Shown in pieces: positions 1 to 64,000 of a stretch of DNA of 64,000 nt (position 1 is its first letter; every line of letters starts with the position of its first letter). Both the position numbers and the translations under genes were made by a program. The notes beneath the pieces are model-generated. The model did not search any database. It worked only from the letters and a program-made list of their open reading frames with translations, and had not been told where the DNA came from. Source of the DNA: Defluviitaleaceae bacterium (GTDB taxonomy: Bacteria; Bacillota; Clostridia; Lachnospirales; WQUN01); assembly GCA_009784025.1 (NCBI GenBank), contig WQVK01000003.1, positions 1 through 64,000 on the forward strand, written 5' to 3'.

Positions 1-80
1 AGCAATTTTGAAGTTACATGAACGCCCTGCACCGACGCAGCGAAGCGTAGGAGGTGCAGTCAGACAGCGTTAGCTGGCTG

Positions 81-116
81 AGTAATTAAACTGGACGATT
101 TTCCAGTTTAATTACT
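81..116. repeat. palindrome agtaattaaactgga/tccagtttaattact
   Basis: Perfect 15-bp arms, 6-nt loop. Confidence 0.8.
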
Positions 117-126
117 ATAGTATAAG

Positions 127-241
127 GGGCTGCCTTACCAAGGGTTTCGCCCTGAACGGTTGTCGATCATCGTTGCGGGCGGTTTTCCCGCAGCGATTAG
201 CGACCTTAGTGAGGGGCGAACACCCTCGGCAAGGCAGCCCC
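127..241. repeat. large nested inverted repeat upstream of trpD
   Basis: ggggctgcctt/aaggcagcccc outer arms; gtcgatcatcgttgcggg/cccgcagcgattagcgac inner arms. Confidence 0.6.
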
Positions 242-272
242 GGGGCATAACACAAAAAAAGGAGATATCGCC

Positions 273-1277
273 ATGATAAAAGAAGCCATTCTAGCATTAT
301 CAAAAAAGCAAGACCTAACCCACCAGCAGGCCGAGGCCGTGATGCACGAAATCATGACCGGCGAGGCCAGCCCAGTGCAAATGAGCGCATACCTTACCGC
401 CCTTAGCCTAAAAGGCGAAACAATCACAGAAATAACCGCATCTGCCTACGGGATGCGCGCCCATTGTGTGCGGCTGTTGCACGACCTAGATGCCCTAGAG
501 ATAGTAGGCACAGGAGGCGACCATTCAAATACATTTAACATATCTACAGCGGCGGCTATTATCACAGCGGCGGCAGGAGTACCCGTGGCTAAACATGGTA
601 ACCGCAGCGCGTCTAGCAAATGCGGCTCTGCAGATGTGTTAGAGGCTCTGGGGGTAAACATAAATATCCCACCAGAAAAATCTGCGGAATTGCTAAAAAA
701 TATAGGCATATGCTTCCTTTTCGCCCAGAATTATCATATTGCCATGAAGTATGTAGCCCCTATCCGCCGGGAGCTGGGCATCCGCACAGTGTTTAACATT
801 CTTGGGCCCCTAACCAACCCCGCCGGGGCAAAAATGGAACTGATGGGCGTGTTCGACCGTGAGCTAGTAGAACCGCTAGCCCAAGTGCTTTGCAACCTTG
901 GGGTAAAAAGCGCAATGGTGGTGCATGGGGAAGACGGCCTAGACGAGATTTCCCTGAGCGCGCCCACATTTGTGTGCGAAGTGAAGGACGGCTGGGTGCG
1001 CTCGTACAGCATCGCGCCAGAGGATTTTGGGCTGGTACGCTGCGGCAAAGAGGATTTACAAGGGGGAGGCCCAGCCGAAAATGCCGCAATATTAAAGGCC
1101 TTGCTACAGGGCGAACGCGGCCCAAAACGCGATGCAGCAGTACTAAACGCCGCCGGGGCAATGTTTGTGGCAGGGCGTCACCCCTCCATAGCCGAAGCAG
1201 TAACCGCCGCCAACAAAGCAATAGACAGCGGCGCAGCCCTACAAAAGCTAGAAGATTTCGTCAAATTTTCTTCCTAA
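273..1277 (+). CDS. trpD: anthranilate phosphoribosyltransferase
   Basis: [17 protein letters not shown] and [21 protein letters not shown] motifs; followed by trpC/F/B/A. Confidence 0.96.
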
Positions 1278-1430
1278 CACGCCTGGCGGCGGGCGACACC
1301 GTGAGAATTTTGAGGTTGCTTTAGTTTACGTCTCGCGGCAAGGTTTATAGCCGGTAAGGTGGGAAATTTGCGTCGTTAGGGGCGAGTGGTTAAGTAGCAG
1401 AACCACAATCCGCGCAATTAGCCATCACAC

Positions 1431-1469
1431 CGGAATGAACTAATTACAATCTGTAATTAGTTCATTCCG
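1431..1469. repeat. family-6 palindrome between trpD and trpC
   Basis: Perfect 18-bp arms cggaatgaactaattaca / tgtaattagttcattccg, 3-nt loop. Confidence 0.8.
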
Positions 1470-1496
1470 CAGCAACATATATGAAAGGAGCAAAAC

Positions 1497-2285
1497 ATGA
1501 ACATATTGCAACAAATAGAGGCGCGTACCAAAGAGCGCGTAGCGGCCAGCAAGCGTGTTATGCCGCTAGAAGAGGTTGTCCGCCGGGCGCGGCAGCAGGC
1601 CACCGCCGCCCCTTTCGCCTTTGAAAAAGCCCTGCGGCAAAAGGACATCGCTTTCATTTGCGAGGTAAAAAAGGCCTCGCCTTCTAAGGGCGTAATCGCC
1701 GAAGACTTTCCATATTGCCGCATTGCACAGGACTACGAGGCTGCAGGGGCTGCGGCGGTTTCTGTGCTAACCGAGCCGTATTATTTCCAGGGCAGCGATG
1801 GCTACCTACAAGAAATCGCGGGCTGCGTTGGCCTGCCGCTTCTGCGGAAGGATTTTACTGTGGACAGCTACATGATTTACGAGGCGAAGTTGCTGGGGGC
1901 AAGCGCGGTGCTGCTAATCTGCGCAATGCTGGATACGGCGCAAGTTTCGGAATTTTTGGCAGTTGCCCACGACATTGGGCTATCTGCCCTGGTGGAAACT
2001 CACAGCGAAGCCGAGGTAGAAACCGCCCTGGCCGCCGGGGCAAGGGTGATAGGCGTAAACAACCGCTGCCTAAAAACCTTCCAGGTAGACATAGGCCTAA
2101 GCGGCAGGCTGCGCAAGCTAGTACCGCCAGATGTGATATTTGTGTCTGAAAGTGGCATAAGCAGCCCAGAAGCCGTAGAGCAACTGCGCCAAAGCGGCGC
2201 AGACGCAGTGCTAATTGGCGAAAGCATAATGCGCAGCAGCGACAAAAAGCTAGAAATTGACCGCTTGCGAGGATATTCTTTATGA
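1497..2285 (+). CDS. trpC: indole-3-glycerol phosphate synthase
   Basis: FICEVKKASPSKGVI, LLRKDFTVDSYMIYEAKLLGASAVLLI, VFVSESGI motifs. Confidence 0.96.
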   Translation: MNILQQIEARTKERVAASKRVMPLEEVVRRARQQATAAPFAFEKALRQKDIAFICEVKKASPSKGVIAEDFPYCRIAQDYEAAGAAAVSVLTEPYYFQGSDGYLQEIAGCVGLPLLRKDFTVDSYMIYEAKLLGASAVLLICAMLDTAQVSEFLAVAHDIGLSALVETHSEAEVETALAAGARVIGVNNRCLKTFQVDIGLSGRLRKLVPPDVIFVSESGISSPEAVEQLRQSGADAVLIGESIMRSSDKKLEIDRLRGYSL

Positions 2286-2887
2286 TGCCAAAGGTGAAAA
2301 TTTGCGGGCTTACAACAACCGCAGATATCCAGGCCGCAAACGCCGCCAGGCCAGATTATATCGGCTTTGTGTTTACAGCAAGCCGCCGCATGGTAGATGC
2401 GGCACAGGCAGAAGCCCTGCGGCGTGGCCTATCGCCAGGTATCATCCCAGTGGGGGTGTTTGTAAACGCCCCACCGGCGCAAATTCTATCGCTACTGGCC
2501 GCCGGTGTGATTGACATTGCACAGCTGCACGGCCAAGAGGACGAAGCTTATATCGCCAGCCTAAAGGCAAAAACCGATGCCACCATAATAAAGGCCATCC
2601 CCGTGCAGCAGCTGGGAGATGTGCAGCAATGGCAGCAGTCTGCCGCGGATTATCTGCTGCTGGATCACAAAACTGGTGGCACAGGGCATAGTTTTGATTG
2701 GGATATGATTGGCGAAACCACGAAGCCATTTTTCCTGGCTGGTGGGTTGAGGCCAGAAAATGTGCAAGCGGCAATTAGAAAAACCGCGCCGCATGCAGTG
2801 GATGTAAGCAGCGGCGTGGAGACAGGCGGCGTGAAGGATTTTGGCAAGATGCAAGATTTTGTGGAGAAGGCAAGATGCGCAAAGTAA
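2282..2887 (+). CDS. trpF: phosphoribosylanthranilate isomerase
   Basis: [35 protein letters not shown] motifs; overlaps trpC stop. Confidence 0.95.
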
Positions 2888-2909
2888 AACATCAAAAGGA
2901 GAGAGCAAA

Positions 2910-4094
2910 ATGACAAACGGCCGATTTGGCAAGTACGGCGGGCAGTATGTGCCAGAAACATTGATGAACAACTTACAAGAGCTGGAGAAGGCTTACAATT
3001 TTTATAAAAACGACCCTGGTTTTGTTAGCGAATTGGACGACCTTATGCAGAACTATGCAGGGCGGCCATCACCTCTGTACTTTGCACAAAAGATGACCGC
3101 AGACCTTGGGGGCGCCAAAATTTACCTAAAACGCGAAGATTTAAACCATACCGGCTCCCATAAAATCAACAATGTGCTGGGGCAAACGCTGCTGGCCAAA
3201 AAGATGGGCAAAACGCGCATTATTGCGGAAACAGGCGCAGGGCAGCATGGGGTAGCTTCTGCCACGGCAGCGGCGCTTATGGGGCTAGAATGCGAAGTTT
3301 TCATGGGCAGGGAAGACACCCAGCGGCAGGCGCTTAATGTGTTTCGTATGCAGCTGTTGGGAGCAACCGTCCATGAAGTCACCAGCGGCACAATGACGCT
3401 AAAAGACGCCGTGAACGAAACCATGCGAGAATGGGTATCCCGCATAGACGACACCCATTATGTGCTGGGTTCGGTAATGGGGCCGCATCCGTTCCCTACC
3501 ATGGTGCGGGACTTCCAAAAAATAATCGGTGAAGAAATTGCCACACAGCTGCAAAAGCTAGAAGGCAGGCTACCAGATATGGTTATAGCCTGCGTGGGCG
3601 GCGGCAGCAATGCTATCGGCGCGTTTCATCATTTTATTCCCATGCCACAGGTACAGCTTGTGGGCTGCGAGGCCGCGGGGCTGGGGGTAGAAACCCCACA
3701 AAACGCCGCCACCATGGCCAACGGTAAAGTGGGCATAATGCATGGTATGAAATCATATTTCTGCCAGGATGAATTTGGGCAGATAGCCCCGGTATACTCC
3801 ATTTCTGCCGGGTTAGACTACCCTGGCATTGGCCCAGAACATGCCCACCTGGCAGATATAAACCGCGCACAGTATATTCCTGTAACAGATGCAGAGGCCA
3901 TAAGCGCCTTCGAATATCTTTCTCGCACAGAGGGCATAATCCCCGCCATCGAGAGCGCCCACGCCATAGCCCAAGCCATAAAAACCGCCCCAACCATGCC
4001 CCGCGACAAAATAATTGTAATAAACCTATCTGGCCGCGGCGACAAAGACGTGGCCGCCATAGCCAAGCATAAGGGGGTAGACCTACATGAATAG
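2910..4094 (+). CDS. trpB: tryptophan synthase beta subunit
   Basis: [40 protein letters not shown] motifs; start trimmed to ATG at 2910 behind AAAAGGAGAG. Confidence 0.96.
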
Positions 4095-4863
4095 CAAAAT
4101 TGCAGAAGCTTTTGCCAAAAAGGCCTTTATAGCCTTCATCACAGGCGGCGACCCAGACATTGAAACCACAGAAAAACTAATCCCAACCCTGGAAGCCGCC
4201 GGGGTAGATGTTATAGAAATTGGCATCCCATTCTCAGACCCCATTGCAGAGGGACTGGTTATACAAAAGGCCAGCGAACGCGCCCTGGCCGCGGGCTGCA
4301 CCGTGGATAAACTTTTCGCCATGGTAAGCTGCCTGCGGCAGAAGGTGAAAATCCCCATCGTTTTCATGACCTACGCAAACCCAATCTTCGCCTACGGGGC
4401 AACCCGCTTCATGGCCAACTGCGCCGCCAGCGGCATAGATGGCATTATAGTGCCAGACTTACCCTTTGAAGAAAAACACGAGCTGGCACAAGAATGCAAA
4501 ACCCACGGCATAGCCCAAATTTCTATGATAGCCCCCACATCCCACCAGCGCATAAAAACCATAGCCCGTGAGGCCGAGGGTTTCCTCTACTGCGTATCTT
4601 CCCTGGGTGTAACCGGTATGCGGGCGCAAATAAACACCAACCTGGCAGAAATGATTGCCGAGGTGCGCAGCGTATCCAAAGTGCCATGCGCCATAGGCTT
4701 TGGCATTTCAAGCCCCGCCCAAGCCCGGGAAATGGCCGCCGTAGCAGACGGCGCGATAATAGGCAGTGCGATTGTAAAAATAATCGCAGAGCATGGCCGG
4801 GATTGCGTGCCGTATGTGAAAAAATTCGCAGAGGATGTGGCTGGTGAGATAGCAACCCTATAA
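4087..4863 (+). CDS. trpA: tryptophan synthase alpha subunit
   Basis: [33 protein letters not shown] motifs. Confidence 0.96.
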
Positions 4864-4880
4864 ATATGCCGCGACACAAA

Positions 4881-4929
4881 GCCGCCAAATTCAGTTGGTC
4901 GGAAATTCCGACCAACTGAATTTGGCGGC
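4881..4929. repeat. family-1 palindrome downstream of trpA
   Basis: Perfect 49-nt palindrome gccgccaaattcagttggtcggaa-a-ttccgaccaactgaatttggcggc. Confidence 0.93.
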
Positions 4930-5196
4930 TGTTGTGTTTTTATTATGTGACGGTTTTCAGGTAGAGCGACTATATGGCAATTCCACCCCTGCGTTCCAGC
5001 ACAACTTTTGCGCCTGGCCACGAGACGTAACTCAAAGCCACGCAACACCGCCCCACGGCACCGGCCCTCCGCCGAGGAGTTGTTCAAATGTTGAATTTAT
5101 GGTATTCTACATGGTGGGATATTTTCTTAGTAAAATGTCAAAACTAGCGCAATTTTTCCGTTTTGGCGGAAATTATAAAATAAAGGAGCAACCAAA

Positions 5197-6192
5197 ATGA
5201 GTTTTCTGCAAACTGTAAAAGCCCGCGCTAAGGCGCAAATGAAAACCATCGTGCTGCCAGAAGCCCTAGATGCGCGCACATTGAAGGCGACACATCAGGT
5301 GCTGGCAGAAGGCCTGGCCAAAATTATTTTAATCGGCAGTGCGCCCGCAATCCAAGCCGCCGCCAAAGAAGCAGCGGCCGATATTAGCGGCGCAACCATA
5401 ATAGACCCCGCCGCCTACGCAGAGTTTAACAGCCTGGCAGCCAAGCTGTACGAGCTGCGTAAAGCCAAAGGCATGACCGAGGCCGAAGCCGCAAATCTGT
5501 TGAAAGAAAACCCGCTTTTTATGGGCTGTATGCTGGTTAAAGAAGGCCTGGCAGACGGCATGGTGGCCGGCGCTGTGTACAACACAGCAGATGTGTTACG
5601 CCCAGCCATGCAAATTATCAAAACCGCCCCCGGCGTAAGCCTGGTGTCGTCATTCTTTGTAATGGTCGTGCCAAATTGCGAGTTTGGGAACAAGGGCGTG
5701 TTCGTGTTCTCGGATTGCGGCCTGGTGCAAAACCCAGACGCAACCCAGCTTGCCACCATTGCAGAAAGCTCTGCAAATTCTTACCAAGCCCTGCTTGGGG
5801 AAGAGCCAGTTGTTGCGCTGCTTTCCCATTCTACCAAGGGTAGCGCAAAGCACCCAGATGTGGACAAGGTTGTGGAAGCCACAAGAATATTAAAAGAAAA
5901 AGCACCTCATTTGAAGGCAGATGGCGAGTTCCAGCTAGACGCAGCCATAGTGCCGACCATAGGCGCATCCAAAGCCCCCGGCAACGATGTGGCAGGCAAA
6001 GCAAATGTGCTAATCTTCCCAGACCTAGACTCCGGCAATATCGCCTACAAATTAACAGAACGCCTAGCCAAAGCCGAAGCCTACGGCCCAATGACACAAG
6101 GCATAGCCAAACCAATAAACGACCTATCCCGCGGCTGCAGCGCCGAGGATATCGTGGGCGTGGTAGCCATCACCGCACTGCAAGCCCAATAA
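5197..6192 (+). CDS. pta: phosphate acetyltransferase
   Basis: LPEALDARTLKA, FVFSDCGL, LIFPDLDSGNIAYKL motifs; followed by ackA. Confidence 0.95.
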   Translation: MSFLQTVKARAKAQMKTIVLPEALDARTLKATHQVLAEGLAKIILIGSAPAIQAAAKEAAADISGATIIDPAAYAEFNSLAAKLYELRKAKGMTEAEAANLLKENPLFMGCMLVKEGLADGMVAGAVYNTADVLRPAMQIIKTAPGVSLVSSFFVMVVPNCEFGNKGVFVFSDCGLVQNPDATQLATIAESSANSYQALLGEEPVVALLSHSTKGSAKHPDVDKVVEATRILKEKAPHLKADGEFQLDAAIVPTIGASKAPGNDVAGKANVLIFPDLDSGNIAYKLTERLAKAEAYGPMTQGIAKPINDLSRGCSAEDIVGVVAITALQAQ

Positions 6193-6242
6193 GGCCCGCA
6201 GGCTTAAATTTCAACAGACTTCAAAATAAAAGGAGCTATCAT

Positions 6243-7436
6243 ATGAAAGTACTCGTAATCAACGCTGGGTCATCTTCATTAAAATACCAGCTACTTGAGA
6301 TGACCAATGAATCTGTACTGGCCAAAGGCATCTGCGAACGCATTGGCATTGACGGCAAGCTGGTTCATGAAACTGAAAAAGGCAAACATACCACAGAAAG
6401 CCCAATGCCGGACCACGCAGCCGCCATGGCCCTGGTAATTGACACTTTGCTAGATACTAACCATGGCGTAATCGCCAGCAAGGACGAAATCAAAGCCATT
6501 GGCCATAGGGTGGTACACGGCGGCGAAACATTTACCGCAAGCGCGCTTATCAACGACGAAATTGAAGCGGCAATTGAGGCTGTAAGCGACCTTGCGCCGC
6601 TGCATAACCCACCAAACCTTACGGGTATACGGGCATGTAAGCAACATATGCCCACCGTGCCACAGGTGGCGGTTTTCGACACAGCATTCCACCAAACTAT
6701 GCCGCCAAGGGCATTCCTATACGCTATCGAGAATGAATTGTACGACAAGCATAAAATCCGCAAATATGGCTTCCATGGCACAAGCCATAAATATGTATCC
6801 CAGCAAGCCGCAGAATTGCTTGGCAAACCAGCCGCAAGCCTAAAGGTTATCACATGCCACCTGGGCAATGGCGCAAGCATTTGCGCGGTAGACGGCGGTA
6901 AATCTGTGGACACATCCATGGGGCTAACCCCGCTAGAAGGCCTGGCAATGGGCACCCGCAGCGGCGACCTAGACCCAGCCGTGATCCCATTTATCATGGA
7001 AAAAGAAAACCTAACAGCCGCCCAAGTAATCGATGTGCTGAACAAAAAATCCGGCATGTTGGGGTTAAGCGGCGTTTCTAGCGACTTCCGCGACCTAGAC
7101 GCGGCCGCCAAAGAAGGAAATAAGCTGGCGCAGAATGCCCTTGATGTATTCGCCTATCGCGTGGCTGGTTATGTAGGCCGCTACGCCGCAGGTATGAATG
7201 GCGTGGATGCCATTGTTTTCACGGCAGGCATCGGCGAAAACGACACTGGTATTCGCGAAAAAATATGCGCATACCTAACATGGATGGGCGTGGAAATTGA
7301 CCCGGCCTTAAACGCAAAGCGCGGCCAAATGCTGGATGTTTCCACCGCCGCCGCAAAAGTGCGCGTGCTGGTAATCCCCACCAATGAAGAGCTAGTAATC
7401 GCCAGAGATACTAAAAACATCCTAGGTAACATATAG
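6243..7436 (+). CDS. ackA: acetate kinase
   Basis: VLVINAGSSSLKYQL, HRVVHGGE, YGFHGTSHKYVS, TCHLGNGAS motifs. Confidence 0.97.
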   Translation: MKVLVINAGSSSLKYQLLEMTNESVLAKGICERIGIDGKLVHETEKGKHTTESPMPDHAAAMALVIDTLLDTNHGVIASKDEIKAIGHRVVHGGETFTASALINDEIEAAIEAVSDLAPLHNPPNLTGIRACKQHMPTVPQVAVFDTAFHQTMPPRAFLYAIENELYDKHKIRKYGFHGTSHKYVSQQAAELLGKPAASLKVITCHLGNGASICAVDGGKSVDTSMGLTPLEGLAMGTRSGDLDPAVIPFIMEKENLTAAQVIDVLNKKSGMLGLSGVSSDFRDLDAAAKEGNKLAQNALDVFAYRVAGYVGRYAAGMNGVDAIVFTAGIGENDTGIREKICAYLTWMGVEIDPALNAKRGQMLDVSTAAAKVRVLVIPTNEELVIARDTKNILGNI

Positions 7437-7487
7437 TACAACATGATGTAACCCACGGTAAACTCTATCAATGAAAGGACAATTCAT

Positions 7488-7853
7488 ATGTTATCAGCAA
7501 TTATAATAAGCGGAATAATTTGTACTGTTCTGCTGTTACTCATTTCATGGTTAATTTCATTTTTTAACATCGGCTTCCTCACCCTTGGTGTGGACACAGG
7601 TTTTGTGCCGCTGGTTATACTGGCGCTTGTGCTTGGGGTTGTTAACGCCCTGCTTTCGCCGCTGGTTATGGGGCTTTTCAAAAAGGCCAATGGCACAGCA
7701 CTTTTCATTATCTCACTTATAGTCAATGCAGTTTTGCTCGTTTTGGTCGCGCATTTTGTTACAGCTTTAAATATCAACTTCGTTACAGCCTTGGTTGTGG
7801 CCGCGATTCTTTCACTTGTAGCACCTACGGTAACTTCCGCCGGGAAAAACTAA
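7488..7853 (+). CDS. small multi-TM membrane protein (4-TM holin-superfamily-like)
   Basis: 121 aa, hydrophobic with about four TM segments; RBS-like AAAGGA upstream. Confidence 0.7.
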   Translation: MLSAIIISGIICTVLLLLISWLISFFNIGFLTLGVDTGFVPLVILALVLGVVNALLSPLVMGLFKKANGTALFIISLIVNAVLLVLVAHFVTALNINFVTALVVAAILSLVAPTVTSAGKN

Positions 7854-7912
7854 ACCCTCCACCGTGGGTTAGCATCAGCCTTAGCCATCAAAATTCAAAG
7901 GAGATATAAAAA

Positions 7913-8776
7913 ATGATTGTAAACGCAAAACAAATGCTAGAAACCGCCGTAAAAGGCAAATACGCAGTGGCGCAAATTAATATAAATAACCTAGAATGGG
8001 CCAAAGCCGCCATAACCACCGCCCAAGAACAAAAAAGCCCTCTAATCGTGGGTGTTACCGGCGGTGCAGCACGCTATATGGGCAGCTTTAATGTGGTTGC
8101 TGCCATGGTAAAAGCCCTGGACAGGGATCTTGGCATCACCGTGCCAGTGGCCATCCACCTAGACCACGGCAGCTACGAAGAATGCCTAGCCTGCATAGAA
8201 GCCGGCTTCACCAGTATCATGTTCGACGGCAGCCATTTTCCGTTTGAAGAAAATATGAAAAAAACCAGCGAAATGATTTCCCTGGCCCGCAAAAACGGCA
8301 TGACAATTGAGGCCGAAGTGGGCGCGATAGGCGGCGAAGAAGACGGCGTAGTAGGCTCTGGCGACATTGCAGACCCCGAAGAATGCCGTAAAATAGCCGC
8401 CCTAGGCGTGGACTTCTTAGCCGCAGGCATAGGCAATATCCACGGCAGCTACCCAGCAGACTGGCCAGGCCTAGACTTTGATGTGCTAGAGCAAGTATCC
8501 AAAGTTACCGGCGGCATCCCCCTGGTTCTGCACGGCGGCACAGGCATTGAAGAAGACATGATTAAAAAAGCAATATCCCTAGGCGTGGCCAAAATAAACG
8601 TAAACACAGAATGCCAACTAGCCTTCGCCGCAGCCACCCGCGAATACATCGAAGCCGGCCTAGACAAAAAAGACAAAGGTTTCGACCCAAGAAAGCTACT
8701 AGCCCCAGGCGCAGCGGCAATCAAAAAAGCCGTGAAGGATAAATTTGAGTTGTTTGGTTCTGTAGGTAAGGCTTAG
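7913..8776 (+). CDS. fba: class II fructose-bisphosphate aldolase
   Basis: VAIHLDHGSYEECLACIEAGFTSIMFDGSHFPFEEN, LVLHGGTGIEE, INVNTECQLAF motifs. Confidence 0.95.
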   Translation: MIVNAKQMLETAVKGKYAVAQININNLEWAKAAITTAQEQKSPLIVGVTGGAARYMGSFNVVAAMVKALDRDLGITVPVAIHLDHGSYEECLACIEAGFTSIMFDGSHFPFEENMKKTSEMISLARKNGMTIEAEVGAIGGEEDGVVGSGDIADPEECRKIAALGVDFLAAGIGNIHGSYPADWPGLDFDVLEQVSKVTGGIPLVLHGGTGIEEDMIKKAISLGVAKINVNTECQLAFAAATREYIEAGLDKKDKGFDPRKLLAPGAAAIKKAVKDKFELFGSVGKA

Positions 8777-8991
8777 GTTGAGACCGTGAGTGTTGCCAGG
8801 AATGCTTGGGCAAACAGGTTGCGCTTAGTAAAACGCATCGCAGACATCTCTCGTGCAGGCTAGCCTCGTAACGTGTGAAAAAAGTGAGGTAAAAACTTTA
8901 ACATTAGGATATGGATGATGTTGTGGTGAATTAGCTATAATCTTCCACCACGCATGAAGTTGCGAGGGAAGGAATTTGCTCCCATACAGCC

Positions 8992-9033
8992 AAAATAGGA
9001 GGCGACATTATATTTGTCGCCTCCTATTTTTTT
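8992..9033 (+). terminator. intrinsic terminator
   Basis: aaaataggaggcgac-N9-gtcgcctcctatttt followed by T tract. Confidence 0.75.
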
Positions 9034-9035
9034 AA

Positions 9036-9068
9036 CATCAGCTGGTCGGAAAATCCGACCAACTGATG
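9036..9068. repeat. family-1 palindrome
   Basis: catcagctggtcgga-aaa-tccgaccaactgatg. Confidence 0.85.
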
Positions 9069-9074
9069 CCGTAA

Positions 9075-9228
9075 CAATTCCACATAAGAACACTCACATA
9101 GAACGCGAGAAATTCTTGTAAGTCAATGAGCTGAAAGCCGCCGCGCACAGTGGCGTACAAGGCTTTTAGCGACGCAGACTTGCTGGAAATTTACAAGTTG
9201 TATGTGGGCGTTTTCATGTGGGAATTGC
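9075..9228. repeat. family-5 long structured inverted repeat
   Basis: aattccacataagaacactcacat ... atgtgggcgttttcatgtgggaatt with inner cttgtaa/ttacaag and aaagcc/ggcttt pairs. Confidence 0.65.
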
Positions 9229-9387
9229 CATAAACAAAGGATTCTCATTATATTGTTCACATTTCTTCACCAAAAACTCTCTAACACTAACCGCCATATC
9301 ACTTATTTAACTTCACCTTAATACATATGACAAAGCACCCTACCACTTTGCAATAGCCCCGAACCAGCAGTTTTTTAGCAAACAAAA

Positions 9388-9419
9388 AAACACCCCCAAG
9401 GCAAGCCTCGGGGGTGTTT
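9388..9419 (-). terminator. intrinsic terminator of the 9449-12706 gene
   Basis: aaacaccccc / gggggtgttt hairpin; T-run on minus strand (aaaaaaa at 9384-9390). Confidence 0.75.
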
Positions 9420-9448
9420 CTCTAGTTATATCAATTAAGCAGTTATGC

Positions 9449-12400
9449 TTAACGGAATACTACTACTTCGCCTTCAGCGTGAACTGTTCTTCCGAATGTT
9501 TGAGCTAGGAAGCGCAATGGTAGGAAGATACGTCCGTCTGGAGTCGGTACTACTTGGATGCTACCAGCTGGACCTGAATATCTTGCTTCTGTAGCAATGT
9601 CAACAGGTCTGCCGTTGATTTGAGCGATGTTGCTACCAACTGTCAATACAACTTGAACAGCATTGCTGTTGATGTCTTGACCGCTGATTGTTGCAACGCC
9701 AGATGCTGCATCCCACTCAACGCCTTGGTCTGGGCTACCGTTAATAAAGTATGCGAATGCGCGAGCTGAAACGAAACCAACACGTAGGTTAGTACCTGGA
9801 AGGTCTACCCAACGGAAAGGATCTGTTACGCCAGCGATTGGACCCATACCAGCCCACATACGGAATTCTCTCAAATGTGCAGGGATTTCGCCTGTGTCTG
9901 GGCCTTGTGGTGCTACATCCCAACCACCAAGCACGTTTTCAAGTGCTGTAGCGTTGTATGGGAGGCTTGTGAAGATACCGCGGTTCATTCTTGCAATGAT
10001 TGCCGCTTCAGCTTCTGTACGTCTGCGTGTTGCGTTGAATACTTCTTGGTCGTTGTTAGCTACTGCTGTACCAGAAACGATGATTTGATACTCGATACCT
10101 GGATATGCGCGGCCTTCAACAAAGATGTTGCTGATTGTGATAACTGGAGCAGGAGCGTTTCCGCCGTATGGTTGACGCATTACTGTGAATGCAACACCAG
10201 CACGACCTACGTGTCCGCCAGCTGTTGGAGCCATCAGACGACCTGAGTCAAGTCTCAGACCACTTTCTGCATTAACGTGAACTGTTGGGATGTTTAGTAG
10301 GTTGATGTCGAAGTTACGTCCGATTGTGTCTGTACCGATATAGATCCAAAGCTCTTCGCCGATAGCGAATGCTGCGTTGTCTACTACATCAATAACAAGG
10401 TCACTGATTTGGTGTGCGCCAGCTGGAAGGTTGTATAGGAAACCAGTTTCAACAGCTGCTACACCGCTTACAAGGTTCATAGCAATTGGGTCACGTGCGT
10501 GAGCAATTGTTGTTGTATAAGTGCCATTTGCACCAACAAGGTTGGTTACGCCAGCGCCAGAGATTGTTACATCAATGTTGCTACCGTATTTCCACTCGAA
10601 ACCAGCTTCAACAGAAAGGAAGAAGCGAACTTCTAGGATTGTGTTGCCGTGGTCTGGTAGTGGAGTTACCTGTGTGATTTGTTGTGCTGGAAGGTAAACA
10701 ACAGCTTCTGTATCTGTAAGTCTACCTACACCTGGTGCAGTTGGAACTCTATTATCAATAGCTGAAAGCCATCCGCGGAAGTTCATTAGGTTTTGGTTTG
10801 CACCTTGTGCAGCACCATAACCAGAACCAGGGTTGTTGTAGCCTTGCAGATCACCTAGCCAACCTGGGAACATAACGCCAACTTGGCCGCCCCAGAAGTT
10901 GTTCATTGCGCCGCGTGTCCAACCCCAATGTCTGAAGTTACCTGCGCGAGCTTCCATACCAAGGATACGAATACCTGGGTGTGGGTTTCCATCTTCGTCA
11001 AGGAATGCGAAGTTGATTGGTGCACCGAAGCCTGTTGAGAATGCTCCAGGAATATTTTCTTCAATGATAAGTGTGCTTGTTACTACGCCTTCGAAGAATG
11101 GTGTGCCTTCGTTATCACGGTTCCATCTCCAGTCACCAGTATTGTAACCAGTAGTGTCTGGGCGATTAAACGTACCAGGGGCAGCTAGCCAGTTTTGTGG
11201 CCTAAATGTGCCAAGGTGACCTGTTCTTACATTGTTAGGCCCGCCATGAACTTCAACTGAAAGATCAGCTGCGCCACGTGTACCTACATGAAGGCCAGTT
11301 ACTCTTTGGCCACTTGCAGATCCCTCAATTGCAACTACGCCAGCAATACCTGTGCCAAGCCAATGCGGAGCAGCTACTGGACCCATGTTAATTGTACCTG
11401 GAGCTGCTTGGGTTTGAAGTGTCCATTGGTTGTTGGCCCATGCCCATACTTGTTGGCCTGCACCTGTCACGCCAGGGATAGAACCAATACGGTTCCACCA
11501 ACCAGCGCCAGCAATAGCAGGATCTGGATGGTTTGTGCCCATACGACCAACATGAACGTCAATATTTACATCGCCGCGTGCTGGTGCGTTTGCATCTGGG
11601 ATAAGCCACAGGTTGCGGATTTCTAGCCAACCTAGGCCTGGACGGAAGTTAACGTCACGATCGAATTCACCTATTGGGATGAAGATTCTGTGCTGGTGTA
11701 CAGCATGAGCTGCGCCAAAATCTCCAACTCTTGTTCCCCAAATGCGGTTACCTGTACCTACATCTCTTGTTGAACCAGCAATGTTTGAGGCAGTCGCAAT
11801 AAAGTCTGTACTACGTTGACGATTAGCTACGTTTGAAAAAGATGCACCGTTAGCTACACCGCCAGCACGAACTTCAAGTCTTGCGTTTAGGCCAGCTGCA
11901 CCAAAAACGATATCTTGAGTCACGCTGGTTATGCCAACTGGTGGCGCAAAGCTCCAACGATAGAATGGAGGAGCTGTTAACATAACAACCATGTCGCCTT
12001 CTGGGTTGTTAAGAACACCAAATTGGTTTTCAGAAATTCTAACTGGTGGTACATGAAGAGCTGATGAGAAGCCTCTTGCGCCGCCAGTTACAGATATTGC
12101 AACGTTTGCTCTACCAACACCGGCTAGTGGCCAGTTTGTTGTAAAGTTGAATTCGCCAGTACCTGGTCTTACTGTCAAATGAGACAGATGCCAGTAACCG
12201 TAGCCTTGAACCGGTACTTGGAACCTTAAGTGACCTGTAAGGTTACCTAGATCTGCAAGAGTATAGGCTGGGTTAACGCTAAGGCGTACGAAACCTTGAC
12301 CTGTGCTCCAGCCGTTGTTTGGGGCTGCTGTCAATGTTACGTCAATAGCACCAGATGTTGCGATGCCAGCGCCAACTTGATGCACTACACCTCTTAAATC

Positions 12401-12706
12401 CATGGGCAATTCTGGAAGAGGATCAGGATTTCTCCATGGGGTACCATGAGTGTCTGCACCGCTAACAACGATACGTGCGCGATAGAAGTCTAACTCTAGG
12501 TTGGTTTCATTGCCTGGGGCAGCGTTTAGCATTGATACTATATGCTGTATTGGCAATGAAATCACGATGTTTGTGTGTTGGTTGTTGGTTACTAGGTGAC
12601 CTTGTACTTGAACACCCGGCAACGAAACCACGTTACCAAACACGTTTACTGGCAGCATAGTTACTAACATAACTAGGGCCAGCAATAAAGCTACTTTCTT
12701 TTTCAT
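9449..12706 (-). CDS. large secreted surface protein, C-terminal copper-amine-oxidase-N-like (stalk) domain
   Basis: Signal peptide MKKKVALLLALVMLVTMLPVNVFG at 12706; C-term INGRPVDIATEARY...GRIFLPLRFLAQTFGRTVHAEGEVVVFR; GGAGGGAGAAAGT before ATG. Confidence 0.85.
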   Translation of the reverse strand: MKKKVALLLALVMLVTMLPVNVFGNVVSLPGVQVQGHLVTNNQHTNIVISLPIQHIVSMLNAAPGNETNLELDFYRARIVVSGADTHGTPWRNPDPLPELPMDLRGVVHQVGAGIATSGAIDVTLTAAPNNGWSTGQGFVRLSVNPAYTLADLGNLTGHLRFQVPVQGYGYWHLSHLTVRPGTGEFNFTTNWPLAGVGRANVAISVTGGARGFSSALHVPPVRISENQFGVLNNPEGDMVVMLTAPPFYRWSFAPPVGITSVTQDIVFGAAGLNARLEVRAGGVANGASFSNVANRQRSTDFIATASNIAGSTRDVGTGNRIWGTRVGDFGAAHAVHQHRIFIPIGEFDRDVNFRPGLGWLEIRNLWLIPDANAPARGDVNIDVHVGRMGTNHPDPAIAGAGWWNRIGSIPGVTGAGQQVWAWANNQWTLQTQAAPGTINMGPVAAPHWLGTGIAGVVAIEGSASGQRVTGLHVGTRGAADLSVEVHGGPNNVRTGHLGTFRPQNWLAAPGTFNRPDTTGYNTGDWRWNRDNEGTPFFEGVVTSTLIIEENIPGAFSTGFGAPINFAFLDEDGNPHPGIRILGMEARAGNFRHWGWTRGAMNNFWGGQVGVMFPGWLGDLQGYNNPGSGYGAAQGANQNLMNFRGWLSAIDNRVPTAPGVGRLTDTEAVVYLPAQQITQVTPLPDHGNTILEVRFFLSVEAGFEWKYGSNIDVTISGAGVTNLVGANGTYTTTIAHARDPIAMNLVSGVAAVETGFLYNLPAGAHQISDLVIDVVDNAAFAIGEELWIYIGTDTIGRNFDINLLNIPTVHVNAESGLRLDSGRLMAPTAGGHVGRAGVAFTVMRQPYGGNAPAPVITISNIFVEGRAYPGIEYQIIVSGTAVANNDQEVFNATRRRTEAEAAIIARMNRGIFTSLPYNATALENVLGGWDVAPQGPDTGEIPAHLREFRMWAGMGPIAGVTDPFRWVDLPGTNLRVGFVSARAFAYFINGSPDQGVEWDAASGVATISGQDINSNAVQVVLTVGSNIAQINGRPVDIATEARYSGPAGSIQVVPTPDGRIFLPLRFLAQTFGRTVHAEGEVVVFR

Positions 12707-13005
12707 ACTTTCTCCCTCCGGTTTTTGAAAAGTTTTTTGCATGGAGATGTTCTTCCATGCCTTTTCCGTCTCTTTTCGCGTCGCTTCCGTAGGGGCTTTC
12801 CCCAAAACGCGAACCTTTGTGGGCGCATTCTTTTACATAGACAGCTGCACTATATAATAGGAAGCGTTGCGCCAGAGCATAAGCTCCTTTGAAATGAAAC
12901 GACGGTACTTTGGCTTTCACCGCCTTGCCTACAGGAAATCCTGCCAAGGCCTGTGTGCTGTTTCCCGTAAAAACCAGTACCTCCTTTCGAGTTCTTTTTT
13001 TATTT
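12707..13005 (-). promoter_or_regulatory. long, possibly structured 5' leader of the 9449-12706 gene
   Basis: Minus-strand RNA has complementary segments GGTACTGG/CCAAAGTACC, CCTTG..AGGATTTCCT..CAAGG, CGCG..GGGGAAAGCCCC..CGCG. Confidence 0.35.
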
Positions 13006-13449
13006 AGGCCAAGTATTGGAGATTGTAGAACAATGTCCAACCCCGCCTAATAATGAGAGTATATCACCGGGAAAATTGGCGGTCAATGGCAATTGCCATA
13101 GTGTAAGGTGACTGTAACATAAAAGCCCAGCGCCAGCCAGGGCTGCTACTATACATCTCCTACATTCGTCAAAATTCCAAGCAACGTGGAGAGTTTACCA
13201 CGCATATTTTATGCGTTCAATAGATTGCCGCAACTGTAATATACATGTAACACTCTCGAACTGCCTAAAAAAACCAGAAACCTCTTGCAAACATCATGCT
13301 TTTACCAAATTTTCGTCCAATATTTTATGGCGAATTTTGGCCATGCAAAAGTTTCAGTTCTAGTATTTGATAGGACGGTTTTTTTATGCCAGGTTTTGTG
13401 ATTGTAATAGGAGTGTAACAAAGCGCTGCATTTTGGGATGCTTCAAAAC

Positions 13450-13565
13450 TATAGTGAAATAAATAAGAAACGGTCTCGCCCGAGCGGCACCTGAAACGCC
13501 GAGATAAGGCGTTTCAGGCGTTTTTGCCGCGACAGGCGAGACCGTTTCTTATTTATTTCACTATA
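13450..13565. repeat. family-4 MITE-like palindromic element (TATAGTGAAATAA..TTATTTCACTATA), full copy
   Basis: Near-perfect 116-bp inverted repeat; related copies at 30871, 32241, 40073, 53332. Confidence 0.85.
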
Positions 13566-13583
13566 GATACGCATGCGCTGCCA

Positions 13584-13612
13584 TAAAAAAAAGAGCATTC
13601 GCTCTCTTTTTT
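13584..13612. terminator. bidirectional intrinsic terminator
   Basis: aaaaaaaagagc-attc-gctctctttttt. Confidence 0.6.
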
Positions 13613-13699
13613 ATCTACATTCTAACGAGAGCATTATTTGCGACAATTAAATAATGCGAAAAACAGTTAAAGCGTAGCAACCATACATATTTAGCGGCA

Positions 13700-14845
13700 T
13701 TACAACCGCAACAACCGCGACAACCACGGCCTGTTTATAGTTATCGCCCTGCGGGGACATAACTCTTGGCAGCAGTAGCAGCGGATGCAGTCTTTGTAAT
13801 CTAATGTGGCTTTGTTTTCGGCTATTTTTATTATGTCTACGGGGCAGGCTTCTTTGCATACTGCGCAGCCGTTGCATTGATTATCGTTAAACACTGGGCG
13901 GGTTTGGATGTGGCGGGCTATGAATTTTCTTACCAGGGATGGTATTTTGGGGTTGGTTAGGTTCATTGCGCCCATGGATTCTGGCGGGGTATAGGGTTTT
14001 ATTTGGAAGCGGCTCATGCGCTCGCCAGTGAATTCTATGTCTAGCATTTCTTTGTCTATCATGCCGCGGGCGGCCATGCGGCGCAGCATTGGGACATCGT
14101 CAACCTCTAGGCCGATTAGCTTGCAGGCTACTTGGTCTAGATGGTAGGGGCTTGCAGAGGCCAGCACCGCCCCGGTGTGAACCGGGTTGCCAGAGGCCGG
14201 GCCGTTGCCTTCCATGCCCACTATGCCATCTATAAATGATAAATCTGGCTTGCAGGCTAGGCAAACATCAATGAGAGCGTCGGAGAAATTATCGTAATCT
14301 GGCATGTTTAGGTGATATTCGGCCTTTATTACCCCTGGCACAAGGCCGAAGGTGTTTTTAACCGCCCCGGTGAATGTCATCATACCGTGGGTTTTTAGCT
14401 TGGCTACGTTAAATACCTTGTCTGCGTCGTTTAGCATATCTGTTAGGGTCAGTTTTTTTAGCAGAAGGCCCTCTGGGTTTTCTGCAGTGAACGAGCCGAA
14501 ATTCTTGTTTAGCGTTGCCCCTGTTTCGGCGGCTACGGCCTCCATGCCGGTGGCACGGTACACCCCGGTTAACATTATGCCTGTGAATGGCCCGCCCGGG
14601 CTGTCGCCAATTATTGCGCTGCCGCCGTTTTCTATTATAAGGCTCACCAGTGCCTTTACGAAGGCCGGGTTGGTGGTTATGGCTTCTTCGGGCTTGCGTT
14701 TGGATAAGAGGTTTGGCTTCACCAGCACCTTGTCGCCTGGGGAGATGTATTTTTCCCAGCCGCCAAGGCTTTTTACGCTTTCGTCTATTACAGTTTTCAG
14801 GTTGTTGTATTCGTAATCTTCGCAGTATTTTAATGAAACTTGCAT
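13700..14845 (-). CDS. DUF362 domain-containing protein with C-terminal 2x[4Fe-4S] ferredoxin domain
   Basis: VLVKPNLLS, IIGDSPGG, CNGCAVCKEACPVDII and CIRCYCCQELCP clusters; ATG 14845 behind GGAGGT. Confidence 0.88.
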   Translation of the reverse strand: MQVSLKYCEDYEYNNLKTVIDESVKSLGGWEKYISPGDKVLVKPNLLSKRKPEEAITTNPAFVKALVSLIIENGGSAIIGDSPGGPFTGIMLTGVYRATGMEAVAAETGATLNKNFGSFTAENPEGLLLKKLTLTDMLNDADKVFNVAKLKTHGMMTFTGAVKNTFGLVPGVIKAEYHLNMPDYDNFSDALIDVCLACKPDLSFIDGIVGMEGNGPASGNPVHTGAVLASASPYHLDQVACKLIGLEVDDVPMLRRMAARGMIDKEMLDIEFTGERMSRFQIKPYTPPESMGAMNLTNPKIPSLVRKFIARHIQTRPVFNDNQCNGCAVCKEACPVDIIKIAENKATLDYKDCIRCYCCQELCPRRAITINRPWLSRLLRL

Positions 14846-14888
14846 GTTAATACCTCCATATCTTCTTGCTGCAGTAGGCATGCGTTTG

Positions 14889-14925
14889 CAAATCAACTAA
14901 TTACAATCTGTAATTAGTTGATTTG
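14889..14925. repeat. family-6 palindrome with AACTAATTACA-ATC-TGTAATTAGTT core
   Basis: Perfect 17-bp arms; same core as 1431-1469 with different outer arms. Confidence 0.8.
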
Positions 14926-15155
14926 GGCTACGGGGTTTTATATTAAGAAGCAGCAGACAACAATCGCAGCCCAAGCCCGGCCCGGCCACGAAACGCACCC
15001 ACAGGCATTATAGCTACCTAATGGTAGTGATGCAACGTTTAGTATGATATAATCTTGGAAGATATCTGTTTTATTTGAGCATTAGACATGCTTGCTTGGC
15101 ATATTTGTAGATATGTTGTTTAAATTGTAGCCCTGGTGGGCTGGAGGATGATTTT

Positions 15156-16034
15156 TTGAGCTATTTATTTCTTGGGCTAAAGGGCATTGCCCTTGGGGCG
15201 GCTAGTATCATGCCTGGGGTTAGCGGTGCTACCTTGGCGGTTATTTTTAGGCTTTATGATAGGCTTATAGAGTCTATCAATTCTCTTTTTACAGATATGA
15301 AAAAATCTGTGCTTTTTTTGTTGCCTGTAGGGCTTGGCATGGTGGTTGGAGTGCTGGGCTTTGGGTCGATTATTGACTTTTTTATCACAAATTATTCTTT
15401 GCAGGCCAGCAGTTTTATTGCGGGGCTTATGGGGGGTAGTATTCCGTTTATATATTCGCGGGCAGTTTCCCAGGTGGAAGGCGGCCGGGGGCGGTATTAT
15501 GGCATTGCGGTGGCGGCCTGCATTATTATTGTGCTAATTACGCTTTTTGCGCCCCAGGCAGATGCGCGAGAGGTGTATGGTGTTGATTTTGGCATGGTGG
15601 CGCTGCTTTTTATTTGTGGGATTTTGGTTGCGGGGACTATGGTGATACCTGGTGTTAGTGGAGCTATGGTGCTTATTTTGTTTGGGTTTTATGGGCTGGT
15701 GATGCATACCATCAGCGATATTACATCGTTTTTGCGTAGCCCGTCAGATTTCGAGCTTTTGCGTAGCATTTTAATTACCGTTGTGCCACTTGGCCTTGGG
15801 GCTGTTATTGGCATTTTTGCTACTTCTAAGCTGGTCTCTGTTTTGTTGGAAAAATTTAATAGCGCGACTTTTTTTGCGATTTTGGGTATATTAATTGGTA
15901 CGATTTTCGCTATTTTTGCCGATGCCGAAACTTACCAAAGTTATGACGGAATAACCGCTGGCATTGTAATATTTTCCATTGCTGCGGCTTTTGCCGGGGT
16001 GGCGGTGTCGTTGGCTCTTGGCAATAAAAAGTAG
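15156..16034 (+). CDS. DUF368 domain-containing membrane protein (polyprenyl-phosphate translocase-like)
   Basis: KGIALGAASIMPGVSGATLAVIF and IPGVSGAMVLILFGFYG duplicated signatures; TTG start. Confidence 0.85.
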   Translation: MSYLFLGLKGIALGAASIMPGVSGATLAVIFRLYDRLIESINSLFTDMKKSVLFLLPVGLGMVVGVLGFGSIIDFFITNYSLQASSFIAGLMGGSIPFIYSRAVSQVEGGRGRYYGIAVAACIIIVLITLFAPQADAREVYGVDFGMVALLFICGILVAGTMVIPGVSGAMVLILFGFYGLVMHTISDITSFLRSPSDFELLRSILITVVPLGLGAVIGIFATSKLVSVLLEKFNSATFFAILGILIGTIFAIFADAETYQSYDGITAGIVIFSIAAAFAGVAVSLALGNKK

Positions 16035-16060
16035 GTTTATTTATCTGCGGCGGTTGCATA

Positions 16061-16093
16061 ATAAAAGCGTGCCTATCTTAGGTGCGCTTTTAT
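16061..16093 (+). terminator. intrinsic terminator
   Basis: ataaaagcgtgcc-tatctta-ggtgcgcttttat. Confidence 0.6.
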
Positions 16094-16157
16094 ATTTTCT
16101 TCTGAGGCCACAAACGTGGCTCCAAAAGAAGCAAAAGATTGAAAAGGAATGACCGCC

Positions 16158-16859
16158 ATGTACGCTTACAAAGCAATTTTGCTAATCCCGGCCGCCATAT
16201 GCGCCCTGGCCGGGTGCAACATGATAAAAACCCCAGAACCGCCGCCAAACACCACAATAACCGAAACCCCGGCCAGGCAACTTCCCCCGCGAAGCGCTCC
16301 CAGGCCGCCAAAACCCGCCCCAGCCCCCGCCGCCCCAGCCCAACGTCCAAAACATCAAACCCCACAACCAGCCGCCCAGCCTGCCCTAGCTGCCGAAACG
16401 CGCCAAAAAACTGAGCGCAGCCTAGCCACCCATCAAACTGAATTTGACGCCGCACAAAAAAACAGGGCAACCAACATATCCCGCGCCGCAGAAACCATAA
16501 ACGGCAAAACCGTGCAGCCAGGCGAAACTTTCTCCTACAACGAAACCGTAGGCCCAACCATAGAAAAACGCGGCTACAAAAAAGACATCATCTTCGTAGA
16601 CGGCGAAAAGAAAGAAGGCGTAGGCGGCGGCGTATGCCAAGTGTCAACAACTCTATTCAACGCAGCAGAATCCGCAGGCCTAGAAATATTAGAACGCCAT
16701 GACCATTCCCGCCCTGTAACCTACGCCCCCACCGGCAAAGACGCCGCCACGTCCTACGGCGGCATAGACTTCAAATTTAAAAACAACAAACTATTTCCGA
16801 TAAAAATAATTGCTACAGCGGATAATGGGAAAATAACTGTTAGCTTAAACCAGGCTTAA
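16158..16859 (+). CDS. VanW-family lipoprotein
   Basis: Lipobox LAGC; VQPGETFSYNETVGP...GVGGGVCQVSTTLFNAAESAGLEILERHDHSRPVTYAPTGKDA. Confidence 0.85.
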   Translation: MYAYKAILLIPAAICALAGCNMIKTPEPPPNTTITETPARQLPPRSAPRPPKPAPAPAAPAQRPKHQTPQPAAQPALAAETRQKTERSLATHQTEFDAAQKNRATNISRAAETINGKTVQPGETFSYNETVGPTIEKRGYKKDIIFVDGEKKEGVGGGVCQVSTTLFNAAESAGLEILERHDHSRPVTYAPTGKDAATSYGGIDFKFKNNKLFPIKIIATADNGKITVSLNQA

Positions 16860-16967
16860 AACCTTCAGAGGCTCCGCCTCCGACACCTCCGCCGCTTTTT
16901 TGAAAAAAAGCTTGGCAAAAAACTTTAACTTTTTAAAACCGTCAGGGCTACGCCCCGACACCCCGTT
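16857..16967. repeat. family-3 element (TAAAACCGTCAGAGGC..), two direct partial copies
   Basis: taaaaccttcagaggctccgcctccgacacctccgccgcttttttg and taaaaccgtcagggctacgccccgacacccc. Confidence 0.75.
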
Positions 16968-17097
16968 TTTTAATCCCATTTCAATAATTTTTTAATGAGA
17001 TGGGATTTTTTTATTGTTAAATGCTGATGGTTGGCAGGTTTTTGCTGCCAGATAACTATGTAAAAAGGGTCAGAACATTGTTTTTTATTGGAAAAAT

Positions 17098-17135
17098 GGT
17101 ACCATAATCCCATAAAAGTGGTACCGTATGGTACC
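17098..17135. repeat. family-2 GGTACC element (degenerate copy)
   Basis: GGTACC at 17098, 17120, 17130, matching positions +10/+32/+42 of the four-site copies. Confidence 0.7.
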
Positions 17136-17161
17136 ATTTTTTATCTTTTCATTAAAATTTA

Positions 17162-18169
17162 TCAAAAGACATCCATCACCGCCCGCTGGAATCCCCAGAT
17201 ATCCATCTCCACATTAGCCAAAATAGTAAATGCAATATCATTCTGCGGAATATAAACACTATGGAAGCTCACCCCAAAATCACTACCACTATGCCAATAG
17301 ACACCGCCCTCGGCAATGCAAACACCCAGCCCAAAATGCCCATGGGCTTCTTCGTACACCGTATGCACCGCCGCAAACTGCTTTATCATGCCAGCAGAGA
17401 ACAGCCCGCGCCAAAACAACGCCATATCCACAGCCGTAGTGTACAACCCGCCATCTGCGCAGCCTACAACCGTGTGGCGAAATTAATTGCCCACAAGTTC
17501 GTTTTGCTGCTTGCCCAACATATAGCCAATTGCCGTGTTGGCGGGCAGGTTATTAGTAGCGTAAAATCCCGTGTTGGCCAGCCCCAGCGTTTGGGCCACG
17601 TTCGCCATTACAAATTCGCGGTACCCCCCGCCAGTCACGGCTTCTATAATCAGCCCCAGCAAAATAAAATTCGAGTTAGAATAACTAGCCCTCTCACCCG
17701 GCGCAAACTTACCCGGCAACCTGCAAAACAACTGCAAAAAGAATTCATGAGTAGTCCAAGTATGCACCGGATACGCCGCGTAAAACCTTTCCATGGCGGC
17801 ATCATCGTCAAAATTCAACGCATCATTCAAGTAATCGGCCACCCCGGCCGAATGCGTTAGCAAATGAAACACCGTAATATTTTTGTCAATATTTTTCAAA
17901 TCATGCGGCAGCAGCTCGCAAATCTTGCTATCCAGCGAAAGTCGCCCTTGGTCTACCAAAATGCAAACCGCCGCCGCGGTAAAAAGCTTCGTGCCAGACG
18001 CAATGGTAAAGGAGGTGTCGATATTGTTTGGCAGCCCCTCTCCCCGGTTTCTAAACCCATGCGCCTTCCTAAAAAGCACGCCATCACTGCCTCAAACGAA
18101 AATAACGCCGGAAAAATCTCGCGCGCCATCCCATTCTGCATAAATATTTTCAATTTTTTGTGCTATCAT
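17162..18169 (-). pseudogene. serine hydrolase / class C beta-lactamase-like, two in-frame stops
   Basis: Continuous frame MIAQKIENIYAEWDGARDFSGVIFV*GSDGVLFRKAHGF...TSFTIASGTKLFTA...YSNSNFILLG...ELVGN*FRHTVVGCADGGLYTTAVDMALFW; TGA at 18092-18094, TAA at 17483-17485. Confidence 0.85.
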
Positions 18170-18183
18170 CAGCGCCTCCCTTT

Positions 18184-19080
18184 TTAGCCAAGGGTTTTGG
18201 TGATAATCTTTGCCATTAAGCTGTTCACGGTTTCTTTGCAGCCGCCTAGCCAGTACTCTTTTATCAGGCCATACGCCATTCCAAACTCGTTGCTTACGCC
18301 GCAGCCCTGGTAGTAGCGTTCTGCCCGCTGGTCGCTTAGGTTTCTTATGCAGCAGTCTAGGCCAACCACTAAAATTTGCTCATATTTTGCCGCCCACGAG
18401 CCATAATTGCTGTCGCTGTAATTTCCCGCGGCTATTATTTGGGTTATTTCATCGTTACGTGCCCAGTTTTCCTGCAGCAACAAATGCAGCCCCTCGTGCA
18501 CAAACCCCATATCGCCACCGGCATACAGCTCTCCCATGCATACATTATCACGGAATTTTAGGCCAGACTCTGCCACTGCCGCCGCCGGGAAAATATATAT
18601 CTCTTTCTGGAAATCGCTTTGCGCCGCCATGGCCATTTTCTTAGCCGCATCTGCAAAATCGAAGGCAACTACGCATTCTTGAAACAGCTTTGCCAGCCCG
18701 GCATGGTTGTCATGCCAGTAGCCCTTGTAAAACCCATCCCAACTTTTTTGAAACGCCGCCCCAAAATCCATATGCGGAATGCCCATGTGGATATTCTCCG
18801 GGCTCAGGGGCTGCTGCCATGTTTTGTTATCCACAATATACCCCATGCATGGCTCATATATATCCAAGTCGCCGTATGAAAAATGGCGGTCGCCCTGCTT
18901 TACTACTTCGTGGATTTTTTCATCCACCGCGGCCAAAGCATTTTCGTCTTGGCGCAGCGGGTACTGCGTGCCGTGGTACCCAAGCAAGCCATACATATTC
19001 AACGTGTGAAGAAACAAATTTACCACTTCGTTGCAGTCGATAATTATTTTGCTGCCGCCAACGTCAATTGATTTTCTCAT
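18184..19080 (-). CDS. hypothetical protein with HEGLH putative zincin motif
   Basis: ORF after the lon-like gene with RBS AGGGTGA; contains GDMGFVHEGLHLLLQENW. Confidence 0.65.
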   Translation of the reverse strand: MRKSIDVGGSKIIIDCNEVVNLFLHTLNMYGLLGYHGTQYPLRQDENALAAVDEKIHEVVKQGDRHFSYGDLDIYEPCMGYIVDNKTWQQPLSPENIHMGIPHMDFGAAFQKSWDGFYKGYWHDNHAGLAKLFQECVVAFDFADAAKKMAMAAQSDFQKEIYIFPAAAVAESGLKFRDNVCMGELYAGGDMGFVHEGLHLLLQENWARNDEITQIIAAGNYSDSNYGSWAAKYEQILVVGLDCCIRNLSDQRAERYYQGCGVSNEFGMAYGLIKEYWLGGCKETVNSLMAKIITKTLG

Positions 19081-19081
19081 T

Positions 19082-21436
19082 TTATTCACCCTTCAGGGCC
19101 TTCCTATGGTAGCTACGCAGCCTGCGATGAACTTTGCCGTGCAGCGTGTCGTAAGAAGCGGTGTCGCCCCCGGCTTGGATATTCATTAAAATAGGAACGC
19201 CCTCGTCCACTGTGGATATGGGGTATATGTGGAATTTACCATTCTTTACGGCTTCTACCACCTCGTCTTTTAGCACCAGGTCGCGGATATTGCGCGCAGG
19301 GATGATTACGCCCTGGCTACCGGTAAGGCCGCGAGCTTTGCATAGGTCAAAAAAGCCTTCTATTTTGTAGGTTGCGCCGCCTATGGGCTGTATTTCGCCG
19401 TGCTGGTTTATGCTGCCGGTGATGGCGATATCCTGGCGGATTGGTATATTCGCCAGGGATGATAGTATGGCATAAAGTTCTGTGGAAGAGGCGCTGTCGC
19501 CATCTACGCCGCTGTAATTTTGCTCGAAACAGATGCGGCAGGATAGGGTTATGGGGAAGTCTTGGGCATATTTTTGGCCTAGATAGCCTATTAGCACCTG
19601 TACGCCCTTGTCATGGATGCTGCCAGATAGGTCTGCCTCTTTTTCTATATTAACTATGCCAGATTTGCCCATGTAAGTGGTGGCAGTAATACGTGACGGC
19701 TTGGCGAAAACGTGGTCGCCGGTGTCTAGCACGGCCAGGCCGTTTATTTGGCCAACTTTTTCGCCTTCTGTGGATATCATGATGCTGTCTTCTTCTATCA
19801 TTTCAGATAGTTTTTCTTCATACATGTTTAGGCGGAACTCTCGCTTGGCTATTGCCTTGGTTATATGGGCTTCTGTTAGCTTTTTATCGCCTTCCATGTT
19901 GGCCCATTCTGTGGCCTCTGCTAAGGTTTCTGTAATGCGGCTTAGCTTTGTGGTTAGGCGGTCTTGGCGTTCTGCCAAGCGAGTGGCGTATTCTATTAGG
20001 GCTGCGGCGGCCTTGGGGACCACGGGCAGCTTGGCATGGTTGGCTATAAAGCTTGCCAGCTCTTCTAGGTTGCCTGGGTTTAGGCGCATCTCGTAGTCGA
20101 AATCCACCCGGATTTTAAATAGCTTTTCAAAATAATCGTCGTAGGAATATAGGATATCGTAATAATACCCGTCGCCTATTAGCACAATCTTCACATTGAG
20201 GGGGATTGCTTCGGGTTTTATACCGCTTACGGCCACGCCAGTGGTGTATTCCCGCAGCGGCTCGGTGATTATTTGCCGGGTAACCAGCGCACGGCGCAAT
20301 GTTTCCCAGGAATGTGGGCATGTGAGAACATCCTGCGCATGCAGAATCAGGTAGCCGCCATTTGCCCTATGCAACAGCCCTGGTTTTATTTTCATAAAAT
20401 CTGTAGAGAAATTGCCGTATTCGTTGTCGTATTCCACTTCGCCCACTAGGTTTGTGTAGGTGGGGTTGTAATCTATCACAACTGGCGCACCGGTGAGGCC
20501 GCTGTTGTCTGTTAGCAGGTTTATATTGTATTTACTTATAAAATCTTCGCTGGCTTTTTTGTTGTACCAAGGTACTATGGCCTGCATGGCTTCTTCTTCC
20601 TCGGAATCGCCCTGCAGGAAATCCTCCAAGTTAGCCAGGATATCTTCCTTCACGGCCTTCAAATACGCCAGCAGCTGCGGCTCGCTTGCGAAAGCTTCTA
20701 TCACGCTATTCATATGATGCCCCACGGTGAACAGCCCAAGAGTGTAATCTAGCTCTTCTACTTCTTTTTTGGTGTTTTTCTCAAAATCTTTTATCTCCCG
20801 CAGGGCTTCTGCTGCACGCTGCTGGATAGTTTCAGACTTTTGCGAAATTTTATCTTTTTGCTCTTGAGTTAGCTCGTCAAATTGTTCTTCTGTGATTACC
20901 TCGCCATCTACTATGGGCGTAAAAAACAGACCCGTGGCAGAATTTCGCACCTCGAAATCATGCTTACGTGCCTCTTCGGACATTTTTTTCAGAATTTCTT
21001 CCTGCCTGGCTTTTAGCAGCTTTACTATCTCGCCTTTTTCGTTCTCGTAGTTTTTGTCATGAAAAACCCGTGGAAGCTCTTCCCCTAGCCGGTCTAGCAG
21101 CTCTGTCATTTCGTCTTGAAGCTTCTTGCCCATACCGGCAGGCAGCCGCAACAACCTTGGGCATTTTGGGTCTTCAAAATTGTATACATAGCATAAATCT
21201 GGCGGGGTAGCCTCTGTGGCGGCCTTATTCTTCGCATATTCTTCTGCAAAGCTAGTTCGCCCAGACCCAGCCGAGCCACTAACATAAATATTATACCCAG
21301 CGTCCTTCATCTGCAGCCCAAACTTAAAGGCCTCTGCCGCGCGCCCCTGGCCAATTAACTCTGTAGCCTTCTTGCCGGCGGTTACCTTTTGGGGCTTGCA
21401 AAAATATTTAAGCTCTTTCCAGCTAAGTTCTCTCAT
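19082..21436 (-). CDS. LonB-like ATP-dependent protease (AAA ATPase plus Lon proteolytic domain)
   Basis: YVSGSAGSGRTSFAEEYA Walker A; GDSASSTELYAILSSLANIPIRQDIAITGSINQHGEIQPIGG Lon catalytic region. Confidence 0.92.
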   Translation of the reverse strand: MRELSWKELKYFCKPQKVTAGKKATELIGQGRAAEAFKFGLQMKDAGYNIYVSGSAGSGRTSFAEEYAKNKAATEATPPDLCYVYNFEDPKCPRLLRLPAGMGKKLQDEMTELLDRLGEELPRVFHDKNYENEKGEIVKLLKARQEEILKKMSEEARKHDFEVRNSATGLFFTPIVDGEVITEEQFDELTQEQKDKISQKSETIQQRAAEALREIKDFEKNTKKEVEELDYTLGLFTVGHHMNSVIEAFASEPQLLAYLKAVKEDILANLEDFLQGDSEEEEAMQAIVPWYNKKASEDFISKYNINLLTDNSGLTGAPVVIDYNPTYTNLVGEVEYDNEYGNFSTDFMKIKPGLLHRANGGYLILHAQDVLTCPHSWETLRRALVTRQIITEPLREYTTGVAVSGIKPEAIPLNVKIVLIGDGYYYDILYSYDDYFEKLFKIRVDFDYEMRLNPGNLEELASFIANHAKLPVVPKAAAALIEYATRLAERQDRLTTKLSRITETLAEATEWANMEGDKKLTEAHITKAIAKREFRLNMYEEKLSEMIEEDSIMISTEGEKVGQINGLAVLDTGDHVFAKPSRITATTYMGKSGIVNIEKEADLSGSIHDKGVQVLIGYLGQKYAQDFPITLSCRICFEQNYSGVDGDSASSTELYAILSSLANIPIRQDIAITGSINQHGEIQPIGGATYKIEGFFDLCKARGLTGSQGVIIPARNIRDLVLKDEVVEAVKNGKFHIYPISTVDEGVPILMNIQAGGDTASYDTLHGKVHRRLRSYHRKALKGE

Positions 21437-21589
21437 TATGTCCTCCTGTTTATGTCGAAACCGCTTTATGCTGAGACTGCGGGGCTAGCCCCCACACCCC
21501 CAAAAACTTTTTTGGAAAAAAATTTTATCAAAAAACTAGCATTTGGATACGGTTTAGCGGCAACCAATATCCAAAATCCGAATTTTAAA

Positions 21590-21658
21590 GTTTTTTGTAA
21601 AACTTTTTTTCAAAAAAGTTTTTGGAGGTGTGGTCGGCGAGGCCTCTGACGGTTTTAA
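21590..21658. repeat. family-3 element (right half), end at rimI stop codon
   Basis: cttttttt caaaaaagtttttggaggtgtggtcggcgaggcctctgacggtttta. Confidence 0.7.
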
Positions 21659-22104
21659 TATTCAAAATACTTCCACATTATAATCGCGTCTTCCTCTGGT
21701 GCAGAGTAGTAGTTTTTTCTTGTGCCCACTGCCATGAAACCGTGTTTTTTGTATAGGTTTTGGGCGGTGGTGTTGGATTTGCGTACTTCCAGGGTTAGGC
21801 CTGTTATTTTATGTTGTTTGGCTTCGGTTATTAGGGCTTCTATTAGCTTTGAACCTATGCCTTTTTGGCGGTAGCTAGGGGCTACTGCTATGTTGCTTAT
21901 GTGGCCCTCGCCTAATATGTTGCGGGTGGTGATGTAGCCGGTTACTTTGTTGGTTGTGGTGCAGCAGGCGGTGAGGCAGATGGATAGGGGGGCGGCTATT
22001 TCTTGAGCTATGTCTATTTTGGACCATGGCTCGGAGAAGGACGCCTGCTCTATTGCGTGGATTTCTGCCGCTTGGGTTATTGTGGATTTTGCTACGGTTA
22101 TCAT
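21655..22104 (-). CDS. rimI: ribosomal-protein-alanine N-acetyltransferase (GNAT)
   Basis: AEIHAIEQASFSEPWS, SNIAVAPSYRQKGIGSKLIEAL, LEVRKSNTTAQNLYKKHGF. Confidence 0.92.
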   Translation of the reverse strand: MITVAKSTITQAAEIHAIEQASFSEPWSKIDIAQEIAAPLSICLTACCTTTNKVTGYITTRNILGEGHISNIAVAPSYRQKGIGSKLIEALITEAKQHKITGLTLEVRKSNTTAQNLYKKHGFMAVGTRKNYYSAPEEDAIIMWKYFEY

Positions 22105-22811
22105 TGGTTTTTTGCCTCTAGGTCGCGTACTGCCTGGGGGGCGCGCACGTAGATTAGTTCTGTTTTGGTGGTGGCGGGGTTGTGGCCTGCGCTTAGCATT
22201 TGTGCTGCGCGGCAGGCTATGCTGGCTGCCCGCTGGCGGTTGTTATTTTGTGGTGCAAATTTTGCCCCTGGCATTATTGTTTGTATTTCATTTTTGTAGG
22301 CATCTGCGCCGCAGCCAAGTACTGTTATGCTGCTGCCCTGGGGGATTTTGGCCAGCACTTCTTCTACTGGCAATGCATCGTAGTTGCCTTCTAGGGTTAG
22401 CTGCTGGCCGTTGCTGCGGTATATCCCAAAGTAGACTTGGCCGCGCCTGGCGTCCATCATGGGTATCACGGTATCTATGCCGCCAAATATATTATATGCT
22501 AAAGCATCCAGAGTAGGCACAGCAACAGACGGCACACCAAGCCCTCGCGCCAGGCCAATTGCCGTGGCCGCGCCTATCCTAAGCCCTGTAAAAGCCCCTG
22601 GCCCAGCGCTGTAGGCCACATAGCCTATGTGGCTACGGTTTACCCCCGTTAGCCGGAAAAGCTCGCTTACGCCCTGCATTAAAATTTCGGAATGTGTCCA
22701 GCTTTTTTCCCCTGTTTTTGCGTTTAGGGTCATCTCGCCTATTGTTATGTATTCATCAACAATTGCGACACCTGCGTGCTGGCCGCTGGTTTCTATGGCT
22801 AATATTTTCAC
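22101..22811 (-). CDS. tsaB: tRNA threonylcarbamoyladenosine biosynthesis protein TsaB
   Basis: ILAIETSGQHAGVAIV, YSAGPGAFTGLRIGAATAIGLARG, MDARRGQVYFGIY. Confidence 0.93.
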   Translation of the reverse strand: MKILAIETSGQHAGVAIVDEYITIGEMTLNAKTGEKSWTHSEILMQGVSELFRLTGVNRSHIGYVAYSAGPGAFTGLRIGAATAIGLARGLGVPSVAVPTLDALAYNIFGGIDTVIPMMDARRGQVYFGIYRSNGQQLTLEGNYDALPVEEVLAKIPQGSSITVLGCGADAYKNEIQTIMPGAKFAPQNNNRQRAASIACRAAQMLSAGHNPATTKTELIYVRAPQAVRDLEAKNQ

Positions 22812-23230
22812 AGTACTGTTATCTCCCTGTAGTCATAATTGTCCTGGGTTAAATTTGTATCTATTTTAAGCCAAATGGCATCCACTGGTATCAAATCCCC
22901 TGCCCGCTCTGGCCATTCTACCAGGCAAACGCCGTCACCAAAAAAATAATCCTCGTAGCCGATGCTCTCCATATCTTCTTCGGTTTCCAGCCGGTACAAA
23001 TCGAAATGATATAGCTTAAGCGCCACCCCCTCATATTCATTCATAAGAGAAAAAGTAGGGCTAGTAACATGCCCATCGTACCCAAGCGCCCTAGCTAGCC
23101 CCCTGGTAAAAACCGTTTTGCCAGCCCCAAGCCCGCCACTTAAACAAAAAACATCCCCAGGCCTGGCCTCCTTGCCCACCATAAACCCAAGCTGCTCTGT
23201 ATCTTCTGGAGAAAAACTTTGTATTGTCAT
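22808..23230 (-). CDS. tsaE: tRNA threonylcarbamoyladenosine biosynthesis ATPase TsaE
   Basis: LSGGLGAGKTVFTRGLARALG, VTSPTFSLMNEY, YHFDLYRLE; start trimmed to MTIQSF. Confidence 0.93.
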   Translation of the reverse strand: MTIQSFSPEDTEQLGFMVGKEARPGDVFCLSGGLGAGKTVFTRGLARALGYDGHVTSPTFSLMNEYEGVALKLYHFDLYRLETEEDMESIGYEDYFFGDGVCLVEWPERAGDLIPVDAIWLKIDTNLTQDNYDYREITVL

Positions 23231-23339
23231 GGTTGCTCCTTTTTCAGTAAAACCGCCAAGGGTTTTGCCCCTGGATGCTTGGGCGAGCAGGTTGCGCAGC
23301 AACCGACCAGCCCCAGCACATCCAGAAATTTTAAAATTT

Positions 23340-23371
23340 TTCAGTTGGTCGCATTTTGCGACCAACTGAAT
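23340..23371. repeat. family-1 palindrome (CAGTTGGTCGCA..TGCGACCAACTG)
   Basis: Inverted repeat directly downstream of the asnB stop. Confidence 0.85.
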
Positions 23372-23372
23372 T

Positions 23373-25187
23373 TTATTTTTCCATATACTCTTTATGCCAC
23401 AACAGGAACATGAACACTGTCCATATTTTGCGGCTGTTATCGCTTTTTCCGTTGTAATGGTCGTCTAGTACCGCCAGCAGGTTTTCTGGGTGGAAATAAC
23501 TTGCGGCGGCTTGTGATGTGAAATGTTCTTTTACTATATTGTAGTATTTTTCTTCCCGCAGCCATATGCGGATGGGTACCGGGAAGCCTAGCTTGCGCTT
23601 GTTGGCTATTTCGGCTGGCAGGCGACCTGCTGCGGCTTTGCGGAAGGCGTATTTTGTGCCTTTGCGGTTTACCCTATGGCGCACCGGCAGGCAAGATGCC
23701 ACCTTAAACACTTCCTTGTCTAGGAATGGCGTGCGTACTTCTAGGCCGTGGGCCATGCTCATCTTGTCTACTTTTAGCAAAATATCGCCTGGCATCCATA
23801 GATGCAGGTCTAAGAATTGCATTTTGGTTATATCATCTTCATGGCGTACGGCGTCGTAGAAGGGGCGAGTGATATCTATTGGGGCTAGGGCCACGCTGCT
23901 TTTTAGGATTTTCTCCCGTTCTTCTGGGGTGAAAATGTATGCGCCGCCAATGAAACGTTCTTCCACGGTTTTTGCGCCACGCAGCATAAAACCTCTGCCT
24001 TTTATGCCAGCGGGGAGTTTTTTGGCTAAGCTGGCCAACCATTCCCGCAGGCCTAGGGGAAGCTTTGCGTACCAGCCTAGGCTTATTGGCTCTTTGTAAA
24101 TATTATAGCCCCCAAAAAGCTCGTCTGCCCCCTCGCCAGACAGGGTAACTTTTACATGCTTGGCCGCCTCGCGGCTTACAAAATACAGGGCAATGGCAGA
24201 AGGGTCTGCCAGGGGCTCGTCCATATGATATTGCACTTTGCCCAGCACACTCCAGTATTCCTCGGTGGTAATCACCTTGGATATATTCTCTGCGCCAACC
24301 TGGGAAGACAAGGCCTTAGCATAGCCAATTTCGTTGTATTTTTCGTAATCAAAACCTACGGTAAAAGTTTTCTTGCCACCAAAACTTGCGGCCACATAAC
24401 TAGAATCCACACCGCTAGACAAAAACGACCCTACCTCTACATCGCTAATCATATGCCGCTTTACAGATTCTTGCATGACGGCGTCTATATCTGCGGCGGC
24501 CTTCTCTAGGGTCATATCCACAGGGCTAAACATATGTGAATGATATTTGCTTACAGAAGCCGCCCCATCTTCCAAAATCAAATAATGTCCAGGCAGTAGT
24601 TTAAAAACTCCCTTGAAAAAAGTCTCCGGCAGCACAGAATACTGGAAGGTAAGATATTGAGTAAGGGCATCTGTATTAACTTGGAGTGCAAAGCTCGGAT
24701 GCTCCAAAAACGCCTTAATTTCTGAACCAAAAATAAAACCCGCATCTGTATGGGTATAATAAAACGGTTTAATACCAAAAGGGTCACGTGCGCAAAAAAG
24801 CCTGCCCGCTTCTATATCATACAGCGCAAACGCAAACATCCCGCGCAGGTATTGCAGCATACCCGTGCCATGCTCTTCATACAGATGTAGCAAAACTTCT
24901 GCATCTGCCAGGGAAGAAAACTCATGCCCGCGCTCTATCAAACCCTCACGCAGCTCGTGAAAGTTATATATCTCGCCATTAAACACCAGCACCAAGCTAC
25001 CGCTTTCATTGTAAAGCGGCTGCGCGCCAGCTTCCACCCCAACAACAGCCAATCGCCTAAACCCAAGCGTAAGCTTATCACCCAAATAAGTACCAAATTC
25101 ATCCGGCCCGCGGTGGGCTATCCTATCCATCATCCTATCAATAATGCCACTCTCGTCACGGCCGCTAAACCCACAAAATCCACACAT
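23373..25187 (-). CDS. asnB: asparagine synthase (glutamine-hydrolyzing)
   Basis: MCGFCGF N-terminus, RGPDEFG, VFNGEIYNF, SSGVDSSYVA, LSGEGADELFGGY. Confidence 0.95.
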   Translation of the reverse strand: MCGFCGFSGRDESGIIDRMMDRIAHRGPDEFGTYLGDKLTLGFRRLAVVGVEAGAQPLYNESGSLVLVFNGEIYNFHELREGLIERGHEFSSLADAEVLLHLYEEHGTGMLQYLRGMFAFALYDIEAGRLFCARDPFGIKPFYYTHTDAGFIFGSEIKAFLEHPSFALQVNTDALTQYLTFQYSVLPETFFKGVFKLLPGHYLILEDGAASVSKYHSHMFSPVDMTLEKAAADIDAVMQESVKRHMISDVEVGSFLSSGVDSSYVAASFGGKKTFTVGFDYEKYNEIGYAKALSSQVGAENISKVITTEEYWSVLGKVQYHMDEPLADPSAIALYFVSREAAKHVKVTLSGEGADELFGGYNIYKEPISLGWYAKLPLGLREWLASLAKKLPAGIKGRGFMLRGAKTVEERFIGGAYIFTPEEREKILKSSVALAPIDITRPFYDAVRHEDDITKMQFLDLHLWMPGDILLKVDKMSMAHGLEVRTPFLDKEVFKVASCLPVRHRVNRKGTKYAFRKAAAGRLPAEIANKRKLGFPVPIRIWLREEKYYNIVKEHFTSQAAASYFHPENLLAVLDDHYNGKSDNSRKIWTVFMFLLWHKEYMEK

Positions 25188-25207
25188 CCAATAATTATCC
25201 CTTCAAA

Positions 25208-25340
25208 AGTTAAAGTTTTTGCCCAGCTTTTTTCAAATGCAACCCGAAAGAAATAGGGCAGCAGGTCATGCCATGTTTGCAAAGCGAACCTTATGAAAAG
25301 CGGTGGCAGTGTCGGAGGCGAAACCTCTGACGGTTTTTAG
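25208..25340. repeat. family-3 element interrupted by about 60 bp
   Basis: aaagtttttgcccagcttttttcaaatg ... gaaaagcggtggcagtgtcggaggcgaaacctctgacgg. Confidence 0.55.
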
Positions 25341-25433
25341 TATTTTACCCAATTTTAATCGAATTTGTCAAAGTCTAAGGTTTTGTCTTTTTTATGCTTG
25401 TGCTAAAGCAATTGCATGTTATAATGTACTGAT

Positions 25434-25546
25434 ACTAATTTCAAAATAAAACAACAAATTGGAGCGGCACACCAAAATGCAGCAGCTAGGCATTTTAAGG
25501 CGAACTTGCCACAAACAATAAGACGGTTTTAATTGAGGTTGGTATG
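25434..25546. repeat. family-4b element (TACTAATTTCAAA..AGGTTGGTA)
   Basis: Aligns along its length with 46599-46713. Confidence 0.75.
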
Positions 25547-25587
25547 AGCTGGAAATATAGCTTTTTGATTAGAGGGAGGCAATTACG

Positions 25588-26499
25588 GTGGGAGTCAAAA
25601 AGAACGTAGTAGTACAAAACATTGAAAACTTAAAAATTTTGGAGTTTATCATTGCTGGCAGGCATTTTGGCATAAATGTGGCTAAGGTGGGTTCACTTAT
25701 TAAATATAGCCAGTATCCGATTACTCCCATGGCCAATTCCAACCCATATGTGGAGGGTATTTTCAGCCCCCGCAACGACACCATGACGGTTATAGACCTA
25801 GCCTCGTACATGGGGCTACCCCCTTCAGAAGACGACGAGCATGATATTTTAATTATTACCAAGTTAAACAATGCCCAAACGGCCTTTCATGTACATGGGG
25901 TTAATTCTATTGCCGCAGTGCCCATGGCAGATATAGAAAAACCAGACCCCACCATATACGGCGGGCAAGACAGCATGGCCACAGCAGTGGCCAAGTTTGA
26001 CGGCAGGTTAATCACTATAATAGATTTCGAGAAGGTTATGCTGGATATAAGCCCAGACAAACATTACCTCTTCGACGATTCTGGCATTAGCACTGACACA
26101 AACCGCAGCACGCGCCCCCTTATGGTGGTTGAAGATTCACCACTGTTGGAAAAACTTATAATACAATCCCTAGAAAAAGCCGGCTATGTAAATGTCACCT
26201 GCCTAAACAACGGCAAAGAGGCCTGGTCATTGCTTCAAGACTACAAAGAAGCAGGCGATGGGGTGGGCAACCATGTTCGCGCAATTATTACAGATATTGA
26301 AATGCCGCTAATGGACGGCCACTCCTTGTTGCGAAAAATAAAAGCAGATAAAGAGCTAAATCACCTGCCTGTTATAATATTCTCATCGTTAATAAGCGAC
26401 GATATGCGCGAGCTTGGGGATAAATACGGCGCGGCAGCCAATATATCTAAGCCAGAAATCACCACACTTGTTAATGTCTTGGATAACTTTATTGTATAA
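25588..26499 (+). CDS. cheV: chemotaxis protein CheV (CheW domain plus receiver)
   Basis: GRHFGINVAKVGSLI...VEGIFSPRNDTMTVIDLASYMG; receiver VVEDSPLLEKLI, ITDIEMPLMDGHSLL, GAAANISKP; GTG start. Confidence 0.88.
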   Translation: MGVKKNVVVQNIENLKILEFIIAGRHFGINVAKVGSLIKYSQYPITPMANSNPYVEGIFSPRNDTMTVIDLASYMGLPPSEDDEHDILIITKLNNAQTAFHVHGVNSIAAVPMADIEKPDPTIYGGQDSMATAVAKFDGRLITIIDFEKVMLDISPDKHYLFDDSGISTDTNRSTRPLMVVEDSPLLEKLIIQSLEKAGYVNVTCLNNGKEAWSLLQDYKEAGDGVGNHVRAIITDIEMPLMDGHSLLRKIKADKELNHLPVIIFSSLISDDMRELGDKYGAAANISKPEITTLVNVLDNFIV

Positions 26500-26523
26500 C
26501 AATCTGACGGAGGTTACGTTTTA

Positions 26524-29500
26524 ATGCCCGCTTTGCAAAAATCAATCACAAAAGGCGCAATTTTAAATTTGAGTTCCAATGTTGATGTGTACAAACGTGG
26601 CGAGAAATATTACCGTGACGGGAAACTCTTATCATATGCTTCTTCCGAAGACACAAACTCAGTAACCACAGTGCAAGCCACAGTGGAAGGGCATTATAAA
26701 AACTACGAAGTTAGCCTTAGCATAGACCATAAAGGTGCATTGTCAAACTATTCTTGCAGCTGTGAAAGCCATAGCATATGGCGCGGGGCTTGTAAGCATG
26801 TGGTGGCAGTGCTTTTTGCCAATTTTGAGGGCCATAGCAGCCTTTTTAACAAAGAAAGAATGCGCCAGCATGCCCGCCAGCTAACAGACAATCTAGAGAA
26901 CATAATATACGAGGGCATAGACGAAAGCTTGTCGCTGCCCATAAAAGATACTGCCGGCGCAGGCGTTAAACTGGCGCCGGTGTTGCATTTAAGCCCCCAG
27001 CGCGGCATTTATCTCACTTTTACAGTGGGCAAGGGGCGCATGTACGTGGTAAAAAGCATATCCAGCTTCGTTAAAAGCATGCACACCGGCGAGACTATCA
27101 GCTACGGCCAGGGGCTTTCCCTAGCACATAAGCGAGAAGTGTTTGAACCCCGCAGCCAGAAGCTAATTGACCTGATAATGCGGGAAGATGATATGTACAA
27201 CGAAGTTAGCAAAAGGCTGTCGCGGCAGTACCAATTTTCTCATCACCCGCTGTTTGCCAGCCGCGAGCTGTATATCACCGGCCGCAATATAGACGATTTT
27301 TTTGAAATATTCAACGGCCAAGAAGTGGATTCTGGCATGGCATATGGCCAAAAAATTGAACTTACAGACGGTGTGCCGCCTATTTCCATAGATATCAAAT
27401 TTACGCCAGAAGGCCTGTTACTTAACGGCGACGAATTTAAAAACAATGGTTTCCTCGGGGCAAAATATTATTATTTTCTTACAGACACAGCATTATTCCG
27501 GCTACCAAAGGCCGACGGAAAGCTACTTGCCCTACTGCTAAAATCCCTAGACGATGCTCCCGGCCGGGAAATTTTGATAAGCGACAAGGATGCCAACCGT
27601 TTTTTAACCCTGGCGCTGCCACAGTTTAAAAACCTAGGCGTAGTAGGCAATATGCAAGATGTACCAGAAGGGCTGATAACTGCCCCCGCAACCACAAAAA
27701 TATACTTCGACACCGAGGGCCGCAGCATAACCGCCCGGCTAGAGTTTATATACAACAACGAAAATGCCACGCCAGATATCGTGGCAGAATACACCATGAA
27801 ACGTAGACTAACCGCCCTAGGCTTTGTAAAAAAAGACAGTATTTTTAAGCTTAGCGGCAGCGGCCTAATATACAACTTCCTGCATGGTGACGACGCAGAC
27901 CCCGGCATAGAAGAGTTAAAACTCTGGGCAGAGGTGTATGTAAGTGAAGATTTACAGAAAAAATCCACCAAAGGTAAATCCCCAAAAATTGGGCTGCGGC
28001 TTACTGGGGATTTGTTAAGGTTATCATTTGAAGACACGGGATACGATGTGGGCGAACTGCTAGAGGCCCTGGAGGCCTACCGCACAAAAAAGAAATTCTT
28101 CCGGCTAAAAGATGGCCGCTTCCTTACCCTAGATGATGAAAAAGTATCTGCCGCGGCAGATTTTCTAGAGGCGCTGGATATCACCAAAAAAGATGTAAAG
28201 GGCAAATCCGTTGTGATGCCAGCCTACCGCGCCTTATATATAGATGAGCTTACCCGCATGGACGCAATAGCGGACACCCATGCACTAAAACGTGACAAAA
28301 AACTAGAAGAATTTTTGGCCAACTTTAAAGACAGCGCCAACCTTGGCTTTAAAGTGCCAAATGGCTTAGGTTCTGTGCTGCGGGAATATCAAAAAACCGG
28401 CTACAACTGGCTGCGCACCCTAGCGCATTACAATTTTGGCGGCATTTTGGCGGATGACATGGGCTTGGGCAAGACCTTGCAAGTTATCGCGCTACTGCTT
28501 AGCGAGCGTAAGGAAGGCCAGGCCATTGTAATATGCCCCACTTCCCTACTGTACAACTGGGAAAATGAAATCGCCAAATTTGCGCCAAAGCTTACCACCC
28601 AGGTAGTATCCGGCATGCCAGAAAAACGCCGCGAGCTGCTAAAAAAACCCGGTGTAGATGTGCTTATAACCACCTACGATATCTTAAAGCGCGACATAGA
28701 CAGCTACAATGGCATGGATTTTTCATACATTATTGCAGATGAGGCCCAGAATATAAAAAACCCTTCCACCCAGGCGGCAAGGTCTATAAAAGAGCTGCAA
28801 GGCCGGGTGCGCTTCGCCCTTACCGGTACACCAATAGAAAACAACCTAACAGAGCTATGGTCTATTTTCGACTTTATAATGCCGGGTTACCTGCACACGG
28901 CCCACAAATTTGGGCGGCTGTACGAGACGCCAATAGTAAAATCTGGCGACCGCAACAAGGCCGGCCTGTTACGCCAGCAGATAGCACCCTTCGTGATGCG
29001 CCGCATAAAAGAAAGCGTGCTTACAGAGCTACCAGAAAAAACTGAAACCACCCTCCCGGCCGAACTTACCCCAGAACAGAAAAAAATCTACCAGGCAAAC
29101 CTGCTAGAAACCATAGGCGTGTTCGACGATATCCTGGCAGAGGATAGTTTTTCAGACAACCGCATGCGTATACTAGCCCAGCTAACGCGCCTGCGGCAAA
29201 TATGCTGCCACCCGGCACTTTTCCTGGAAGAGTACAACGGCGGCAGCGGCAAGCTAGACCTGGCAATAGAAACCATCCAGCTATCCCTAGATTCTGGCCA
29301 TCGGGTGCTGCTTTTCTCCCAATTTACCGGCATGTTAGAGCTAATCCGTAATGCCCTGGCAGAATCTAAAACCATGCTGGCCAGCGGCCGCCCAGTGGAA
29401 TACTTCTACTTAGACGGCTCTATAAAAGCAAAAGAACGCATGGAGATGACATCGCGCTTTAACGAAGGCGAGCGCGACCTCTTTTTGATATCACTAAAAG

Positions 29501-29781
29501 CCGGCGGCACAGGCCTAAACCTAACCGGCGCAGACGTAGTAATCCACTTCGACCCATGGTGGAACCCATCCGTAATGGACCAAGCCAGCGACCGCGCCCA
29601 CCGCTACGGCCAAAAAAATACCGTGCAAGTATTCAACATAGTAGCCAAAGATTCCATAGAAGAAAAAATAATGGCTCTACAAGAAAAAAAACGCGACCTA
29701 ATAGACTCTGTGATAACCGAAGGCGGCAGCTTTATAAACCTATTGACGCCAGAGGAAGTTATGAAGCTGTTTACTAGTTAA
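26524..29781 (+). CDS. SWIM zinc finger plus SNF2-family helicase
   Basis: SCSCESHSIWRGACKHVVAV SWIM; LADDMGLGKTLQVIALL, DEAQNIKN, LTGTPIENN, GLNLTGADVVIHFDPWWNPSVMDQASDRAHRYGQ. Confidence 0.93.
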   Translation: MPALQKSITKGAILNLSSNVDVYKRGEKYYRDGKLLSYASSEDTNSVTTVQATVEGHYKNYEVSLSIDHKGALSNYSCSCESHSIWRGACKHVVAVLFANFEGHSSLFNKERMRQHARQLTDNLENIIYEGIDESLSLPIKDTAGAGVKLAPVLHLSPQRGIYLTFTVGKGRMYVVKSISSFVKSMHTGETISYGQGLSLAHKREVFEPRSQKLIDLIMREDDMYNEVSKRLSRQYQFSHHPLFASRELYITGRNIDDFFEIFNGQEVDSGMAYGQKIELTDGVPPISIDIKFTPEGLLLNGDEFKNNGFLGAKYYYFLTDTALFRLPKADGKLLALLLKSLDDAPGREILISDKDANRFLTLALPQFKNLGVVGNMQDVPEGLITAPATTKIYFDTEGRSITARLEFIYNNENATPDIVAEYTMKRRLTALGFVKKDSIFKLSGSGLIYNFLHGDDADPGIEELKLWAEVYVSEDLQKKSTKGKSPKIGLRLTGDLLRLSFEDTGYDVGELLEALEAYRTKKKFFRLKDGRFLTLDDEKVSAAADFLEALDITKKDVKGKSVVMPAYRALYIDELTRMDAIADTHALKRDKKLEEFLANFKDSANLGFKVPNGLGSVLREYQKTGYNWLRTLAHYNFGGILADDMGLGKTLQVIALLLSERKEGQAIVICPTSLLYNWENEIAKFAPKLTTQVVSGMPEKRRELLKKPGVDVLITTYDILKRDIDSYNGMDFSYIIADEAQNIKNPSTQAARSIKELQGRVRFALTGTPIENNLTELWSIFDFIMPGYLHTAHKFGRLYETPIVKSGDRNKAGLLRQQIAPFVMRRIKESVLTELPEKTETTLPAELTPEQKKIYQANLLETIGVFDDILAEDSFSDNRMRILAQLTRLRQICCHPALFLEEYNGGSGKLDLAIETIQLSLDSGHRVLLFSQFTGMLELIRNALAESKTMLASGRPVEYFYLDGSIKAKERMEMTSRFNEGERDLFLISLKAGGTGLNLTGADVVIHFDPWWNPSVMDQASDRAHRYGQKNTVQVFNIVAKDSIEEKIMALQEKKRDLIDSVITEGGSFINLLTPEEVMKLFTS

Positions 29782-29816
29782 AACCGTCAGAGGTTTTAAT
29801 AAATAGGAGGTATAAC

Positions 29817-30455
29817 ATGCAACTTGCTAAGGATTTATACAATGCGCTATCCAGAGGGAAGCAGGACGAAACCAGGGAGCTTGTGCAGGGGGCGCTGGAT
29901 GGTGGAATGGCTGCGGCCGAAGTGCTTAATGGCGGGATGTTGGCAGCCATGGGAGTTATTGGTGAGGAATTTAAAGAGGGCGAGCTTTATTTGCCAGATG
30001 TGCTTATTGCGGCGCGGGCTATGAAGGCCGGTATGGAGATTTTGCAGCCTAGGTTGGTAGAGGCCGGGGTTGGCAAAATTGGCAAGGCCGCCGTGGGTAC
30101 GGTTAAGGGCGACCAGCATGATATAGGCAAAAACTTGGTATGCATTATGTTTGAAGGTAAGGGCATTGAAGTGATGGACTTGGGCACAGATGTGCCGCCA
30201 GAGCGCTTTATAGAAGCCGCAGACAAGGAAGGGGCTACTATTATTGCGTGTTCCTCGCTGCTGACCACTACCATGAACGAAATGCGTACCGTGGTGGAAA
30301 TGTTTGAGGCAAGAGGGCTGCGTGATAATGTTACAATTATGGTAGGCGGCGCGCCTATTACCCAGGCTTTTTGCGATGAAATTGGCGCGGATTTTTACAC
30401 TACAGACGCGGCCAGTGCCGCAGAGGTTGCGGCCGGGGTGCTTAAAAACGGATAA
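29817..30455 (+). CDS. cobalamin (corrinoid)-binding methyltransferase cognate protein
   Basis: GTVKGDQHDIGKNLV (DxHxxG), VMDLGTDVPPE, IACSSLLTTTM, VMVGGAPIT. Confidence 0.9.
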   Translation: MQLAKDLYNALSRGKQDETRELVQGALDGGMAAAEVLNGGMLAAMGVIGEEFKEGELYLPDVLIAARAMKAGMEILQPRLVEAGVGKIGKAAVGTVKGDQHDIGKNLVCIMFEGKGIEVMDLGTDVPPERFIEAADKEGATIIACSSLLTTTMNEMRTVVEMFEARGLRDNVTIMVGGAPITQAFCDEIGADFYTTDAASAAEVAAGVLKNG

Positions 30456-30460
30456 GGGCG

Positions 30461-30805
30461 GTGCTGGTTTTGCAAAGAAAATATCCCGCAAGCATGTTTA
30501 TTATGTACATTGTTATTATGTTGATAAGAAAGTGGTATGTGCTGGCTATTGTTGTGCTTTTGCTTGTGCTACGCGCATTTGGCCTTGATATTCCTGCGGC
30601 ATTGCCACTGATGGTTGCTATGCTGTATCTTGCATGGGCAGTGGCGGCGTCACTATTGCAACGAAGAGCGATACTTAATATGATGCCCGGCAATGAAATG
30701 CTGGATAAAATGTTTGCGGATAATGATAATGGCTACAGAAATGTGGTTGATACTGTTAATGAAATCATCGACAGCCAGCTTGACGGCGAAGATGAAGATT
30801 CTTGA
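30461..30805 (+). CDS. hypothetical membrane protein
   Basis: 114 aa with two TM segments. Confidence 0.5.
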   Translation: MLVLQRKYPASMFIMYIVIMLIRKWYVLAIVVLLLVLRAFGLDIPAALPLMVAMLYLAWAVAASLLQRRAILNMMPGNEMLDKMFADNDNGYRNVVDTVNEIIDSQLDGEDEDS

Positions 30806-30827
30806 AAATTGTGAGTTTCCTATAGTG

Positions 30828-30870
30828 GACTTCTTCCGAAATCACGATTTTTGTAATTTCAGAAGAACCC
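30828..30870. repeat. family-7 palindrome (GACTTCTTCCGAAAT..ATTTCAGAAGAACCC)
   Basis: Imperfect inverted repeat similar to 43756/43915 termini. Confidence 0.6.
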
Positions 30871-30932
30871 TAGTGAAATAAATGGGAAACGGTGTCGCTC
30901 GGGCGAAACCGTTTTCGAATTATTTCACTATA
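30871..30932. repeat. family-4 element, core-deleted short copy
   Basis: tagtgaaataaatgggaaacgg..cgaaaccgttttcgaattatttcactata. Confidence 0.75.
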
Positions 30933-30996
30933 TCATACAAAAATATGCCGGCATTATTGTCAGCACATTTTTTGTCCTCAGGCATTAGCGCAATTT

Positions 30997-31284
30997 CTAC
31001 TCTTGGCCAGCCTTCTGCCCAGCATCATATATCCGTTCCCTAACCTTAATCGTTACATCCTTCCGGTTCTTCCCTGGCAAGGGCATTACAAAATCCACCA
31101 GCCCCAGCATATAGTCAACACTGGTTTCGTAAAACTTTGCAAGTTTTACCAGCATGGCCACCGTGATTTCCCGCTCGCCTCTTTCGTAGCGGGCGTATAC
31201 TTGCCTATTGCATTGCAGCAATTCTGCGATTTCTTTCTTGGTTTTGCCGTGTGCGGTTCTTAGCTCTTCTAATCTTGTGTACAT
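30997..31284 (-). CDS. XRE-family helix-turn-helix regulator
   Basis: KTKKEIAELLQCNRQVYARYERGEREITVAMLVKLAKFYETSVDYMLGL. Confidence 0.9.
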   Translation of the reverse strand: MYTRLEELRTAHGKTKKEIAELLQCNRQVYARYERGEREITVAMLVKLAKFYETSVDYMLGLVDFVMPLPGKNRKDVTIKVRERIYDAGQKAGQE

Positions 31285-31301
31285 GATTGTCCCCTTTTCG
31301 T

Positions 31302-31349
31302 GGTACCGTATGGTACCATTTTTTTGTGATTATGGTACCATACGGTACC
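31302..31349. promoter_or_regulatory. family-2 GGTACC double palindrome upstream of the XRE gene
   Basis: GGTACC at 31302, 31312, 31334, 31344; 17 bp upstream of the XRE ATG. Confidence 0.65.
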
Positions 31350-31359
31350 ATTTTTTGCA

Positions 31360-32118
31360 TCATTTTTCTTCAAAACACCATTTCGCGGCACATATCACAA
31401 GCTGATGGCAGGCCTGCTTAACCCGCTGAAAATCAGCATTTTTCGTCATTTCGCCGGAGTTTTGGTACAGCCGTCTGTTGGCCTCAATCATAACAGAAAA
31501 AACCCTTTTATCTTTTCCGTAATGTTTCATTGGCACGAGAGTGCCCGCATACGGCTTATTTACCGCATAGCTAAAGCCCATTTCCCGTAGTTTTTCGCAA
31601 AGCGCATCCCGCAGCCCAGGCGGTGTGTGGAAGCTATCTGTGCCAATATCAAAATCCGGCAACCCTTCTGGGTATTCGTCCCCAAAAATATCATCCGGGA
31701 AGGAATGCCCGTCAACCACCAAGCATTTTCCATGCTTGGCCAAAGCCGCATCCACGGCCACTGTAAGCCGCTGATGGTGCGGGTCATAAAACTCCTGTAA
31801 TATTCTATCCCGCAGTGCGCCGTCATACTCCCGCAGCGGCACACCATAAATCGTGTGGGTGTACATAAGCCCCTGCCCCTTTGCCGCGCAAGGTTCATCT
31901 GCATCGTCCCGAAACCGCTCCATATCACACACATACCTGCTAACAGGCGCCTGCACCCGCACCCCAACCCCTTCATAAAGCTGGTCACAAAAAGCATCCG
32001 TCATTCTAACAACCTCAGCCTGCAAAGCCTCATCCCCAAGAATAATAGACCGCCTATACTCCTCTGGAATAACCGTAGACGCATGTGGAATATGCACCAC
32101 AACAAAACTGGTATCCAT
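31360..32118 (-). CDS. N-formylglutamate amidohydrolase
   Basis: VVHIPHASTVIPEEYR, LVVDGHSFPDD, YAVNKPYAGTLVPMKHYGKDKRVFSVMIEANRRLY. Confidence 0.88.
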   Translation of the reverse strand: MDTSFVVVHIPHASTVIPEEYRRSIILGDEALQAEVVRMTDAFCDQLYEGVGVRVQAPVSRYVCDMERFRDDADEPCAAKGQGLMYTHTIYGVPLREYDGALRDRILQEFYDPHHQRLTVAVDAALAKHGKCLVVDGHSFPDDIFGDEYPEGLPDFDIGTDSFHTPPGLRDALCEKLREMGFSYAVNKPYAGTLVPMKHYGKDKRVFSVMIEANRRLYQNSGEMTKNADFQRVKQACHQLVICAAKWCFEEK

Positions 32119-32145
32119 TTCGTTGCCTCCTTGTTATTTAGAACC

Positions 32146-32402
32146 AAAACCGTCAGAGGCTTCGCCTCCGACACCTCCACCGCTTTTTTGAAAAAAGCTT
32201 GGAAAAAAACTTAACATTGGAATTTAAATTGGGTAAACAATATAGTAAAACAATTCGAAATCGGTCTCGCCTGTCGCAGCAAAAACGCCTGAAACTCCTT
32301 ATCTTGACGTTTCATGTGCCGATTGTGCGAGGTCGTTTTTCATTAATTCCGCTATATGAAAGCGAGTAGAGGGTGTGCCTGCAAAGCCTCTGACTGTTTT
32401 AT
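32146..32402. repeat. family-3 element carrying a nested family-4 element
   Basis: Left half aaaaccgtcagaggcttcgcctccgacacctccaccgc; right half gagggtgtgcctgcaaagcctctgactgtttta; family-4 copy at 32241-32356 between. Confidence 0.75.
32241..32356. repeat. family-4 element nested in family-3
   Basis: TATAGTAAAACAATTCGAAATCGGTCTCGCCTGTCGCAGC...AATTCCGCTATA. Confidence 0.75.
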
Positions 32403-33394
32403 TCCTTTGAAGGCTTTGCATATATACTAGCAATTATCTCCTCCATAGGCAGAGCCTTCACTGATATGTCTAAAAAGCTTACCTTCCGCGACAGCAGTTC
32501 CATAAAATCGTTTATGGGAGTTTTTGCGGTATCTACTTCTAGCACAAGCTCCACTGGGGATTTTTGTTCTATTAGGCGCGCGCCTACTGCTGCTGGCACG
32601 TCAAAACCATATGGCTTTGCTAGGCTTAGCGCCACTATTTTCTTTTCCCCTACATAATGCTGCAATTTCTGCAGGCTATCGTCAAAAACTTTTTTACCGT
32701 GGTTGATTATTATTACATATTCTGCTAGTTGTGCTACGTCTTCAAGGTCGTGGGTGGTTAGTATGAAGGTTGTGCCTGTTGCGTTTATGCTGCGTATAAA
32801 CTCACGGATTTTGGCTTTGGCTATTATGTCTAGGCCTATTGTTGGTTCGTCTAGGAAAACGATTTTGGGCTTGTGTAGCATTGCCATTATAAATTCGCAT
32901 TTCATGCGTTCGCCCAGGGAAAGTACCCGGGTAGGAGTGTTTATTATTTCCTCTACTTCAAAAAGTTCGGATAAATGTTTTAAGGTTTTGCGGTATTCTT
33001 CCCGGGGAATGCCGTATATGGCGCGGTTCATGTTAAAGCTATCTACCGGGGGGATATCCCACACAAGCTGGGACCGCTGGCCAAACACTGCCCCTATGCC
33101 GCGCACGTATTTTTTTCTGTCCTCATAGGGGCGAAAGCCCATGGATTCTATTTTGCCAGAGGTGGGAAATAGCGTGCCGCAAAGCATTTTAATTGTGGTA
33201 GATTTACCTGCGCCGTTTGGCCCAAGCAGCCCGCAGATTGTACCCTGCTTCACTGCCAGGGATATATCATCCACGGCGTTTACTTCCACTTTTTCGCGCT
33301 TAAACAGGCTTTTTACAGTTTCGCCAAAGCCGCTGCCTCGCTTGTAGGTTGTGTAGGTTTTGCGTAGGTTTTCTACAGTTATCACATTCATCAT
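32399..33394 (-). CDS. ABC transporter ATP-binding protein
   Basis: GLLGPNGAGKSTTIKMLCG, LSLGERMKCEF, IVFLDEPTIGLD. Confidence 0.93.
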   Translation of the reverse strand: MMNVITVENLRKTYTTYKRGSGFGETVKSLFKREKVEVNAVDDISLAVKQGTICGLLGPNGAGKSTTIKMLCGTLFPTSGKIESMGFRPYEDRKKYVRGIGAVFGQRSQLVWDIPPVDSFNMNRAIYGIPREEYRKTLKHLSELFEVEEIINTPTRVLSLGERMKCEFIMAMLHKPKIVFLDEPTIGLDIIAKAKIREFIRSINATGTTFILTTHDLEDVAQLAEYVIIINHGKKVFDDSLQKLQHYVGEKKIVALSLAKPYGFDVPAAVGARLIEQKSPVELVLEVDTAKTPINDFMELLSRKVSFLDISVKALPMEEIIASIYAKPSKE

Positions 33395-34188
33395 CCGCCA
33401 ACTCCTTCATAAAGCCGCACCATGCGGCGGTAGGTCCATACTGAAGCTGCCAAAAACAACCCGCATGGTAAAATCACCCACGCCATGCTCGCATCCACCT
33501 GCCCCAGCAGCGCATTGGCCGGGTAGTAGGCGATTATCCCAACAGGGATCACAAAAGTAGCTGCGCCACGCACAGCCTGCGGGAAAATCCCCATAGGATA
33601 TTTGCCAAAAGCCATGACAGAATCAAAAATTTCTGGAATCCGGGAGTTGCCAACCCATTTAAAGCTAGTGGCAGCCATGAAAATATTAAGGCCAGCCATA
33701 ACCGCAAACCCCGCAGCAAACAACAGCAAAAACATAGGCCAAGCCCCCAGCGACACATCCACAAAAACCAAAGCCGCCGCAAAAAGCCCCGCCCCACCAA
33801 CTACCAGCCCCAAATCGTCTGGTGAAAAATTAGTAGCCATCAAAAACATAAGCGGCCCAGTGGGCTTTAGCAGCACCACCTCGAAGCTACCCTCCCGCAC
33901 ATGCTGCATAGTAGCCCAAAGCACACCGCTAAACATAATACTAGCCAGCCCACTAGATAGCGTAAATATCGCCTGCAAAAGCAGCACCTCAAAAAGGCTC
34001 CACCCCGGGAAACTGGCCCCTGCATTATAAATAAGCAGCGTAACCAGCGGAAACCCCAAGTTGAAGCAGAGCGTAATAAAAAGGCTAAGCAAAAAATTGA
34101 TCCTATAAGCCGCAGCAGTGGCAAAAGCCGCCGCCACACAGCTACGATAAGCAGAAAAAAACACCCGCATCTTTTCACCCAATCCCAA
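33391..34188 (-). CDS. ABC-2 family exporter permease (DUF990-like)
   Basis: 6-TM protein in operon with the ATPase; AYYPANALLGQ near C-term. Confidence 0.8.
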   Translation of the reverse strand: MGLGEKMRVFFSAYRSCVAAAFATAAAYRINFLLSLFITLCFNLGFPLVTLLIYNAGASFPGWSLFEVLLLQAIFTLSSGLASIMFSGVLWATMQHVREGSFEVVLLKPTGPLMFLMATNFSPDDLGLVVGGAGLFAAALVFVDVSLGAWPMFLLLFAAGFAVMAGLNIFMAATSFKWVGNSRIPEIFDSVMAFGKYPMGIFPQAVRGAATFVIPVGIIAYYPANALLGQVDASMAWVILPCGLFLAASVWTYRRMVRLYEGVGG

Positions 34189-34202
34189 AAGTTAAAGTTT
34201 TC

Positions 34203-35069
34203 TCAAGCCCCCACGGCGGTAAACCGTTTTATGGCTAATGTGTTAAGCAACTCGGCTAGTAAAAATGCTACGGCTACGGCAAGGGCCTGCACCCCAACTA
34301 TGCCAGGGATGGACATTTCTACGCCGCCCAGCTGGAATTCGCCCAAAAACACCATTGCTGGCACAAAGGAAGTGTATTGAAATGGCAGGAAAAACTGTAC
34401 CCGTTGCAACGCCATCGGGAAAAATGTAAGGGGAATAAGCACGCCAGAGAATATCCCACCCAGCAGGGAGTAGACCGAGCGGATGCCGCCAGATTGCACC
34501 ACCCAAAACGAAGCAAGCCCAATACAATAATGCACATAAAAGTTCATTAAAAAAGCCAGGCCAACAGACAGCACCATCCAGCCAAAATAGGCTGGGCGCA
34601 TGTCTATGCCCAGCAAGAACATAAAAATAAGCCAACAAGGCAAAAATTCTACCAGAAACCCAAGCAACCTATGCCCCACCTTTTGAGACAGCGCAAAAAA
34701 CCTATGGTCTAGTGGCCGCAGGGCAAAAGTTAAAAACCGCCCCGTGCGCACCAGCATAGATAAGTTCCAATCTGCAAAGTCCATAACCAGGTAGCCAATT
34801 AGCGCTGTTGCAGCAAAATAACGAATCACCTCGTCCAGCTCCATAACCCCAACCGGCCCGGCATGAAACACCGCAGTCCAAATAAAATATTGCACCAAAA
34901 AAAACACAGGCCCAACCAGCACACTAACCAAAGAATGGCTGCGATAAGCGCCCCATTCTTTAAATGTAACAAAGGCCACCGCCGCACAAACCTCAAACTT
35001 ATGCCTAATCCACTTAAATACCCCAACCGCCTCCTGCTTAAACCTTGGGCTTCGCCATAAACCCCGCAA
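34203..35069 (-). CDS. ABC-2 family exporter permease (DUF990-like)
   Basis: Paralogous layout to 33391-34188; LIPLTFFPMALQRV..LPFQYTSFVPAMVFLGE. Confidence 0.8.
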   Translation of the reverse strand: MRGLWRSPRFKQEAVGVFKWIRHKFEVCAAVAFVTFKEWGAYRSHSLVSVLVGPVFFLVQYFIWTAVFHAGPVGVMELDEVIRYFAATALIGYLVMDFADWNLSMLVRTGRFLTFALRPLDHRFFALSQKVGHRLLGFLVEFLPCWLIFMFLLGIDMRPAYFGWMVLSVGLAFLMNFYVHYCIGLASFWVVQSGGIRSVYSLLGGIFSGVLIPLTFFPMALQRVQFFLPFQYTSFVPAMVFLGEFQLGGVEMSIPGIVGVQALAVAVAFLLAELLNTLAIKRFTAVGA

Positions 35070-35123
35070 ACTTTTTCGAAAAATCGGTGTGGTGGTGTCT
35101 GGCGAAGCCTCTGACGGTATTAT
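35066..35123. repeat. family-3 element, partial
   Basis: cgcaaactttttcgaaaaatcggtgtggtggtgtctggcgaagcctctgacggta. Confidence 0.6.
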
Positions 35124-35138
35124 TTGATTAGAGTTCTT

Positions 35139-36344
35139 CTAAACCAGCCCAGACCATATTACATTGCATGTATTGAATAGGCCCTTCACTACCCATCCTT
35201 CTTTACCGGTGTATGGCACAAACCATGTAGCTACCATTTCTTCTACGGGGTCTATATAAATGGAAGAAGCCCCTGCGCCCTCGTGGGAGTATGTGGTGGG
35301 TGATACCAGGAAAGGCTGGTCTGTACGCAGGTCGAAACCTACACAGTAGCTGCGCGGTGCACCGCCGTTGCCCCATGTGAAGTTTGGCAGGTCGTCTATA
35401 TGTTTAGATGTCATGCGCTGTACGGTTTTGCGGCCCAGTATGCGTGCGCCATCTAGTGTACCACCGTTTAGGAACATATTGCCAAAGCGGTTCATGTCTT
35501 TGGCTGTGCCTTCTAGGCTGCCTGTAGTGCCGGGGATGCGCATTACATCCCAGTCGTTGGGTTTGCTTGTACCGTTTATAATCTCGTTAAATTCTTTTTC
35601 TGCCTCTTCGTTGGTTACTATGGAACGCCTTGCCCATTCTGGTGTCATATCATCGCCAAAGAAGGTGTCTACCATGCCCAGGGGCTGGGTTATATACTTC
35701 ATAATATAATCGTTGGCATGTACACCTGTTAGCTTTTCAATTACCGCGCCCAGCACAACAAAGCCAAAGCTTGAGTATGCCCATTCTTCGCCAGGCCTGG
35801 TGCGCATGCCGCTGCCGATTGTACCCAGCGCGGCCTTAATCCAGTCTAGCTCTGCAATTTTGCTCTTGTCATGCTTTTCTAGGGCGTTGCCAATTAGCTG
35901 CCAATAGCCGTGCTGGTACGGGTTGTCAAAACAGCCATTATCCGCGTGCAGCCCAGATGTATGAGTAAGCAGATGCAGCAAGTTGATAGAATTGTACGGC
36001 GGCACATTAAACTGCGGCAAAATCTCGCCAACTGGCACATTAAGGCGCGTTAGGCCATCTTCTACCAGCTTCATTATGGCCGTGGCGGTCACGACCTTTG
36101 TCATAGAGGCGTACCAGCGTATGCTATCTGGCTGCGCTGGGGTATTATCCTCCGGCCGAAAGCTCTTTTTACCCACAGCTCCATGGGCAAAAACCTTCCC
36201 GTGGCGGCTTATGCAATACATAGCACATTGGATAGAACCCTCGTCTATCACATTCTGAAAATGCCTCTTTAGCACTTCCAAGCGCCCTTCGTCATAACCC
36301 ACTTCATGCGGCGCAACATCTGTCTTTCCCGCTGTAAATATCAT
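35139..36344 (-). CDS. serine hydrolase (beta-lactamase / EstB-like)
   Basis: RWYASMTKVVTATAIMKLVEDG (SxxK), EWAYSSFGFVVLGAVIE, HTSGLHAD. Confidence 0.88.
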   Translation of the reverse strand: MIFTAGKTDVAPHEVGYDEGRLEVLKRHFQNVIDEGSIQCAMYCISRHGKVFAHGAVGKKSFRPEDNTPAQPDSIRWYASMTKVVTATAIMKLVEDGLTRLNVPVGEILPQFNVPPYNSINLLHLLTHTSGLHADNGCFDNPYQHGYWQLIGNALEKHDKSKIAELDWIKAALGTIGSGMRTRPGEEWAYSSFGFVVLGAVIEKLTGVHANDYIMKYITQPLGMVDTFFGDDMTPEWARRSIVTNEEAEKEFNEIINGTSKPNDWDVMRIPGTTGSLEGTAKDMNRFGNMFLNGGTLDGARILGRKTVQRMTSKHIDDLPNFTWGNGGAPRSYCVGFDLRTDQPFLVSPTTYSHEGAGASSIYIDPVEEMVATWFVPYTGKEGWVVKGLFNTCNVIWSGLV

Positions 36345-36538
36345 ACACTACCTCCTCAAATTTTTTTACGAGCATACATTAAATTTATTTTATTGGCAAG
36401 GGTTAAAACCTTTTTATTACCACAGGAGGCGTTGCTGGCTATACCTGCAAAAATTTTGATTTTTTATTGGAGAACCGGCGAATTTATGGGATTTTGGTTT
36501 GATTCTTTTATAGACAGGGGGTTTTCCGCCTTAAAAAT

Positions 36539-36586
36539 GGTACCGTATGGTACCATTTTCTCTTGTTTATGGTACCGTATGGTACC
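36539..36586. repeat. family-2 GGTACC double palindrome
   Basis: GGTACC at 36539, 36549, 36571, 36581. Confidence 0.8.
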
Positions 36587-36714
36587 ATTTTTTTATAAAA
36601 AACGCATGTTCTAGCTCATTGCAACTGCAAGAAACCCGCCAAACAAGCCGTTTTTCAAAAAATTGAATTTTTTTGGTTAAATCCGTGCAAGATATGTAAA
36701 AAAAGGAGCATCCC

Positions 36715-37455
36715 ATGCAACCACAAAGCGAGTTAACTATACCCACCAGCCAGCATGACGAGCCACCTGACGAAACCTACCAAGGCCCGCAGCCAGAAGC
36801 CACAGAAATCCCACCAAACCCAGCCAACCCGCGGGGTATAATCCAGTTTCTTACTATAATAGGGCAAATAGAGGGGCATATTTTGCTGCCGCCCACAAAT
36901 AAGGCCACAAAATACGAACATGTAATCCCGCAGCTAGTGGCCTGCGCCGAAAACCCAGAGATAGACGGCCTCCTGATTTTGCTAAACACCATGGGAGGCG
37001 ATGTAGAGGCCGGGCTCGCAATAGCAGAGCTTATAGCCCATTTGGGCAAGCCTACGGTGTCTCTGGTGTTGGGGGGTGGGCATTCTATAGGCGTACCTCT
37101 GGCGGTGTCTGCCACTTATTCTTTTATTGCGCCCACCGCCACCATGACAATCCACCCCATCCGCATAAATGGCACGGTGGTTGGCGCGCCCCAGACATAC
37201 GATTATTTTAGCAAGACTCAAGACAGGGTGCTGGATTTTGTAACCGCCCATTCTAAAATAACCCCCGCCCGGCTTAATGCGCTAATGATGGACACACAGC
37301 ATCTGGCGCAGGATGTGGGCAGCTTGTTGATAGGCCAAGATGCCGTGAAGGAGGGCCTGATAGACAAAATTGGCGGGCTGCACGATGCCATGGAGAAATT
37401 GTACTCGCTGATAGAAGAAAGGCCACGCGAAAAGTGCAGGTGCAGCGAAAACTAA
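36715..37455 (+). CDS. ClpP-like translocation-enhancing protease (TepA family)
   Basis: [55 protein letters not shown]. Confidence 0.87.
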
Positions 37456-37474
37456 GAACAGCCAGCCAATAGCC

Positions 37475-37522
37475 GCTCCACATAAAAACCCTCGCATATA
37501 TACGAGGGTTTTTATGTGGAGC
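37475..37522. repeat. family-5 perfect palindrome, likely bidirectional terminator
   Basis: gctccacataaaaaccctcg-N8-cgagggtttttatgtggagc between convergent genes. Confidence 0.8.
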
Positions 37523-37577
37523 AGCTACATATGTAGGACTTGTCGCTAGGCAACAAGGCAACATTGTTATAAATAAA

Positions 37578-38657
37578 TCACTCCAAAGGCGGGAAGATGT
37601 TATCCACATGTGCAACCGGCGACCAATCCTCAACATGGAAGCCATGCCCGTAAAACACCAGCGTGTTTAGGTTGTAAAGGTTTTGCAGTGGCGCCAGGTC
37701 TGTTATGGGGTTTGGACCCGTGTTATCGCCTATGTTTAACCATTCTAATGTGGTTATGCCAGCTAATGGAGTTATGTCATCTACCATTATGCCTGACATG
37801 TTCAGGACTTGTAGGTTTTGTAGGCTTGCTAGTGGAGTTATGTCGCTTAGCTGCTGGTTACTGCTTATATCAAGCCAGATTAATCCTGTTAAATCTGCTA
37901 CGGCCGAAATATCTGTCTGCCTACCCCAGTGCAGGCAAAGCGCGCCCAAGTTGTAAAGTTGGCGTATTGGGCTTAAATCTTCAATAAAATTTATGCCTAT
38001 ATGCAATGCGGTTAGGTTTGTTAGCCCTTGCAAGGGCGTGATGTCGGTAACATGGTTTCTGCCCATATCCAGGTACAGCAATTCTGTAAAACCTGCCAGC
38101 ACCGATACATCCTCAATTGTGTTGCCAGCGATGGAAAGCCAGGTTAAGTTTGTTAGCCCCGCAAGTTCTGAAATATCGCTTAGCCATTCAATGCTCATAT
38201 GCCATTCATCGCGAATTGCATTATGTGACAGGTCTAAGTCAATCAGGTTGGTCATTTGCGGTATCACGGTTTGGGATAAATCTAATATGGAATTGCCGCT
38301 TACATCCAGCAAAAGTAGATGCGGCAGGTAGCGAAGGGGCAATAAATCCTCTTCGGTTAATTCTAAGCCACTTAGGTCAAGCCTAATTTCCGATGTATCT
38401 ATCTCCATGCCGCCTATGGTAACGGTGGCGGGCAGCTGGCCAGGCGGTGCAAGTATAGGGCGCAGCGGTTGAGGCGTTGGCTCGGCCTGGGTTGGTAAAA
38501 TGGGCGGCACAGGGGCTGTTGGCTCGGGGAGATAGGTTGGTTCTGAATGATAGGTTGGCTCTGGATAATAGACCATATACTCATCACCATTGCCGCCGCA
38601 GGCTACTAAGGCCAGTATTGCCAACAATGCAAATACCAATATTGCTAATTTTCTCAT
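37578..38657 (-). CDS. leucine-rich-repeat lipoprotein (internalin-like LRRs)
   Basis: Lipobox LALVACG; repeats LxxLTNLTxLxIxxNxIxDVSxLAGL. Confidence 0.88.
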   Translation of the reverse strand: MRKLAILVFALLAILALVACGGNGDEYMVYYPEPTYHSEPTYLPEPTAPVPPILPTQAEPTPQPLRPILAPPGQLPATVTIGGMEIDTSEIRLDLSGLELTEEDLLPLRYLPHLLLLDVSGNSILDLSQTVIPQMTNLIDLDLSHNAIRDEWHMSIEWLSDISELAGLTNLTWLSIAGNTIEDVSVLAGFTELLYLDMGRNHVTDITPLQGLTNLTALHIGINFIEDLSPIRQLYNLGALCLHWGRQTDISAVADLTGLIWLDISSNQQLSDITPLASLQNLQVLNMSGIMVDDITPLAGITTLEWLNIGDNTGPNPITDLAPLQNLYNLNTLVFYGHGFHVEDWSPVAHVDNIFPPLE

Positions 38658-38747
38658 TGTATAATTTCTCCTTTAACATTTATGCAACGATGATTCTACC
38701 ACAAGCCACCCCTACAAAACAGTTCAAAACTGAAATCTTTGCTTTTC

Positions 38748-38776
38748 AAAAAAAGAAGCCGTGGCGAAACCACGGC
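38748..38776 (-). terminator. intrinsic terminator downstream of cheD
   Basis: gccgtggcgaaaccacggc with T-run on minus strand. Confidence 0.75.
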
Positions 38777-38783
38777 GCTATAA

Positions 38784-39272
38784 CTAAATTACCCGCACGC
38801 CCTGCCCGATAGCCTTTATAATCAGCCGCCCGTCTTCGGCATAGAGTTCTACCGTGCGGCCAAATTTGTTGCCTGTTTCTTCGGCTTTTAGGGGGATGCG
38901 TAGGTTTTGCAGGGCTTGTTTTGTGGCTTCTACGTTGCGGTCGCCTACGCGCAGGTTGTCGTCTGTGGCGTTGAAGGCAAACATTTGGGCGCCGCCTGCT
39001 ATTTTTGCTACCATGTTGCGGCGGTTTGCGCCTAAGGCTTCCATTTCTTCTATCAGTTTTATTATTGCGGTGTCTACAAATTTGTCTTTGTTGCTGTTGT
39101 TTTGTATTGCGGTGGAGTCTGGCAGCATGGCGTGAGATAGGCCTGCTATTTTCTTGATAGGGTCATACAGAGCTATCCCCACGCAGGAACCAAGCCCGAG
39201 GGTTGATAGGATATCTGGTGCAACCACTGCTTTAAGGTCTGCCATGCCTACCGAAATTATTTTACCGTACAT
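38784..39272 (-). CDS. cheD: chemoreceptor glutamine deamidase CheD
   Basis: LSTLGLGSCVGIALYDPIKKIAGLSHAMLP, AKIAGGAQMF. Confidence 0.93.
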   Translation of the reverse strand: MYGKIISVGMADLKAVVAPDILSTLGLGSCVGIALYDPIKKIAGLSHAMLPDSTAIQNNSNKDKFVDTAIIKLIEEMEALGANRRNMVAKIAGGAQMFAFNATDDNLRVGDRNVEATKQALQNLRIPLKAEETGNKFGRTVELYAEDGRLIIKAIGQGVRVI

Positions 39273-39895
39273 TATTCCACTCCTAATGCTTTTAACACCT
39301 CAGTAAATGATTCCACATGGGGAACGAATATGAAGCAGCCAGAGGGGCTACTATCGTCGATTACAATTTGCGACTCTATGAATAATACCTCGTCTACCGA
39401 TTTGCCAAATTCTATGGCCGGCACAGAAAGTATTGCGTTGGCCATGTCTATGGACACATACGGTATGGATGATTCGATTTTCGAGTTGGTAAGCCCGGCT
39501 AGGGGGCTTAGGTACGAGCTTATCATGATGTTGCCAAGCTCTTCTATTACAGATAGCTCCATTGCGCTAAATTCCATAGGGTCGCCTTGGTGCGGCACAC
39601 CCAGCACAGAAGCGGCAACATCGTGGGCGGCTTCCAGCTTCATAAGATACATCATCATGCCTTTGATTCCGCCGGTTAATGGCACAACAATGCCCAAGAC
39701 AACAGTCTCTGGCCCGCCCACAAAATCCGTAACATTGGCGAACTTGACCCATTCTACCTTTGGTATGGGCATGGTCACTTTTCGCTGTATCATCTCGGAA
39801 AGGGCGGTGGCGGCGTGGGCTGTACCCATGCTACCTAGTTCTTTTAATGCGTCCATATGGCTGTTGCTAAACATTTGGTCTGGAACTGTATTCAT
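39272..39895 (-). CDS. cheC: CheY-P phosphatase CheC
   Basis: LKELGSMGTAHAATALSEMI and SVIEELGNIMISSYLSPLAGLTN duplicated CheC/CheX signatures. Confidence 0.9.
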   Translation of the reverse strand: MNTVPDQMFSNSHMDALKELGSMGTAHAATALSEMIQRKVTMPIPKVEWVKFANVTDFVGGPETVVLGIVVPLTGGIKGMMMYLMKLEAAHDVAASVLGVPHQGDPMEFSAMELSVIEELGNIMISSYLSPLAGLTNSKIESSIPYVSIDMANAILSVPAIEFGKSVDEVLFIESQIVIDDSSPSGCFIFVPHVESFTEVLKALGVE

Positions 39896-39925
39896 AAATT
39901 TCTCCCCTGTTCTGTTGAATGGACA

Positions 39926-39984
39926 GTAACTCCACCTAAGAACACTCGCATATTTGCCATGCGGGGGTTTTCAGGTGGAGTTAC
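39926..39984. repeat. family-5 palindrome
   Basis: gtaactccacctaagaacactcgcat / atgcgggggttttcaggtggagttac. Confidence 0.75.
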
Positions 39985-40072
39985 TATATCTATGTCCCAC
40001 CGGGTAAACTATACCTTATAGTTGGGCTATAGGCAATAGACTTCTTTCGAAAGGAATCTATTGGGTTTTTGT

Positions 40073-40188
40073 TGTAGCGAAATACTTATAAATCGGTCTC
40101 GCCTGTCGCGGTAAAAACGCCTGAAACGCCTTATCTCGGCGTTTCAGGTGCCGCTCGGGCGAGACCGATTTCTAATTATTTCACTATA
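40073..40188. repeat. family-4 element overlapping the V-ATPase B stop codon
   Basis: TGTAGCGAAATACTTATAAATCGGTCTCGCC...GGCGAGACCGATTTCTAATTATTTCACTATA. Confidence 0.85.
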
Positions 40189-41524
40189 ACAATGTTTTGG
40201 CAATTTCCATGGTTTGCGCCAGGCTTCTTGCGGCTTGTGGGGATTGAGCAAGGAAATCTTGCTCGAAATTTTTGCCAAAACTGAGTGTGGCTTTGTCTTC
40301 TGGGGTTAGGTCGTCTTCACCTATTATCGCGGCTAGGGCCCGGATATCTTCTACCTTGGCGTAGGTTGCGAAGAGTTTTGCTGCTATGGCGGGGTGTTCT
40401 TTGGTGGTGTAACCCTCGCCTATGCCGTCTTTCATAAGCCGGGATAGGGATGGCAGCACATTTATGGGCGGGTAGATGTTTTTTTGATGAAGGCTGCGGC
40501 TAAGCACGATTTGGCCTTCGGTTATGTAGCCGGTAAGGTCTGGTATGGGGTGGGTGATATCCTCGCCGGGCATGGTTAAAATCGGGATTTGCGTTACAGA
40601 ACCGGGCTTGTTTTTTATAATGCCGGCGCGTTCGTACAGGCTGGCTAGGTCTGAATACATATAACCGGGATAACCCTTGCGGCTTGGTATTTCCCCCTGC
40701 TGGGAAGATATTTCACGCAAGGCCTCTGCGTAGGATGTGATGTCTGTAAGTATCACCAGCACATGGTAGCCAAGGTCGTAGGCTAGGTATTCTGCGGCGG
40801 TTAAGGCCAGCCGTGGCGTGGCCAGCCGCTGAGCTGTGGGGTCGCTGGCTAGGTTCTGGAACATGATATATGCCTGGCCGCTTTCATCGAATGAATCTTG
40901 GAAAAACCGGGCGGTTTCATGGCTTATCCCCATGGCCGCAAAAACTGTGGCGAATTTTTGTGGCTTTGGCGAGTGCAATTCAGTTGGTCGCAATTTGCGA
41001 CCAACTGAATTTTGCGGCGGCATTCCGCTCATGGTGGCAATTTGCGCCGCCAAGATATCATGGGGCAGCCCATCTGCCGAGAAAATTGGCAGCTTCTGCC
41101 CACGGATTAAAGTTGCCAGGCCATCTATAGCAGAAATGCCAGTATGTATATAATCCCGCGGGTAGCTGCGCTGCACCGGGTTTATGGGCTGGCCATTTAT
41201 GCTGCGTCGCAGCTTGCTGCGGATGCGGCCAAGGCCGTCTATGGGGTTGCCAAAGCCGTCAAATTTGCGGCCAATTATTTCCGGGGAAAGTGCGACCTCC
41301 ATCTGCTGGCCGGTGAATTTTGTGGCGGCGGAAGTCAAGGAGAGACCTGCCGCGCCTTCAAAGATTAGGGCTACTACGGTGTCGCCTTCTATTTTTAGCA
41401 CCCGGCCCATGCGCGGCGGGCCGCCGGGGGAAGTAATTTTTACGGTTTCGTTGTAGCTGGCGGTTGTTACGCCTTTTAGTATGGCAATGCTGCCGTTTAG
41501 GTGATGTAGGGTTAGGTATTCCAT
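40184..41524 (-). CDS. ntpB: V/A-type ATP synthase subunit B (with in-frame palindrome insertion)
   Basis: [51 protein letters not shown]; start trimmed to ATG 41524 behind AGGAGG. Confidence 0.93.
40977..41011. repeat. family-1 palindrome inside ntpB coding sequence
   Basis: aattcagttggtcgc-aattt-gcgaccaactgaatt, encodes [12 protein letters not shown] in frame. Confidence 0.93.
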
Positions 41525-41564
41525 GGTGGCCTCCTGGGTTATGTTGTTCGGCATATGTAGCCAG

Positions 41565-43079
41565 TTAAACTTTATCGCCGCGCAAAAAAGAAACCTCTAG
41601 CGGTTTCAACAATCTCTCCATCATTTCCACCTGCACGGCCACTGGGGTGTATGTATCCGCTACGTCATAGGCATTTTGCTGCAAAAACCCCTCGCGTATT
41701 CTCCGGGCAGCATCTAACAGCTGTTTCTGCAAAGTGGTTAGCCCATCCTGGCCCATCAGCTTCGCCACTTCCAGCAGGCTATTCTCCTCATGCAAAACCG
41801 CCAGCAGCCGCCTGGCCGCCGGGTGCAGCTGGCAGCCTATAGAATAACTTTGCATCCAGTCTATGGCCGGGTAGTGACGGGCGTAGGCCAGCCGTTTGTC
41901 CAGCGCCCAAAATGTACGCACAAAACGCTTGGTATGCTGTGTCACAGGCTCTGTAAAATCTGCCCCCTGTGGCGATACCGCACCTATTATGGTAATCGAA
42001 CCCTCGCTGCCGTTTAGGTTTTTTACATGCCCCGCCCGGCCATAAAATGCCGCCAGCCGCGTGGCCAAATACGCCGGGTAACCCTCCTCTGCCGGGATTT
42101 CCCCCAAGCGGCCAGAAATCTCTCGCAGGGCCTCTGCCCAGCGAGATGTGGAATCTGCAAACAGCGCCACATGATACCCCATGTCGCGGTAACATTCTGC
42201 AAGGGTGACGCCCGTATAAATACTAGCCTCCCGGGCGGCCACCGGCATGTCAGATGTATTAGCCACCAGCACCGTGCGCGCCAGCAGGGGCTGCCCGCTG
42301 CGAGGGTCTACCAGCCGCGAGAAATCCTCCAGCACCTCGGTCATTTCGTTGCCGCGCTCGCCGCAACCTATGTATATAATCAGGTCTGCATCGCAGTATT
42401 TTGCCAGCTGATGCTGGGTCATGGTTTTGCCGGTACCAAACCCCCCTGGGATAGCCGCCGTGCCACCCTTAGCTACCGGAAAAAGGCTATCTATCACCCG
42501 CTGGCCGGTTGTTAGCATTTGCGTGGCCGGCAGCCGCGCCGCCACAGGCCGCGGGCTGCGGATTGGCCAGGTTTGCGTAAGGGAAAGCTCCCGGCCGCAG
42601 GCCAGCGTAACCAGCGCGGCATCGGCATTGTATCGGCCATCTGGGGCGGCGGCCTTTACCAGCCCGGCCACACCAGGCGGGGCCATGGCCTTGAATATAA
42701 TAACCGGGGTTTCCTGCACCGCGGCAAAAACATCCCCGGGGGCAATGGTTTGCCCAGGCTTCACCAGCATTTTCACATAAAATTCCTCCGGCGAATCGCC
42801 CCCAAGCGGCCGCATTATTCCATCAAAAATATTCCCCACAATCCCCGGCCGCAGCCGCACAGCTATGGGCGCACCAAGGCCAAGCACTTCATCTCCCGGC
42901 CTTAGCCCCGCCGTGCTTTCAAATGATTGCACCACCGCAACCCCAGGGCTAAGTGAAATAATCTCACCCGGCAGCCCCCGGGCGGCAACCCTCTCCCCCA
43001 AACAAAACTGCGAACCCGTATGTACCGTCAAAATAGGGCCATTAATGCCCCATATCTTACCACTGCCAGGGAGGGTCAT
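41565..43079 (-). CDS. ntpA: V/A-type ATP synthase subunit A
   Basis: [89 protein letters not shown]; 504 aa. Confidence 0.95.
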
Positions 43080-43626
43080 CTCCAGCCTCCTCCAGCTTGG
43101 CTTTAAACGTGCAATCTAGGCGGGCTTTGCGGCCTTCTGTAAGCAGCATAAACCCACCTATATAATCATCCTCCCCCGCTTCCACCACAAGCCCTGTGGC
43201 AGCCTCAATCTCCTCCGCAAAATGCATATGCCCAGGAGGAAGAATCACCACCGCAAAACCTACCCCCGCCGCCCTAATACGCCCTAGCAAATAATCCATA
43301 TATTCTGGGCTTTGTGCAAATTCTGTAAGCTCCCCAGCCACCCCCGCCATCAAATCATCCACCAATGCAGCCACAGTGGCATGATAGGCCATTTTTGCCC
43401 GGGCCGTGGCCTGGCTTATTTCGCGGTTGGCATAGCGCGCCAAGTCACGGCTGTGGCCGTCTAGCTTTGACTGCAACTCTTTCTCTGCCATAGCTAGGCT
43501 AACATCTGCCCAGGCCTGCAAATCTTTGGCTTCTTGATGGCGCATACGGCTGGCTTTGGCTTGCAGCTCGTTCATTATGCTGGTAGTAAAATAGGCGATT
43601 TTTTTGTCCAAAACCTCGGCAACCAT
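43057..43626 (-). CDS. ntpE: V/A-type ATP synthase subunit E
   Basis: Helical N-term and position between F and A; C-term GGFMLLTEGRKARLDCTFKAKLEEA typical of subunit E. Confidence 0.75.
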   Translation of the reverse strand: MVAEVLDKKIAYFTTSIMNELQAKASRMRHQEAKDLQAWADVSLAMAEKELQSKLDGHSRDLARYANREISQATARAKMAYHATVAALVDDLMAGVAGELTEFAQSPEYMDYLLGRIRAAGVGFAVVILPPGHMHFAEEIEAATGLVVEAGEDDYIGGFMLLTEGRKARLDCTFKAKLEEAGDDPPWQW

Positions 43627-43755
43627 GGCTACCGCTCCTGTTCTATGTAGTTAATGCTTTCCATTGCGGCCACAAATCCAGCCGCAATAACAAGGCATCA
43701 AGACATGCTTACACACCAAAACAGCAAAAATCATCCGCTTTGGCACAAATTTCAA

Positions 43756-43915
43756 TAGAGTTCTTCTTAAATTCCAAAAAACGCAATTTCATAAGGTTCG
43801 CCTGGCGAACCCGGCACTCCGTGCCGCCCGGTTTCTTCCAGGTTACCTCAGAAGAAGCAAAAGATTGAAAATGTAACTTTTCCAAAACCCCTACGGGAAT
43901 TTCGGAAGAAGTCTA
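43756..43915. repeat. family-7 element (TAGAGTTCTTCTTAAATTCC..GGAATTTCGGAAGAAGTCTA)
   Basis: Terminal inverted repeats about 20 bp enclosing about 120 bp. Confidence 0.65.
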
Positions 43916-43972
43916 ATCTATGCAGCTTGGCAGACACACCGTAGCCAGCTGCAAGAAGTTCCAACCGCAAAA

Positions 43973-44167
43973 TCACCCCAGCACAACCACCAGCGGAACT
44001 CTCTCCCGCAACCAACCAGCTGCATCTGCCAGCCCTCCGGCCACCACCAGCAGCCCAACCCCGCTAAAATCCTCCGCACTAACATCCTCTATCAACCTAC
44101 AATCCACCCCCACCAGCCGCAGCCTATCAAAAACCGCAGCATCATCCACCAGGGCAAGAACCTTCAT
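43973..44167 (-). CDS. ntpF: V/A-type ATP synthase subunit F (short, 64 aa)
   Basis: MKVLALVDDAAVFDRLRLVGVDCRLIED...VPLVVVLG; position after K subunit. Confidence 0.65.
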   Translation of the reverse strand: MKVLALVDDAAVFDRLRLVGVDCRLIEDVSAEDFSGVGLLVVAGGLADAAGWLRERVPLVVVLG

Positions 44168-44577
44168 TATACCCGCCCCAAAATCATAAACGAAACCAGC
44201 AGCCCGTAAATAGCAATGCCTTCTGCCATGGCCACAAAAATCATAGCCTTGCCAAAGTTATTTTCATTCTCGCTGATAGCCCCAATAGCCGCCGCAGCCG
44301 CAGAACTTACCGCAATGCCAGTGCCCACAGCTCCAAGCCCGGTGGCCAAAGCCGCCGCAATAAAAGCCGCAGCCACATTAACATCCCCCGCGCCCCCAGC
44401 AACCTCCGCCCCAAGTACCCGCCCAGAGAAAATCAAAGAAGCCGCCACCAAAAAAACCACCACAAACCCGCCAACATTTAACCCCAACGCGAGTTTCCCC
44501 CGCCTGCGCCCCCCAAGATAAAAATAGCCAAGCGGCAAAAAAAACACCAAAGCAAACAAAAATAAAATAATTGCCAT
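44167..44577 (-). CDS. ntpK: V/A-type ATP synthase subunit K (membrane rotor proteolipid)
   Basis: ALATGLGAVGTGIAVSSAAAAAIGAISENENNFGKAMIFVAMAEGIAIYGLLVSFMIL. Confidence 0.9.
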   Translation of the reverse strand: MAIILFLFALVFFLPLGYFYLGGRRRGKLALGLNVGGFVVVFLVAASLIFSGRVLGAEVAGGAGDVNVAAAFIAAALATGLGAVGTGIAVSSAAAAAIGAISENENNFGKAMIFVAMAEGIAIYGLLVSFMILGRV

Positions 44578-44596
44578 ATAGCACCTCACATTATAT

Positions 44597-44681
44597 TTAA
44601 ACCGTTAGAGGCTCTGCCCCCGGCACCTCCAAAAACTTTAAAATCTTTTTGCTTCTTTTTTTTCAAAAAAAGAAAGGGGGT
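44597..44681. repeat. family-3 element encoding the C-terminal tail of subunit I
   Basis: aaaccgttagaggctctgcccccggcacctccaaaaac...cttcttttttttcaaaaaaagaaaggggg. Confidence 0.7.
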
Positions 44682-46563
44682 GCTGGCTGGCCTGGAACTG
44701 CGCGTTCTGTTCGCCCAAGCGCCCAGGGGCGAAGGCCTGCGGCTTTATCTCCTCGCCGCCACCTGTGTAAAATCGGCTGAAAATTTCGTAGAAATCTAGG
44801 CGTAGGGCTTGGATGCCCACTAGCAGTCCTTCTATGCTTAAAACTAAGGCGTTGCCTAGTATGAATATTATGATATTTCCCATTCCGGCTGCGCCTTGGG
44901 CAAGCTGTAGTACCACATGCATCATGCCGGCATGGCTTATGGCGAATGCGCCCACTCGCACGAAAGATATTGTGTTGGTGGCGTAGGTTAGCAGGGTTTC
45001 GAAGGTTTCTATGGCGGTGCTGAATAGAAATTGGCCTACGCCGCCTGCTGGCAGGATTTTTTTGCCGGCCATTGCGTGGCCTAGCGGACGTTTTAAAGCC
45101 ACAAAAACCAGGGGAATGGCCGCAACTGTAGCCACCGCCCATGTAAAGCCCTGGCCGCCCACAAGCCGCAGCCCAAGCCATACCACGCCTGCGTAAAACA
45201 AAAACCCAGCCACCCCATTAGCACCAAACAATAAATCTTCGTAGCGGCGCTGGCGCAGGGCGTTATACATATAAAACAGCATGGCCAGCACTATAAGGAA
45301 AACCCCCAGTAACACCGCGAAGATAAGTGTCTGGTTGATACTGGCCACAGGGCGCATCCATAAAGCCGGCAAAATATCCTCCCGCCCAAAGATGCTGCCA
45401 TATAAAAACCCAAACACAACCGCGCTGCCGCCCACTACGGCCATGATTCCACCCAAGGCAAGCCCTTTATTATAATACAGAAACAGCCCCAACAGCCCTA
45501 TAACCAGCCCATGCCCCACATCCCCAAACATAAGCCCAAACAGTAGCGTGTAGGTAACTGCCAGCAGCGGCGTTGGGTCAACTTCGCCGTATTTTGGCAG
45601 GCCGTATAGCCTTGTAAAAAACTCGAACTGCCGGATTATTAACGGGTTTTTTAGCAGGGTTGGCGGGGTGGATTTTTCTTCTGGGAAAAGGGTTAGCACT
45701 GCTAGGTTGTCGTGAGTTATTTCTTCCTCTAGCTGCTTTGCGTCTGTGGCTGCCATCCAGCCCGCAAAACTGAATATCCGGCGATTTTTGCTTAGGGCGG
45801 CGTATTTTTTCACATCAAAGCTGGCGTATAAGCTTTGCACGCGCTGGCAAGCAATTGCCAGGCGTTGCGGCTTGAGGCCGGGCGTGATGTTTAAAAAAAT
45901 TTCTTGGGTTAGGCGGGTTACTTCTTTTTGCAGGGAATCATATTCTTGCTGCAGCCCGGCTAGGGGCTTCGGCGGCAGCTTTGCCGCTTCGAAACCCAGC
46001 GCCGCAAATATGGAGTCTATGCTGTTATAGTCTGAGGCGGGGGTAAAGTACGCCCCCCAAACCAGCTGGGCGTCGCGCTTAGCTGTTATGAAAATTATCC
46101 GGGAATCCTCTTGCATAAATTTTTCGTATTTTCGGTAATTTACCAGGCTCATGTTGCCTATTTTGCAATGGACGGCCTCTAGCCCCGCCAGGGCATGAAT
46201 GTTTAGCTGCGGGAAGTTTTCGTAGGTGGTTATATGGCTTGCGGTTTCTGCCAGCTGTGTTTCTAGCTGGCGCAGGCTCTGGTTGCGTTGCTCGTATGCT
46301 TGCATCACTGCCTCTACCAGATTAACCGCTTCTGACGCGGCCATTGGCCTATGGAAAATTGGCGGCGGAGGGATTAGCCCGGCCAGTTTTTCGGCCTTTT
46401 GTAGGGTGAGGGCATATGGGTTTAGCGAGATAAAGGGCTCTGTAATGCCCTGCCGCGCCGCAGGGCGCAGCTGGATATGATAGCGGCTTAGGTAGCGCTG
46501 TATCACATGGTTCATGCTACCGATATGCCCGGTTATGCTTATGTATTGCATTTTGGCTATCAT
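44638..46563 (-). CDS. ntpI: V/A-type ATP synthase subunit I
   Basis: FGLMFGDVGHGLVIGLLGLFLY, TNTISFVRVGAFAISHAGMMHVV, LVLSIEGLLVGIQALRLDFYEIFSRFYTGGGEEIKPQA. Confidence 0.94.
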   Translation of the reverse strand: MIAKMQYISITGHIGSMNHVIQRYLSRYHIQLRPAARQGITEPFISLNPYALTLQKAEKLAGLIPPPPIFHRPMAASEAVNLVEAVMQAYEQRNQSLRQLETQLAETASHITTYENFPQLNIHALAGLEAVHCKIGNMSLVNYRKYEKFMQEDSRIIFITAKRDAQLVWGAYFTPASDYNSIDSIFAALGFEAAKLPPKPLAGLQQEYDSLQKEVTRLTQEIFLNITPGLKPQRLAIACQRVQSLYASFDVKKYAALSKNRRIFSFAGWMAATDAKQLEEEITHDNLAVLTLFPEEKSTPPTLLKNPLIIRQFEFFTRLYGLPKYGEVDPTPLLAVTYTLLFGLMFGDVGHGLVIGLLGLFLYYNKGLALGGIMAVVGGSAVVFGFLYGSIFGREDILPALWMRPVASINQTLIFAVLLGVFLIVLAMLFYMYNALRQRRYEDLLFGANGVAGFLFYAGVVWLGLRLVGGQGFTWAVATVAAIPLVFVALKRPLGHAMAGKKILPAGGVGQFLFSTAIETFETLLTYATNTISFVRVGAFAISHAGMMHVVLQLAQGAAGMGNIIIFILGNALVLSIEGLLVGIQALRLDFYEIFSRFYTGGGEEIKPQAFAPGRLGEQNAQFQASQHPLSFFEKKEAKRF

Positions 46564-46598
46564 CCGCTCACATCCTTTGTATTTGGAACACGGTAGTT

Positions 46599-46713
46599 AT
46601 ACTAATTTCAAACTAGAACAATAAATTGGAGCGGCACCCTAAAACGCCGAGATAAGATGTTTTAGGGCAAACTTGCCGCGAACAATGAGGCGATTTTAAT
46701 TTAGGTTGGTATT
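46599..46713. repeat. family-4b element between ntpI and ntpC
   Basis: TACTAATTTCAAACTAGAACAATAAATTGGAGCGGCAC...AACTTGCCGCGAACAATGAGGCGATTTTAATTTAGGTTGGTA. Confidence 0.75.
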
Positions 46714-47386
46714 AAGCAATATTTCCTTTTCTGGTGTTTTCCATTATTGCGCTTATCTTCCTTGATTCTAGATATTTTTCAAACAAATACCCGCATAGGG
46801 GGATTATCGTATTTGGGTGCTTTCGGCTTTCATTGCGGTATTTTTGCTGCATGGCGGTGGCCAGCCTATGCTCTGCGTGGTTAAAATCTGGGAAAACACC
46901 GGCATATTTGCTGCCAGAAACCTCCTCTAGCAACCCGGAAACACCCTTGGTCATGGCCATTTTCTTAATAAACCCGCTGCCTAAGGGAATCAAATGCCCA
47001 AAAATCTCCTGGCCATCCACCCCAAAGCTATGCTTTAACCGGTACATCCACAGGATGTTGCGCAAATCTATTTCCATTGCCAAAATCGCCCCCAAAGCAT
47101 GGCCACGGGGGATTTCCCGCCATAGAGACAGGTAAAAATCTACGCCCATATCCCCTTCTGCAAGCCCATGCCCTAGCTTGGTTATGATGTTTTTCGCCCA
47201 CCGTTCATGTATGTGGCAGGCCAGCTTGCGGGCATCTTCTAGCACCGCAGCATGGCCGCAATGAGGGTTATCTCTTAGCCATATCTTCTGCCCAGCGGTG
47301 GCCATGCGAGTTAGGGCTTGGTAGCCTGCAGCGGTCAGCAGCCTTGCGGCCATTGCCCTTGCCTTCACATTAGCCGAGTACATCAT
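46712..47386 (-). CDS. ntpC: V/A-type ATP synthase subunit C (AC39-like)
   Basis: MEIDLRNILWMYRLKHSFG..LIPLG, MMYSANVKARAMAARLLT; start trimmed to overlap upstream gene. Confidence 0.75.
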   Translation of the reverse strand: MMYSANVKARAMAARLLTAAGYQALTRMATAGQKIWLRDNPHCGHAAVLEDARKLACHIHERWAKNIITKLGHGLAEGDMGVDFYLSLWREIPRGHALGAILAMEIDLRNILWMYRLKHSFGVDGQEIFGHLIPLGSGFIKKMAMTKGVSGLLEEVSGSKYAGVFPDFNHAEHRLATAMQQKYRNESRKHPNTIIPLCGYLFEKYLESRKISAIMENTRKGNIA

Positions 47387-47678
47387 GGAAAATTTTCTCC
47401 CGCCAGGTTTTTTTGTTTTCTGCCATGCTTTGCTTAAAGGCTTCCGCTTTTTCGGCAAAATTCGCTTCTATTTCCATTATGCGCTGGGCTAGGTCTGCCT
47501 CTGCGCTGCGGCTTATTTCTGCCATTTTGCTTTCTGCCTGGGCTTTAAGCTGTTTTATTTTGGCTGTTAGCTGAGTCTCTGCATCTTGCCGTTGGGCGGT
47601 TTTTTCCCGCAGCATGGCTTGCATTGCCTCTTGGGCATCTTGCTCGATTGCCAATAATTTACTGGTTATTTTATCCAT
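47370..47678 (-). CDS. V/A-type ATP synthase peripheral-stalk (G/H-like) subunit
   Basis: 102 aa charged coiled coil upstream of ntpC. Confidence 0.6.
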   Translation of the reverse strand: MDKITSKLLAIEQDAQEAMQAMLREKTAQRQDAETQLTAKIKQLKAQAESKMAEISRSAEADLAQRIMEIEANFAEKAEAFKQSMAENKKTWREKIFHDVLG

Positions 47679-47710
47679 ATCTGCATTTTAACATCAATTG
47701 GAAAAAATTG

Positions 47711-48139
47711 CTAGTCCCCAAATGTAAGTTTCATTTTTTTTATGGCGCGGTAGCTAATCACATCCAAATGGTTGCGAAACTCCCCCATGCGAAAATTTAA
47801 ATACCCTTCAATATGTAAAACCCGGCTACCACGCAAAAACCCCTTTAACCGCTTGACTTCCCGCTGGTGTACAGGCGTGCCCTGCAGCCCAAGCGCCAGT
47901 TCCATAAGCTTGGGAGAATGGCCGTAAAGCGGGTTCTCCAGCGCCACAAGCTGCTGCAAAAACCCACAAACCCGCCCCACAACCTCTGTCGTATCCCCAT
48001 TCTCCCAGGCCAGCTGCACCCCAAAAACCTGCCCCCCACTACGCCACTTAGCCCACAACAGCCTAACCAGCCCAAAATCCCGAGCAAAATCATAAAGCTG
48101 CCTATCAAACCCAACAGTATAAATAGTGAGCCTCTTCAC
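47711..48139 (-). CDS. hypothetical protein upstream of the V-ATPase operon
   Basis: 142 aa ORF; C-term HIEGYLNFRMGEFRNHLDVI faintly resembles YtxC-type sporulation proteins. Confidence 0.5.
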   Translation of the reverse strand: MKRLTIYTVGFDRQLYDFARDFGLVRLLWAKWRSGGQVFGVQLAWENGDTTEVVGRVCGFLQQLVALENPLYGHSPKLMELALGLQGTPVHQREVKRLKGFLRGSRVLHIEGYLNFRMGEFRNHLDVISYRAIKKMKLTFGD

Positions 48140-48203
48140 ATAAATCAGCCCCCTTCGTTGCGATATGGACTATTTTATGCGGGTTGCTTGTGTAAGTTAT
48201 CTT

Positions 48204-48295
48204 GTATAGTGAAATAATTTAAACCGTGGGGCTTCGCCCCACACCCCCTTCTTTTTTTGTAAAAAAAGAAGCAAAAAATTTTTAATTTTTTATTT
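48204..48295. repeat. family-4 end fused to family-3 element
   Basis: tatagtgaaataattt immediately followed by aaaccgtggggcttcgccccacacccccttc. Confidence 0.6.
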
Positions 48296-48368
48296 GGGCA
48301 AGAATGGCGGATTTACAGGCTTCTCTTGGTTTCCATTGCTTGTAAAAGGGGCTTTTTGGCGTAAATGT

Positions 48369-48416
48369 GGTACCATACGGTACCATTTTCCCTGATTTAT
48401 GGTACCGTATGGTACC
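48369..48416. repeat. family-2 GGTACC double palindrome
   Basis: GGTACC at 48369, 48379, 48401, 48411. Confidence 0.8.
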
Positions 48417-48528
48417 ATTTTTTGTACTACTCCTATTAAAATGTCAGCATTTTTGCCGCTACTATAAACTTGAAATTCATTCAAATCCATAGTATAACAG
48501 TATTAGCTACATTTGAAGGAGATAATAT

Positions 48529-50649
48529 ATGCAAAATGAAGAGCTTAAGCTTTCGCAGGTTACAGATGTTATTATAGAGAAAATTTCTAGCCTCACGGAA
48601 GGGCTGGCAGGGAAGCGCGCAGAGGTACTAGACACCCATACGGCCATGTGGAAAGAAGCCCGAACAGTGTTGCGGGATTTTGATGATGTGGCAGATTTGA
48701 GCGTTTTTACAGAAGATTTAGCCCAAAGCCAGAAGCAGTACGCCCATACCAGCGTAGAGCTTAATAAGCTTAAAAAGATTTTGGGTTCCCCTTACTTTGC
48801 CCGTATAGATTTTTTGGAAGATGGAGAGCAGCCAGAGCAGATATATATCGGGCGGCATTCTGTGTACGAAGATAAGAAGTTGCTGTACCATGTTTACGAT
48901 TGGCGTGCGCCCATTTCGTCATTGTATTACGACCATGGTGTGGGGCGAGCGTCTTTTTTCGTGCCCGGCACAGGGGCAGAAATTGAGGGCGAAATCAGCC
49001 TAAAGCGGCAGTATCAGATAGAAAAAGGCAAGCTGGTATACATGTTTGACAACGAGCTGGCCGTAGATGATGAAATACTGCGGCGCGAGTTATCAAAAGC
49101 CAGCGACGCCCATATCAAGACGATTATAAACACCATACAGGCAGAACAAAACCGTGCCATCCGGGCGGATGCCTCCCATGTGCTGGTGCTGGGCGCGGCG
49201 GGCAGCGGCAAAACATCTGTGGGGCTGCATAGGCTGGCCTATTTGCTGTATCGCGACAGAGACAGCCTCACATCTGCCAAGGTACGTATTTTTTCGCCCA
49301 GCGCGGTTTTTTCGTCGTATATTGAAGGCATAATCCCAGAGCTTGGGGAAGAAGATGTGCTTAACCTAGACTTCCCATCACTGCTAGAAATGCAAAACAG
49401 CCGCCCATTTTTCGGGCTTTACGAGCAAATTGACTACCTAACAACGGCAAAAAAAGATGCCACCCGCCGCAACTGGCTACGCCATAAATGTTCGCCAGCC
49501 TTCCTAGACGCCCTAGAAACCTCTGTTGCAGGTTACAGCCCGGTTTTTGAAGACGTAACCTTCATCCAAGATATTGTCTGCCCGAAAGAGCGCTTAAGCG
49601 CTCTTTACCAAGACCGCACCGCCGCCAGCAACCTATCCGGTAAAACCAACCGGGTCACATCCTATGTACACCAGGCCTACGAAGAATATTTCAAGGCCAA
49701 CCGCGACAAAATCACCGCATTTTACGACAACCTCCACGACGACACCTTCAGCGACGACGAAATCCGCTCGAAGTTTGACCAAGAAAAAAGCATAGTATTC
49801 TCAGACCTTTTCAACCGCCTACAGCCCACCGCGAGGCGATTATATGAGCGACACCTACAAAACTGGGCAAAGGAACACGGCCTAGAAATGAAAATAAACC
49901 GCGATGCCCTAAAAATGGAAAAACTCTACTACGAAGACGCCCTAGCCCTAATGTACACAGATATCCTAATAGGCCGCATAAAACCAGACAAAAGCGTGCG
50001 CCACATCCTGCTAGACGAAGCCCAAGACCTAAGCCACCTACACCACCGCATACTAAAGCGCATGTACACAGCCAGCCATTTCACCGTATTGGCAGATACC
50101 AACCAAGCCCTGTACAGCGAAATAAACATCACCAACCCCAGCGAACTTACTTCCCTATACCCCCAAGCCAACCTATTCAAGCTAGAAAAAAGCTACCGCT
50201 CTACCTACGAAATAACCAACTTCGCAGCAAAATTCCTACCCAAAAGCGTAATGGAGCCAGGCGTATTCGCACGCCACGGCCAAGAACCAGCAATAATAAA
50301 AACCCAAAACCCATACGCCGCCATACTAGACATACTAGCAGAACTGCCAGGGGATTTTATGACAGCAGGCGTACTCTTGCCCACAGACATCGAAGCAAAA
50401 GCCTTTCACAAGCAGCTAAAATCCCTATGGCATAATCCGGCCCGCCCCGTACAACTAATCTCCGGCGAAACCCATACCTTCGCCCCAGGGGTAATGGTAA
50501 TGGCCGTACCCTACGCCAAAGGCCTGGAATTCGACGCTGTAATCTGCCCCGCCCACAACGCCCCAGCCCTACAAGGGGCAGATGGCCACAAGTTAATGTA
50601 CCTGATATGCACGCGCGCGTTGCATAGGTTGTATTTGTTAGAGCATTAA
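48529..50649 (+). CDS. HelD-like UvrD/Rep-superfamily helicase
   Basis: YIGRHSVYEDKKLLYHVYDWRAPISSLYYDHGVG, VLGAAGSGKTSVGLHRLAYLLY, HILLDEAQDLSHLHHRILKRM. Confidence 0.93.
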   Translation: MQNEELKLSQVTDVIIEKISSLTEGLAGKRAEVLDTHTAMWKEARTVLRDFDDVADLSVFTEDLAQSQKQYAHTSVELNKLKKILGSPYFARIDFLEDGEQPEQIYIGRHSVYEDKKLLYHVYDWRAPISSLYYDHGVGRASFFVPGTGAEIEGEISLKRQYQIEKGKLVYMFDNELAVDDEILRRELSKASDAHIKTIINTIQAEQNRAIRADASHVLVLGAAGSGKTSVGLHRLAYLLYRDRDSLTSAKVRIFSPSAVFSSYIEGIIPELGEEDVLNLDFPSLLEMQNSRPFFGLYEQIDYLTTAKKDATRRNWLRHKCSPAFLDALETSVAGYSPVFEDVTFIQDIVCPKERLSALYQDRTAASNLSGKTNRVTSYVHQAYEEYFKANRDKITAFYDNLHDDTFSDDEIRSKFDQEKSIVFSDLFNRLQPTARRLYERHLQNWAKEHGLEMKINRDALKMEKLYYEDALALMYTDILIGRIKPDKSVRHILLDEAQDLSHLHHRILKRMYTASHFTVLADTNQALYSEINITNPSELTSLYPQANLFKLEKSYRSTYEITNFAAKFLPKSVMEPGVFARHGQEPAIIKTQNPYAAILDILAELPGDFMTAGVLLPTDIEAKAFHKQLKSLWHNPARPVQLISGETHTFAPGVMVMAVPYAKGLEFDAVICPAHNAPALQGADGHKLMYLICTRALHRLYLLEH

Positions 50650-50796
50650 AACCGTCAGAGGCTCCGCAGCTTTTCTGAAAAAAGGCCTGGCAAAAAGCTT
50701 TGATTTGGAATATTTTATCGCGAAAGATAAAGTTTTTGCCCCGCTTTTTTCAAAAAGCGGGTGGAGGTGTCGGAAGCAAAGCCTCTGACGGTTTTA
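50647..50796. repeat. family-3 MITE-like element, full copy with terminal inverted repeats
   Basis: TAAAACCGTCAGAGGCTCCGC...GAAGCAAAGCCTCTGACGGTTTTA. Confidence 0.8.
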
Positions 50797-50859
50797 TTTG
50801 CATCTAATACATTTTCATCTTATAATGATACCATTACAAAAGCATAGGAGAGTGTAACT

Positions 50860-51348
50860 TTGGGAATTTGGGATATCGCTATTTTAGTGAGTGTTATTGT
50901 GGTAGCAATCGCGGTTGGGCTATATTTTCTTAACCGCTGGGCCGGCAAGAAGTCGCTTCAGCAGCAGCAGATGGTGGATACACATAAGCAGTCTGTACCC
51001 ATTTATGTGATTGATAAGAAAAAGGATAAGCTAACCAATGCTAATTTTCCTAAGGCGGTGCTGGATCAGATGCCAAGGATGGGTAAGCTTATGAAGATGC
51101 CGCTGGTTAAAGCAAAAATTGGCCCGCAAATTATGACTTTAATGTGCGACAAAGATGTCTACGCGGCCCTACCGGTGAAAAAAACCGTAACTGTAGAGCT
51201 GGCCGGCGCGTATATTGTAGGCATGAAGGGCATGAAAACTAAAATGCAAATGGAAGAAAGCCGCAAAGCCCGTCGCCGTGAAGGTGGCAGCGAAGGGTCT
51301 TCTTTAAGCTGGCATCAGAAAATAATTTCAAAGATTAAGGGGAATTGA
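50860..51348 (+). CDS. hypothetical membrane-anchored protein
   Basis: 162 aa, N-terminal TM, basic C-term; TTG start with RBS GGAGAG. Confidence 0.6.
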   Translation: MGIWDIAILVSVIVVAIAVGLYFLNRWAGKKSLQQQQMVDTHKQSVPIYVIDKKKDKLTNANFPKAVLDQMPRMGKLMKMPLVKAKIGPQIMTLMCDKDVYAALPVKKTVTVELAGAYIVGMKGMKTKMQMEESRKARRREGGSEGSSLSWHQKIISKIKGN

Positions 51349-51349
51349 C

Positions 51350-53089
51350 ATGGCATATATGCAAATGTATGAAAAATGGATGAACGACCCTTCAATAGAC
51401 CAGGCAACAAAACAAGAGCTGCAAAGCATAGCGGGTGACGCGAAGGAAATTGAAGACCGCTTCTTCCGCGAGCTGGAGTTTGGTACAGGTGGAATGCGTG
51501 GGGTGCTTGGGGCGGGTACAAACCGCCTAAATATCTACACCGTGCGCCGTGCAACACAAGGCCTGGCCAATTATATTTTAGCCAGCGACGCCTACAAGCC
51601 CGGCATGGGCGTAGCCATCGCCCATGACTGCCGCCGTATGTCACCAGAGTTTTCTACAGAGGCAGCGCTGGTGCTTAATGCAAACGGCATCAAAACCTAT
51701 ACATTTGACAGCCTACGCCCCACTCCGCTGCTTTCTTTTGCGGTGCGGCATTTGGGCTGCATATCCGGTATTGTTGTAACTGCAAGCCACAACCCGCCAG
51801 AATACAACGGCTACAAGGTATACTGGGCAGACGGCGGCCAATGCCCCTACCCACGGGACGAAGCCATCATTGCAGAAGTGGAAAAAATCACGGACTTTTC
51901 AAAAGTAAAAACCATGCCCCAGGCAGAAGCAGCGGCCAAAGGCCTGTTTAACATAGCCCCGCCAGAGGTGGACGACGCCTTCATGGCAAATGTAAAGGCT
52001 CAATGCCTTAACCCAGAAATCATCCCAGAATCTGATATCAAAATCGTGTTCACGCCGCTACATGGCGCGGGCAATGTGGGCGTGCAGCGCGCCCTCAAGG
52101 AAACAGGCTTCAAAAATGTATATGTGGTAAAAGAACAAGAAACCCCAGACGGCAATTTCCCCACCGTAGGCTACCCAAACCCAGAGGACAAAAAGGCCTT
52201 TGAATACGCCTTGCGCCTTGCCAAAGAAAAAGACGCCGACATAGCCCTAGCCACAGATCCAGACTGCGATCGCGTAGGAGTTGCCATCAAGGTAGACGGC
52301 GAATATATGCTGCTTTCTGGTAACCAAGCCGGCGTCATCCTAGCAGAGTACATGGTCACGCAAATGAAGGCCAACGGCAAACTACCCGCCAACGGCGCAT
52401 TAATTTCCACTATAGTTTCCACCGGCATGACAGCCGAAATAGCCAAGGCCAACGGCCTAACCTACATGGAAGTGCTAACAGGCTTCAAGTATATTGGCGA
52501 AAAAATAAAAGAATTTGAAGAAACCGGCAGCTACAGCTACATTTTAGGCTTTGAAGAAAGCTATGGCTATCTGGCAGGCACCTACGCCCGCGACAAAGAC
52601 GCAGTAGTAGCTACCCTGCTTGTATGCGAAGCCGCCGCCTACTACAAAAAACAAGGCCAGACCCTAAAAGACGTACTAAACGCCCTATACAAAAAATACG
52701 GCCTATACAAGGAATCCATAGAGTCCATCACCCTAAAAGGCGTAGATGGCGTAGCCAATATCCGCCGCATAATGGCTGCCCTACGCGCCACCCCTCCAGC
52801 CACCCTAGCAGGCAATCAAGTTACCGAAGCCCGCGACTACGCCACTAAAACAATAACCAACCTGGCCACCGGCCAAACCAGCCCCACCAACCTGCCCCTG
52901 TCTGAGGTACTCTACTACGCCACCGGCGACGGCAGCTGGGTCTGCGTGCGCCCCTCCGGCACAGAACCAAAAATAAAACTGTACTTTGGCGCGAAGCTAC
53001 CAGCCACCGCAACAACCGCAGACGCAGATGCAAAGCTGCAACTGATGGCAAAGGATTTGGTGGCTATTGTAGATGTGGCATTGAAATAG
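51350..53089 (+). CDS. pgcA: phosphoglucomutase / phosphomannomutase (alpha-D-phosphohexomutase)
   Basis: FGTGGMRGVLGAGTNRLN, VVTASHNPPEYNGYKVYW, LATDPDCDRVGVA, VRPSGTEPKIKLYF. Confidence 0.93.
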   Translation: MAYMQMYEKWMNDPSIDQATKQELQSIAGDAKEIEDRFFRELEFGTGGMRGVLGAGTNRLNIYTVRRATQGLANYILASDAYKPGMGVAIAHDCRRMSPEFSTEAALVLNANGIKTYTFDSLRPTPLLSFAVRHLGCISGIVVTASHNPPEYNGYKVYWADGGQCPYPRDEAIIAEVEKITDFSKVKTMPQAEAAAKGLFNIAPPEVDDAFMANVKAQCLNPEIIPESDIKIVFTPLHGAGNVGVQRALKETGFKNVYVVKEQETPDGNFPTVGYPNPEDKKAFEYALRLAKEKDADIALATDPDCDRVGVAIKVDGEYMLLSGNQAGVILAEYMVTQMKANGKLPANGALISTIVSTGMTAEIAKANGLTYMEVLTGFKYIGEKIKEFEETGSYSYILGFEESYGYLAGTYARDKDAVVATLLVCEAAAYYKKQGQTLKDVLNALYKKYGLYKESIESITLKGVDGVANIRRIMAALRATPPATLAGNQVTEARDYATKTITNLATGQTSPTNLPLSEVLYYATGDGSWVCVRPSGTEPKIKLYFGAKLPATATTADADAKLQLMAKDLVAIVDVALK

Positions 53090-53093
53090 GGCA

Positions 53094-53165
53094 AAACAGT
53101 CAGAGGCTTCGCCTGTCACACATTCACCCATTTTTTGAAAAAAGCGGGCTAAAAACTTTTTTTGA
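53094..53165. repeat. family-3 element, partial
   Basis: caaaacagtcagaggcttcgcctgtcacacattcacccattttttgaaaaaagcgggc. Confidence 0.6.
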
Positions 53166-53331
53166 GGAAAATAGAGGTCATGCGTTGTATTACGCATGGC
53201 TTTTTGTTTTGGTGTGATGGCTACAAAGGCCACTGCCACAGCAAACGTATGGTTTTCAATTCAACTGATTATAGTCGCGCCACCCAACCAGAGGTAAGCC
53301 GCTTGCTGTGCCAGAAAACACTCGGAACACA

Positions 53332-53448
53332 TATGGTGAAATGAATAAGAGAGGTCTCGCCCAAGTGACACCTGAAACGCCGAGACAAAGTGTCTTAGGC
53401 GTTTTTGCTGCGTTGGACGAGGACCGCTTCGGAATCTCTTTCACTATA
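53332..53448. repeat. family-4 element
   Basis: tatggtgaaatgaataagagaggtctcgcccaag...ggaatctctttcactata. Confidence 0.75.
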
Positions 53449-53482
53449 ACCGTTCCACACAAATACGTACCCATAAAACCAC

Positions 53483-53517
53483 AAAAAAAGCGAGCCATTT
53501 ACTGGCTCGCTTTTTTT
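53483..53517 (-). terminator. bidirectional intrinsic terminator
   Basis: aaaaaaagcgagcc-N7-ggctcgcttttttt. Confidence 0.8.
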
Positions 53518-53539
53518 ATATTAAAGGATGGTGTTATTG

Positions 53540-56500
53540 TTAGTTTGCTTCTTGCTTTTTAGCTTTGCGGATATATAGGAATGCGGCTGCCGCAAACAAC
53601 ATAGCCAGTGCGAAGCCAATCACCAACATAAGCGTATTATTTACCAAGCCGGCCTGTGGCAATACGCCCACAGCCACTGCCATAGCACCAAGAGGAACAG
53701 CAATATCGTCTATGATTGCCACATCTACAGCTGGCAAGCTAATTGCTGCTTGGTTAAATGCGCCTAGAGGTACATTTGCGTCATCCAACACTACTGTTGG
53801 TGGTGCATCATCCTCTGCCAATTCGCCAGCTATAACGGTATATTCTGCGGCTGGCGGAGCAGCTGGTGGGGCAAGGTTGAAGCCTGGGTTAGGGGGTGTT
53901 GGTGGGTCTGCTGGTGTTAGTGTTAAATCCCCGCCGTCTCCTGGAGGTGTGCCAGGTGTGCCACCATCGTTATCATTGTCGTCGTCGTTATCATTATCGT
54001 TGTCGTTGTCGTTGTCATTATCGTTGTCGTTATCATTATCGTTTCCATTATCGTTGTCGTTTCCATTATCGTTGTCGTTTCCATTATCGTTGTCGTTTCC
54101 ATCATTTATTTCGCCGCCACCATCATCTGGCTCTATGCTTCTAAATACTGCTATAAATACAAACCGACATACGCAAGGGTTATAACCGCACTCGGAGACG
54201 ATTTGAGTACCTACTGGACTCAATGAAGCACCTATATTGGTTTCTGTCCTAACGTCGCCAACATATATTACCTGTAGCCAATGATCGAATACCCAGCCTG
54301 GCGATTGTGTTTCAAGCGACATTTGATTTAATGGGATAATGTGCGTATGCAATACCGCTTGGCCATTTTGTATAGGATTTGTTCTGGTGGCTGGTGTTGC
54401 CATACCACCTTCACCTACTATAAAGTAGACAGTATGAATCCACGGATTAAAAACAGCTGTAAATGTCACATTGCCGTCCACAGTAAACCCTATTGGACTT
54501 TCTCCTACCCATCCTTGATCAAAATAAGGATATGCACCAAGAAGCCACTCTATAAAACGATAACCTGTTAAAGCATCTGTGTTTGGCACTTGGGCTTCTG
54601 TAAGCGTATGGCCAGAACGCACGCGCAAAGGATTTACAGCAGGCTGTTCTGCTGCACCTGTTTGCATTACAAATGTTACATAGAAATACACAGGCGTAAA
54701 CACTGCCCTAAATTGTTTATTACGGTATACATCTGTAATATTTGCTGGCACAACCTGCACCCAGTCCCATTCGCCTTCTGCGCCATCTTCACCAGGTACA
54801 TACATATATAATTCCCAATGTGAAAATTCGTAATGCTCATTCGCTACCGGTGTTGGTATACCTGTAAGTGCTTGACCATCACGCACGGACAGCGTTGCGT
54901 CACCATCCAATGTACCGCCTGTGGCAGGGTAGACACTAAATGTGACGTTGTGATATAGAGCTTCAAAATTAGCTGTGAAGATTACTTCGCCTATACGAGG
55001 GTAAATATCTAGCGAATGTACGCCTTCAGTCCATCTTGGGATAAATCCCACAGGACTTTCCTCATCCCAGCCATCAAGATTTGATGTCCAGCCAACAAAG
55101 CGATAACCACGTAGAGGCTGTTCCAGATGGGTAGCTAGCGGAGGTGCAATGTGTACCTCGCCAACTGCTGTGCCATCACGTATATCTTGAACATTAGAAG
55201 TTCCGGCGCCGCCAGGGCCAACTATGAACTCTACTGGATGCCAAAGCAGGTTATACATTGCTCTAAAAGTAACATCAGCAGTTACAGTATGGTCTCCTGG
55301 GTGGTAAGGCACCAATACACCAGTATCATCATATTTATACCAGCCTGCAAAGTAGAAGCCTGTTCTTCTGGTATAGTTTGGAATTTGTGCTGCAAGGATT
55401 TGCTGCCCGACAGCTACAGTAACTGTTGTTACCGTCTCTGCCCAAATGCCAGCTGCGCCATTTTCCCTTACGAAGGTAACAGTGTGGTAATCTTCGCAAC
55501 ATTCAATATAAAGTGGATTGTGGTCATCAAGTATAAAGTTTACTTGGTGCTGTACCAAGCAGCAGAAATCAAAGGTTACAGATGCATCTCTGTAGTTGGG
55601 GTGGTCTACCACTAGCCAAATTACATCGCCTTCTTGTGCATTAAACACAATCCAGCCATTGGACTGCATCCGCACATCTGAAACGCCCTGTGGAACTGTT
55701 ATAGGAACCAGATATGCAGAGAGGTCCACATACAGATATTCATATCCATTGTCGTCACCCTCTGAAGCCGTTCTTGTAAGCGGAAAGAATCCGGTTCTGT
55801 TTAAAACAACATCATAAGTTCTATTGTTAAATACGAGGAAGCTATTTTCGCCTGGAGATACTTCGGCAGGAATGCCATTGTACACCCAGTTACTACCGAA
55901 ACCGCCACCCACAACACCTAAGGTGTTGCCAGCAACCGGCACGCCTCTTACGTAGAGCCGTATTACAGGGGCGTTAATTGCATAGTCGCCTGTATACTCA
56001 CCGTCTGCTGTAATATTGCGGCTATAGACTAACCCGTCCCTAACTGCCCTTACTACAGTTGCGCCTGGGGCACTAAATTCTGCATAGTCGTTGAATGGGC
56101 CGTCTGCAAGGGTATGCCAGCTTCCGCCCGCCCAGTATTGCACTATCATGTTCTGCATGCCTGGGAAGTTGAATGTTATGCTGCGGCAGTCGCAATCGCC
56201 ACAGTCTAGGCATTCATCGCATTCTGGGCATAGATTATGGTTGCATAGTGGGTAGTTGGCATTGTGCAGAAGGAAGGTTACTGTTTGGCCAAATACGGTT
56301 ACAGAGAAATAGATAAACTCCCAGTCTTGGTTTTTGTCAACGTCAATTATATTTATTGTATCGCCTACAATCGGGCGCAGTAGAACCCAGTCCAATGCAC
56401 ATTCGTTTGTGCCGCGGATTGTGGCTGTCATGCTAGCTTCTACTTGAGCGCGTGGCACATGGGCGTTAACACCGTTAAGCTGTGTCCACATGCGGATTGT

Positions 56501-59005
56501 ACCGCCGGCTGCAAGGCTAGCGTTTGGTGTGCCTACTGGGTCGCCTTGTGGGCCGTTGTTGAACATGTTAAGGCTGAAGAAGCGGCTGTTTACAAGCACA
56601 GCTTTATATTCTTCACCGCATACAGTTATGGTGAGGTACATTCTTTGCCATGGTGCGTTTTTGTTTACGTCTACAAAGTTGAAATTGCCTTGGTTGTTCC
56701 ATGGTTCGTTTATAGTTATGAATGCCATAGCGCAATTGTTGTCTTGGTCTACAGCATTTATAGTACCTGCTTCGCGTAACGGTATTGGCCTGTTTGTTCC
56801 GGGGGCGCGTGAGCCAAACCCTGTCCACATGCGGATTGTGCCACTGGCTGCAAGGCCTGTATTTGTTCTGCTTGTGTAAGCGTCTGAGCCTACACCGTTG
56901 TTGAAGGCATCCCAGCGGAATTCTAGGTGGTCTTCACAAGTTAGGCATTCTCTGCAATCTGGGCAGAATACGCATGGTACGAAATGCTCGTTGTGTAGTA
57001 ATACGTTAATTGTTTGGCCAAATACGGTTATTTCAAAGTCTATAAACTCCCATGCTGGGGCTTTGATTGCGTCAATGTTTACAATTTCACCGTCACCGTT
57101 GACGGTAATAAAACCGAGGGCGCATGTACCAGCCATATCACATGCACCGCTTGCTACGGTTGCTGTAATAACCGCAGCATGGTTACCAGTTAATGGCAAT
57201 GTAGCATATTCACCGATAAGCCGCGGCCACATGCGAACTCTACCATAAGGGCCCCATTCTGCTAGGCTAGCGTTTGGCTCACTTGCTGTGCCATCTGGGC
57301 CGTTGTTGAAGATATCTATGGTGAACAAGCGGCTATTGTGCAGCTCAAAGGTTACAGTTGTGAAAAACACTGTTACTGAAAAGTCTATAAATTCCCATGG
57401 GGCATTTTTGTCTACATCTATGCTGCCCACTAGGTCGCCTGTAACCGGGCGCAGTAAAATCAAGTGCAACGCGCATTCACCTGTTTTGCGAATGGTTGCT
57501 GTCATGCTGTGTACTACTTGGTTGCGCGGCACTTGAGCGTTCACGCCGCTAAGTTGTGTCCACATACGGATTGTGCCGCCGGCTGCAAGGCTGGCGTTTG
57601 GTGTGCTTGGGCAGCCTTCTGGGCCATTGTTGAACATGCTAAGGCCAAAGAAGCGAGGATGGCTGTTAACAAGTATCAAGTCAAGGCTTTGCCCGTAAAT
57701 GGTTACTGTAAGATAAATGCGATACCATGGTGCATTTTTATTTACGTCTATGCGGTTTGCATTGCCTGAGCCGCCTACATTTGGTACGTTGATAAATTGC
57801 ATTGCGTCTGTACCGTCTGGCAGAACTGCGGTTACTTGTAAGCCCACAGCTCCTAATGGAACCTGTGCGCGTTCACCATTAAGGTCAATCCACATACGGA
57901 TTGTGCCGCCAGCTGCAAGGCTTGCATTTGGCGTACTTGGTGTGCCACCTGGCCCATTGTTAAAGATGTCTAGGCTGAAGAAGCGGCTGTTTACTAGCCT
58001 TAACACATGGGTTTGGTCCATGTGGGTTACTGTAAGATCAATCCATTGCCATGGGGCGTTTTTATTGGCGTCTATGAAGTTAACAAACTCTTGATTATTA
58101 AATGGCCTATTAACATTGATGAACTGCATTGCGTCTGCGCCGTGTTGGTCTATTGCGGATACGATTAGGCTATCGTAAGGAATATGCCTATTGGCGCCAT
58201 CAACTTGTGTCCACACGCGGATTGTGCCGCCATTTGCAAGTGATTCATTTGGTGTGCTTGGTGCGCCACCTGGGCCGTTGTTGAAAGTATGCAGGCCAAA
58301 TACTCTGTAGTTGTTTAATAGCCTTAGCTCAGATGTTTGGCCGCCGTATGTTACGGTTAGGTTGATCCAGTGCCAGTTGCTAATACCTGTGCCTGTCTTG
58401 TTTACGTCAATGTAATTTGCTAAGCCAGTCATGCCTATACCGGCTTGCCACATTTCGTTAACACGAACATAACCCATAGCGTTACTGCCATCTGGGAATG
58501 TGGCTGCCACGGTTAAGTTCGCAAGATCTACAGGTGCGTTTACCCCATCAATTTGCGTCCATATGCGGATATTTGAGTTTGCGCCACTCGCTAGGCTTAC
58601 ATTTTCGCTGTTTCCATTGCTGAACGCAAACAAGCCAAAGCCGCTACTAAACGCTTGCACTAGCAAACCATCTTCTAGCAGGGTTGGCTCTTCGGCTGTT
58701 GGTTCGTCATTGTCGTTTTCTTCCACGGTTGTTTCATCATTATCATTTTCGTTTTCTTCTACTGTTGTTGTTTCGTCGTTTGCGTCATCGTTTTCTTCTG
58801 TTGGTACTTCAGTTGGTACTTCTGCTGGTGTTTCTGTAGAAGGTGCCTCTGCTGTAGGTTGTTCCATTGTGGGTGCCTCAGCTGTAGGAGCCTCGAGTGA
58901 TGGTGCAACTACTTCTGTTGTGCCTTCGTAGTCGTAGGCGACAACTGGTGCTAGTGGCATAAATGCAAGGATAAATGCCAGCACTATTGCGGTGAATTTT
59001 TTCAT
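53540..59005 (-). CDS. giant cell-surface protein: tandem ~105-aa modules, Cys clusters, InlB-type repeats, DN low complexity, sortase-like C-terminus
   Basis: Signal peptide MKKFTAIVLAFILAFMPLAPVVA; repeated FNNGPxGxPxxPNASLAAGGTIRMWTQLNG; LPQAG plus TM plus KAKKQEAN. Confidence 0.88.
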   Translation of the reverse strand: MKKFTAIVLAFILAFMPLAPVVAYDYEGTTEVVAPSLEAPTAEAPTMEQPTAEAPSTETPAEVPTEVPTEENDDANDETTTVEENENDNDETTVEENDNDEPTAEEPTLLEDGLLVQAFSSGFGLFAFSNGNSENVSLASGANSNIRIWTQIDGVNAPVDLANLTVAATFPDGSNAMGYVRVNEMWQAGIGMTGLANYIDVNKTGTGISNWHWINLTVTYGGQTSELRLLNNYRVFGLHTFNNGPGGAPSTPNESLANGGTIRVWTQVDGANRHIPYDSLIVSAIDQHGADAMQFINVNRPFNNQEFVNFIDANKNAPWQWIDLTVTHMDQTHVLRLVNSRFFSLDIFNNGPGGTPSTPNASLAAGGTIRMWIDLNGERAQVPLGAVGLQVTAVLPDGTDAMQFINVPNVGGSGNANRIDVNKNAPWYRIYLTVTIYGQSLDLILVNSHPRFFGLSMFNNGPEGCPSTPNASLAAGGTIRMWTQLSGVNAQVPRNQVVHSMTATIRKTGECALHLILLRPVTGDLVGSIDVDKNAPWEFIDFSVTVFFTTVTFELHNSRLFTIDIFNNGPDGTASEPNASLAEWGPYGRVRMWPRLIGEYATLPLTGNHAAVITATVASGACDMAGTCALGFITVNGDGEIVNIDAIKAPAWEFIDFEITVFGQTINVLLHNEHFVPCVFCPDCRECLTCEDHLEFRWDAFNNGVGSDAYTSRTNTGLAASGTIRMWTGFGSRAPGTNRPIPLREAGTINAVDQDNNCAMAFITINEPWNNQGNFNFVDVNKNAPWQRMYLTITVCGEEYKAVLVNSRFFSLNMFNNGPQGDPVGTPNASLAAGGTIRMWTQLNGVNAHVPRAQVEASMTATIRGTNECALDWVLLRPIVGDTINIIDVDKNQDWEFIYFSVTVFGQTVTFLLHNANYPLCNHNLCPECDECLDCGDCDCRSITFNFPGMQNMIVQYWAGGSWHTLADGPFNDYAEFSAPGATVVRAVRDGLVYSRNITADGEYTGDYAINAPVIRLYVRGVPVAGNTLGVVGGGFGSNWVYNGIPAEVSPGENSFLVFNNRTYDVVLNRTGFFPLTRTASEGDDNGYEYLYVDLSAYLVPITVPQGVSDVRMQSNGWIVFNAQEGDVIWLVVDHPNYRDASVTFDFCCLVQHQVNFILDDHNPLYIECCEDYHTVTFVRENGAAGIWAETVTTVTVAVGQQILAAQIPNYTRRTGFYFAGWYKYDDTGVLVPYHPGDHTVTADVTFRAMYNLLWHPVEFIVGPGGAGTSNVQDIRDGTAVGEVHIAPPLATHLEQPLRGYRFVGWTSNLDGWDEESPVGFIPRWTEGVHSLDIYPRIGEVIFTANFEALYHNVTFSVYPATGGTLDGDATLSVRDGQALTGIPTPVANEHYEFSHWELYMYVPGEDGAEGEWDWVQVVPANITDVYRNKQFRAVFTPVYFYVTFVMQTGAAEQPAVNPLRVRSGHTLTEAQVPNTDALTGYRFIEWLLGAYPYFDQGWVGESPIGFTVDGNVTFTAVFNPWIHTVYFIVGEGGMATPATRTNPIQNGQAVLHTHIIPLNQMSLETQSPGWVFDHWLQVIYVGDVRTETNIGASLSPVGTQIVSECGYNPCVCRFVFIAVFRSIEPDDGGGEINDGNDNDNGNDNDNGNDNDNGNDNDNDNDNDNDNDNDNDNDDDNDNDGGTPGTPPGDGGDLTLTPADPPTPPNPGFNLAPPAAPPAAEYTVIAGELAEDDAPPTVVLDDANVPLGAFNQAAISLPAVDVAIIDDIAVPLGAMAVAVGVLPQAGLVNNTLMLVIGFALAMLFAAAAFLYIRKAKKQEAN
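53965..54105 (-). repeat. low-complexity (Asn-Asp/Gly) coding repeat
   Basis: GNDNDNGNDNDNGNDNDNDNDN... encoded by tandem aacgataatgg units. Confidence 0.9.
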
Positions 59006-59385
59006 AACAAACCTCCAAAATCGTTTTTTTGTCCCCGTTTTAGGTAGGCGAAGTGACATACTTCGCCCTTGGTTTTGCAAGATCGTTTAAGTACCGTTGA
59101 AAAATCTCCCCATTATGTGATTGTTGCGATTCTCCCCACCACACCTCTTTCCATATGTTACTGCTACAGGCTATACTGTTTGAAATTTCCAATTGTAGCA
59201 TAACTTGTTAACATTCGTAAGTCAAGTACAGATTGTACTCGTTTACTCAACATTGTTGGCTTTGTGGTACCAATGGGATGCAAAAACTTCCACAGGCCTT
59301 GACTTTAGCGCTTTACAGATTTTGCCAAAAATTATTTGTAAAGAATTTGTAATATTTTTTGGTGCGTCCAATATAGTTGTAGTGC

Positions 59386-59420
59386 AATTCAGTTGGTCGG
59401 AAAATCCGACCAACTGAATT
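59386..59420. repeat. family-1 palindrome
   Basis: aattcagttggtcgg-aaaat-ccgaccaactgaatt. Confidence 0.9.
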
Positions 59421-59553
59421 TTTTACAAAGGCGATGGGTAGAAGATGACTATAAAAAAGAAGCGCAATCCAATGCGCCTCCTTAAAAAGTCCAACAATTA
59501 AAGTTTTTTGCTTCTTTTTTCAAATGTATAACCACTCCACACAAAAAACGGTT

Positions 59554-60120
59554 TTAGATGCTGTTCAACACATCCCGTTTTAATTCGCCATCCTGTGCAA
59601 ACACCCCAGACGCCCGCACGGTGCGCGTCTTTGCGCTTTGGGCTTTTATTCCGCGGGCGTTCATGCAGCTGTGTTCGCCTTCTAATATTACCATTATGTC
59701 TTTGGTGTTTAATATTTGGGATAGGATTTCAGAGATATCGCTGGTTATGCGTTCTTGTAGTTGTAGGCGTTTGGATACCATGTCTGCTATGCGGGCTATT
59801 TTGGATAAGCCTATTACTTTTTGGTTGGGGCGGTAGGCTACGTGAACCTTCATATTATACATTAGGGCCAGGTGATGTTCACAGTAGCTGAATATGTTTA
59901 TGTCTTTTACCAGCACCCAATCGTTGTTTTGGGATTCTTCGAAGCATTTTGCAAATTTTTGGGCTATTTGGCTGTTGGTGTAGGCCATGCCTTCAAACAT
60001 TTCGGCGTACATTTTGGCGGCACGGGTGGGCGTGTCTATTAAACCCGGGCGGGAAGGATCGTCCCCTAGGGCTTCTATTAGCATTGTCATGGCCTGCTCG
60101 ATTTTTTTTACGTCTATCAT
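59554..60120 (-). CDS. folE: GTP cyclohydrolase I
   Basis: [65 protein letters not shown]. Confidence 0.95.
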
Positions 60121-60143
60121 GGTTACCTCTTTCGTTGGTATCA

Positions 60144-60794
60144 CTACACGCCCCGCTTGCTTGGGTCCCAGATTATTTTGTGGAATTGCAATTGTAGGGT
60201 AGTGTGTTGCAGGGTTTTGGTGTTGATTATCGCCGCAGCCAGGCCTTCCAAGGGGAAGCTGCCATGTACCGCACCTAGATGAATTTGCGGGCTGGACTTT
60301 AAGCCGCGGATTATCTCTTCAGTTTTTGCAAGGTCTGCCTCGCTGCCTATTACGAATTTCAGTACATCCCAGGGGCGCAGCTTGTCAAAGTTGCCGGGCA
60401 GCATTTTTGTCTCTTCGCCGCTGGATGGCAACTTGTAATCCATGGTGAAGAATAATTTCTGGCCGCTGGGCAGGTATGGGCTTATATCTACGCTGCCGTT
60501 TGTTTCAATATTTACTTCATAGCCCGCTTCCAGCAATGCTTCCAGCAATGGCTGTATGCCAGGTGCATTAAGTGGCTCGCCGCCGGTTATGGTTACTCTA
60601 AAAAAACGCCGCTGGTTTAGCTGCGCGAGTATTTCTTCTAGGGACATAGGGGTGTAGTCGCCGTCTATGGCGTAGGCGGTATCGCAATAGCTGCAGCGCA
60701 GGTTGCAGCCATGCAGCCGCAAGAAGCTGGCGGTTTGCCCTGCTCGCTTGCCTTCGCCCTCTATGCTGTGAAAAATCTCTACTACCTTATACAT
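60144..60794 (-). CDS. queE: 7-carboxy-7-deazaguanine synthase (radical SAM)
   Basis: [35 protein letters not shown]. Confidence 0.94.
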
Positions 60795-61122
60795 AGTAAC
60801 TTGCAATATTATTCTCGCTTTCTTGTACATCTACCCGGTGGCAATGGGGCGCTAAGCTGTCGCAGATGTATTTTGCTAGGTTTTCTGCAGTGGGGTTTAT
60901 TCCTGGCAGTTCGTCGTTGATTATTTTATGGTCCAGCTTGCTAGATATTTTCGCTTTAATATCCGTAAAATCCATTATCATGCCGTTTTCATTTAAATTT
61001 TCTGCACGCAAGTGTACGGTTATAATCCAGTTATGGCCGTGCAGGCTTGTGCATTTAGATGGGTAGTTTAATGCCAGCTTATGGGCTGCACTTATTTCAA
61101 ATGTCTTTTTTATCTCGTACAT
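60787..61122 (-). CDS. queD: 6-carboxytetrahydropterin synthase
   Basis: [43 protein letters not shown]. Confidence 0.94.
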   Translation of the reverse strand: MYEIKKTFEISAAHKLALNYPSKCTSLHGHNWIITVHLRAENLNENGMIMDFTDIKAKISSKLDHKIINDELPGINPTAENLAKYICDSLAPHCHRVDVQESENNIASYYV

Positions 61123-61750
61123 AATTATCATATCCTTTTTGCCGCAGCTGGCAGGCCGGGCAGGTTTGGCAACCCTGGCCGGGGATGCCGTTGTAACAGG
61201 TTAGGGTTTCTGTTTTTATTATATCCAGCACGCCAAGGCTTTCTGCAAGTTGCCAGGCCTGGGCTTTGGTTAGCCACATTAGCGGGGTTTCTATCACCAG
61301 GGGGTAATCCATTGCCAGGTTAAGTGTCACATTGCAAGATTTGATAAAAATATCCCGGCAATCTGGGTAATTGCTAAAATCCGTCTCACATACCCCGGTT
61401 ACGATTACTTTCGCGCCTATGCTTTTTGCATGTATCGCCGCATATGTTAGAAACAGTAGGTTGCGGCCTTCCACAAGGGTGTTAGGGGGTGCGTTGGCCG
61501 GGGTGGCTGTGTCCACCTCTAGGTTCTTGTTGGTAAGTGCGCTAGAAGGGTCAAAGTTTTGCAGAGCCACTACCTTAAAGGGGATTTGCCGCCCCTGGCA
61601 GATTTTTGCTGCGTAGTCTAGCTCTATATCGTGCCGCTGGCCGTAGTTGAAGCCTATGGCAGCTATATTTTCCATGCCATATTTCTGCGCTGCCCAAAAT
61701 AGGCAAGTCGTGCTATCCTGCCCGCCACTTAGCAGTACAAGCGCCTTCAC
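61097..61750 (-). CDS. queC: 7-cyano-7-deazaguanine synthase
   Basis: [47 protein letters not shown]. Confidence 0.95.
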
Positions 61751-62217
61751 AGCGCGCCACCTAGGCTATCAAAAAGGCGGCGTTTCGCCATTTCTTCATA
61801 TTCCTTGCAGCCATAATTGGCAAATGGATAGATTGCAATGCCGCCCCTAGGGGTGAATATACCCTTTACCTCAATATACTTGGGTTCCATCAGCTTTTGC
61901 AAATCCTTCATTATAATGTTCACGCAATCATCGTGGAAATCCCCATGGTTGCGGAAGCTAAACAGGTATAGCTTGAGGGATTTGCTTTCCACCAGCCTAG
62001 GGCCTGGGATGTAATTTATTACAATAGTGGCAAAATCCGGCTGGCCTGTTTTTGGGCACAACGAAGTAAACTCCGGGCAGTTGAAGGTGACCATATAGTC
62101 ATTGCCGGAGTGCTTGTTGTCGAATGCCTCTAGTATGCTTGGGCTGTAGGTTGAGGGGTAATCATTATGGCTTTGGCCAAGCAAAGTGAGGTTTTTTAAA
62201 TCATCTCTATTATCCAT
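61747..62217 (-). CDS. queF: NADPH-dependent preQ0 reductase
   Basis: [52 protein letters not shown]. Confidence 0.95.
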
Positions 62218-62320
62218 ATGATTAGTATAACCCAAAGTTAGGATTTTTTCTAGGCTTTTGTCATACGGCACGAAATGTGGTATATTATACGTAATTTTGA
62301 GGGAGAAAAGGAGACTAACC

Positions 62321-64000
62321 ATGAAATGTGAAAAATGTGGCGCAACCTATACCGAAGACAGCAAATTTTGCGGAAGCTGCGGCGAGGTAAAACCAGAAGC
62401 AGCAGCCCCAACGGCTGAAGACGCCCCACCAGCCCCGCCGGTGGCAGCCCAGCCAGCAGAAGCAGCCCCTGTAGAAATCACCCCAACAGCGGCAGAGCCC
62501 GCAAGCTCTGGCAGCCCGCTAAGGTTTATTGCCCCGGCAGCGGCCATACTTATCATCGCCATTATAGGGGTAGTGTTCTTCATGAACAGAGACGACAACG
62601 GCGACACCGTAGAAACTGGGCGTGAAGCAGCTCGAGACATAGCACGAAATGAAGAAACTCCAATAGAAACAGCTAACAATTTAACAGACGAAGTAACCGT
62701 AAATGACCTAGGTGCAGAAGCAAACCTACCCGCCATTGCAGATGCAATAGCAGAAGCCCCAACGGCAGCACCCACCCCAACTCCAGCAGAAATAACAGAT
62801 GTGGCCGAAGCAACCGTAACAGCCGCAGACGGCCTGCTGCAAAGCGCCTTCGCCAACATGAGCAGCGAAATGGCCGCAAGGCTTCGCGCTACGCCACTGT
62901 ACGCCTTTAGCCTGCTAGGTCAAGCATTCGATTACGGCACGGTAAACCTGGGTATAACCTATACGGATTGGATTTTATCCGTAGGCTTTGACGCAATCCT
63001 CCAGCAAAACATGCCAGAGGGAATGATGCATTGGGACCTTGGCGTTAACCTAATGGGAACAAGGCTTGGCCTAGAAATTTTTGCGAACGAATACATCCTC
63101 GCATTGCGAACAGAGCTGCTGGATGATAATTTCTATGGCGTGACATTTGAAACCCTGCCAGAAGATTTGATTCATTTCTTGCCGATGCTAGGGTTCGACC
63201 AACGTGATATTGACGAAGCCATAGAAGCAATTGATGCCTTCATGCTTTATATGGAAGCAGTTGAAGAACTTGGGCTAGACGTAACATGGACAGAGTTTTT
63301 TGAGAATTATATGGGCGCAATATGGGAATCTCTTACTGGCATAGAATATGAAACAACCACTGCCAACAACTACACCATAATCGCTTACACCGTACAAACC
63401 GATGATATCTACAGGGTTTTAAGCGCTGTTCTTGAAAATTTTGCTGGTGACTTCTTAGAAATAATGGAAGCACTAGCAATACTGGACGACGACCTTGCCC
63501 TAGACGCTGACGAATTTAGAGAAATATTAGAATTTAGCCGCCACGGGCTGGCCGACGCCATGGAAGAATTCGATGGCGAGATTGTTATAGAATTCCACAT
63601 TGATAATGACGGCCGCCTGTCATTGATATTCCTACATGCAGGTCTTGTTTTCGGCGGCGATGACGAAGAGCTTATTCTAATTGTGGACTTTGGCGACGCA
63701 ATTACAGGCGACTGGAATCTCTTATTGTCTGCAACAGAATATGGCGACCTTATTGATTTTCTTGACATCACCTGGAGCTATGCTGCAGTCGCAGGTGTTC
63801 ACACCAATGTAATGGCATTTGAAGTAGACGGCAGTTTTGCAGAAGTAGCCTCCGTTTGGGATGCCAACAACGGCGACTTCGACATACTTGCAACTTGGTG
63901 GGATTGGTGGATGGCCGATTATATAACCGAATTCATCTCTGGCAACTTCACCACAAACAACAACGGCGGCTTCACATTAGAATTCACAGACTTAGAGCGC
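62321..64000 (+). CDS. zinc-ribbon, single-TM protein with long acidic extracytoplasmic domain (runs off window)
   Basis: [44 protein letters not shown]; open to the window end; absent from the supplied ORF list. Confidence 0.82.

Follow-up and report, generated by a model that had tools for sequence, protein, structure and literature searches.

The window (the whole 64,000-nt stretch of DNA that was analysed) carries an exact 35-bp palindrome, AATTCAGTTGGTCGCAATTTGCGACCAACTGAATT, at 40977–41011, in frame within ntpB, the gene for subunit B of a V/A-type ATP synthase (40184–41554, minus strand), which raises the question of what this element is and how it came to lie inside a coding sequence. 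The first-pass annotation had placed the palindrome at exactly this position and had read it as an in-frame insertion resembling the Rickettsia palindromic elements (RPEs). The reading frame of ntpB is uninterrupted and matches NCBIfam NF003235 with 613 bits (cut-off 349), the palindrome being translated from the minus strand. Alignment with 21 NtpB orthologs from family and order relatives bore out the insertion, as the encoded peptide is missing from all of them and the loop between AAQIA and FAxVFAAMG is 12–15 residues shorter in most, including the closest relative (68% identity). When mapped by alignment to solved V-ATPase B subunits, as had been suggested, the extra residues fall in a length-variable stretch.

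A search of the complete window with the whole 35-mer at up to three mismatches revealed four near-copies (six strand-wise matches) compared with none in 100 shuffles. Four copies besides the one in ntpB are intergenic; they are situated at 4888–4922, with copy-specific complementary outer arms (AGCCGCCAAATTC / GAATTTGGCGGCT), at 9035–9069 between convergent genes, at 23338–23372, 5 bp past the 3' end of a minus-strand gene, and at 59386–59420. The four had been announced as near-identical palindromes and all are present, but the copy at ~9036–9068 has one mismatched arm position (AGCTGG). An Rfam scan of the window matched no known RNA family.

In the genome holding the window (G000, a fragmented metagenome assembly of 2.14 Mb, 82% complete) the palindrome proved to be repeated as expected, forming a family of about 27–35 bp, from now on referred to as F2, with 148 copies carrying perfect 10-bp arms and none for a backward-read control pattern. 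Using a shorter core, 149 copies are found in G000 and 18 in a second genome, G042, the only two of 38 family genomes with F2, and each of them also carries a Bro-N gene with an F2-like palindrome. A contig search of 85,488 species, which may omit G000's own records, gave more than one match in a single genome only, WQVD01, a termite-gut 'Defluviitaleaceae' MAG with which G042 coincides. The fragmented metagenome assembly and gene calls from our own caller could raise the suspicion of an assembly or annotation artefact, or of chance, but the copy and control counts in effect exclude it, the flanks being distinct at well over a hundred sites and copies being found in an independent assembly.

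Perfect arms are present in 135 of the 149 copies, and single arms on their own are no commoner than expected (19 compared with 12.9 +/- 10.7), on which ground a build-up by point mutation of the DUS or Chi type was rejected; F2 is copied as a whole unit. The flanking consensus is AAATTC / GAATTT. Locations were determined in 1.91 Mb of G000, handled as stretches with genes called by a simple hexamer model of our own. About 90% of F2 copies lie between genes; of the 149, 126 do so, 18 fall within genes and 5 at the edges of contigs, the density being ~32-fold lower in genes. By class the intergenic copies divide into 87 tandem, 20 divergent and 19 convergent, and this tracks intergenic length; the 30 bp next to a gene's 5' end hold 6 copies, those next to a 3' end 23. 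The strong stem of intergenic copies is often flanked by A-tracts and T-tracts, which together with the tendency toward gene 3' ends would suit transcription terminators or RNA hairpins (3' UTR elements). This is nevertheless quite improbable, as convergent intergenic regions are not enriched beyond what their lengths predict, on which ground a terminator-only reading was rejected, and as copies are found in frame inside genes and the Bro-N version of the palindrome, described below, is nearly without G-U pairs.

Other dispersed repeats share the genome. The palindrome family GGTACCRTAYGGTACC, with sites often paired ~32 bp apart, is located in the window at 17096–17142, 31278–31356, 36515–36593 and 48345–48423, and none of its 229 sites in 1.91 Mb is genic despite open frames. 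A MITE-like repeat of ~116 bp with TATAGTRAAATAA ends (F3; 13448–13569, 32240–32356, 40080–40188 and 53332–53448 in the window) often adjoins F2 copies, and its ends number well above one hundred in 1.91 Mb. A larger MITE containing F2 was considered and rejected, the adjoining ~116-bp repeat being an independent family with its own ends.

Counting of intragenic in-frame copies, another check that had been put forward, gave the 18 genic copies, found in the genes for RNase R, an MtaB-like enzyme, NtpB, a YgiQ-type radical SAM protein, MnmE, a DUF512 protein, a kinase-like protein, the tail of an ABC ATPase, RecD2, RsmH, DnaE, a glycosyltransferase, cardiolipin synthase, Fmt, PriA, AddA, Dxs and one Bro-N protein, some of these names being assigned by reading the sequence. 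The host genes, mostly housekeeping, are conserved and intact. In 16 of the 18 the palindrome is read in one phase, giving the polar peptide SVGR-x-x-RPTE (two of the 16 belong to a GTGCC subfamily and are SVGANLAPTE-like), with Fmt and the Bro-N gene as exceptions; F2 is accordingly retained in frame in housekeeping genes almost only in this phase. All three genic copies in G042 use the other open phase (QLVA-x-CDQL). F2 is genic in 16 of 143 cases compared with 5 of 603 when eight other palindromic families are taken together (Fisher p 1e-8), and most other abundant palindrome families in G000 have zero genic copies.

Among the same hosts, the MtaB-like enzyme (L081:17178–18650), DnaE (L135:12703–16422), PriA (L142:11453–13768) and AddA (L147:7854–11507) have in common low-complexity inserts that contain a GHE(T/A)...PPQG-like peptide, as though another coding repeat had invaded them, and in the cardiolipin synthase-like protein (L138:6714–8516) a tandem GLPRGNADG-TAYASRPDSEVG repeat adjoins the F2 peptide.

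Comparison with homologs revealed two outcomes at genic sites. Relative to solved homologs, the palindrome lies within extra sequence in NtpB, MnmE, RNase R, Dxs and PriA; in MnmE this comes to ~60 residues, placed between motifs G4 and G5. In RsmH it takes up a native nine-codon stretch, and in UvrA of G042 as well as in two further G042 genes, compared with alignable homologs, it likewise sits on a native segment, the length being unchanged in each case. The idea of in-frame insertion thus holds for ntpB but not for RsmH, UvrA of G042 or the Bro-N gene, where a native segment of unchanged length is concerned. Native DNA at the RsmH site and at two G042 genes is identical to the palindrome at just 5–13 of 27 positions, on which ground a choice of replacement sites by strong similarity was rejected. 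Paralogous sites show ~48–51 bp inserted in two cases, one of them a perfect 51-bp palindrome, and the few paralogous empty sites show no clean target-site duplication. The outer arms are copy-specific, as at 4888–4922, yet complementary (mean 5.2 bases compared with 2.8 in shuffled flanks), a pattern not explained by the plain copying of an invariant unit.

The most informative fact on the origin of the sequence is the conserved palindrome inside the Bro-N gene. F2 corresponds to codons of the Bro-N motif QLVxNCxQLK, and in the C15 Bro-N gene of G000 (7584–8042) it is located where homologs show an ungapped QLV(A/T)NC(N/D)QLK. The homologous codons in Bro-N genes of other genomes form near-perfect palindromes of differing sequence, for example GAGTCGGCGAGTGTCACTCGCCGACTC and CAACTGACGATAAATTATCGTCAGTTG. 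Across 42 Bro-N genes, taken from relatives in the family and the order as well as from Bacteroidota, Campylobacterota, Alphaproteobacteria and Chloroflexota plasmids, the mean pairing was 10.4 of 12 as against 6.3 under synonymous recoding, and in 36 of the 42 the QLVxNCxQLK site is the strongest palindrome of the scanned stretch. In an alignment of 39 genes, which excludes the Chloroflexota gene and two others, unpaired in that frame, 92.3% of cells are paired and changes on both sides number 108 compared with 25.5 in shuffles, while the covariation score of 0.647 falls to at most 0.117 after sliding by one to three columns. These alignments indicate that the palindrome is conserved at the DNA level, the DNA structure being kept while amino acids change. 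Covariation is strong and almost purely Watson-Crick, only 1 of 468 cells showing a G-U type change, and since an RNA helix should tolerate many such changes the selected object is probably DNA.

Viral sequences show the same feature, in that Bro-N genes of viral contigs also carry the palindrome and the Bro-N-type pattern is matched in 18 viral contigs, and in 14 of these the match lies apart from any recognised Bro-N gene. Genes matching F2 belong to the Bro-N / anti-repressor family PF02498 and match the PADLOC candidates PDC-S13 and PDC-S04. In the Arcobacter cloacae plasmid pACLO the Bro-N gene is located between cas4 and cas1b (L350:1483–2379). A literature search gave no account of a conserved palindrome in Bro-N coding sequence.

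The Bro-N alignments also bear on whether F2 could be an ordinary non-autonomous palindrome of REP or MITE type, moved by a transposase, with Bro-N as one more host gene that was entered. The copying as a unit, the uneven distribution among genomes, the insertions in frame and the empty paralogous sites are what mobile DNA would show, and the Bro-N copy in the C15 gene bears a GG..CC variant specific to G000. Against this, Bro-N homologs of several phyla have covarying, differing palindromes at the same codons with no alignment gap, so that the Bro-N palindrome is older than F2, and PF01797, the Y1/RAYT transposase family, is not matched in G000 (82% complete) or G042, for which reason a RAYT origin was rejected. 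We therefore hold such an ordinary mobile palindrome to be rather unlikely.

Palindromic form and conservation at the DNA level would equally be expected of selected protein-binding sites, such as Bro-N operators or chromosome-organising sites, that are not mobile. Near-copies are indeed situated just upstream of the L284 Bro-N gene and upstream of the L373 Bro-N gene, the latter immediately before the ribosome-binding site. The lack of any excess of single arms and the predominance of perfect-armed copies, with no graded set of sites, do not fit this explanation, nor do the avoidance of gene starts seen above and the copies inside unrelated housekeeping genes, and it is considered unlikely.

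Descent from Bro-N genes is further illustrated by the second Bro-N gene of G000, C50, in which the palindrome CAACTAATTACAGATTGTAATAAGTTG is that of another dispersed family, F8, with 48 sites within 3 mismatches in 1.91 Mb, many of them with perfect arms. The single unpaired base in the C50 gene is where a perfect arm would make TAG. In G000, F2 thus matches the C15 gene and F8 the C50 gene, and as the F2 sequence is that of the conserved Bro-N coding palindrome, F2 and F8 would be dispersed versions of the palindromes of two Bro-N genes; their origin from these two genes is, judged from sequence, well supported. In G042 the palindrome of the C11 Bro-N gene has 5 near-copies in 170 kb and that of C37 is F2-like, while four of the six Bro-N genes show no dispersed copies in the 170-kb sample, which was centred on F2 copies.

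On balance we favour the reading that F2 is a dispersed palindrome of RPE/REP-like kind that stems from Bro-N/DdrC-like DNA-binding proteins, which may also have spread it. The Bro-N protein would recognise the palindrome within its own gene and would help copies to spread or to persist, perhaps through annealing of hairpin DNA in single-stranded form elsewhere, which would also explain native segments overwritten without change of length. The part of binder and spreader is suggested for Bro-N by a protein model (pLDDT 82, pTM 0.56) whose sole significant fold match is DdrC of Deinococcus radiodurans (E 7e-6), with low TM-scores of 0.29–0.50 overall and 0.29–0.40 by query length. DdrC is a DNA-annealing protein acting on single strands (PMC5436757) but reportedly binds DNA with no specificity for sequence or shape, which counts against Bro-N as the agent. 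Also weighing against the favoured reading are the four G042 Bro-N genes with no dispersed copies in the sample, the outer arms that vary from copy to copy while remaining complementary, and the want of a clean target-site duplication at the few paralogous empty sites. A bolder version, possible but somewhat doubtful, would make Bro-N/DdrC-like genes autonomous partners to dispersed palindromes of a new class, with each paralog seeding its own family, able to overwrite or lengthen unrelated genes in frame.

In-frame palindromes were known so far chiefly from Rickettsia and from some REP families, and the same phenomenon is now found in a gut Clostridia-type lineage, in genes of replication, repair, translation and energy metabolism and with a clear preferred phase. 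The DNA palindrome within the Bro-N reading frame is conserved across several phyla and in phage contigs, and Bro-N, listed by PADLOC among defence candidates, becomes a concrete, testable candidate for how such palindromes arise and spread. As far as the literature search goes, the Bro-N coding palindrome and its dispersed twins appear to be undescribed, and the sequence shared by the dispersed repeat and the Bro-N genes points to an undescribed link of a gene to a spreading DNA repeat.

Among known systems, RPEs are repeated palindromes that occur both between genes and, in frame, within genes for conserved proteins; they are 105–146 bp long and are specific to Rickettsia (PMC2229807). F2 resembles them in both locations, and the likeness drawn by the first-pass annotation holds for its behaviour, in frame and repeated, but not for sequence or size, since F2 is 35 bp (51 bp at the longest against an empty site), resides in a non-Rickettsia host, whose genome is akin to termite-gut Defluviitaleaceae MAGs, and matches a Bro-N motif. 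Correia/NEMIS and other MITEs are short repeats whose open frames may become joined to genes (PMC2229807); F2, unlike these, lacks terminal inverted repeats enclosing an internal region, and the few paralogous empty sites gave no clear target duplication. REPs are dispersed palindromes of 20–40 bp, mostly extragenic with some in genes including those of replication and repair, GTAG REPs being tied to a specific gene (PMC3733652). F2 is of the same size class and mainly extragenic but lacks a GTAG or CGTC tag at the stem end, and while REPs are linked to RAYT genes, the gene linked to F2 is of the Bro-N family, with the palindrome inside the reading frame and not at its flanks. As it departs from RPEs in size and host and from REPs in tag and RAYT, F2 is filed as a new, untagged family working like them. 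In-frame palindromes are tolerated in RPEs and intragenic REPs, repair genes included (PMC2229807, PMC3733652), and with its copying as a unit, mainly intergenic location and genic copies in one phase, F2 therefore works like these, as DNA that is either tolerated or selfish and that extends surface loops or rewrites them.
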